DNA of 35,358 nucleotides from Frankia sp. EI5c. GTDB taxonomy: Bacteria; Actinomycetota; Actinomycetes; Frankiales; Frankiaceae. The stretch spans positions 159,723 to 195,080 of the forward strand of contig NZ_LRTK01000006.1 of NCBI RefSeq assembly GCF_001636565.1. The letters are read 5' to 3'. Shown here piece by piece: positions 1 to 35,358 of this stretch (position 1 is the first letter of the stretch; every line of letters starts with the position of its first letter). The notes under the pieces were generated by a model, which did no database searches, was not told where the DNA came from, and saw nothing but the letters and a program-made list of their open reading frames with translations. The position numbers and the translations under genes were made by a program.

Positions 1-1
1 G

Positions 2-1063
2 TCCACGCTCACCCTGCTGGACCGGATCGGGCTCGGCCAGTTCACCCGGGCGCTGCCGGGACGGCGGGTGACCAGCCTGCGGTTCACCTTCGCCGACGGC
101 ACCTTCCAGGTCGCCGACTTCGCCCGGCTGCACGGCGATCATCCCTATCTGTACTTCGTCCCCCAGTGGGACCTGCTGGAGATGCTCGCCCGCGCCGCCG
201 CCGAGCTCCCGGCCTTCACCCTGCTGCGGGGCCGCGAGGTGACCGGCCTGATCCGCGACGGCGACCGGGTCGTCGGCGTCCGGGCCGAGGGGCCGTACGG
301 GCCGGAGACGGTCCGTGCCCGGCTGACCGTCGGCGCCGACGGGCGCGGCTCGGTCGTCCGCACCGAGCTCGGCCTGCCGATGCGCCGGTTCGGCGCGCCG
401 ATGGACGTGCTCTGGTTCCGGCTCCCCCGCCGGGCGGACGACGGGACGGGCCTGGGCGGCACCGCCGGCCCGGGCCAGCTGCTCATCCGGATCGACCGCG
501 GGGAGTACTGGCAGGTCGCCTACCTGATCCGCAAGGGTGGCTACGACGCGGTCCGGGCCCGCGGGCTCGACTCGCTGCGCCAGAACGTCGCGACGGTCGC
601 GCCCGCCCTCGCCGACCGCGTCGGCGAGATCGGAAGCTGGGACGACGTCCGCCTGCTGACGGTGCAGATCGACCGGGCGCGGCGCTGGCACGCGCCCGGG
701 GCCCTCGTTCTCGGCGACGCGGCGCACGCGATGTCGCCCATCGGCGGCGTCGGGATCAATCTGGCGATCCAGGACGCGGTGGCCGCGGCGCGCATCCTCG
801 CCGGTCCGCTGCTGGCCGGCCGGGAGTCGGCGGCGACACCCACGGCGCGGCAGCTGGCCGCCGTGCAGCGGCGCCGCCTACCGCCGACCGTCCTCACCCA
901 GCTGCTGCAGCGAGGGGCGCAGCGCGCCTTCCTCCGCCCCACCCTGGACGCGACCGAAGTGCTCGCGGCACCCGCGGCCATCAGGTGGATCGCCCGGTTC
1001 CCGGCCGCGCAGGGCGCCGTCGCCCGCATCACGGGCGTCGGTTTCCGGCCCGAGCTGCCATGA
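2..1063 (+). CDS. FAD-dependent monooxygenase, 5'-truncated by window edge
   Basis: This is the C-terminal part (353 residues visible) of a UbiH/PHBH-type flavoprotein monooxygenase. The frame is open from the first bases of the window, so the N-terminal GxGxxG FAD-binding segment lies outside. Two family motifs are visible: VGADGRGSVVR (the DG motif contacting FAD and NAD(P)H) and GDAAHAMSPIGGVG (the GD motif binding the FAD ribityl chain). Family members hydroxylate aromatic or polyketide substrates; the substrate here cannot be told. The gene converges on a MarR regulator 23 bp downstream. The family assignment is firm, the reaction is inference. Confidence 0.85.
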   Translation, partial: STLTLLDRIGLGQFTRALPGRRVTSLRFTFADGTFQVADFARLHGDHPYLYFVPQWDLLEMLARAAAELPAFTLLRGREVTGLIRDGDRVVGVRAEGPYGPETVRARLTVGADGRGSVVRTELGLPMRRFGAPMDVLWFRLPRRADDGTGLGGTAGPGQLLIRIDRGEYWQVAYLIRKGGYDAVRARGLDSLRQNVATVAPALADRVGEIGSWDDVRLLTVQIDRARRWHAPGALVLGDAAHAMSPIGGVGINLAIQDAVAAARILAGPLLAGRESAATPTARQLAAVQRRRLPPTVLTQLLQRGAQRAFLRPTLDATEVLAAPAAIRWIARFPAAQGAVARITGVGFRPELP

Positions 1064-1086
1064 CGCCCGTCGGCCCGTGGCGACCC

Positions 1087-1626
1087 CTACCGGCGGGTGG
1101 GCGGCGGTGGATCACCGGCGGCCAGGCGCGCCAGGACCGCGGCGGCGATGGCGTCCAGTGCCTCGACCTGGTCGCCGGTCAGGACGTCGAACACGTGCTC
1201 GCGGACGAACGTGACGTGCGCGGGTGCGGCCCGCTCGATCGCCGCCCGGCCAACCGCCGTCAGGACGACGAGTGCGCCGCGGCCGTCCTCGGCGCACTCC
1301 TCGCGGGTGACCAGGCCACGCCGCTGCATGCGGGCCACATGGTGTGAGAGCCGGCTCTGCTCCCAGGACAGCTCCTGGGCGAGCCGGCTCGCCCGCAGCC
1401 GGCCGCCCGGTGCGTCGGTGAGGTGGACGAGGACGTCGTAGTCGGCCAGCGAGATCCCCGCGTCCGCGGTGAGCTCGCGGCCCATCCGCGCGGCGAGCTG
1501 GCTGGCCATGAGCAGGTAGCGGCGCCAGGCCCGCTGCTCGCGGGAGTCCAGCCAGCGCACGTCGCCCGCGGGGCGCTGGTCCGCCGGGGGGTGGAATGCC
1601 CCGCCCTCGAATCTCGTTGACACCAC
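1087..1626 (-). CDS. MarR-family transcriptional regulator
   Basis: A 179-residue winged-helix repressor-type protein. The DNA-binding region spans about residues 60-125: the recognition helix runs through LSWEQSRLSHHVARMQRRGL and the wing follows around EDGRGALVVLT, as in the MarR family. The N-terminal 35 residues are longer than usual and low in conserved features. The start is a GTG (a second GTG follows at once) with no Shine-Dalgarno sequence, consistent with leaderless translation. The gene diverges from the pirin gene, and a MarR-like palindrome lies in the 39-bp gap, so autoregulation and control of the pirin gene are likely. The ligand is unknown; members often sense phenolics or oxidants. 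Confidence 0.9.
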   Translation of the reverse strand: MVSTRFEGGAFHPPADQRPAGDVRWLDSREQRAWRRYLLMASQLAARMGRELTADAGISLADYDVLVHLTDAPGGRLRASRLAQELSWEQSRLSHHVARMQRRGLVTREECAEDGRGALVVLTAVGRAAIERAAPAHVTFVREHVFDVLTGDQVEALDAIAAAVLARLAAGDPPPPTRR

Positions 1627-1633
1627 ACGTAAC

Positions 1634-1652
1634 TTAATGACACGTCATGTAA
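1634..1652. promoter_or_regulatory. Probable MarR operator
   Basis: An AT-rich near-palindrome, TTAATGAC-AC-GTCATGTAA, sits in the 39-bp gap between the divergent MarR and pirin genes. The inner TGAC/GTCA arms match perfectly and the outer arms differ by one inserted base. Length and symmetry fit MarR dimers. It ends 8 bp from the regulator's start codon, so bound protein would block both promoters. Inference from position and symmetry. Confidence 0.6.
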
Positions 1653-1665
1653 ATGGGAAGGGGTC

Positions 1666-2439
1666 ATGATGACCGGCGTGGCACCGAGGCCGCAGGTCGA
1701 CATCCGCCGGGCGAGCGACCGGGGGAAGACGCGGATCAGCTGGCTCGACTCGAAGCACTCGTTCTCGTTCGGCCGCCACTACGACCCGGCCAACACCCAC
1801 CACGGGCTCCTGCTGGTCAACAACGACGACATCGTGCGCCCCGGCACGGGCTTCGAGACCCATCCGCACACCGACATGGAGATCGTCACCTGGGTCCTGC
1901 GGGGGTCACTCGTCCACCAGGACTCGACCGGCAACGCGGGTGTGATCTACCCGGGGCTCGCCCAGCGGATGAGCGCCGGGCGGGGCATCCTGCACTCCGA
2001 GAAGAACGACGCCTGGCGCCTGGCCGGCGGCGAACCCCACGACGAGGAGGTGCACTTCATCCAGATGTGGGTTGTTCCGGACGAGCATGGGCTCGACCCG
2101 GGCTACGAGCAGCTGGAGATCGACGACGAGCTGCTCCGGGGTGGTCTCGTCACCGTCGCCTCCGGCATGGACCGGCATGACGGGGCGTCGGCCATCCGGA
2201 TCCGCAACCGGTACGCGGCCCTGCACGTGGCGCGGCTCGCGCCCGGGCAGAGCGTCGAGCTGCCCGACGCGCCCTACCTGCACCTGTTCACCGCCCGCGG
2301 CGCGGTCGCCCTGGAGGGGTCCGGTCCGCTGGGCGAGGGAGACGCGGCGCGGTTCACCGGCGCGGGCGGCCAGCGGGTGACCGCCGAGGAGCCGGCCGAG
2401 GTCCTGGTCTGGGAGATGCACGCCAGCCTGGCCGCCTGA
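1666..2439 (+). CDS. Pirin-family bicupin (quercetinase-like)
   Basis: A 257-residue pirin/YhaK-type cupin. The N-terminal cupin carries the metal set in the usual spacing: His66 and His68 in ETHPHTDMEI, then His110 and Glu112 in GRGILHSEKND, the pattern of human pirin and E. coli YhhW. Residues about 150-257 form the pirin C-terminal domain. Family members bind Fe or Ni; some open flavonols such as quercetin, others act as redox-sensitive regulators. The start is the first of two consecutive ATGs, behind a GGAAGGGG ribosome site. Placement beside a divergent MarR gene suggests induction by an aromatic or oxidative signal. Family assignment is firm, substrate unknown. Confidence 0.92.
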   Translation: MMTGVAPRPQVDIRRASDRGKTRISWLDSKHSFSFGRHYDPANTHHGLLLVNNDDIVRPGTGFETHPHTDMEIVTWVLRGSLVHQDSTGNAGVIYPGLAQRMSAGRGILHSEKNDAWRLAGGEPHDEEVHFIQMWVVPDEHGLDPGYEQLEIDDELLRGGLVTVASGMDRHDGASAIRIRNRYAALHVARLAPGQSVELPDAPYLHLFTARGAVALEGSGPLGEGDAARFTGAGGQRVTAEEPAEVLVWEMHASLAA

Positions 2440-2568
2440 TGCCCGACCAGGTCACCCGGGCCTGGCGATGACGGCGGTCCCGGCGATGACGGCGGGCCGG
2501 CGGGTTGCGCCGATCGGCCCGCCGGCCCACCGGCTCTGTTCGGCGGCCTCCGACTGGGATCGGAATGG

Positions 2569-2574
2569 TAACGT
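2569..2574 (+). promoter_or_regulatory. -10 element of vapBC operon, likely leaderless
   Basis: TAACGT lies 6 bp before the vapB ATG and no Shine-Dalgarno sequence intervenes. Transcription would start at or next to the A of the start codon, as in many actinobacterial leaderless genes. No convincing -35 was seen. Confidence 0.45.
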
Positions 2575-2580
2575 TTTCCC

Positions 2581-2817
2581 ATGGAAGCTGTCGTGGATCA
2601 GGCGGGCCGGATCGTGCTGCCCAAGGCCATCCGCGACGCGCTGGGCCTACACCCGGGCACGAGAGTGGATATCTCGGCTTACGGGGCTGGTGTGCAGGTC
2701 GTACCGGCCGGCAGAACCGCTCGCCTGGTCGAGGAGAACGGCGTGCTCGTGTCAGCCGGCGACACACCTGTGGACGACGACGTGCTGTTCGGCCTCATCG
2801 ACGCGGGACGCAGGTGA
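2581..2817 (+). CDS. vapB: VapB-like antitoxin, AbrB/MazE/SpoVT fold
   Basis: A 78-residue antitoxin. Residues 1-45 form a swapped-hairpin AbrB DNA-binding domain ([20 protein letters not shown], then PGTRVDI). The acidic C-terminal tail (about 55-78, [15 protein letters not shown]) is the usual segment that wraps round the toxin and blocks its active site. The stop codon overlaps the GTG start of the next gene by 4 bp (GTGA), giving translational coupling. Such antitoxins repress their own operon together with the toxin. Assignment rests on domain plus the PIN partner. Confidence 0.88.
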
Positions 2818-3221
2818 CCGTCGCCGTCGACACCAGCGTCGCCGTCCCGCTGCTCGTCCGCTCACATCTACGGCACGCGGACGTGACGCGGTGGTGGAAC
2901 GGACAGCGACTCACACTGAGTGGGCACGCCCTGGCGGAGACCTACTCGGTACTGACCAGGTTGCCGGGCGAGGCCCGGCTTTCGGGGCCGGACGCCGCGC
3001 GCCTGCTCGATGCGAGGTTCGCGGCGCCGTTGGCGCTGACCGGCCCACCCGCCCGGGAGATCCACACGACCCTGAGCCAGCTCGGCATCGCGGGGGGCGC
3101 CGTATATGACGGGCTGGTGGCGCTCGCGGCCAAAGAACACGGCCTGGCCCTCGCGACGCGGGACGCACGCGCGCGCGGAACCTACGACGCGGTCGGGGTC
3201 AGGGTGATTCTGGTCGGGTGA
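2814..3221 (+). CDS. vapC: VapC-like PIN-domain ribonuclease toxin
   Basis: A 135-residue PIN-domain protein starting at the GTG that overlaps vapB. The acidic quartet of the metal-dependent RNase site is present: Asp6 (AVDTSVAV), Glu42 ([10 protein letters not shown]), Asp99 ([12 protein letters not shown]) and Asp117 ([11 protein letters not shown]). Length and motif spacing are normal for VapC, so the toxin looks intact. VapC toxins cleave specific tRNAs or rRNA until neutralised by VapB; the target here is unknown. A longer reading of the same frame from about 2505 would run through vapB and is rejected. Confidence 0.9.
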
Positions 3222-3254
3222 GGCCGCAATACGCCTGGCGGGCCGGTCCCTGAT

Positions 3255-3269
3255 CCGCCCGTCCGGCGG
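3255..3269 (+). terminator. Weak hairpin after vapC
   Basis: CCGCC and GGCGG arms (5 bp) with a 5-base loop lie about 34 bp after the vapC stop. There is no U-tract, and the surrounding sequence is so GC-rich that chance is quite possible. Confidence 0.25.
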
Positions 3270-3425
3270 GGGCCGGCGGCGTGGAGCATTGCCCGCGGTC
3301 GCGGCGGGCCGCAGACTGCCGTCGCATCTCCCGAGGCTCCGTGCGCGCGGAGTCGGCCGACCAGCCGCCCCTGACCTGCGGTGGCCCGCCGACACAGTGC
3401 GGCGGAGCACCGAAAGGACGCGAAC

Positions 3426-4289
3426 GTGCGGGCTGTCCTGACCTCCGCGATGCTGGCCTCCGCGATGACGTCGCTGCTGGCCGCGCCGGCCGCGGCCGGC
3501 GGCTCCCCCGGACACGCGCCGGGTGCACCGGGCGACACGGGCGTCGTCACGCTCGGGGCCGAGGACCTCATCGGCGACATCGAGATTCACGTGGACCTTG
3601 ATCCCGCCCCGGAGCCCGGCCTCTTCGGCATCGGCGGCACCGACCTCCCGATCATCAGACTGCCCGGCGAGGCCGCAGATACCGCGGCCGCGGACGGCGC
3701 GCGGAAGGTGCCCGCCGTCCCCGCCGTCCCCGCCACGCCCGCCGTCCCCGCCACGCCCGCCGTCCCCTCCCCGACCGTCGTCCCCTCCCCGGCCGCGGGG
3801 CCCGCCGCACGGGGCGCACCCGCGGGGCCCGCACCCAGCGGGTCGGCGGCCCGGGGCCGGGGTGGGGCCGGTGGTTCCGCACCCCGCGCGGCGGACGCCC
3901 GGCCAGCACCCAACCCGCGGCTACCTGGCTCCCCGCAGGCCGGGGAATCCAGCCCATCCGAGCCGGCCGGCTACCGGCCGGTGCTGGGATTCCGGACGGG
4001 CAGTCCGGAGAACGACCTCGGCGGCAGGCAGCCCGCCGGGAACGGCCTGCCCACGGCGGGCCCAGGAAAAGGCGCCGAGAGCGCGGCCGCGCGGACCGCC
4101 GGGCCGACCGCGGCCGTGCGCTCCGGCCCGGCCGGTGGGCGCGGCACGGCGGTGAGATCCCCCGCGGAACGGGCCCTGCTCGCCGGGACGACCACCCTTG
4201 GCATGGCTCTCGCGGGGCTCGGGCTGGCCGTCGCGCCCGTCTCCCGCGGGCTGGTCCGGCGGGCGGCCCGCGGCCAGCATCGCCGCTGA
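3426..4289 (+). CDS. Secreted Pro/Ala-rich protein with C-terminal membrane helix
   Basis: I do not recognise this 287-residue protein. Residues 1-24 look like a Sec signal peptide (MRAVLTSAMLASAMTSLLAA, then PAAAGG). Residues about 90-130 are tandem PAVPATP-type repeats; up to about 245 it is low-complexity Pro/Ala/Gly/Ser with no cysteine-rich or catalytic motif. The C-terminus has a hydrophobic stretch (LLAGTTTLGMALAGLGLAVA) followed by Arg/His-rich residues, so it is probably anchored with its body outside the cell. The GTG start was chosen for the GAAAGGA ribosome site 8 bp upstream and because it begins the signal peptide directly. No partner is evident. Confidence 0.7.
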   Translation: MRAVLTSAMLASAMTSLLAAPAAAGGSPGHAPGAPGDTGVVTLGAEDLIGDIEIHVDLDPAPEPGLFGIGGTDLPIIRLPGEAADTAAADGARKVPAVPAVPATPAVPATPAVPSPTVVPSPAAGPAARGAPAGPAPSGSAARGRGGAGGSAPRAADARPAPNPRLPGSPQAGESSPSEPAGYRPVLGFRTGSPENDLGGRQPAGNGLPTAGPGKGAESAAARTAGPTAAVRSGPAGGRGTAVRSPAERALLAGTTTLGMALAGLGLAVAPVSRGLVRRAARGQHRR

Positions 4290-4319
4290 CCGCCGGTCAG
4301 GCGATGGCGATCTCCAACA

Positions 4320-5366
4320 TCAGGTGATCTCCAGGATCTCGTCGACGCCGCGGCGGGGTGTGGCGGGCAACGGCGGCAGGGCGGGATCGGGCCGGCCAAG
4401 CCGCAGCAGCATCTGGACGTGCCCGCTGGAGCCGATCACGGAACGGAGCTGCTCCCGGCTCGCGTCGAGGTCGATCACCTGGCCCAGCGGCGACGCGGCC
4501 AGACCGCGTACCGTCGCGGCCAGCATCACCAGCCCGGTCGCCCCACCGGCGAGCAGCCAGTCGACCGGCCGATCCGCGTCGGTACCGATGGCGACGACGG
4601 TCGGTCGTTCCACCTGCCTGGCGGCTCCCTCGGCTCCCGCGGCGGCGCCGTCCCCCACGCCGTTCCCAGGCACGGCGAAGTCGCGCAGCACGAACTCCGA
4701 CTGGCGGTCCGCGGGAGCGACCTCGACCGCGCTGGGGGGAATGCCGTCGGCCGCCGCGGACGAGTCGCGGCGCCAGCTCCGCAGCTCCTCCGCGTAGGCG
4801 GGGTCGCGGGACTCGTGCCAGTCGGCCCGCGAGAGCAGCACCGAGGTCGCGATCCGGGAGTCGGTGTCGTCCACGAACCAGGCCCAGGCGGAGCTGGCCT
4901 CGGCGGCGCGGCGCAACGCGGTCACGTCATCGGGGCCGAGCCGGCCACGCTCCCCCGCGATGAACGGGCGCCGGTCGGTGTGCCGGCTGGACATCGCGGC
5001 GACCAGGTCGGCCTCGGCGGGGTCGGCCGGCCGCCGGCCGGTCACCCGGAGCAAGGCGAGCGGTTCGTCCGCGGGCGGCGGGCAGGTGGTCTCGTCGAGG
5101 TCGCTGAGCACCACCTCCACGGCGAGACCCCGCGACCGCGCGGCAAGGCGCGCGAAGGTGAGCGTGGCACCGCAGCTGAGCAGAAGCTGCCGCCCCTCGG
5201 GGTCGACGACCGGCAGCAGCCGGGCGGGGTCGGCGAACAGGTGCAGGCCCGTGGCGTCCAGCTGCCACCGCCAGGGCTGGGTGTTGTGAATCGACGGCGC
5301 GAGGGCGGCCAGCCCGACGATCGCGCGGGCGTCGTCCTCCGTCAGACGCATGGCGGTGCCGACCAT
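4320..5366 (-). CDS. Acg-family nitroreductase-like protein
   Basis: A 348-residue protein of the Acg (M. tuberculosis Rv2032) branch of the nitroreductase superfamily. The diagnostic SIHNTQPWRW is at residues 25-34, and the typical PVVDPEGRQLLLSCGA and SSRHTDRRPF segments follow. Acg proteins keep a nitroreductase fold with a lid over FMN and are thought to sequester flavin rather than reduce nitro compounds. The start with GGGAG 6 bp upstream gives the family's usual length; an in-frame ATG at 5534 would add 56 unconserved residues. It lies co-directional with, and 184 bp after, an Rv2004c-like gene, and acg and Rv2004c are both DosR-regulon genes in mycobacteria. This suggests a low-oxygen role (inference). 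Confidence 0.88.
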   Translation of the reverse strand: MVGTAMRLTEDDARAIVGLAALAPSIHNTQPWRWQLDATGLHLFADPARLLPVVDPEGRQLLLSCGATLTFARLAARSRGLAVEVVLSDLDETTCPPPADEPLALLRVTGRRPADPAEADLVAAMSSRHTDRRPFIAGERGRLGPDDVTALRRAAEASSAWAWFVDDTDSRIATSVLLSRADWHESRDPAYAEELRSWRRDSSAAADGIPPSAVEVAPADRQSEFVLRDFAVPGNGVGDGAAAGAEGAARQVERPTVVAIGTDADRPVDWLLAGGATGLVMLAATVRGLAASPLGQVIDLDASREQLRSVIGSSGHVQMLLRLGRPDPALPPLPATPRRGVDEILEIT

Positions 5367-5384
5367 GACCCACTCCCGTCCGTC

Positions 5385-5417
5385 GACCCTGGCGCCGACC
5401 CTGGCATTGTCGACCCT
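5385..5417. repeat. Short direct repeats upstream of Acg-like gene
   Basis: GACCCTGGC occurs at 5385 and 5397 and a partial copy (GACCCT) at 5412, all within 55 bp upstream of the nitroreductase start. The spacing (12 and 15 bp) could present a half-site series to a regulator, but the motif matches none I know. Confidence 0.35.
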
Positions 5418-5530
5418 CCAACCGGAGCATGCCCCGCCTGCCCGCCCGAGGTCCGTCGTACCCAGGATGTCGCCCCTCAGACGGCGGCCTGGATGAAGCG
5501 GTGCCCGGAGGGACGCGGCGCCCAGATGCG

Positions 5531-5562
5531 GCACTCAGACGATGCCGCACTCAGACGATGCA
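5531..5562. repeat. 16-bp tandem duplication across stop codon
   Basis: Two copies of GCACTCAGACGATGC plus one base lie head to tail. The second contains the TGA of the kinase gene (5551-5553 read in reverse) and its last codons; the first is a downstream copy. The period is not a multiple of three. Confidence 0.85.
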
Positions 5563-7155
5563 GCGCTCGGCGGCGTGGAACGCCTCCCCCTCGGGAACCG
5601 CCGTCTGGATCACCCTGGCGGTCGGCCAGGGCTCGGCCCACGCGCTCATCGCCCGGTGCACGACCGACGTGGTGCCGGCGGTGTCGGCGGTGGCCCGCAG
5701 GCCCTCCCCCGGGGACACTCCCCGCTCGGCGGCGTCCCGGCGGGCCAGTCGCGCCGCGGCCACCTCGGGCGAGGTGACACAGCGCAGCTCGATCAGCTCC
5801 GACGAGGTGTCCCGCGCCAGCCGCGCGGCCGCGGCCCGGTGCCTACCGTCGGACCAGGAGGCGTCAATGATCACGGTGTCGCCGCGTTCCAGGCCGGCGC
5901 GCGCCCGGGCCAGCAGCTCCGTGTACGTCCGCGCGGTGGTCTCCGACGCGAGCGGCCACACGTAGGAGTTGTCGCTGCCCGGGACATCCACGGTGAACTT
6001 CGCCCGCACCAGGTCGGACCGGATCAGCACCCGGCCGTCGTCGCCGGCGGCGAGCCGGCCCGCCAGCGTCGACTTGCCGGTGCCCGGAAGGCCGCCCACC
6101 AGCACCAGCCGCACCCGCGCGCGGCGCAGCCGCCGGTAGGAGATGTCGGCGAGCCGCCGGGCCTGTTCCCCGGCCCGCCGGGCCGACTCCGGCCCGGCCG
6201 TGCCCGCCACCGCGGCGCCGGCCGCGGCGACCGCGTCGACCAGTGCCTGGTAGGCGATATGCAGGTGCTCCAGGGAGCGCGGATGACCGCCGGCAACGCA
6301 CGCCCGGTATTCGCGCACGAGGCTTTCGGCGTCCTCGGGTACGCCGAGCCGCTCAAGGTCCACCGCGAGCAGCGCGATGTCCCCGAGGACGTCGCCGTGC
6401 CACCCGTCGCCGCCGAGCCGGCCCAGGATGCGCGGGCCGTCGTCCAGGCAGTAGATCCCCTCGGCCCGCAGAGCTCCGTGACCGCCCCGGATCCAGCCGT
6501 CCCGCGCGCGCGTCGCCAGCAGGCCGCCGCGACCGGCGAGATACGCCCGGGCGAGCCGGCCGATCTCGCCCACCACCTCGGTGTCCAGCACCGTCCCGCG
6601 GAACGGCTCGGCAGCGGCGAGCACCGCGTCCCACCGCCGCGCGGTCAGCTCCGGACCGTCCCCGCCGCCGTCGGCACACCGGCTGGACGGACCGAGTTCC
6701 GCGTGGAAGGCCGCGACCGCGCGGGCGATGGCGCGCAGCGGCGCCTCCAGCCGGTCGCCCCGCCGGACCAGGACCGCGAGCTGCCGGCCGGCGGGCAGGC
6801 GCCGCATGACGACGGCATGGTCGCGCGGGGCGCCGCTGTCGTCGACGACGTCCGCCACGCCCAGGTAGACCCCCGGGGCGAGCGGCCTGTTGCGCCGCAC
6901 CTCGGCCCGGCAGGCGGCCAGGCGCGACAGCCGGCCGTGGAACCCCGGATCGTCCGGGTCCACCGGCCGGCGCCGTTTGAGCACGCGGTCGCCGGAGAGG
7001 TACAGCAGCGCGGCGTCGGTCTCGACGACCTGCCCGCCGCCGGCTGTCGGCCCACCGCACGTGACGTGCCCACCGCCGGCGGCCTGCCCACCGCCGGCCG
7101 GCCGGGCCCAGACCTCCGCCGGAACGGTCATCGCGGCCACCTGCTCGACCGGCAT
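5551..7155 (-). CDS. Rv2004c-like protein: APH-like domain plus P-loop kinase
   Basis: A 534-residue two-domain protein. Residues about 45-290 resemble an aminoglycoside-phosphotransferase/choline-kinase fold; residues 348-534 are a P-loop kinase of zeta-toxin/gluconate-kinase type with Walker A GGLPGTGKST (354-363) and RSDLVRAKF, IIDASW and RCVTSPEVAAARLARR segments. This architecture is that of M. tuberculosis Rv2004c, a DosR-regulon gene of unknown reaction. Odd point: the APH catalytic motif, normally HGD, reads HGA here (226-228), and the later acidic metal-binding motif appears replaced by LGRLGG, so the first domain may be inactive. GGGAGG 4 bp before the ATG supports the start. The gene lies between the histidine kinase and the Acg-like gene, same direction. 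Substrate unknown. Confidence 0.85.
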   Translation of the reverse strand: MPVEQVAAMTVPAEVWARPAGGGQAAGGGHVTCGGPTAGGGQVVETDAALLYLSGDRVLKRRRPVDPDDPGFHGRLSRLAACRAEVRRNRPLAPGVYLGVADVVDDSGAPRDHAVVMRRLPAGRQLAVLVRRGDRLEAPLRAIARAVAAFHAELGPSSRCADGGGDGPELTARRWDAVLAAAEPFRGTVLDTEVVGEIGRLARAYLAGRGGLLATRARDGWIRGGHGALRAEGIYCLDDGPRILGRLGGDGWHGDVLGDIALLAVDLERLGVPEDAESLVREYRACVAGGHPRSLEHLHIAYQALVDAVAAAGAAVAGTAGPESARRAGEQARRLADISYRRLRRARVRLVLVGGLPGTGKSTLAGRLAAGDDGRVLIRSDLVRAKFTVDVPGSDNSYVWPLASETTARTYTELLARARAGLERGDTVIIDASWSDGRHRAAAARLARDTSSELIELRCVTSPEVAAARLARRDAAERGVSPGEGLRATADTAGTTSVVHRAMSAWAEPWPTARVIQTAVPEGEAFHAAERCIV

Positions 7156-7233
7156 CGCACCTCCCGAGCCCCCGCTGCCCGCCAGGTAACCATCGTGGCG
7201 GGCGCGGGCCCGGTCGAAGACCCGCGAGGGACC

Positions 7234-7258
7234 CCGGTACGCGGGCCTTTCGTACCGG
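7234..7258. promoter_or_regulatory. 8-bp inverted repeat upstream of the Rv2004c-like gene
   Basis: CCGGTACG and CGTACCGG are perfect arms separated by 9 bases, centred about 91 bp before the start codon at 7155. An overlapping repeat (GCGGGCC 7241-7247, GGCCCGC 7257-7263) offers an alternative fold. The 171-bp gap holds only this between the histidine kinase stop and the next gene. It could be an operator or a weak terminator. It does not match the DosR box I recall (GGGAC half-sites around an AT-rich centre). Confidence 0.4.
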
Positions 7259-7326
7259 CCCGCCCAGTCGTCGGTCCCGGCGGGAGACCGGTCGCCCGCG
7301 GCCGGCCTGACGGCCGGTGGGCGGGC

Positions 7327-9054
7327 TCAGGGCAGCGGGACCGACCAGCGCAGGCAGGTTCCGCCGGTCGGACCGGCGGCGACGTCGAAGGTGCCGCCCA
7401 GCTCCTCGGCGCGGCTGCGCAGGTTGTGCAGGCCGCTGCGCCGGCCGGTGCCGCCCAGGCCCACCCCGTCATCGGTGACCTCGGCGCGCAGCCATCCCTG
7501 GCTGACCGACACCACCAGCTCGACCCGGCTGGCGCGCGCGTGCCGGACGACGTTCGACAGGCTCTCCCGCACGACGGCCAGGAGGTGGTCGACCACCACC
7601 CCCTCCACCACGCTGTCCAGCGGGCCGTCGACGCGCAGCCGCGGGCTGAAGCCGAGTGCCTCGCCGATCTCCTCGACTATCTCGACCAGCCGGGCGCGGG
7701 CCCCCGGGCCGCCGGTGGAACGCCGGCCGCGCAGCTCGAACACCGTCGAGCGGATCTCCCGGATGGTCGCGTCGAGGTCGTCGACATAGGTGCTGAGGCG
7801 ACCGGCCGGCTGCGGGCGCTCCTCGGCCGCGGCCATGCCCTGCAGGCCGAGCGCCACCGCGTAGAGCCGCTGCATGACGTGATCATGCAGGTCGCGGGCG
7901 ATGCGGTCGCGATCTTCCAGGACGAGCAGCCGGTCCCGGGTCGCCCGGGAGGTGGCCAGGTTCAGGGCCACCTGGACGTGCCCGGCGAAGGTGGCCGCCA
8001 TGTCGAGGTCACTGTCCGCGAACGGCCGGCCGGCCGGCCGGCGGGCGAGCACCACGGCGCCCGCCCGGGTCTGCGCGCCGACCAACGGGATGACCATGAG
8101 GGGGCCGACCTCGACCGCGCCGATGCCGGAACCACCCGGCTCGGCGGCCGCGTCGTCCACGAGCAGCGGTCGGCCGGCCGCGACGGACCTCCCGGCGAGG
8201 GTGCCCGCGGCCGCCGCGGCCCGGCCCGCCAGGGCGTCCGCGCCGGGCCCGTCGGCCGCGTCGACCAGCAGCTCCCCGGTGGCCTCGTCGGCGAGCAGGA
8301 CGCAGGCCAGGTCGGCGGCGGCGACCTCGCGGGCGCGGCCGACGATCAGGTCGAGCGGATCGGAGCCGTCCGCCAGCAGGTGGCGCATGATGTCCGCGGA
8401 CGCCTGCAGCCACTGCTGGCGGCGCTGGGCGGCGCCGAACAGGCGCGCGTTCTCGATCGCGACCCCGGCACTGGCGGCCAGCGCCAGGACCATCTCCTCG
8501 TCCTGCGCGGTGAAGCGCCGCCCACCGCGTTTGTCGGTCAGGTAGAGGTTTCCGAACACCTCGCTGCGGACCTTGATCGGAACCCCGAGGAAGGTGCGCA
8601 TCGGCGGGTGGCCGGGCGGGAAGCCGACCGCGTGCCGGTGCGCCGAGATGTCGTCGAGGCGCACCGGCCGGGGCTCGGCGGTCAGCAGGCCGAGCACACC
8701 GTCGCCACGCGGTAGGTGACCGATGCTGCTGACCAGGTCGGCGTCCATGCCGACGTGGATGAACTGCTCCAGCCGCCCGTCGCGGGCGATCACGCCGAGG
8801 GCTCCGTAGCTGGCGTCGACGAGCTCGCAGGCCGCTTCGGCGATCCGCCGCAGGACGACCTCCAGGCTCAGGTCGGCCGCCACCGCGCGATGGGCCCGCA
8901 GCAGGCCACGCAGCCGTCCCTGGGTGGTCATCACCTCCTGGGCGCGCTCGACCAGCTGTGCCATCAGCTCGTCCAGCTCAAGACGCCCGGGGCCGGGCGG
9001 CGTGATCTCCCCGAACGAGTCCGGGACGTCCAGGAGCTTCTCGCTGTCGATCAT
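7327..9054 (-). CDS. devS: DevS/DosS-like haem GAF sensor histidine kinase
   Basis: A 575-residue kinase with two GAF domains (about 50-205 and 225-365), a HisKA_3 dimerisation domain with phospho-acceptor His390 (RDLHDHVMQRL), and a HATPase_c domain with N-box (ESLSNVVRHA) and DDGVG. GAF-A is very close to mycobacterial DevS/DosS: the proximal haem ligand corresponds to His149 (GHPPMRTF) and the distal pocket tyrosine to Tyr171 (GNLYLT). With the ATG at 9054, behind GAGGA, these fall at exactly residues 149 and 171. An in-frame ATG at 9216 would add 54 low-complexity residues and is not preferred. DevS senses O2, NO or CO through haem and phosphorylates DosR. No response-regulator gene lies in the window, so the partner is elsewhere. 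Confidence 0.92.
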   Translation of the reverse strand: MIDSEKLLDVPDSFGEITPPGPGRLELDELMAQLVERAQEVMTTQGRLRGLLRAHRAVAADLSLEVVLRRIAEAACELVDASYGALGVIARDGRLEQFIHVGMDADLVSSIGHLPRGDGVLGLLTAEPRPVRLDDISAHRHAVGFPPGHPPMRTFLGVPIKVRSEVFGNLYLTDKRGGRRFTAQDEEMVLALAASAGVAIENARLFGAAQRRQQWLQASADIMRHLLADGSDPLDLIVGRAREVAAADLACVLLADEATGELLVDAADGPGADALAGRAAAAAGTLAGRSVAAGRPLLVDDAAAEPGGSGIGAVEVGPLMVIPLVGAQTRAGAVVLARRPAGRPFADSDLDMAATFAGHVQVALNLATSRATRDRLLVLEDRDRIARDLHDHVMQRLYAVALGLQGMAAAEERPQPAGRLSTYVDDLDATIREIRSTVFELRGRRSTGGPGARARLVEIVEEIGEALGFSPRLRVDGPLDSVVEGVVVDHLLAVVRESLSNVVRHARASRVELVVSVSQGWLRAEVTDDGVGLGGTGRRSGLHNLRSRAEELGGTFDVAAGPTGGTCLRWSVPLP

Positions 9055-9787
9055 CTCCCAGTCCTCTCGGCCGTCCAGAAGCTCGCGGACTCGTCGGGTT
9101 CCCCCGACCTCCGACGGCTCCACCGGCCCGCGCGGCGCCGCGCCGGGCCCGAGGCCACCGCCGGTGCCGCCGTCAGAGCGGGGTTGCGCACCGGCGCCCT
9201 CAGGCCACGGGTCCATGGTTCACAGACGCTATCGAACATCGGGGAACCACCGCCTCCACATCGGGCGACCTCGTCGCCCTGCGTGACCGCCACGCCGCCC
9301 CGGCAGCCGGCCGGGAGGCGGGTGCGCGGCCGGATGCGCTGGTCATCACAGCCGGCCGCGGCCGGCGAGACGGGTGCCACAGGTACCGGCCGGATCGGGC
9401 CTTCCGGCACCCCCGGGGCCGGCTGCGCCGTCAGCACCCCCACCGGTGGGCGTTGCGGTCAATCCGCGCACTTCCCTTGCAGCAACACGTCCGGGCCCGG
9501 ATGATCTGTGCGCAGGCTGGTGCCGTGGCTGTGCCTGATCACCCGTGGAGGCAGTGTTGATCCCTGACCAGCCGCCGGCGCGCTCCGGGCCGCGCCCCGC
9601 CCCACCGGCGGGCGACGGGCGGACTCGGACCCGGCAGGTGGTCGGGCGGCTCGCCGTGGTCGCTCCAGGGGTGGGCCGGTCCGCGGTGGGCCGGTCCGCG
9701 GTGGGCCGGTCCGGCGCTCCCGGGTAGGCGGCCTTGTACGCCTCGCGAACGCTGTGTCTGCCCGTCGATCTGCGGCTGATCATCAGC
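9055..9787. other. Gene-free stretch upstream of sensor kinase
   Basis: About 730 bp with no credible gene. Open frames here (for example from 9545 on plus) are short, repeat-containing and lack good ribosome sites. It should hold the promoters of the histidine kinase (minus) and the Nudix-like gene (plus). I looked for a DosR-box palindrome and saw none. The three-copy 15-bp repeat lies at 9671-9715. Confidence 0.6.
9671..9715. repeat. 15-bp tandem repeat, three copies
   Basis: GTGGGCCGGTCCGCG is repeated at 9671, 9686 and 9701, the last copy diverging in its final two bases. It is intergenic, about 75 bp before the Nudix-like gene. Probably slippage; the GGCCGGTCC cores could also be regulator half-sites. 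Confidence 0.85.
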
Positions 9788-10291
9788 ATGACTGACACCG
9801 TGCTGCTGACGACGTCCGACGCTCCGGCCGGGCGCCGACGGACCGCCGGCGGTGGCGGTGGCGGTGGCAGTGGCGGCTGCGCCACCCCGCCGGCCGGCGC
9901 CTGGCGACTGCCCGGCGGCGCGCTGCGGCTGGGGGAACCAGCCCGGGAGACCGCGCTCCGGCTGGCCGCGGAGGCCGTCGGCTCCGAGATCACCGAACCT
10001 CAGCTCAGCCTGGTCCACACGGCTCATCACCGGCTCGGCGGCGAGGAGCGGGTGTCGCTGTACTTCGCGCTCCACCGCGACGCCGCGCTCTCGGGGGCCC
10101 GTCCGGGCCGGCCGGGGCCCGAGACCACCTGGCAGCCGCTGGCCGGCCTGCCCGCGGGGCTGGAGCCACTCGACCGTGCGGTCCTCGCCTCCTGGCGCCG
10201 CGCGGAGCCCTACTCCGAACCCGGTTGGCACCCCGTCCGGCCGCCGTCGCCGAGCAGCCTCTCGCCGCTGGAGACACTGCGCTCCCACTGA
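9788..10291 (+). CDS. Nudix-like protein with degenerate Nudix box
   Basis: A 167-residue protein. Residues about 37-70 read WRLPGGALRLGEPARETALR, then LAAEAVGSE, which lines up with the Nudix box (GGxxExGEsxxeAaxREvxEEtG). The catalytic REVxEE core is reduced to RLAAEA: the arginine and one glutamate remain, two glutamates are lost. A poly-Gly stretch (7 Gly, residues about 20-28) precedes the fold. Downstream HTAHHRLGGEERVSLYFAL is like the beta-strand after the box in Nudix hydrolases. It may bind nucleotides without hydrolysing them. The ATG at 9788 is preferred to a TTG at 9734, which adds an unrelated leader; no clear ribosome site supports either. Confidence 0.68.
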   Translation: MTDTVLLTTSDAPAGRRRTAGGGGGGGSGGCATPPAGAWRLPGGALRLGEPARETALRLAAEAVGSEITEPQLSLVHTAHHRLGGEERVSLYFALHRDAALSGARPGRPGPETTWQPLAGLPAGLEPLDRAVLASWRRAEPYSEPGWHPVRPPSPSSLSPLETLRSH

Positions 10292-10554
10292 CCCCGCAAA
10301 CAGCCGGGCCGGCGGGCGCCGGCGCAGCGGGCGGGCTCCGGGGGCCGCCGAAGGGAGTCCGCGCGCCACACTGGGCCGCCGGGGAGGCCGGATTCCCTCA
10401 TCCGGCCCCCCGTATGGTGGACCGGCCCGGAAAATCGTTACGGTCGATGCCGCATATGTGGTCCGGACCCGTGGGCAGGCGTAAACAATTGGCCCGACGG
10501 CGCCCGACCGTCCGGAGCTCGGATTCGTCCGCAAACCACGAAGGGGGACGGCTC

Positions 10555-10959
10555 TTGCCCGGCCGCGACATCGACTATGACCGGCCGACGCTCATCGGAT
10601 GCGGTCGCTGCGATGTGCGTTGGACGGCGCTGACCGCGGCGCACTGCCCGACCTGCCACGAGACCTTCGTCGGCTGCGAGGGCTTCGACGCCCACCGGGA
10701 GAGCGGGCACTGCCTGCCCCCCGGGGACGCCGGTCTGCAGGCCGACGGCGGCTACTGGCGCCGCGAGGGCGAGCGGGCACCGGGCCGCCTGCTCACCGTC
10801 CCGCGCCGGATCGCCACCACCCCGGTTGTGCGTCAGGCCGACCGCCGGCGGGCCGGCCGCCTTCCCGGAGGCAATGCTCCGAGTTCGGAGGGCACCTCCG
10901 CGCAGGGGGATACTCCGGGCATCTCACCGGGCTCGCCTTCGTACCCCCGCACCGCCTGA
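10555..10959 (+). CDS. FDXHR-family putative zinc-binding protein
   Basis: A 134-residue protein with a compact Cys/His module at residues 15-57: CGRCDVRWT, then CPTCHETFVGC, then GFDAHRESGHC, which is the signature that names the FDXHR family. The ligand pattern suggests one or two structural zinc sites like a treble clef or HNH-like knuckle. Family members occur in actinobacteria and their phages; function is unknown. The TTG start was chosen because AAGGGGGA stands 6 bp upstream and the protein then begins just before the zinc module. The C-terminal 60 residues are basic and low in complexity. It has no operon partner. Confidence 0.8.
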   Translation: MPGRDIDYDRPTLIGCGRCDVRWTALTAAHCPTCHETFVGCEGFDAHRESGHCLPPGDAGLQADGGYWRREGERAPGRLLTVPRRIATTPVVRQADRRRAGRLPGGNAPSSEGTSAQGDTPGISPGSPSYPRTA

Positions 10960-11110
10960 CACCTCGATTGCGAACAGCCCGCACGGGGGCATCTCCATCT
11001 ATCCCCGGCCCGGACGGGCCGATTCCCCGGCGGATTCGCGGGCCGGGCCGGCAAATCCCCGGCTTCTCCCGAACCTCGCCGGCCTCCCGCCCGGGGGCGG
11101 CTTTCCGGGC

Positions 11111-12088
11111 TCACCCGTTCAGGGCCGCCGTCGTCCGGGCCGAGTCGGCGAGATCTCTGCGCAGCGATTCCGGGGCGAGCACGCGGACGTTCGGTCCCAG
11201 CGCCCACAGCTGCGAGTGGGCCACCTCCGGGTCCTCGAACCACACTTCGAGCTTCCGCCACCCGTCGGCATCCGGCTCACCGGCGGTGGCGAGCGCCCGC
11301 CGCACCGCTAGCGGATCCAGTTCCCGGGCGAGGATCCGGACCCCCAGCGGTGAGAGCGCCAGCCGCGCCGGCCAGCGGTGCAGGGTCCGGGCGAACTCCT
11401 CGTTGGCCGCCGCCCACCAGCTGGCCAGCTGGAAGTCGCCGGGCCGGGTGAAACCGTCCGCCGGGGCCGGCACGACGCTCGCCGCGATGATCCGGCTCAC
11501 CCGGTAGCTGCGGAGCTCCTCCTCGTGGCGGGCCACCAGGTACCAGACACCCGCCTTGAGAACCAGGCCCAGCGGATCGACCCGTCGTCGGACCGCCCGA
11601 CCGGGCCGCCCGTAGCGGAGGTCGAGCCGGCGCCCCGACCACACCGCCGCGGCGACGGTCTCCAGACAGGGCACCGGTTCGGCGGCGGCGAACCACCCGG
11701 GTGCGTCGAGGTGGAACCGCTCCCGGACCAGCCCCGCCCGCGCGCGCAGCTCCGGTGGCAGGGTCGCCAGCACCTTGTGCTGGGCCGCCGTCGCGACCGC
11801 GTCCAGCCCGAGACCGGCGAGCGCCTCCCCGCCGGCGCCGGCGAGCAACAGTGCCGAGGCCTCGTCACCGGTGAGCCCGTCCAGCCGGGTGCGCCAGCCT
11901 TCGACCAGCCGGATCCCGCCGCGTGGCCCCGGTTCGGACCAGACGGGCACGCCGGCCTGGGCCAGCGCGGCGACGTCCCGCCGCACCGTGCGTACCGAGA
12001 CCTCGAAGCGGGCGGCGAGATCGGCGGCCGTCGCGCCGCCGTGGGCCTGCAGGTGCAGGAGGAGGGCCATCAGCCGGCTGGAGCGCAC
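11111..12088 (-). CDS. YafY-type HTH-WYL transcriptional regulator
   Basis: A 325-residue regulator. Residues 1-60 are an HTH_11 domain (RSSRLMALLLHLQ, then VSVRTVRRDVAALAQAGVPV). About 140-230 is a WYL domain carrying its diagnostic WYL at 182-184 and the basic patch RRVDPLGLV upstream; a WCX extension follows. WYL domains bind ligands, often nucleotides or small effectors. The GTG at 12088 is chosen because family members begin right at MRxxRLxALL; an ATG at 12169 would put a 37-bp palindrome inside the gene. It diverges from the PPOX gene across that palindrome, so it probably controls both. Confidence 0.9.
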   Translation of the reverse strand: MRSSRLMALLLHLQAHGGATAADLAARFEVSVRTVRRDVAALAQAGVPVWSEPGPRGGIRLVEGWRTRLDGLTGDEASALLLAGAGGEALAGLGLDAVATAAQHKVLATLPPELRARAGLVRERFHLDAPGWFAAAEPVPCLETVAAAVWSGRRLDLRYGRPGRAVRRRVDPLGLVLKAGVWYLVARHEEELRSYRVSRIIAASVVPAPADGFTRPGDFQLASWWAAANEEFARTLHRWPARLALSPLGVRILARELDPLAVRRALATAGEPDADGWRKLEVWFEDPEVAHSQLWALGPNVRVLAPESLRRDLADSARTTAALNG

Positions 12089-12100
12089 CCGGCGAAAGTA

Positions 12101-12137
12101 GCCCCGATCCCTGACAGGAGATGTCAGGGATCGGGGC
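12101..12137. promoter_or_regulatory. Perfect 16-bp inverted repeat, probable WYL-regulator operator
   Basis: GCCCCGATCCCTGACA and its exact complement flank a 5-base spacer (GGAGA). The element ends 12 bp before the regulator start (12088) and 12 bp before the PPOX start (12150), so it is placed symmetrically between divergent genes. The inner CCCTGACA/TGTCAGGG half-sites fit the TGACA/TGTCA-type sites reported for several DeoR/WYL-type regulators. The long arms could also form a very stable RNA hairpin. Confidence 0.78.
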
Positions 12138-12149
12138 GAGGCTGAGGCC

Positions 12150-12743
12150 ATGACAAGCACACCGAGCACCTCTTCGAGCGGATCGCGAGGCGGCCGGGAG
12201 GCCGGGCCGGGAACGCCGGTGGCGAGCTGGCGCGAGTTCGAGTCCGCCGAGCCCGACTTCGGCCGGTACGCGCGGGAACGCTTCGCCAGCTTCCGCCATC
12301 ACGTCCTGGCGACGGTGCGCGCCGACGGCTCGCCGCGGGTGAGCGGTATCGAGACCAGCTTCTGCCTGGACGAGCTGTGGCTCGGCGGCATGCCCGGCGC
12401 GCGCAAGTCGGCCGACCTGCAGCGCGACCCGCGGTTCGCGCTGCACGCCAATCCCGGGCCGGGTACCGACCTGGACGGGGGTGACATACGTGTCGCCGGC
12501 CGGGCCGTGTGCGTCGACGATCCGGTGATCCGGCGCCACTTCGTGGAGGAGATCTCGCCGCCGGTTCCGTTCGACCTGTTCCGGGTGGAGATCACCCAGG
12601 TGGTGCGCATCCGGGTCGCGGGCGAGGAACTGGTGATCGAGACCTGGCGCCCCGGTGGCCATGGCCTGCGCGTGCTGCGCCGCGGCAACGACGCCGCCGC
12701 CGACCCGGCGGACGAAGAAGCAGTGACACACAACACACCGTGA
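12150..12743 (+). CDS. PPOX-family FMN/F420-binding split-barrel protein
   Basis: A 197-residue pyridoxamine-5'-phosphate-oxidase-like protein. After a disordered Ser/Gly-rich N-terminus (1-25), the split barrel starts at FASFRHHVLATVRADGSPRV, the typical first strands, and continues with LWLGGMPGARKSADLQRDPR and DIRVAGRAVCVDD. Such proteins bind FMN, F420 or haem and reduce small substrates or act on biliverdin-like compounds; the exact cofactor is not readable. The divergent WYL regulator and the shared palindrome suggest one regulatory unit. The ATG lies 12 bp after that palindrome without a clear ribosome site. Confidence 0.85.
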   Translation: MTSTPSTSSSGSRGGREAGPGTPVASWREFESAEPDFGRYARERFASFRHHVLATVRADGSPRVSGIETSFCLDELWLGGMPGARKSADLQRDPRFALHANPGPGTDLDGGDIRVAGRAVCVDDPVIRRHFVEEISPPVPFDLFRVEITQVVRIRVAGEELVIETWRPGGHGLRVLRRGNDAAADPADEEAVTHNTP

Positions 12744-12833
12744 CAGAGGACACGCCGGGCCCACACCGGCAGAGTCACCGGAAAAAGCGAAAAAACCCTG
12801 CGCCCGGGCGTAAGAGGGCGCCGCTGGTATTTG

Positions 12834-12863
12834 TTGACCGTAACGAGCGGCCCCTCATACGTT
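12834..12863 (+). promoter_or_regulatory. Candidate promoter of thiolase-racemase genes
   Basis: TTGACC at 12834 is followed after 18 bp by TACGTT at 12858, a fair fit to the actinobacterial TTGAC / TANNNT pattern, about 86 bp before the thiolase start. The adjacent stretch is the least GC-rich of the 205-bp gap. Confidence 0.4.
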
Positions 12864-12948
12864 CGTTGCTGAGCGTAGCGCTGACGCCCGGTTACGGCGG
12901 TGCCGCGGCGCCGCGAAGGTTCATGCCGGCGTCCGGTTGGGGAGTGCC

Positions 12949-14142
12949 ATGGAAAACGCGGTCATCGTCGACATCGTCCGCACTGCGTCCGGCCGGGGGA
13001 AGCCCGGTGGTGCGCTGTCCGAGACGCACCCGGTCGAGCTCCTCGCGGCCACGCTGAAGGCCCTGGTCAGCCGCAACGACTTCGACCCGGCCCTGGTCGA
13101 CGACGTCATCGCCGGGTGTGTCAGCCAGGCGGGTGAGCAGACGGCGAACATCGCCCGCAACGCCGTGCTCTCCGCCGGCTTCCCGGAGTCCGTGCCGGGG
13201 ACCACCGTCGACCGGCAGTGCGGCTCCAGCCAGCAGGCCATGCACTTCGCCGCCCAGGGCGTCATCGCCGGCGCCTACGACGTCGCGATCGCCTGCGGCG
13301 TCGAGTCGATGAGCCGCGTCCCGATGCGCTTCGCCTCGGTGGGCCGGGACCCGTCCGGGCCGGGCATGCGCGCCCGCTACTCCGAGGGCCTGGCCAACCA
13401 GGGCGTGGGTGCCGAGCTGATCGCGGCCAAGTGGAAGCTCAGCCGCGAGGAGCTCGACGAGTTCTCCGCCCGGTCCCATCAGCGCGCGGCGGCGACCGCC
13501 GCGGCGGGCGGCTTCGACAACGAGATCATCCCGTTCGAGGCCGTCGCGCCGGACGGCAGCACCTTCACCCACACCACCGACGAGACGGTCCGCCCGGCCA
13601 CCACGGCCGAGGGCCTCGCCGGGCTGAAGCCGTCCTTCTACACCGAGCAGTACGCGCAGCGGTTCCCGCAGATCGGGTGGCACATCACCCCGGGCAACTC
13701 CTCGCCGCTGAGCGACGGCGCGTCCGCCGCGCTGATCATGAGCGAGACGAAGGCGGCCGAGCTCGGGCTGCGGCCGCGGGCGCGCTTCCACTCCTTCGCC
13801 CTGGCCGGTGACGACCCGCTCTACATGCTCACCGCCCCGCTGCCGGCCACCCACAAGATCCTCAAGCGCTCCGGGCTGAGCCTGGACGACATCGACGCCT
13901 ACGAGGTCAACGAGGCGTTCGCGTCCGTCCCCCTGTTCTGGGCCAAGGAGCTCGGCGCCGACCCGGCGAAGCTCAACCCGCGCGGCGGGGCGATCGCGCT
14001 CGGCCACCCGCTGGGCGGCTCCGGGGTGAAGCTGATGGCGACGATGATCAATTACCTGGAGGCCACCGGCGGGCGCTACGGTCTGCAGACGATGTGCGAG
14101 GGCGGCGGCATGGCCAACGCCACGATCATCGAGCGTCTCTGA
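12949..14142 (+). CDS. fadA: Acetyl-CoA C-acyltransferase (thiolase)
   Basis: A 397-residue thiolase of standard length. Nucleophile Cys91 is in [12 protein letters not shown], His353 in [14 protein letters not shown] and the acid-base Cys383 in [11 protein letters not shown], so the active site is complete. It cleaves 3-ketoacyl-CoA with CoA in beta-oxidation, or runs backwards to condense acyl-CoA units. The start ATG has GGGGAG 4 bp upstream; an earlier in-frame start adds only four residues. The racemase gene follows after 67 bp in the same direction, suggesting joint use in degradation of methyl-branched or sterol side-chain acyl-CoA. Chain-length preference cannot be read. Confidence 0.93.
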
Positions 14143-14147
14143 CCCGG

Positions 14148-14168
14148 CGGGCCGGCACCGCCGGCCCG
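14148..14168. other. Intercistronic GC hairpin
   Basis: CGGGCCGGC and GCCGGCCCG are perfect 9-bp arms around a 3-base loop, 5 bp after the thiolase stop and 41 bp before the racemase start. It could attenuate transcription between the two genes or protect the upstream mRNA from 3' decay. There is no U-run. Confidence 0.5.
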
Positions 14169-14209
14169 GCCACGGACACCGTCCGCCCCAGGTGCCTCCA
14201 GGAGGAAGT

Positions 14210-15334
14210 GTGACCGGTCCGCTCAGCGGGCTGCGGGTCGTCGAGCTCGCAGGTATCGGCCCCGGCCCGCACGGCACGATGATCCTCGCCGACCTGGGCG
14301 CGGACGTCGTCCGGATCCAGCGGCCGGAGCTGGGCGACGGCCCCGAGGACTGGCTGCTGCGCGGCCGGCGCCTGCTGCGCGTCGACCTGCGCAGCCCCGA
14401 CGGGCTGGCGCAGACGCTGGATCTCGTCGAGCGGGCCGACGTCCTCATCGAGGGATACCGGCCGGGGGTGGCCGAGCGGCTCGGGCTCGGGCCGGAGCAG
14501 TGCCTGGCCCGCAACCCCCGGCTGGTCTACGCCCGGATGACCGGGTGGGGCCAGACCGGCCCGCTCGCCCACCGCGCCGGGCATGACATCAACTACATCT
14601 CGCTCACCGGCGCGCTGCACGCCATGGGCCCGGCCGACGAGCGGCCGCCGGTGCCGCTGAACCTCGTCGGCGACTACGGCGGCGGCTCGATGTTCCTGCT
14701 GGTGGGGATCCTCTCCGCGCTGCTGGAGCGGGAGCGGTCCGGCGCCGGGCAGGTGGTCGACGCGGCGATCGTGGACGGCACCAGCGTGCTGCTGCAGATG
14801 ATGTGGGCCTGGCGGGCCATGGGCGACTGGCACGGCTTCGGGCCCTGGTCCGACGAGCGCGGCACCAACCTGCTGGACGGCAGCCGCCCCTTCTATGACA
14901 CCTACACCTGCGCGGACGGCCGGCACGTCGCCGTCGGACCGCTGGAGCCGCAGTTCTACGCCCAGCTGTTGAAAGGGCTCGGCCTCGACGAGGCGGGCCT
15001 GCCCGGCCAGTTCGACCCGGCCGGCTGGCCGGAACTGCGGAAGGCGTTCACGGCCGCCTTCGCCACGCGCACCCGGGACGAGTGGGCGGCGCACTTCGCC
15101 GAGACGGACGCCTGCGTCTCGCCCGTCCTGAGCCTGGGCGAGGTCGCCGACAACCCGCACATGTCGACCCGCGGCGCCGTCGTCGACGCCGACGGCGTGA
15201 CCCAGGCGGCTCCGGCGCCGCGGTTCTCCCGCAGCGACACCCCGCTGCCCGGTCGCGCCGCCTTCAGCGACCCGGGCACGATCCTGGCCGAATGGTCCGG
15301 CGCGCCGAAGGCAGGCGCACCACCGGCGGAGTGA
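14210..15334 (+). CDS. mcr: Alpha-methylacyl-CoA racemase (CaiB/BaiF family III)
   Basis: A 374-residue class III CoA-transferase-fold protein. The racemase triad seen in M. tuberculosis MCR (His126, Asp156, Glu241) is matched by His125 ([13 protein letters not shown]), Asp155 (VGDYGGGS) and Glu246 ([12 protein letters not shown]). AMACR inverts the 2-methyl centre of branched acyl-CoA esters so beta-oxidation can proceed. The GTG start follows GGAGGAAG closely and opens the conserved [11 protein letters not shown] segment; the longer ATG form at 14192 lacks support. It follows the thiolase in a likely operon. A CoA-transferase role is less likely because the racemase residues are all present. 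Confidence 0.9.
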
Positions 15335-15371
15335 CCCGTGTTCCTCCCCGCCCGGCCGGGCCGGTGACCGA

Positions 15372-16121
15372 CTGACCGCGGTCGACGCCCTGCTGCTGGC
15401 CGGGGCCGGGATCCTCGCGGGCATCACCAGCACGGTCGCCGGCCTGGCGTCACTGGTCTCCTATCCGGCCCTGCTGGCGGTCGGCCTGGAGCCACGGACC
15501 GCGAACACGACGAACACCGCGGCGCTGCTGTTCGTCGCGCTCGGCGCGGCGGCGGGCTCCCGCCCGGAGCTCGCCGGGCAGGGCGGGCGGGTGGCCCGCT
15601 TCGGGCTGGCCACGCTGTGCGGCGGGGCGACGGGGGCGGTGCTGCTGCTGACCACACCGGCGCGGGCCTTCGAACTGGTCGTGCCGTGGCTGATCGCCGG
15701 CGCGGCGGTGCTCCTGCTGCTCTCGCCGCGGATCGTGGCCGCGCGCGGAGCGGCCCCCCGGCGAGGGCCGGCGCTGCCGCTGTCGGTGTTCGGTGTCGCG
15801 GTGTACACCGGCTACTTCGGCGCCGGCGCGGGGGTTGCCCTGTTGGCGATCATGGCGGTGATGATCCCGGAGCCACTGGCCAGGGTCAACGCCGTGAAGA
15901 ACGTGGCCTCGGGCTTCTCCAACGCGGTCGCCGCGTTGCTGTTCACCGCCCTGGGCTTCGTGGCCTGGGAGGCCGCCGCGCCACTCGCCGCCGGGCTGCT
16001 CGCCGGCGGAGCGCTCGGGCCGAGGATCGTGCGGGTCCTGCCGGCCGGGCTGATGCGCTGGATCGTCGCGGCCGCCGCGCTCGGACTCGCCGCCTCGCTC
16101 GCCGTCGACGCCTACCGCTGA
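15372..16121 (+). CDS. TauE/SafE-family membrane transporter, abnormal start
   Basis: A roughly 249-residue multi-pass protein of the TauE/SafE (DUF81) family, thought to export sulfite or organosulfonates. The family repeat is seen twice: LAGITSTVAGLASLVSYPAL with TANTTNTAAL near the N-terminus, and YTGYFGAGAGVALLAIMAVM in the second half. The first in-frame ATG/GTG/TTG is at 15591 and would delete the conserved first third. Upstream only a CTG at 15372 is available; a GTG at 15364 starts a frame that stops after three codons (GTGACCGACTGA). Either CTG is used, or one base has been lost just after GTG (GACCTG to GACTG). The overall frame is otherwise intact. Confidence 0.78.
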   Translation: MTAVDALLLAGAGILAGITSTVAGLASLVSYPALLAVGLEPRTANTTNTAALLFVALGAAAGSRPELAGQGGRVARFGLATLCGGATGAVLLLTTPARAFELVVPWLIAGAAVLLLLSPRIVAARGAAPRRGPALPLSVFGVAVYTGYFGAGAGVALLAIMAVMIPEPLARVNAVKNVASGFSNAVAALLFTALGFVAWEAAAPLAAGLLAGGALGPRIVRVLPAGLMRWIVAAAALGLAASLAVDAYR

Positions 16122-16169
16122 CCTCGCCGGGCCGATCCGGAGCCTCGGGAAGATTAGCACCGCCGCATC

Positions 16170-16200
16170 GGGGTATTCGCCGAGCCAGCGGATATTCCCC
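16170..16200. other. Imperfect inverted repeat upstream of small membrane protein gene
   Basis: GGGG-TATTCGC and GCGGATATTCCCC face each other across 7 bases with a two-base offset, in an unusually AT-containing stretch 22 bp before the next start codon. It could be an operator or a 5'-UTR structure covering the promoter. Confidence 0.3.
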
Positions 16201-16221
16201 TCTTAACCGAAGGAGCGACCG

Positions 16222-16434
16222 ATGGTAGCCCGGGTCAGGACTCGGACGTACGGCAGTGTCAGCCTCGGATTTCTTCTCTACCTGGCCATCGGACTCATCA
16301 TCACCATCAGCCAGGACTACTGGAATGTCACCGACTGGGATGACGCCACGCTGCGCCACTTCTTCACCGCGGTGGTGGCGACGCTGGGCTGGCCGCTCGC
16401 CATCTTCTACACCTTCGGCCTGGCGCCCCGGTAG
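16222..16434 (+). CDS. Small two-helix membrane protein
   Basis: A 70-residue protein I do not recognise. A basic N-terminus (MVARVRTRTYG) is followed by a hydrophobic helix (about 14-31, LGFLLYLAIGLIITI), an acidic loop (WNVTDWDDATLRHF) and a second helix (about 46-67, TAVVATLGWPLAIFYTFGL). The positive-inside rule places both ends in the cytoplasm. AAGGAG lies 7 bp before the ATG, and codon usage matches the neighbours, so it is very likely expressed. It is separated by 100 bp from the transporter gene upstream. Confidence 0.78.
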   Translation: MVARVRTRTYGSVSLGFLLYLAIGLIITISQDYWNVTDWDDATLRHFFTAVVATLGWPLAIFYTFGLAPR

Positions 16435-16505
16435 TTCCGAGCGGCCGGAACGGGCAGCCGGTGGGCCGATCAACAGGTGTCCCGCCCGGTGCCTCCCGGT
16501 GACGG

Positions 16506-16552
16506 GGCCGCCCGAGCTCCCCGGCGGCGGGAACCACCGGGGAGGGGCGGCC
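16506..16552. terminator. Bulged 16-bp hairpin between convergent genes
   Basis: Outer arms GGCCGCCC/GGGCGGCC and inner arms CTCCCCGG/CCGGGGAG (16517-16524, 16537-16544) form 16 paired bases with a 3-base bulge (GAG) and a 12-base loop. It lies between the end of the small membrane protein gene and the end of the DUF4232 gene, so it can serve both. No U-run follows, which is usual for actinobacterial terminators. Confidence 0.65.
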
Positions 16553-16631
16553 GGGGCTGGTAACGGACGGTCAGGGCGGCTGGGGGTCGGGGCCGGGCGC
16601 CGGGGCTGGGTGGCGCGGACCGGCTGAGCCG

Positions 16632-16659
16632 TCAGATCGCCGGGTTCAGATCGCCGGGT
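16632..16659. repeat. 14-bp tandem duplication across stop codon
   Basis: TCAGATCGCCGGGT occurs twice without a gap. The copy at 16646 holds the TGA and last codons of the DUF4232 gene; the copy at 16632 lies just past the stop. Confidence 0.88.
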
Positions 16660-17539
16660 AGAGCGCCGTGACCCGCAGCTCGGCCAGCGCCGGCTCCGGG
16701 CAGCCGGCCCCGGCGGAAACTGCCCCGGCGTCCAGCGGCAGCAGGGCGGCGAGGCCGTCCACCGTGAGCGCCTCACCGCCGCCGGGCGGGATGACCCGCA
16801 GGCCCGCGGGCGGCACCGCGGAGCCGTCCGCGCCGCAGGCGGGGAACAGCCCCGCCGCGCTCACGGTGAGCCCCGCCTCGGCCCGCTCACCGGCCGCGAG
16901 CAGCACCGCCGCGCCGGCCGGCCCCTCGGCCGCGGCCGGCTGCCCACGCCTGGTGCCGGCCTCGTCCACCTGGAACACCACCGGCCGACCGCCCACCTCG
17001 CAGGCCTGCCCACCGGTGTTGACCAGTGCCAGCGTGGCGTGTGTCTGGCCCGCACCGTGCTGTGCGTCCACGAGCTCCGCGCGCAGCTCACTCGGTGCGC
17101 AGAGCGGCACCGCGGTCGGCCCTGTCGAGGCCGGCGCCGCGGCGAGGGCCTGAGCCTGGCCCCGGGCACCCGCGCCCGCGCCGGCTTCCGGAGAAGTGGC
17201 CGCCGAGCCTTCACGGAAAGTGACCGTTCGAGGAGCAGCCGGCCGGGGGATGTCTGGTCGGGCGGCGGCAGCGACGGCGGGCGCCGCACCCGCCGCGGTG
17301 TCACCCGCTCCAGCCCGCCCGACACCGGGGACACCGGCCGCGGCGACACCGAGCACGGCGAAAGCCGCGAGAACAGCGAAAGCCGCGAGAACAGCGAACA
17401 CAGCGAGCCCGCCGAAAACAGCGGGCATGGCGGACCGGGCAACCGCGGACCTCGCCGCGGGCGCCCGGCCCGGCCATTCCGGTGGCCTGTTCCGACGGCT
17501 GGTCACAGGGAATTCAAGGGCACGCGGAGAATGACGCAT
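16646..17539 (-). CDS. Membrane-anchored DUF4232 protein
   Basis: A 297-residue protein. A basic N-terminus is followed by a hydrophobic helix (about residues 36-65) made of repeated AVFAVLAA units, then a long Ala/Pro/Gly linker. The C-terminal 150 residues match DUF4232: CAPSELRAELVDA, ATLALVNTGGQACEVGG, with three or four cysteines probably forming disulfides outside the membrane. DUF4232 proteins are common in actinobacteria, mostly secreted or lipoproteins, with unknown function. The ATG at 17539 is behind GGGAGG and starts just before the basic segment; the frame runs open to 17905 but that extension looks non-coding. The helix is encoded by an 18-bp duplication. Confidence 0.75.
   Translation of the reverse strand: MRHSPRALEFPVTSRRNRPPEWPGRAPAARSAVARSAMPAVFGGLAVFAVLAAFAVLAAFAVLGVAAAGVPGVGRAGAGDTAAGAAPAVAAAARPDIPRPAAPRTVTFREGSAATSPEAGAGAGARGQAQALAAAPASTGPTAVPLCAPSELRAELVDAQHGAGQTHATLALVNTGGQACEVGGRPVVFQVDEAGTRRGQPAAAEGPAGAAVLLAAGERAEAGLTVSAAGLFPACGADGSAVPPAGLRVIPPGGGEALTVDGLAALLPLDAGAVSAGAGCPEPALAELRVTALYPAI
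17358..17393. repeat. 18-bp tandem duplication in DUF4232 membrane segment
   Basis: GCGAAAGCCGCGAGAACA occurs at 17358 and 17376 and a partial third copy follows. It encodes repeated FAVLAA units of the transmembrane helix, in frame. Confidence 0.85.
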
Positions 17540-17920
17540 GACGCCCTCCCGGCTCCCCCGATCTGGGCTCCGTTCCTGCGTTCTCGGGCGCTGATCGCGC
17601 CCGGTCTCGATCACCTTCCCAGCCCGGGTGGACGCCACACCTGGAATTCCGGGCCAGATCCGCGGGCCGACCGGGCTGGCCACAACGGGTGGAGCCCGGC
17701 CGGCGGGGCCGACGGCGAGGGCGCGGGCGCGGCGCGGTACAGCGCGCCATGCCACGCCGTCGCCCTCTGGACCGACGCACCTCCCACAGGCCATCGTGAA
17801 ACGGTCCGTCTCCGACGTGCGTTGAACCAGCGTGACCGGGGGTAGACAGCATGACCGGGGGTAGCCAGACACCTGGGCGACAGTCGGACCCGACAGTCGT
17901 CCCACCCGACGGAAGGGATC
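17540..17920. other. Intergenic region upstream of CNNM pair
   Basis: About 380 bp without a credible gene, between the divergent DUF4232 and CNNM units. Two direct copies of TGACCGGGGGTAG at 17833 and 17852 (19-bp period) stand 70-90 bp before the leader ORF. A TTGAAC at 17822 might be a -35, but no good -10 was found. Nothing else seen. Confidence 0.5.
17833..17864. promoter_or_regulatory. Direct repeat, possible operator upstream of CNNM genes
   Basis: TGACCGGGGGTAG-(A/C)-CAG is present twice with a 19-bp period, close to two helical turns, so a protein could bind both on one face. Position upstream of the leader ORF suggests control of the CNNM operon. It resembles no site I can name. 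Confidence 0.4.
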
Positions 17921-17998
17921 ATGATCAGTTCCGACGATGCCGGATGTAGTTCCGGCCGGCCCACGCGTGAAGAAGCGCCCGCGGGGGCCGATCAGTGA
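17921..17998 (+). CDS. 25-residue leader ORF coupled to CNNM gene
   Basis: An ATG behind a good ribosome site (GGAAGGGA, 2-8 bp upstream) opens a 25-codon frame, MISSDDAGCSSGRPTREEAP plus AGADQ, whose TGA overlaps the GTG of the CNNM gene (GTGA). The CNNM GTG has no strong Shine-Dalgarno of its own beyond GGGGG, so its translation probably depends on ribosomes finishing this ORF. The peptide is acidic with prolines, which recalls leader peptides that sense low Mg2+ in other bacteria; that link is speculation. Too short for similarity to be judged. Confidence 0.5.
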   Translation: MISSDDAGCSSGRPTREEAPAGADQ

Positions 17999-19728
17999 CC
18001 GAGGCGCTTCTGTTGCTCCTGAGTCTCGCCCTCGTCGCCGCCTGCGGCGTCTTCGTCGCCGCGGAGTTCGCGTTCGTGACGGTGGACCGGCCCACCGTGG
18101 AACGCGCGGCCGAGGGCGGGGACCGCTCCGCCGCGGGTGTCCTGACCGGCCTGCGAAGCCTGTCCACCCAGCTCTCCGGAGCGCAGCTCGGCATCACCAT
18201 CACCAATCTCGCCATCGGTTTCCTGGCCGAACCCGCGATCGCCACCCTCGTCGAAGGCCCGGTCACCGACCTCGGCGCGTCGCGGGGTGTGGCCCGGGGG
18301 GTGTCCGTCGCACTCGCGCTGGTGATCGCGACCGCCTTCACGATGCTCTACGGGGAGCTCGTTCCCAAGAACCTCGCGATCGCGAAGCCGCTGGGGACGG
18401 CGCGGGCCGTGCAGCGCCCGCAGCGGGCGTTCACCCGGATCGCCCGTCCTGTGATCAGCTCGCTGAACCGGACGGCGAACGCGCTGCTGCGGCGGGTCAA
18501 CATCGAGCCCCGGGAGGAACTGGCGTCCGCCCGTTCCCCGCAGGAGCTGTTCTCGCTGCTCGGGCGGTCAGCCGAGCACGGCACACTGCCGCGGGAGACC
18601 GCGACGCTCATGCAGCGCTCGCTCACGTTCGGCGACCGGGTCGCCGAGGACGTCATGACGCCCCGGATGCGCATGCAGTCCATCGAGGCCGACGCACCCG
18701 TCGCCGAGGTGATCAGCGCCGTCCGGCGGACGGGCCACGCCCGCTTCCCGGTCACCGGGGAGGGCAGCGACGACGTGGTCGGCCTCGTGCACGTCAAGCA
18801 CGCGGTGAGCGTGCCCGAGGAGCTCCGCGACACCACCCCGGTGCGGGATGTGATGGTTCCCGCGGCGACCGTGCCGTCGTCGATGCCGCTCGATCCGCTG
18901 TTGGAGACCCTGCGCTCGGGCGGCCTGCAGATGGCCATCGTCGTCGACGAGTTCGGCGGGACGGACGGCCTGGTGACGGCGGAGGACCTCATCGAGGAGA
19001 TCGTCGGTGACGTCATCGACGAACACGACCGGGTCAGCCCGCGGGCACTGCGCCGCCGGGACGGCAGCTGGCTGCTCTCCGGCCTGCTGCGTCCCGAGGA
19101 GGCCAGTGAGGTCACCGGCCTGCCGGTGCCGGCCGACGACTCCTACCAGACGCTGGGCGGCCTGATCGCGCGGGCCCTGGGCCGCATCCCACAGACCGGT
19201 GACACGGCTCTGGTGGACGGCATCCACTACGAGGTGGAGCGGATGGACGGCCGGCGGGTCGACCGCATCCGCCTCGATTCGCGGGACGGCTCCGGGCACG
19301 GGCCGGACGAGGCCACCGGAGACGGGCCGGACGAGGCCACCGGAGAGGCGGGTGGCACCGCCGCCGACGGGACGGCCACTGCCACCGGCACCGGCTCCGA
19401 CGCCGCGGGCGGAAACGGGACCACGGGCGGAAACGGGACCACGGGCGGAGGCGGAGCCACGGGCGGAGGCGGAGCCACGGGCGGAGGCGGAGCCACGGGC
19501 GGAGGCGGAGCCACGGGCGGAGGCGGAGCCGCGGGCGGAAACGGGACCACGGGCGGAAACGGGACCACGGGCGGAGGCGGAGCCACGGGCGGAGGCGGAG
19601 CCACGGGCGGAGGCGGAGCCACGGGCGGAGGCGGAGCCGCGGGCGGAGGCGGAGCCGCGGGCGGAGGCGGAGCCGCGGGCGGAGGCGGAGCCGCGATGTC
19701 GGCCGGAGCCCGCGGGGCCGGCCGGTGA
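17995..19728 (+). CDS. CNNM/HlyC-CorC family protein with CBS pair and Gly-repeat tail
   Basis: A 577-residue membrane protein. Residues 1-195 are the CNNM (DUF21) transmembrane domain (VAAEFAFVTV, SGAQLGITITNLAIGFLAEP, ELVPKNLAIAKPL). About 215-345 is a CBS pair (RVAEDVMTPRMRMQSIEADA; VVDEFGGTDGLVTAEDLIEE), and 350-430 a CorC_HlyC domain. Family members move Mg2+ or related ions, with CBS domains binding adenine nucleotides. Residues 472-567 are sixteen Gly-rich hexapeptides (GGNGTT, GGGGAT, GGGGAA), which look like recent expansion. Start GTG overlaps the leader ORF, and the stop overlaps the next gene, so three frames are coupled. The pair resembles M. tuberculosis Rv1842c-Rv1841c. Confidence 0.9.
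   Translation: MTEALLLLLSLALVAACGVFVAAEFAFVTVDRPTVERAAEGGDRSAAGVLTGLRSLSTQLSGAQLGITITNLAIGFLAEPAIATLVEGPVTDLGASRGVARGVSVALALVIATAFTMLYGELVPKNLAIAKPLGTARAVQRPQRAFTRIARPVISSLNRTANALLRRVNIEPREELASARSPQELFSLLGRSAEHGTLPRETATLMQRSLTFGDRVAEDVMTPRMRMQSIEADAPVAEVISAVRRTGHARFPVTGEGSDDVVGLVHVKHAVSVPEELRDTTPVRDVMVPAATVPSSMPLDPLLETLRSGGLQMAIVVDEFGGTDGLVTAEDLIEEIVGDVIDEHDRVSPRALRRRDGSWLLSGLLRPEEASEVTGLPVPADDSYQTLGGLIARALGRIPQTGDTALVDGIHYEVERMDGRRVDRIRLDSRDGSGHGPDEATGDGPDEATGEAGGTAADGTATATGTGSDAAGGNGTTGGNGTTGGGGATGGGGATGGGGATGGGGATGGGGAAGGNGTTGGNGTTGGGGATGGGGATGGGGATGGGGAAGGGGAAGGGGAAGGGGAAMSAGARGAGR
19408..19695 (+). repeat. 18-bp coding minisatellite, 16 units
   Basis: Sixteen in-frame units of GGCGGAGGCGGAGCCACG and variants. 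In order the encoded hexapeptides are NTT, NTT, four GAT, GAA, then NTT, NTT, three GAT, GAA, then three GAA (named by residues 3, 5 and 6 after Gly pairs). The repeated NTT-NTT-GAT-GAA block shows a higher-order duplication of about 7 units. It is translated, uninterrupted and ends 30 bp before the stop of the gene. Confidence 0.95.
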
Positions 19729-20771
19729 ACGACGTCGTCGCCCTCGCCGTGACCGTGCTGCTGCTGGCCTGCAACGCGTACTTCGTCGGCGCCGAGTTCG
19801 CGCTCATCTCCGCGCGCCGGGACACCATCGAGCCGCGAGCGGCCGCCGGTTCCCGCGCCGCGAAGGTCACGCTGCGCGCCATGGAGAACGTGTCGCTGAT
19901 GCTGGCCGGAGCACAGCTCGGGATCACCGTCTGCACCCTCGGCCTCGGCGCGTTGAGCGAACCCGCCATCGCGCACCTGCTGGTGGGCCCGTTCGAGGCG
20001 ATCGGCCTGCCGTCCTCGATGCGGCACCCGGTCGCGTTCGCCATCGCGCTCACGCTGGTGACATACCTGCATGTCGTGGTCGGCGAGATGGTGCCCAAGA
20101 ACCTGGCCCTCGCCCTGCCGGACCGGGCGGTCCTGCTGCTCACGCCGCCGCTGGTCGGGGTCGTGCGGGTGGCCAGGCCGGTGATCTCCGTCCTCAACCG
20201 CATCGCGAACCTCTCCCTGCGGGCCGTGCGGGTCCAGCCGAAGGACGAGGTCACCAACGTCTACACCCGGGACGAGGTGGCCGGGCTCATCGAGGAGTCG
20301 CACCGCGAGGGCCTGCTGGCGGAGGACGAGCACGACCTGCTCACCGGCGCGCTGTCGTTCGACGAGCGCACCGCCCGCAGCGTGCTGCTGCACCCGGAGG
20401 GGCTGGTCACGGTGCCGCCCACGATCACACCTCGGGAGGTGGAACAGCTCGCCGCCGACACCGGGTACACCCGTTTCCCCGTCCGCGGCGAGGACGACGA
20501 CCTCGTCGGCTACCTGCACCTCAAGGACGTCCTGGAGAACCGTGAGGACCGCCGGTCCGCGCCCGTGGCCGCCAAGTGGATCCGGCCGCTGGTCCGGGTG
20601 GGGGCGGAGGACAGCCTGCGGACGGCCCTGGCGACCATGCAGCGCTCCGGTTCGCACCTGGCCCGGCTCTCCGACCCCGCCGGCCGCATCCTCGGTCTGG
20701 TGGCCCTGGAGGACATCCTGGAGGAGCTGGTCGGCGAGATCCGGGACGAGGCGACCCGGCACGACGCCTGA
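19725..20771 (+). CDS. Second CNNM-family protein with CBS pair
   Basis: A 348-residue CNNM protein, shorter than its neighbour. Residues 1-190 are the DUF21 membrane domain (VGAEFALISARRDT, LAGAQLGITVCTLGLGALSE, EMVPKNLALALPDR). About 210-340 is the CBS pair (VLLHPEGLVTVPPTITPREV; LGLVALEDILEELVGEIRDE). The CorC_HlyC domain is missing, as in the short member of tandem CNNM pairs. GTG overlaps the TGA of the upstream gene by 4 bp, so the two are translationally coupled and probably form a heterodimer in the membrane (inference from the family's dimeric DUF21 fold). Confidence 0.9.
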   Translation: MNDVVALAVTVLLLACNAYFVGAEFALISARRDTIEPRAAAGSRAAKVTLRAMENVSLMLAGAQLGITVCTLGLGALSEPAIAHLLVGPFEAIGLPSSMRHPVAFAIALTLVTYLHVVVGEMVPKNLALALPDRAVLLLTPPLVGVVRVARPVISVLNRIANLSLRAVRVQPKDEVTNVYTRDEVAGLIEESHREGLLAEDEHDLLTGALSFDERTARSVLLHPEGLVTVPPTITPREVEQLAADTGYTRFPVRGEDDDLVGYLHLKDVLENREDRRSAPVAAKWIRPLVRVGAEDSLRTALATMQRSGSHLARLSDPAGRILGLVALEDILEELVGEIRDEATRHDA

Positions 20772-20807
20772 GCCAGCACGACCTGAGACGGAGGCCGGGC
20801 CGGGCCG

Positions 20808-20821
20808 GGCTGACGTCAGCC
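20808..20821. other. Perfect 14-bp palindrome at convergent ends
   Basis: GGCTGACGTCAGCC covers the stop codon of the substrate-binding protein gene, 37 bp after the end of the second CNNM gene. With no loop it is more operator-like than terminator-like; part of a GGGCC-rich run (20793-20809) could instead pair in RNA. Confidence 0.4.
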
Positions 20822-22063
20822 GAGGGTGTCCCCGCACAGCGCCATCGGCATCTGCACCTGGAACGCGTCCGCCGCCTGCGAGACCCGGACCACGCTCACG
20901 CAGGCGCGCGGCGCGTTCTTCGCGGCGAGATCGACGGGGGCGGGCAGCAGCCCGTCCGCGTCGTAGTTCCGGATCTCGCGCAGCGCGGCGATGTAGCCCG
21001 CGCGGGTCGGGCACTGGCCGGCCTCGGTCAGACCACGCAGGAAGAGATCCGCCGTCATCCAGCCGACCAGGCCGGTCGTCTGCTCCGGCCGCTCGATCTG
21101 CGGCGCGTACCGGGCCATCGCGTCGAGATAGCGCCGGTGCGCCGGTGTCGCCGCCTCGAAGGGCACGAAGTCGACGAGGAAGAAGGAGCCGGCGAGCCCG
21201 GGCTTGCGGCGGTCGAGCAGGACGGGGTCGTAGCCGACCGGCTGCATCGCCACCTTCACCGGGACGCCCGCCGCCCGGGTCGCGGCGAGCACGTCCGCGA
21301 ACGCCTGCACGGGCACGACTCCGGTGATCATGTCGGCGCCGGCCGCCCGCACCCGCTCGGCGGCGGCCGCCGGGTCGAAGCCGGCGGGCGTCCAGTCGAC
21401 GGTGTCGACGACCTCGACCGCGCCGGCGCGCAGGCTGCGGGCCAGGCGCTCGCCGATGTGCCCCGAGGTCGGGATCACCTCCGCCCGCAGGATGACCGCC
21501 CGGGTGGCGCCGTGGGAGCGCGCGAACGCTCCGAAGACCGAGGTGCCGAGGTCGCCGCCCAGCATGTTGGAGTAGCCGAAGGTGTTCTCGCCGGCCGCGG
21601 TGAGGTCCTGGCCGATGGCCGGGACGCCCTGCTCCGCGAGATAGCTCGCCGCCTCGGCGCCGATGCCGCTGGTTCCGACGACGGCGAAGGCTCCGGAGCG
21701 GTCCACCAGGTGGCGCGCGGCGCGCAGCGAGCCGTCCGACGTCGACTCGTCGTCCCGCCAGTCGTAGTGGACCTGCCGCCCGTGGACGCCGCCGGCGGCG
21801 TTCACCGCCCCCAGCCGCGCGTCGATGCCGGCCCGGAAGGCACGGGAGAGCTGTGAACCGGAGCCGGTGTCCGGGTAGAGAACGCCGAAGCGGATCTCCT
21901 CGGGGGTGACGCCCGCCTCGGCGGCGCAGGCCGCGCCGGGTGACGGTGCCGACTCATCGGTGGAGCCCCCGAAACATCCGGCCAGCAGGACCGGCAGTAC
22001 TGTCGCCAGCGCCACTCCGGCCGCGGCCATCCGCCGCCGACCACCGGCCGATCCGGTTCTCAT
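20816..22063 (-). CDS. Branched-chain-amino-acid-type substrate-binding lipoprotein
   Basis: A 415-residue Peripla_BP_6 (LivJ-type) protein. Residues 1-30 are a lipoprotein signal ending LLAGC, with Cys30 the lipidation site. The binding fold follows: IRFGVLYPDTGSGSQLSRAF, VNAAGGVHGRQV, AFAVVGTSGIGAEAASYLAE and the second-lobe ITGVVPVQAFADVLAA. Such proteins feed amino acids, amides, urea or aromatic acids to LivHMGF transporters, but no permease or ATPase gene is nearby, so it works with a transporter elsewhere or as a receptor. AGGAG stands 7 bp before the ATG; the frame is open further upstream to 22225 without a signal-like start. Confidence 0.88.
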   Translation of the reverse strand: MRTGSAGGRRRMAAAGVALATVLPVLLAGCFGGSTDESAPSPGAACAAEAGVTPEEIRFGVLYPDTGSGSQLSRAFRAGIDARLGAVNAAGGVHGRQVHYDWRDDESTSDGSLRAARHLVDRSGAFAVVGTSGIGAEAASYLAEQGVPAIGQDLTAAGENTFGYSNMLGGDLGTSVFGAFARSHGATRAVILRAEVIPTSGHIGERLARSLRAGAVEVVDTVDWTPAGFDPAAAAERVRAAGADMITGVVPVQAFADVLAATRAAGVPVKVAMQPVGYDPVLLDRRKPGLAGSFFLVDFVPFEAATPAHRRYLDAMARYAPQIERPEQTTGLVGWMTADLFLRGLTEAGQCPTRAGYIAALREIRNYDADGLLPAPVDLAAKNAPRACVSVVRVSQAADAFQVQMPMALCGDTLG

Positions 22064-22263
22064 CGGTTTCTCCTGACGTCCCAGCGTCACAGCGCCAGCG
22101 GTGACGAACCTCCTGCCGACCGGTCCCCACCCAGCGCCGCCCCGAGCATCTCCAAAACGGCTCTTTCCGCTCATTTCCGGATGATCGGGGCAACCGGCCC
22201 GGCAACGGTACAACATCACGGACACGGAGCCCAGCGACCCGGAACCCGACGGACCCGGCGGAA

Positions 22264-22289
22264 GGATCAGCGCCGAGGATCAGCGCCGA
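22264..22289. repeat. 13-bp tandem duplication across stop codon
   Basis: GGATCAGCGCCGA occurs twice without a gap. The copy at 22277 contains the TGA and last codons of the methyltransferase gene; the copy at 22264 is past the stop. Confidence 0.88.
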
Positions 22290-23101
22290 GGACCGGCGGC
22301 CACGATCACCGCCATGGACGGCGCCCACCAGTAGCTGCAGTCGGCCGGAGGACGCAGACCGTCCACCACGCGCACCGAGAACGTCTCGAAATGGCGCAGC
22401 AGGGCGCGCTGGTGCCGGCGGGAGACCGAGTCGATCTCGTTCGAGTAGTAGGTGAACGATCCGTCGTCGGTCAGGTGCTCGGCGGCATGCCCGAAGAAAT
22501 GCTCGGCGAAGGTGGCGTCCCGCACCACGTAGTCGTCGACCTCCCGCTCGTCCAGCGGATAGGTGTCGAACAGGATGCCGTCGAAGCGGCCGAGGCCGGG
22601 CAGAACGTCCTGCCACCGACCGGGCACGATCTCGACCCCGGGCCCGCCGCCGCCCGCCGCCGCCCAGGCGCGCGCGGCGGCGGCGACGTCCGGGTTCGCC
22701 TCGATGATCGTGTGCCTGGCCGGCCCCAGCTCCCGCACGAACCCGGCCGAGATGCCGAGGCCGAAGCCCACCTCGCACACCGAGCTCCCGGGACGGGTGA
22801 CGGCCCGCGCGAGCGCCCGCATCAGCGGCCGCTCCCAGGTCTGCATCACCTCCTGGCCGGAGACGAGCAGGGTCCCGTCGGTGACCGCCGGCGTGGCCTC
22901 GTCGACCGCGACCTCGATCTTCGGCCGGGAGGCGCCCGGCACCATGTGCGGCGCCGCCTCGTCGAGGGCGCTGAGGTCGGCCACGAACTCGTCGAGCGCG
23001 CGGTCGAGCAGCCACTGGCGGGGCTCCTCGGCCACCGGTGCCAGCAGGGAATCCGACGTCGGGGTGAGACTGACCTCGAACTTCGCCGCGCGGCGCAGCA
23101 C
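22280..23101 (-). CDS. Guanidinoacetate-methyltransferase-like SAM methyltransferase
   Basis: A 273-residue class I methyltransferase closest by motif to animal GAMT and the related RMT2 arginine methyltransferases. Shared features in order: MQTWERPLMRALA with Glu90 (the guanidino-binding Glu of GAMT), the SAM loop EVGFGLG (110-116), the acidic IIEANPDV, FDGILFDTYPLDE with Asp179 (second guanidino ligand) and the C-terminal PPADCSYWWAPSM. An extra 60-residue N-terminal segment is not in GAMT. The likely substrate is a guanidino or arginine-like group, but which is unknown. GTG 23101 is chosen for GGGAGG 5 bp upstream. Divergent from the receptor kinase gene across 292 bp. Confidence 0.82.
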   Translation of the reverse strand: MLRRAAKFEVSLTPTSDSLLAPVAEEPRQWLLDRALDEFVADLSALDEAAPHMVPGASRPKIEVAVDEATPAVTDGTLLVSGQEVMQTWERPLMRALARAVTRPGSSVCEVGFGLGISAGFVRELGPARHTIIEANPDVAAAARAWAAAGGGGPGVEIVPGRWQDVLPGLGRFDGILFDTYPLDEREVDDYVVRDATFAEHFFGHAAEHLTDDGSFTYYSNEIDSVSRRHQRALLRHFETFSVRVVDGLRPPADCSYWWAPSMAVIVAAGPRR

Positions 23102-23352
23102 GTGACCTCCCGGATTCGGTGCGCGCGGAGAGGCGCGCGGAGACTCGAACGGAGCGGACCGGAAGCCCGGGCGGAACCGAGGACCGGTCGGGATGCACGG
23201 TATATGGGCGCACGCCGCCGACCAGACCGGTTCCGGAATCCGCGCCGCCCGGGCCTGGCCCGGCAATACCCCGCGTCCCGCGGAGGCGGTACCAGCAGGA
23301 GAATGAGCCGAACGACGGTACCGTGGAGTCAGGTCGCGGTCGTCGACCTCGG

Positions 23353-23358
23353 TAATCT
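23353..23358 (+). promoter_or_regulatory. Possible -10 of the receptor kinase gene
   Basis: TAATCT lies 35 bp before the GTG start, in the 292-bp gap between divergent genes. A palindrome ACGGTACCGT at 23315-23324 lies about 28 bp upstream of it and could be an operator. No clear -35. Confidence 0.35.
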
Positions 23359-23393
23359 GAGGGCAGTTATGACGAACGCAGGAGTGGGGCCGC

Positions 23394-26093
23394 GTGACCG
23401 GGTATTCGCAATCACCGGCGTCCGGTAATTCCGCACGGCCGCTGCGTGCGGACGATCCCGTCCAGCTCGGCAACTACCGGGTGATCGGCCGGCTCGGCCA
23501 GGGCGGGATGGGCGCGGTCTTCCTTGGCCAGGCGCCGGACGGCACCGCCGTCGCGATCAAGGTCATCCGCCCGGAGCTGGCATCCCGGCCGGAGTTCCGG
23601 GCTCGCTTCGCCCGCGAGGCCGAGAGCGCCCGCCGGGTCCGCCGGTTCACGACGGCGGCCGTCCTCGACGCGGACCCGGAGGGACCGCAGCCGTACCTGG
23701 TGACGGAGTTCGTCGAGGGCCCGACGCTGTCGCGGCACGTCACGGCGCGCGGGCCGATGCGCCCGGCCGATCTCGAACAGCTTGCGGTCAGCGTGGCGAC
23801 CGCGCTGTCGGCGATCCACGCCGCCGGCATCGTGCACCGCGACCTCACCCCGGCGAACGTGCTGCTCTCCCCGGTCGGCCCGAAGGTGATCGACTTCGGG
23901 CTGGCGCGGGAGTACGACACCGTGAGCGACCTTTCTCGCAACGTGAAGCAGGCGATCGGCACACCCGGCTACATGTCGCCGGAGCAGATTCTCGATCTGC
24001 CGATCACCTCCGCGGTCGACATCTTCGCCTGGGGCGCGATCATGATCTTCGCCGCCACCGGGCAGCCGCCGTTCGGGCCGGGGCGGGTCGAGGCGGTCCT
24101 CTACCGCATCGTGAACGAGTCGCCCCGGCTGAACGACGTGACCGGCGAGCTGCGCGAGCTGGTCGAGCTCGCGATGCGCAAGGACCCGGCGACCCGCCCG
24201 AGCGCCGAGGAACTGCGCCTCGCGCTGACGGCCGGGGTGGCCATCCCGGAGCGGACCGCCCCGGCCGCGGGCGCCGAGGCCGACCGCGGCCGGGGCGGGA
24301 AGGACGACGGCGCGGCCCGGGGCCGACGATGGTCCCGGGCCGGGCGGCGGGCCGGCGCGGGGTCACCTCCGCCCGCCGCGGCCGGCGGCCGGGGCCCGGC
24401 GGACACCGTCATATCGCCGGGCACCCCACCGCCGCCGGTGCCGACGGCAGCCCCCCAGCCCGGCCCACCCGGGCAGAGTTCGCAACCGGGCTCCTCACAG
24501 CCGCCGGTCTCACCCGTTCCGTGGTCGGCCCAGCCCCTTTCGCAGCCGCTCACGCCGCCCCGTTCGCAGGGGCCGCAGTACCCCGCGGCACCGCCGTACT
24601 CCCCGGCTCCGCACCGCTCGCACGCACCTCAGCACTCCCCCGCACCTCAGCACTCCCCCGCACCGCACTCCCCCGCACCGCAGCACTCCCCCGCACCGCA
24701 GCACCTGTCGGCGCCGCAGCCCGCGGCCGCGGACGCTGCGCGGGCCGCCGGGCAGGGCGCGGCCGGGCAGGGCGCGGCTCCCGCGCCCGCGGGCACCGGC
24801 GCGGAGACGAACCGCCGGAAACTCGGTCGGCCGGTCATGGTGGTGGGCGTCGCGGCGTTGCTGGCCGCCGCCGTCGCCATTCCGCTGGCGACGCTGGGCG
24901 GTGACGACGACTCCGCCTCCACCGCGGACCGCGAGGCCATCGCGACCCAGCTCGCCGCCGACGCCGCCGCCAGCCGCGCCAACGACCCGGCCCTGGCCAG
25001 GCGCCTCAGCCTCGCCGCCTACCGGATCGCTCCCGTCGGTCCCGCCGCCGACGCCCTGATCGCGTCGTTCGGCGAGCGCACCGCGGTGCGGCCCCCGGCG
25101 TCCGGCAGCCCGGGCCGGGACGTCGCGTTCAGCCCGTCGGGCTCCGTCCTCGCCCTGGCCGAGGCCGACGGCACCCTACGGCTTTACCAGCTGACCGACG
25201 GCGGCGAGCCGACGCAGCTCAGCGAGCGGCGGACGGAGGACCCGGCCTCGGCCGTCATGTTCGGCCACAACGGCGACCGCCTGGCGCTCAGCGGCACCCA
25301 GGCCCCGGCGCGGCTGTGGGACGTCACCGACCCGGCCGACCCGCGGCCGCTGGCCGAGATGACCGGCCTGAGCAGTCCCGTCCAGGTGGCCCTGTCCGAG
25401 GACGGGTCGCTGCTCGCCGCCGCGACCGAGGACGGCACCTTCGCGCTGTGGCGGCTGACCGACCCGTCCGCGCCCGAGCCGCCCCGCCTGCAACGGTCCC
25501 CCGTGGCCCAGGACATGGCGCTCAACCCGGCCGGCGACCTGCTGGCGATGGCGGGCATCGGCGGTGACATCCAGCTCTGGGACATCACCGATCCGGCGAA
25601 CCCGGTACGGGCCGCCGTGCTCAGCGGCGCGGCGGGCGCGGTCAACACGGTGGCCTTCAGCCAGGACGGGAAGCGTCTGGCCGCCGGCGGGGATGATCGG
25701 ACCGTGCGGGTCTGGGACGTGACCGCGCCGGCCGAGGGCCGGGTCACTGACGAACTGACCGGGCACGCGGCCGCCGTCACCACCGTCGCGTTCGGGCCCG
25801 ACGGGCAGGTCGTGAGCGGTGACCAGGCGGGCGTCGTGGAGTACTGGGGCGGCTCCAACCCGGCGGCGCCGGTACGGATCGGCGACCTGAGGAGCCCCGT
25901 GCTGTCGCTCGCCGTCGATCAGGCCGGCGAGCGGCTCGCGCTCGCCACCGAGGACGGCCAGACCATGGTCTGGTCGGTGGATCCCGACCGGCTCACCGCG
26001 GTCGCCTGCGCGGACCCGACGGCGCGGATCAGCCAGGCCGAGTGGAGCAGGTTCGTACCGGATCTCCCCTACGCCGACCCCTGCGGGATCTGA
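23394..26093 (+). CDS. Receptor-like Ser/Thr protein kinase with external WD40 domain
   Basis: An 899-residue PknB-type kinase. Residues 28-280 are the kinase: glycine loop GQGGMG (35-40), Lys56, Glu75, HRDLTPAN (148-155, Thr152 replacing the usual Lys), DFG (167-169), GTPGYMSPEQ and the final Arg of DPATRP. Catalytic residues are otherwise complete, so it should be active. A Pro/Gln/His-rich linker (about 300-480, with HSPAPQ repeats) leads to one membrane helix (about 482-502, MVVGVAALLAAAVAIPLATL). Residues about 560-890 hold WD40-like repeats (LWDVTDPADP, LWDITDPANP, RVWDVTAPAE), probably a beta-propeller outside the cell. The ligand is unknown. It converges on the Hsp70-PstS fusion. Confidence 0.92.
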   Translation: MTGYSQSPASGNSARPLRADDPVQLGNYRVIGRLGQGGMGAVFLGQAPDGTAVAIKVIRPELASRPEFRARFAREAESARRVRRFTTAAVLDADPEGPQPYLVTEFVEGPTLSRHVTARGPMRPADLEQLAVSVATALSAIHAAGIVHRDLTPANVLLSPVGPKVIDFGLAREYDTVSDLSRNVKQAIGTPGYMSPEQILDLPITSAVDIFAWGAIMIFAATGQPPFGPGRVEAVLYRIVNESPRLNDVTGELRELVELAMRKDPATRPSAEELRLALTAGVAIPERTAPAAGAEADRGRGGKDDGAARGRRWSRAGRRAGAGSPPPAAAGGRGPADTVISPGTPPPPVPTAAPQPGPPGQSSQPGSSQPPVSPVPWSAQPLSQPLTPPRSQGPQYPAAPPYSPAPHRSHAPQHSPAPQHSPAPHSPAPQHSPAPQHLSAPQPAAADAARAAGQGAAGQGAAPAPAGTGAETNRRKLGRPVMVVGVAALLAAAVAIPLATLGGDDDSASTADREAIATQLAADAAASRANDPALARRLSLAAYRIAPVGPAADALIASFGERTAVRPPASGSPGRDVAFSPSGSVLALAEADGTLRLYQLTDGGEPTQLSERRTEDPASAVMFGHNGDRLALSGTQAPARLWDVTDPADPRPLAEMTGLSSPVQVALSEDGSLLAAATEDGTFALWRLTDPSAPEPPRLQRSPVAQDMALNPAGDLLAMAGIGGDIQLWDITDPANPVRAAVLSGAAGAVNTVAFSQDGKRLAAGGDDRTVRVWDVTAPAEGRVTDELTGHAAAVTTVAFGPDGQVVSGDQAGVVEYWGGSNPAAPVRIGDLRSPVLSLAVDQAGERLALATEDGQTMVWSVDPDRLTAVACADPTARISQAEWSRFVPDLPYADPCGI

Positions 26094-26101
26094 CCGCCGG
26101 A

Positions 26102-26133
26102 GCCCCGTGGCGGGAGACAACCCGTCACGGGGC
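26102..26133. terminator. Bidirectional hairpin terminator
   Basis: GCCCCGTG/CACGGGGC arms plus inner CGGG/CCCG, one G-T mismatch and a 6-base loop, in the 63-bp gap between the convergent kinase and Hsp70-PstS genes. It starts 8 bp after the kinase stop. No U-run. Confidence 0.7.
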
Positions 26134-26156
26134 CACGAGCTCAGACGTCCAGGCGC

Positions 26157-28793
26157 TCAGGCGTTCACCGGTGGGACGCCCTGCGTCAGCTCGCCGACGC
26201 GGGTGACGTTCTCCTTGATCGTGTTCCCGTCCCGCGGCACGTAGTGCGCGTCGAAGGCGATCTGCCGGCCGTTCTCCAGGTAGTAGCGCATGTAGGCGGC
26301 GGTGGCGGGCTCGCGCAGCGCGTCCTTGCGGGCGTAGACGAACACCGGCTTGCAAAGCGGCAGGTAGAAGCCCGTCCCGGCGGTGACCGCGTTCGGCTCG
26401 ACACACCCCTCGCCGTTGTCGATCTCCAGGCCGCGCAGCCGGGAACCGAACGTCTCGAAGGTCGGGAAGTCCAGGAAGCCCATCGCGAGCCGGTCACCGG
26501 AGACCGCGGTCGCCACCCCGCTGAGATCGGTCTCCTGGTACTGGCGGGACCGGTCGCTGGCGTCGTTCACGGTCGTGTTGAAGACCTGGGCCTGCACGCT
26601 GTCCCGCGCCGGTCCCACGAACGCGATCGGCTCGTTCGGGAAGGAGCTGTCGATCTCGCTCCAACGGTTGATCTTCGACCCGGCGTCCCAGATCTTGCGC
26701 ACCTGGTCGAGGGTCAGGCAGCGGGCCCAGGTGTTCTGTGGGTTCACCACGATGGGCAGGGTGTGGTGCGCCACCTCGAAACCGACGATCTGGTCCGCGC
26801 AGCCGGCGTTGTTCGAGAAGCTGGGATCGAACTCGAACGAGGCGCCGGCCACGTCGATCTCGCCGGCGCACAGTTTCGCGAAACCGTCCTCCGTGGTCGA
26901 CGAGGCCACGTTCACCGTCACGTTCGGCTGGACCTTGCGGAAGCCGGCGTAGGCGGTCTCGCTGATCGGCGCGACCTCGGCGGAACCGGCGACCAGCACC
27001 ATGTTCGGCCCGGCGGTCTCCGGGGCCGGGGCCACGCTCGCCGGCGGCGACGTCGGCCCCCCGGCGATCGGCAGGACGCTGGTCGGCGAGTCATCGTCAC
27101 CGCCGCGGGTCACGACGAGCCCGAGGGCCGCGGCCCCGACGATGAAGACGATCGCGGCGACGGCGGCCGCGATGGTCGTCCGCGGCCAGCCACCGGACGA
27201 GCCGCCGTGGGAGCCCCGCCGGCCGGGCCCACCGCCGCCGGCCCGGTGAGCCGCGGGCGGCGCCGCTCCGCCACCACCGGCACCGCCACCACCGCCGGCC
27301 GGGTAGCCTCCGCCCGGCCCGCCGGCGTTGGGCTCGACGACCTCCATGCCGCCGAGAACCGTGGCGGCGCTCGCGTCATAGCCGGTGGTGGACGTCCCGG
27401 CGAAGTCGGGTGCGGTCTGCGGGGCCGCCGGGACGCCCCCGCCGACGCCCGGGTCCCGCGGCGACGCGCCCGGGTTCCCGATCACGGTGGCGTCCGGGTC
27501 CGCCTGGGACGGCCCCGCCCCCGGCCCCGAGGCGGCACCGACCGGCGGGAACGACGCGGCCGGCGGGAACGACGCGGCCGGCGGCACGGAGGTCAGCGGC
27601 GGAACCGAGCCCCCCGGCGGGTAGGAGCCCGGCTGCGAGAGCCCGCCCCACGGCGGCACGGATGCGGTGGGGGCGACGTCCGGCGGCCGGATGATGGACG
27701 TCACGTCCTCACCCGGGGAGCGTTCGGCGAGCCCCGCGGCGATCAGCGCGGCACCGACGGCGATGTCCTCGTCCGAGCCGTACTGCCAGCGGCCGACCGC
27801 GGGCAGTGCCGCGCGCATCTGTGCCGCGACCAGCGGCATCCGGGCGGTGCCGCCGAAGAGCAGCACGGTGGAGAGGTCCGCGGGGTCCGCCTGGCCGCTG
27901 CGCAGCGCCTGCCGGAACGCCCGCACCGTGTCGTCGACCGCCGGCGTGACCAGCGCGTCGAGGTCGGCGCGGCGCAGGGTGACCGCGGCCGGCTCCCGAC
28001 CGGGGAGCGCGAGCGGGACCTCGATCTCCTCTTCCTCGGCCAGGTACTCCTTGGCCTGCGCGCACTCGTCACGCAGCCGGGCGAGGGCGACCGCCACCGC
28101 CGTGTCGGTGGTGTCGAGCTGGTCACGGCTGGTACCGGCGTGTGCCAGCACCCTGTCCACCAGCAGCTCGTCGATGTGCTCGCCGCCCGTGCGGCTGATG
28201 CCGGCCGGCGAGCCGAGCCGCTCGAGCCCGAACGGGCTGAAGGACAGCACCGCCGCGTCGAAGTGCCCCGCGCCGAAGTCGTAGAAGCCGACCAGGTCGA
28301 CGGTGCGCGCGGCGCGGCGGCTGATCAGCAGCCGTCCGATCGCGTCGGCGGATGCGCACGTCGTGACGGGAGCGGAGACGTCCGAAAGCTGGCTGACGGC
28401 GCTGGCGAAGGCCTCGCGGCGGTGCTCGGGCCAGAACGCCGGATGAGCGACGACGATCTGTTCCGGCGCCTCCCCCCGGGACGCGGTGACCTGCTCGACG
28501 AGATGGCCGATCAGCCGGGCGAGCAGACCCTCCGGGCTGTAGGCGGCGCCGCCGACGAGGATGTGGCCGGGCTCGCCGATCCGGTGCAGGAACCCGCGCG
28601 CCGCGCGGTCGGGAGCGGCGGTGGCCCGCCGCAGTGCCGACCGACCGGCGAGCACACCCCCCGCCGGGGGCATGAAGAGAACGGACGGCACCGCCCGCGC
28701 GCCACCCAGGGTGATCACCGCGGGCCAGCCTCCGTCGGAGACCGCGAGAACCGTGGTCGCCGAACCGACGTCGATGCCAAGTTGGTAGCCCAC
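26157..28793 (-). CDS. Hsp70-like ATPase domain fused through a membrane helix to a PstS-like domain
   Basis: An 878-residue fusion. Residues 1-355 are an Hsp70 actin-fold domain: GIDVGSATT (6-14, phosphate 1), DFGAGHFD (172-179, phosphate 2), GGEHIDELLVDRVL, LLFGGTARMP (about 311-320, adenosine site). Two residues needed for hydrolysis in DnaK differ: Lys70 is Leu69 and Thr199 is His177. The Hsp70 peptide-binding domain is absent. A Pro/Gly-rich linker (356-535) is followed by a single helix (about 537-560) and a PstS-type binding domain (590-875: AGSAEVAPISETAY, LCAGEIDVAGASFE, the C-terminal YLPLCKPVFVYARKD) outside the cell, with cysteines probably paired. GTG 28793, GGAGG 5 bp upstream; the frame continues to 28952 without support. 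Ligand and role unknown. Confidence 0.9.
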   Translation of the reverse strand: MGYQLGIDVGSATTVLAVSDGGWPAVITLGGARAVPSVLFMPPAGGVLAGRSALRRATAAPDRAARGFLHRIGEPGHILVGGAAYSPEGLLARLIGHLVEQVTASRGEAPEQIVVAHPAFWPEHRREAFASAVSQLSDVSAPVTTCASADAIGRLLISRRAARTVDLVGFYDFGAGHFDAAVLSFSPFGLERLGSPAGISRTGGEHIDELLVDRVLAHAGTSRDQLDTTDTAVAVALARLRDECAQAKEYLAEEEEIEVPLALPGREPAAVTLRRADLDALVTPAVDDTVRAFRQALRSGQADPADLSTVLLFGGTARMPLVAAQMRAALPAVGRWQYGSDEDIAVGAALIAAGLAERSPGEDVTSIIRPPDVAPTASVPPWGGLSQPGSYPPGGSVPPLTSVPPAASFPPAASFPPVGAASGPGAGPSQADPDATVIGNPGASPRDPGVGGGVPAAPQTAPDFAGTSTTGYDASAATVLGGMEVVEPNAGGPGGGYPAGGGGGAGGGGAAPPAAHRAGGGGPGRRGSHGGSSGGWPRTTIAAAVAAIVFIVGAAALGLVVTRGGDDDSPTSVLPIAGGPTSPPASVAPAPETAGPNMVLVAGSAEVAPISETAYAGFRKVQPNVTVNVASSTTEDGFAKLCAGEIDVAGASFEFDPSFSNNAGCADQIVGFEVAHHTLPIVVNPQNTWARCLTLDQVRKIWDAGSKINRWSEIDSSFPNEPIAFVGPARDSVQAQVFNTTVNDASDRSRQYQETDLSGVATAVSGDRLAMGFLDFPTFETFGSRLRGLEIDNGEGCVEPNAVTAGTGFYLPLCKPVFVYARKDALREPATAAYMRYYLENGRQIAFDAHYVPRDGNTIKENVTRVGELTQGVPPVNA
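27543..27578. repeat. 18-bp tandem duplication in the fusion linker
   Basis: CGGCGGGAACGACGCGGC occurs twice, in frame, giving repeated AASFPP units in the linker before the membrane helix. Confidence 0.75.
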
Positions 28794-29118
28794 TGGATCC
28801 TCCGGATGTCTTCGCTCGTTCTCCGCCGTCACCGCCGCGAACGGGCGCAGCGTGGCCCCCCGGCTCCCGCTCAGTGCGCCTACGCCGCGACACCGAGACC
28901 ATCGGCTACCGACGGGGTACTTCACACGACAACGAAAGACCTGGCGGCCCACATCGTAGGCCGCCAGACCAGGACCGCCCTATCCGGTAGCGGACATCGA
29001 TATCAGAAGGCGGACACCCACAGAAGGCCGAGCGCATCCGGAACGCCCATTCCGCCGGAACACGTCCGGCGCGGGCCCAGGAGAAACACCGGGTTCATCC
29101 GGTGAAACGCGGCTGACC
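28794..29118. other. Upstream region of the Hsp70-PstS gene
   Basis: About 325 bp without a gene. It holds a 9-bp inverted repeat (28941-28967) and presumably the promoter of the fusion gene, reading leftwards. I looked for tandem PhoP-type repeats (GTTCACC) and found only a lone GTTCATCCGGTGAAAC-like dyad near 29092-29107. Confidence 0.5.
28941..28967. promoter_or_regulatory. 9-bp inverted repeat upstream of Hsp70-PstS gene
   Basis: CTGGCGGCC and GGCCGCCAG are perfect arms around CACATCGTA, centred about 160 bp upstream of the GTG at 28793. It may be an operator or a hairpin in a long leader RNA. Nothing ties it to a known regulator. Confidence 0.45.
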
Positions 29119-29296
29119 TCATTTCAGGGCGCGCAGCTCCGCCGCGGCCTGCGCGATGCATTCCGCGAGGTCGGGCGGCCGCTCGGCCGAGGCCCAGCGC
29201 GCCCAGGCGACCTTGAAGACCGCCACCGCGCTGTGCGCGGCGAGGCTGGCCGCGGGCTCGGCGACGCCGCGCGCCCGCAGCGCCTCGCGGAGCGGC
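29119..29296 (-). pseudogene. TetR-family regulator remnant (C-terminal part only)
   Basis: Read leftwards, the frame from the junction to a TGA at 29119-29121 gives about 58 residues: RPLREALRARGVAEPAASLA, AHSAVAVFKVAWARWASA, ERPPDLAECIAQAAAELRAL. This is the typical ligand-domain end of an actinobacterial TetR regulator. The DNA-binding half and any start codon are missing, replaced abruptly by SDR sequence on the other strand. It cannot make a functional protein. Coding-quality sequence with no frameshift suggests the loss is recent. Confidence 0.72.
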
Positions 29297-29648
29297 CGGC
29301 TACATCGGGGACGGCTCGACCCGCTGGTCGGCCGTGCACCGGGCCGACGCCGCCCACCTGGTCGGGCTCGCGCTGGAGAAGGCGCCGGCGGGCACGCGGC
29401 TGCATGTGGTGGCCGAGAGCGGGATCGCCTCCCGCGACATCGCCGCCGCGATCGGCGACCACCTGGGCGTGCCCACGGTGTCGGTCGCGCCCTCGGACGC
29501 CCCGGACCACTTCGGCTGGATCGCGGGCTTCTTCGGCCTGGACCTCGCGGCGTCCAGCGCCCGCACCCGGGAGCTGCTGGGCTGGACGCCGACCGGCCCG
29601 ACGCTGCTGGCGGACATCGCCGCCGGCGCCTACGCGCTGCCCGGTTGA
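29295..29648 (+). pseudogene. Atypical-SDR oxidoreductase remnant (C-terminal part only)
   Basis: About 117 residues of the C-terminal half of an NAD(P)-dependent epimerase-like SDR: GYIGDGSTRWSAVHRADAAH, LVGLALEKAPAGTRLHVVAE, then ARTRELLGWTPTGPTLLADI and a normal stop. The Rossmann half with GxxGxxG and the catalytic YxxxK is absent; the frame begins at the junction with the TetR remnant. A GTG at 29334 could start a 104-residue product, but it would have neither cofactor site nor catalytic residues. Confidence 0.75.
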
Positions 29649-29670
29649 CGCCGGGGTGACGGCCGGGGAC

Positions 29671-29689
29671 GGCCGGATGACCGCCGGCC
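29671..29689. terminator. Hairpin after meaB
   Basis: GGCCGG and CCGGCC arms around ATGACCG lie directly against the meaB stop (29690) and 23 bp after the SDR remnant stop. Short stem, no U-run. Confidence 0.4.
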
Positions 29690-30679
29690 CTACGAGTCGA
29701 ACGCCTCCAGGATGGCGTCGGCGGCGAGGCTGGGAGTCAGCGCGCCGTCGCGCACCCGGCGCTCGATGTCGGCGGTCACCGCCCGGACCCCGGGGTGGTC
29801 GTGCAGGCGGGACAGGACGCGGTCCTGGACCATCGCCCACATCCAGTCGACCTGCTGGCGGCGGCGGTGCTCGGCGAGCTCACCCGAGGCGTCGAGGGTG
29901 TCCTGGTGTTTGAGTACCTGTGCCCAGACCGTGTCCAGGCCGGTCTTCTCGGCGGCGCTGCAGGTCAGCACCGGGGTCTGCCACTCGCGGGCGGAACCCT
30001 GAAGTAACCGGATCGCGCCGGCCAGCTCCCGGGCGGCCCGGCGGGCCTCCAGCTCGTGCGGGCCGTCCGCCTTGTTGACCGCGATGACGTCCGCCAGTTC
30101 CAGGACGCCCTTCTTGATGCCCTGCAGCTGGTCCCCCGTGCGGGCCAGGGTCAGGAAAAGGAAGGTGTCCACCATGTCGGCGACCGTGGTCTCGGACTGG
30201 CCGACCCCGACGGTCTCGACGAGCACCACGTCGTAGCCGGCCGCCTCCATGATCACCATGGCCTCGCGGGTGGCCTTGGCGACGCCGCCGAGCGTGCCCG
30301 CGGTCGGCGACGGGCGGATGAACGCCGCGGGATCGGCCGACAGCGCCGCCATCCGGGTCTTGTCCCCGAGGATGCTGCCGCCGGTACGGGTGGACGACGG
30401 GTCGACCGCCAGTACCGCCACCTGGTGGCCCTTGCCGGTCAGCATCGTGCCGAGCGCGTCGATGAACGTCGACTTGCCCACGCCGGGCACGCCGGTGATA
30501 CCCACCCGGCGTGCCTTGCCGGCGTGCGGCAGCAGGGCCACCAACAGCCGCTGGGCGGCCTCGCGATGGTCGGCCCTGGTCGACTCGACCAGGGTGACGG
30601 CCCGTGCGATCCACACCCTGGACGACGCGAGCACACCGTCGGCGTACTCGGCGACGTCGACGGGCCTGCGCGCCACCAC
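29690..30679 (-). CDS. meaB: Methylmalonyl-CoA mutase-associated GTPase MeaB
   Basis: A 329-residue G3E-type P-loop GTPase of normal length. GVPGVGKS (63-70) is Walker A, AVDPSSTRTGGSILGDKTRM follows, ETVGVGQSE is the G3 region and NKAD the base-specificity motif. MeaB gates loading of adenosylcobalamin onto the mutase and protects or repairs it using GTP. GTG 30679 begins 2 bp after the mutB stop; a second GTG follows. The frame stays open much further upstream (to 31981), but that part overlaps mutB and is not coding. Last gene of the mutA-mutB-meaB operon. Confidence 0.95.
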   Translation of the reverse strand: MVARRPVDVAEYADGVLASSRVWIARAVTLVESTRADHREAAQRLLVALLPHAGKARRVGITGVPGVGKSTFIDALGTMLTGKGHQVAVLAVDPSSTRTGGSILGDKTRMAALSADPAAFIRPSPTAGTLGGVAKATREAMVIMEAAGYDVVLVETVGVGQSETTVADMVDTFLFLTLARTGDQLQGIKKGVLELADVIAVNKADGPHELEARRAARELAGAIRLLQGSAREWQTPVLTCSAAEKTGLDTVWAQVLKHQDTLDASGELAEHRRRQQVDWMWAMVQDRVLSRLHDHPGVRAVTADIERRVRDGALTPSLAADAILEAFDS

Positions 30680-30681
30680 GG

Positions 30682-32912
<2,231 letters not shown>

Positions 32913-32913
<1 letters not shown>

Positions 32914-34832
32914 CAGGCCACTCCCGCCTCTGCCAGGGTCGTGCGCAGCACCTCGACGGCGTTGCAGCCGGCGAAGACGTACCCGGTCACGCCCGCGGCG
33001 GCGTCGGTCGCCGCCCGGGTGCCGGCCTTGCCCGCGAGCCACACCGTGCCGGCGCCCGCCGCCCGCAGTGCCTCGGCCACCGGGGCCGCCCACTCGGCGT
33101 ACACCTTGTCCGCCGAGCACAGGCAGGCGACCTTCGCGCCGGACGCGGTGAAGGCCGCGGCGATCGCGGCCGGGTCCGTGCCCGGCCCCGAGTCGGGGGT
33201 GGCCAGACCGCCGGCCTGGAACAGGTTCGCGGCGAAGGTCGACCGGGCGGTGAAGGCCGCCACGCTGCCGATCGTCGCCAGGAAGACCGCCGGGCGAGCC
33301 CCCGTCGACGCGGTGTGGGTGTCCGACCGGGCGCGCAGTTCCTCGTAGTCCTGGTCGTAGGTGATGACCGGCAGACCGGCGCCGGTCCCGGTGCCCGCGG
33401 CGCTTCCGGTGCCCGCGGCCGGCTCCGCCGGGGCGGCCGGGCGCTCGGGCAGCTTCTCGGTCAGGTTCGGGAACTCGCTCACCCCGGTCAGCGGGTCACG
33501 CCGGTGCGCGAGCGCGTCCGCCCGGGCGGCCCAGGTGGCGTCGAGCCGGGCCCGCAGCGATCCGTCGGCCAGCGTCGCGGCGAGACCGCCGGCCCGCTCG
33601 ATCTCGGTGAACACCGCCCATGCCGCCGCGGCGAGGGAGTCGGTCAGGGACTCCACGTACCAGGAGCCACCCGCCGGGTCGACCACCCGGATGAGGCTCG
33701 ACTCCTCCTGCAGCAGGGTCTGCGTGTTGCGCGCGATCCGGCGGGAGAAGTCATCCGGCAGTCCCAGCCGGACATCGAAGGGCAGCACCGTCACCACGTC
33801 CGCGCCGCCGACGCCGGCCGCGAAGCAGGCGACGGTCGTGCGCAGCATGTTCACCCAGGGATCCCGGCGGGTCATCATCGCGGACGAGGTGACCGCGTGC
33901 TGCCGCTGGGCCCACAGCTGCGGCGCCGCGCCGCAGACCTCCGCGACCCGCGCCCACAGCCGGCGGGCGGCCCGCAGCTTGGCGATCGTGAGGAACTGGT
34001 CGGCGGTCGCCGCGTAGCGGAACTCCAGCTGGCCGAGCGCGTCGGCCACGCTCATCCCGGCGCCGGTCAGCTCGCGCAGGTAGGCGACCCCGGTGGCGAT
34101 CGACGCGCCGAGCTCCTGCGCGTCGCTGCCGCCGGCGTCGTGGTAGGCCCGGGCGTCCACGACCAGCGTGCGCAGCCGCGGGTACTCGGCGGCCACCCGG
34201 GGAGCGAGGGCGCGGACCCCGGCGAAGTCGGGGGCCGCGCCCGTCCGGGCCGCGAGGCCGAGCGGGTCCGCCCCGAGCACCCCGCTGACCTGGGAGGCCG
34301 GCACGCCGCGCTCGTCCACGAGAGCCAGGAAGGCGGCCGCGGCCTCGCCCGTGAGCGGGCCGGCGTCCAGGGCGACGGGCGCCAATTCCAGGTAGACCTC
34401 GCGCAGCACCTCGGCCAGCCCGTCCAGCGGGAGCCCGGCCGGCCCCAGCCGCAGCCACAGCGAGGTCACACCGTTCTCCAGGTCGGCGAGCGCCGCCTGG
34501 GCACCGACCTTGGGGTCGGGATGGCTGTGCAGGGCGCGGACGTCCCAGCCGTCGGTGTTGGCGCCCTGCGGGCGCCCACCGCGCACGAACGGCGCGAGTC
34601 CCGGCAGGCCCGTCGGCGCCAGCCCGGCGCCGTCGGCCGCGTCGTACAGCGGCCTGATGTGGATCCCCTCGTAGGTCGAGGACGCGATCAGGTCCTCGAC
34701 CTCGCCGGGCCCGGCATCCTCACCCGCGACCCCGGACTTGCGCAGGACGCCCAGGACGAGGCGCCGCCACTCGTCCCTCGTCGCGCCCGGAAAATCGGCG
34801 GCCAACTCCAGCTCCACCGGTGGAACGGTCAT
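32913..34832 (-). CDS. mutA: Methylmalonyl-CoA mutase small subunit
   Basis: A 639-residue homologue of the catalytic subunit that lacks the base-off B12 His (the region reads [20 protein letters not shown]), as is normal for the non-catalytic MutA. It forms the heterodimer with MutB. Recognisable segments are [40 protein letters not shown] and [17 protein letters not shown]. An Ala/Gly/Pro-rich insertion (about residues 445-470) separates the barrel and C-terminal domains. The ATG at 34832 has only a weak upstream ribosome site. It is the first gene of the operon; no regulator or epimerase gene lies next to it in the window. Confidence 0.95.
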
Positions 34833-34998
34833 GGGTCGGATCGTAGGGGCCCGAGGCCCCAGGGGCCCGGAATGTTCTTCCCGTCACAACCCGTCGGGCC
34901 CGGTCAGAAGCCTGCCGTCGACTGTCGGCACCCGGTCGCGGCTCCTCAGCCGCCGCCACCGCCACCGCCACCACCGCCAGCGGCCTCAGCCGCGCACC

Positions 34999-35358
34999 TC
35001 AGCCGCGGATGAGCAGTACCGCGGCGACGACGACGCCCAGGATTACGACCGCGCCCCGCAGTACCGGGGCGGGAAGGAGCCGGGCGACCCGGGCACCGAG
35101 CACGCCCCCGCACGCGGACGTCACCACCAGGATTCCGGCGAAAGCCCAGGCGACCTGCGCGGTCACCAGGAAGACCACGACGCCGATCGCGTTCACCCCG
35201 AACGACAGCAGCGTCTTGAGCGCGTTCGTCCGCTGCAGCTCGTCGACCAGCAGAATGCCCAGCACTCCCAGCAGGAGCACGCCGAGACCGGCCCCGAAGT
35301 AGGAGCCGTAGGCGCCGGCGACGAACACACCGATCCGCGTGGGCCAGGTGATCCCGCC
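34999..35358 (-). CDS. TauE/SafE-family membrane transporter, 5'-truncated by window edge
   Basis: The last about 119 residues of a second TauE/SafE (DUF81) protein; the reading frame runs off the right edge of the window. The second family motif is GAYGSYFGAGLGVLLLGVLG with QRTNALKTLLSFGVN, followed by three further hydrophobic segments and a short C-terminus. It is a different gene from the TauE-like one at 15.4 kb. Function as sulfite or sulfonate exporter is by family only. Confidence 0.88.
   Translation of the reverse strand, partial: GGITWPTRIGVFVAGAYGSYFGAGLGVLLLGVLGILLVDELQRTNALKTLLSFGVNAIGVVVFLVTAQVAWAFAGILVVTSACGGVLGARVARLLPAPVLRGAVVILGVVVAAVLLIRG

Follow-up and report, generated by a model that had tools for sequence, protein, structure and literature searches.

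A conserved Parafrankia fusion of a degenerate Hsp70 nucleotide-binding domain with a predicted external PstS-like domain

The fusion gene and its surroundings

The window analysed here is a stretch of 35,358 nucleotides from a contig of Frankia sp. EI5c. On its minus strand, at positions 26157-28793, lies a gene in which the sequences for an Hsp70 nucleotide-binding domain (NBD), a linker, a transmembrane helix and a PstS-like domain follow one another. The preliminary description of the locus had reported one uninterrupted frame, and this was confirmed, together with its coordinates and strand: the gene consists of 878 codons in one frame (GC3 of 0.92). It starts with GTG, four nucleotides downstream of the Shine-Dalgarno sequence GGAGGA (28798-28803, minus strand). 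The use of an upstream GTG at 28952, which would yield a protein of 931 amino acids, was rejected, as the orthologues described below begin at the same MGYQLG sequence. The opposite strand has a frame of 953 amino acids at 26244-29105, which was dismissed as a shadow of the coding frame. A Pfam search with the 878-residue protein returned both HSP70 (PF00012, E = 1.3e-34, residues 81-358) and PBP_like_2 (PF12849, E = 7.3e-20, residues 591-839). In 40 simulations at 74 % GC, the longest chance frame had a median length of 651 codons and a maximum of 908. Long frames are thus cheap at this GC content, and it is homology rather than frame length that carries the claim of a fusion.

Homologues with the same domain order were sought in 84,980 species genomes using exact peptide patterns, a method by which only close relatives are detected, so that the number of hits is a lower bound. 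At least two further loci carry the full-length fusion, namely those of Parafrankia sp. EUN1f (L002; 74 % identity) and P. colletiae (L003; 72 %), where the frame runs for 876 and 901 codons, respectively, without interruption. Parafrankia is a genus of bacteria from soil and root nodules. The genes around the fusion are syntenic in both. The presence of full-length orthologues in two further genomes rules out that two separate proteins were joined through a sequencing error, and speaks against the other refuting case of the preliminary description, in which no homologue with the fusion would exist. Codon comparison of the orthologues gave a dN/dS of 0.25-0.28 in the NBD, of 0.23-0.25 in the PstS-like domain and of 0.53-0.72 in the linker. 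Purifying selection is equal on the two domains, at about 0.25 each, and the low ratios relative to that of the linker indicate that both halves are kept functional together. A chance frame, a misassembly or a pseudogene might have been suspected in view of the high GC content and of the altered active sites in both halves, but the frame is full-length and identical in plan in three genomes, the pocket substitutions are common to the orthologues, and each half is under selection. The orthologues and the dN/dS ratios refute such an artefact or decaying gene; the fusion of an Hsp70 NBD with a PstS-like domain is real and conserved. It was not found in the viral contigs scanned, the gene was unmatched in PADLOC, and a literature search, to which subscription journals were mostly inaccessible, returned no paper describing this architecture. 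HSP70 genes without a peptide-binding domain (SBD) have been mentioned among actinobacterial conflict systems (PMC7159879).

A neighbour of the fusion gene, at 23394-26093 on the plus strand, specifies a Ser/Thr kinase (Pkinase, 1.2e-40) followed by a low-complexity linker, one transmembrane helix and an external WD40 propeller, with the same predicted N-in/C-out orientation as the fusion protein. The two genes lie tail to tail, an arrangement that is the same in Parafrankia sp. EUN1f and P. colletiae. The kinase is a possible partner of the fusion protein. The adjacency was rejected as proof of a partnership, as gene order is kept across the entire region in these closely related genomes. Nor do the PADLOC matches of the kinase indicate a defence system, since they fall on its kinase domain and would be obtained with any Ser/Thr kinase. 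In the draft contig of Parafrankia sp. EUN1f, the kinase copy is frameshifted in its linker.

Several other genes in the window were recognised. A lipoprotein-like Peripla_BP_6 binding protein is encoded near the kinase (20816-22225, minus strand); no transporter genes were recognised adjacent to it, and it is syntenic in L002 and L003. The same synteny holds for two adjacent, overlapping methylmalonyl-CoA-mutase-like genes (30682-34832, minus strand), of which one carries a B12-binding domain and the other does not, as in a large and a small subunit. A tandem pair of overlapping genes for CNNM/CBS (CorC-type) membrane proteins is located at 17995-20771 (plus strand). The protein encoded at 16646-17905 (minus strand) has a C-terminal DUF4232 (residues 269-413) and an N-terminal region of 270 residues without a Pfam match. 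A high-GC3 frame of 104 amino acids at 29334-29648 (plus strand), for which no Pfam match was obtained, resembles what we take to be the C-terminal end of an SDR/epimerase and is possibly a truncated gene.

Two altered domains on either side of one membrane helix

A single hydrophobic helix of 19 residues (residues 543-561; 27111-27167) with a mean Kyte-Doolittle value of 2.75 agrees with the membrane helix reported earlier. Its hydrophobicity is conserved across the orthologues while its sequence is not. As basic residues are present on its N-terminal side and the sequence DDD on its C-terminal side, an N-in/C-out orientation is predicted. The helix is preceded by a Pro/Gly/Ser-rich linker, placed in the cytoplasm by this orientation (residues 372-538; 27180-27680), which according to the dN/dS ratios and a map of conserved columns is variable except for SVPP-type repeats and some islands. 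One of these islands, DATVIG (residues 434-439; 27477-27494), is part of the sequence DPDATVIG, is invariant in the three orthologues and is a candidate site for Thr phosphorylation or docking. The second, AT(V/M)LGGME (residues 477-484; 27342-27365), is invariant or nearly so amid variable sequence. On the outside, a Pro/Ala/Ser-rich stalk starting with DDDSP (residues 562-595; 27009-27110) would connect the helix to the PstS-like domain. All of these features are on the minus strand. A receptor-like topology, with an external solute-binding-protein fold, one helix and an internal Hsp70 actin-fold domain, is well supported by these sequence features.

The NBD (residues 1-371; 27681-28793, minus strand) has an actin fold, is predicted to be intracellular and is degenerate. 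The solved structure closest to it is that of DnaK (2v7y, 9.6e-26); it is 27 % identical to E. coli DnaK, and the NCBIfam DnaK models match the fusion protein only below their cut-offs. Its residues were compared with those of E. coli DnaK, actinobacterial DnaK, HscA, HscC and sampled SBD-less actinobacterial relatives. DnaK residues K70, E171 and T199 are replaced by L69, S148 and H177, and further substitutions concern T11 (to S), G197 (to A), E267 (to A) and S274 (to A); all occur in each of the three orthologues, which stem from closely related genomes, so that one ancestral change explains all shared substitutions. Against DnaK alone, the E171 column is ambiguous (A, T or S), with Glu in none of the readings; the equivalent is set at S148 because the flanking VTT fixes the alignment against the membrane relatives. 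Retained are D8, D194, D201, K270, the GG-x-x-R loop and R345. The earlier claim of all Hsp70 nucleotide motifs was not confirmed: the positions of the motifs can be recognised, but the residues for hydrolysis and for sensing of the γ-phosphate have been replaced in all three orthologues.

In DnaK, hydrolysis is prevented by the mutation K70A or T199A although ATP can still be bound, and K70A also stops the conformational switch (PMC5561102, PMC9691929). T11 and K70 of DnaK are γ-phosphate sensors, E171 has a part in holding the magnesium shell, and the interdomain linker is in contact with N170 and T173 (PMC12406271). The equivalents of N170 and T173 are replaced in the Parafrankia NBD, and the hydrophobic interdomain linker (VLLL-D) is absent from the Parafrankia proteins. 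The NBD ends only about 15 residues ahead of the variable Pro-rich linker, so that a peptide-binding domain is lacking, as the preliminary description had it. Judged from these replacements, the NBD is probably a pseudoenzyme, would have lost ATPase activity, and is unlikely to cycle ATP. The retention of D8, D194, D201, K270 and GG-x-x-R means that it may still bind nucleotide and even hydrolyse it slowly. With K70, E171 and T199 lost and both the peptide-binding domain and the hydrophobic linker missing, an ATPase or chaperone role is not to be assumed.

These observations bear on the idea that the protein is a membrane-tethered chaperone or co-chaperone hub, in which the NBD would recruit J-proteins or other partners and the external domain would serve as an envelope anchor. 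The SBD-less Hspa13 acts at a membrane, and ATPase-dead mutants of it strengthen its effect (PMC9691929); moreover, R151 of DnaK has been kept in the Parafrankia NBD. Hspa13 itself is an active ATPase, however, the residues meeting the linker and the linker itself are gone in the Parafrankia proteins, and genes for J-proteins or GrpE were not recognised in the window, all of which makes a chaperone hub unlikely.

The extracytoplasmic domain (residues 596-878; 26160-27008, minus strand) belongs, by sequence, to the PstS fold family (PF12849, about 7e-20). Its closest solved structure is the phosphate-binding protein 4jwo (1.4e-40), and it is 33-35 % identical to 4jwo and to two actinobacterial PstS proteins encoded in pstSCAB operons (L005 and L006), which were used as references together with solved PstS proteins. 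The NCBIfam model of the PstS family, TIGR02136, matched it at 9.6e-42, its score of 143.2 bits being below the cut-off of 206.6. Five Cys residues (642, 665, 692, 797 and 814) are invariant in the three orthologues. In the PstS family, loops of the types GSST, SGTGGG, SRPI and SGT surround or contact the phosphate, and versions of them are kept in the other solved PstS proteins. In the fusion proteins they read GSAE, STTEDG, SFEF and SVQ (TVQ in P. colletiae), respectively. As the loops are replaced in every orthologue, phosphate binding is not to be assumed, and phosphate is an unlikely ligand. Of the full PstS-type binding domain described earlier, the fold family therefore stands while the four phosphate-contacting loops are altered. 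AlphaFold models made from alignments of three rows reached a mean pLDDT of 48 for the NBD and 38 for the external domain and were discarded; with such low values, the pocket geometry of both domains is deduced from alignment only.

Taken as a phosphate receptor, the protein of the original proposal would couple the external binding of phosphate to the binding or hydrolysis of ATP by the Hsp70 module inside. The solved relatives nearest to the external domain are indeed mostly named phosphate-binding proteins, and the pst operon of M. tuberculosis contains a kinase with an external propeller (PMC1262709). On the other hand, the replaced loops bring a Glu to the anion site (GSST to GSAE) in all three orthologues, the TIGR02136 score falls short, K70, E171 and T199 are lost, and the window contains no recognised pst genes. 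A phosphate receptor of this kind is thus very unlikely.

A wider class of membrane Hsp70s

Nine sampled proteins annotated as 'Hsp70 family protein' on plasmids of Rhodococcus, Gordonia and Prescottella consist of an NBD, a low-complexity linker, one transmembrane helix and 130-200 external residues. The class members compared were L008, L009, L013-L016, L018 and L019, all from plasmids, and L001 of Nonomuraea, an SBD-less protein that has a CD225-type two-helix membrane domain at its C-terminal end instead. When one of the plasmid Hsp70s served as the query, the matches to relatives ended at about residue 350-370, which indicates that the NBD is conserved in the class and that the remainder is variable. 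The view of Hsp70s as cytosolic chaperones, taken as known in the preliminary description, is therefore too narrow, given these SBD-less membrane-anchored Hsp70 domains on several actinobacterial plasmids. A Rhodococcus rhodochrous plasmid (L017, 3076-4703) carries a gene for GrpE directly 5' of that for an Hsp70 family protein of 402 amino acids without a membrane helix.

The Parafrankia fusion has the plan of this class: an NBD, a linker, one transmembrane helix and an external domain, with no SBD. In a tree of NBDs, the Parafrankia proteins and the SBD-less membrane class are separated from DnaK, HscA and HscC with a support of 98/99. The two also have in common an HPxxW motif (HPAFW in Parafrankia, HPEAW or HPARW in the class), where DnaK has VPxxF (VPAYF). 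The Parafrankia NBD thus probably belongs with the SBD-less membrane class, a placement weakened by its very long branch of 3.95 changes per column.

At several of the Prescottella, Gordonia and Rhodococcus loci, a gene for a dynamin-family protein and/or a GTPase precedes that for the SBD-less Hsp70, an arrangement that is common but not universal. The neighbourhoods of L009, L013, L014, L015 and L019 suggest a membrane-remodelling or envelope-stress cassette. Should the class work with dynamin-like GTPases, the Parafrankia protein, which groups with it by its NBD, could be a divergent branch of such an envelope- or membrane-remodelling factor. Dynamin or GTPase genes were not recognised in the window, though, and the external domains, for which Pfam shows no relationship, and the long branch also speak against this explanation, which seems improbable for the Parafrankia protein.

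Interpretation and comparison with known systems

The protein probably serves as a sensor or scaffold rather than as a chaperone or a receptor for phosphate. At about even odds, it is a member of the SBD-less membrane Hsp70 class in which an NBD that is probably a pseudoenzyme serves in sensing, or as a scaffold for, a ligand other than phosphate. The PstS-derived external module would bind a small molecule or an envelope component, whereupon the protein would change in conformation, position or clustering. By way of contacts with other proteins, with Hsp70 partners or within a kinase network, the NBD could relay the change without a cycle of ATP hydrolysis. The linker islands might conceivably be targets of the neighbouring Ser/Thr kinase, which is only a guess because the genes are convergent and the entire region is syntenic. 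Of the one-protein receptor proposed initially, a protein linking outside and inside is still the best reading, while the phosphate ligand and the ATPase or chaperone specifics fail on the altered loops and on the loss of K70, E171 and T199.

More tentatively, and with the balance against it, actinobacteria may have a family of one-protein membrane receptors in which the Hsp70 actin fold takes the cytoplasmic position usually held by a kinase, with the Parafrankia protein as a catalytically dead version joined to a PstS re-purposed for a new ligand. Within the little-studied SBD-less membrane Hsp70 class, the fusion is probably a divergent variant, and for the fusion the functional labels of chaperone ATPase and phosphate receptor are not upheld. 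Hsp70 domains have almost always been studied as chaperones of the cytosol or of organelles. A fold that is under strong selection after the loss of the SBD and of catalytic residues raises the question of what the role of an Hsp70 is without its cycle. A further question concerns the SBD-less membrane Hsp70s of actinobacteria, a larger class that has apparently not been studied, with many members encoded beside dynamin-like genes.

Among known proteins, the SBD-less plasmid Hsp70s of Rhodococcus, Gordonia and Prescottella resemble the fusion in their NBD, their Pro/Ala-rich linker, their single transmembrane helix and their external C-terminal domain. They differ in that the external part is 130-200 amino acids long and not PstS-like, in that many are encoded beside dynamin or GTPase genes, and in that K70, E171 and T199 are kept, as in all sampled SBD-less actinobacterial relatives. 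DnaK, HscA and HscC have a homologous NBD; compared with them, the fusion is without the SBD and the VLLL-D linker, has K70, E171 and T199 replaced, and has gained a transmembrane helix and an external domain. The eukaryotic Hspa13/STCH is also an NBD without an SBD and acts at a membrane system (PMC9691929), but it has kept its ATPase residues and activity and carries no solute-binding domain. With PstS (4jwo, L005 and L006), the external domain has the core signature and 33-35 % identity in common; whereas PstS is a free lipoprotein encoded with pstCAB, the fusion is a membrane protein with four altered loops, and pstCAB were not recognised adjacent to it. The N-in/C-out single-pass plan is also that of receptor Ser/Thr kinases bearing a solute-binding domain or a propeller on the outside (PMC1262709), and of the neighbour at 23394-26093, with a kinase where the fusion has the Hsp70 actin fold. 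Streptomyces and Nostoc have kinases that carry external solute-binding domains (PMC1262709), so that the receptor plan suggested for the Parafrankia protein has a precedent.

Follow-up and report, generated by a model that had tools for sequence, protein, structure and literature searches.

Our results suggest that positions 29119-29648 of the window, the whole 35,358-nucleotide stretch of Frankia sp. EI5c DNA that was analysed, hold the dead remains of a divergent TetR-SDR gene pair. The pair would have arrived in this lineage and then been broken by one illegitimate, recent deletion of about 1.01 kb, a course of events to which we assign a probability of roughly 0.9. What is left of the TetR-family regulator (29119..29287, minus strand) is the last 55 codons and the stop, with neither the HTH domain nor a start. 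The atypical, Epimerase-like SDR (29286..29648, plus strand) retains the last ~120 codons and the stop, and is without its N-terminal cofactor-binding half and its start. The two stop codons, at 29119-29121 (TetR, minus) and 29646-29648 (SDR, plus), are the outer limits of the segment. Deletion pseudogenes produced by illegitimate (non-repeat) recombination are a known category, and the window does not depart from it: here too both genes lose the start and the N-terminal half, and the join is likewise clean, with a 0-2 bp overlap.

The sequence-only reading had described the C-terminal ends of a TetR (minus strand) and an SDR (plus strand), both lacking a start, and the frames, the homology and the positions of the start codons all agree with this. 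The TetR frame has no stop back to 29737-29739, and its sole ATG, GTG or TTG codon is the GTG at 29226, within the remnant; in the SDR frame the earliest such codon, the GTG at 29334, also falls within the remnant. Note that open frames alone are weak evidence here, since the DNA is GC-rich and no stop interrupts the TetR frame over ~200 codons, most of which lie antisense to the SDR.

Both parts match their families far beyond chance, the SDR part at 80% identity to relatives (E 8.9e-57) and the TetR part at 69% (E 3.0e-19). Compared with seven genomes of g6, another genus in the window's family, the TetR remnant shows 66.7-72.5% amino-acid identity in local alignments to the C-termini of intact, full-length TetR proteins. 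This match is partial only: the remnant aligns to the C-terminal 55 residues and does not reach the TetR_N (PF00440) HTH, and the 59-aa fragment gave no Pfam TetR match, which the intact homologue does give. The SDR remnant is 74-80% identical at the amino-acid level to the g6 homologues and up to 83% to a named homologue, so that its homology to the C-terminal half of intact SDRs (PF01370) spans 74-83% identity, although the remnant alone matched no Pfam or NCBIfam family. A glycine-rich cofactor motif in an N-terminal Rossmann fold is the hallmark of SDR and NAD-dependent epimerase-like proteins; in the intact homologue this motif sits in the N-half, which is absent from the window. The nearest solved structures to the intact SDR homologue are NAD-dependent epimerases, with weak similarity (best E 1.2e-8). 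The mycofactocin regulator MftR was considered as an identity for the TetR and rejected, the intact TetR homologue scoring 75.2 bits against the NCBIfam TIGR03968 cut-off of 224.9. More distant SDR relatives are present in congeners (best 55-57%, in G001, G003 and G004), and in the window's own genome the SDR remnant is the sole match at E<=0.001.

Intact counterparts were found in relatives. We compared 26 SDR loci (7 in g6 genomes, plus L049-L067, the leading 19 of 80 named loci), and a full-length divergent TetR was present at 21/26, which bears out the earlier claim that the divergent layout is the ordinary one. At the remaining five (L049, L054, L057, L059 and L061) a close SDR homologue has no divergent TetR that could be recognised beside it, and these loci are absent from the length and TetR counts given below. 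Thus, the divergent pair is the usual, though not the sole, arrangement. A published account (PMC4482099) likewise describes TetR regulators lying divergent and <200 bp from their neighbour as the common arrangement in mycobacteria and Streptomyces. One intact pair, at locus L149 (TetR 7027-7584, SDR 6042-6941), comprises full versions of both genes, divergently arranged just as the window remnants are; its TetR (~185 residues) carries TetR_N (PF00440) and its SDR (299 residues) matches Epimerase PF01370. Unlike this pair, the window is without both 5' regions and without the intergenic region.

The lengths point to a single event. From stop to stop, the 21 intact loci (one duplicate contig included) measure 1538-1599 bp, compared to 530 bp in the window. 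The duplicate, L056 of Pseudofrankia sp. BMG5.36, is the same contig as L154 and was dropped from the missing-length, private-change, pN/pS, tree and conservation counts. In 20/20 distinct intact pairs the intact arrangement carries extra sequence exactly at the join, and the length missing between the equivalents of the join is consistently 1008-1020 bp. Since this missing length is uniform, a single deletion of ~1.01 kb explains both truncations, in line with the earlier suggestion that one event took away the promoter and 5' ends that the two genes shared.

Mapping against these pairs placed the junction at about 29286..29287, with ~1013 bp missing and an overlap of 0-2 bp (CG). On the TetR side, homology to the intact genes runs through the CTC at 29284-29286 plus one further G (CTCG), that is, to 29286/29287. 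On the SDR side, homology from ~29286 begins with CGCGGAGCGGCC, a sequence that L055 and L058 carry unchanged; the window from 29286 reads CGCGGAGCGGCCGGCTAC, the same bases as in these two loci, and encodes Arg-Gly-Ala-Ala-Gly-Tyr. The join is thus some 6-14 bases to the left of the 29293-29300 interval where the sequence-only reading had put it. The GGCCGGC (29294-29300) offered there as possible microhomology was rejected as such, because it falls rightward of the join and belongs to SDR coding sequence that is present in intact relatives too, and the short homology expected at both ends came down to the 0-2 bp overlap in register. A repeat-mediated deletion was considered and rejected: in 20 relatives the longest word common to the two break regions within 60 bp does not exceed 9 bp, and in register the overlap is 0-2 bp. 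Chance alone would produce an overlap of 2 bp, which therefore tells us that no repeat was used and nothing more.

On the scale of divergence from its relatives the deletion looks young, since the SDR remnant still fits the intact genes. It shows 0 departures at the 35 columns that do not vary among 25 intact rows, which gives a one-sided 95% upper bound of 0.039 neutral changes/site. Against the 21 nearer rows ('near21'), 1/50 invariant columns departs (one-sided upper bound 0.043 neutral changes/site), and at a 95% conservation threshold 3/67 columns do (upper bound 0.053); intact rows in leave-one-out have 0 to 4 such departures each. For the TetR remnant, 0/12 departures were seen in the first 32 columns, with a loose upper bound of 0.112. 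Note that L064-L067 were left out of the near21, TetR conservation and private-change counts. Recency had been argued from the intact frames on both sides; residue conservation supports it, and the frame argument does so weakly. We also compared pN/pS pairwise, with 12 core rows (SDR) and 11 core rows (TetR) of those available. The mean for the SDR remnant, 0.481, is the highest of 13 (the 12 core intact genes range over 0.286-0.466) and is a faint sign of some decay, whereas the TetR remnant, at 0.679, lies inside the 0.430-0.850 of its 11 core rows. Decay has perhaps just begun to show. A residual product may be under purifying selection, though the data can be explained without it.

How would this locus have formed? 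A divergent TetR-SDR pair, of a kind that occurs across actinomycetes, would have settled between an Hsp70-like gene and meaB. One illegitimate deletion, sized at ~1.01 kb by comparison with intact pairs and as a net difference, would then have taken away the 5' 60-70% of each gene and the intergenic region that they shared. Since there is no repeat at the break, the likely route would be end joining, or slippage during replication, across an overlap of 0-2 bp. The window's genome has a Ku gene (E 6.2e-53); in mycobacteria, PMC3519483 describes Ku and LigD as processing breaks without large homology, and the direct-repeat deletions studied there as independent of end joining. The pair is absent from this site in 5/5 congeners examined, and so it probably came into this lineage and was later broken. 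No intact copy is known at this very site, and the order of arrival and then deletion is therefore one that we infer.

The absence of any congener with an intact pair at the site would also be expected if the pair was already truncated on arrival, with the deletion in the donor, or if two separate truncations occurred, and the best relatives do belong to other genera and families. However, a search of 35 genomes of the family with the window DNA did not turn up the same join, nor was it seen in the 26 loci compared, and a single deletion is more economical than two independent truncations that happen to meet at one point. We consider both versions unlikely. An assembly artefact, in which the genome has the intact pair and the assembler skipped ~1 kb, appears highly improbable. 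The assembly is a draft of 159 contigs with 5.03% estimated contamination, but the join is deep inside a 395,477-bp contig, there is no N in the window, and the break regions, with the little sequence that they share, provide no repeat for an assembly collapse. Moreover, the missing halves are on no other contig: g6 DNA queries for the lost 5' halves gave short matches only across the assembly (best 59 bp at 81%), and the SDR N-half protein found paralogues only (31-53%).

That the genome keeps the remnants as small working genes, for example one for a shortened SDR C-terminal protein, is barely credible. The residues of the SDR remnant remain conserved and the GTG at 29334 could start a 104-codon frame; a young deletion predicts such conservation equally, however, and a product of this kind would be without the cofactor-binding half, the native start and the promoter. 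The truncated form was, in addition, seen in one genome only, no relative among the 35 family genomes sharing it. With arrival followed by one deletion as the preferred reading, both remnants should be dead, because the TetR is without its DNA-binding domain and the SDR without its cofactor-binding half, and both have lost the start and the native promoter. The annotation here should be two pseudogenes, neither the TetR nor the SDR being functional. The event is gene loss and decay of the ordinary sort, well mapped, and not new biology; its use is the correction of the annotation, and it provides a clean case in which the facing 5' ends of a regulator and its likely target gene allowed both to be lost at a single stroke.

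The remnant pair is held in a variable segment (28997..29689, left edge ~28997-29029) that aligns to none of the congeners, whereas its flanks align to 5/5. On the left lies the Hsp70-like gene with a C-terminal phosphate-binding-like domain (26157..28800, minus strand, start approximate) and on the right the meaB GTPase gene (29690..30673, minus strand, start approximate). Across six genomes, this site is nearly empty in 2 (G003 and G004), contains an unrelated stretch of ~319 bp in 1 (G002), an AMP-ligase-like gene in 2 (G001 and G005; the name comes from reading the translation, not from a family search) and the broken TetR-SDR pair in 1. It may be, and we propose this only tentatively and with considerable doubt, that genes in this genus repeatedly land in, and are lost from, the Hsp70-like/PBP-meaB spot, where cargo is taken in and quickly broken. 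The g6 pairs sit elsewhere in their genomes: of window positions 26001-33500, only the TetR and SDR parts matched those loci. The tree of the SDR part does not single out a donor genus: 2/23 of its inner branches are starred, and the fork joining the window to its neighbour is weak.

The AMP-ligase-like gene takes the place of the TetR-SDR remnant at L142 (5714-7279) and L143 (6024-7667), and none was seen at the equivalent position in the window or in G002, G003 and G004. A search for a remnant of it in the window and in the gap of G002 found none (best E 0.49). The Hsp70-like gene combines, in one frame (26157-28800, minus strand), an Hsp70-like domain, a low-complexity linker and a C-terminal PBP_like_2 domain, an unusual combination; the gene aligns at the same place in 5/5 congeners. 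The window's genome measures 6.6 Mb, compared to 7.9-9.5 Mb in the five congeners, with a completeness of 96.21% and a contamination of 5.03%. Finally, adjoining the Hsp70-like gene, a single frame at 23394-26093 (plus strand) encodes a protein kinase domain followed by WD40 repeats.
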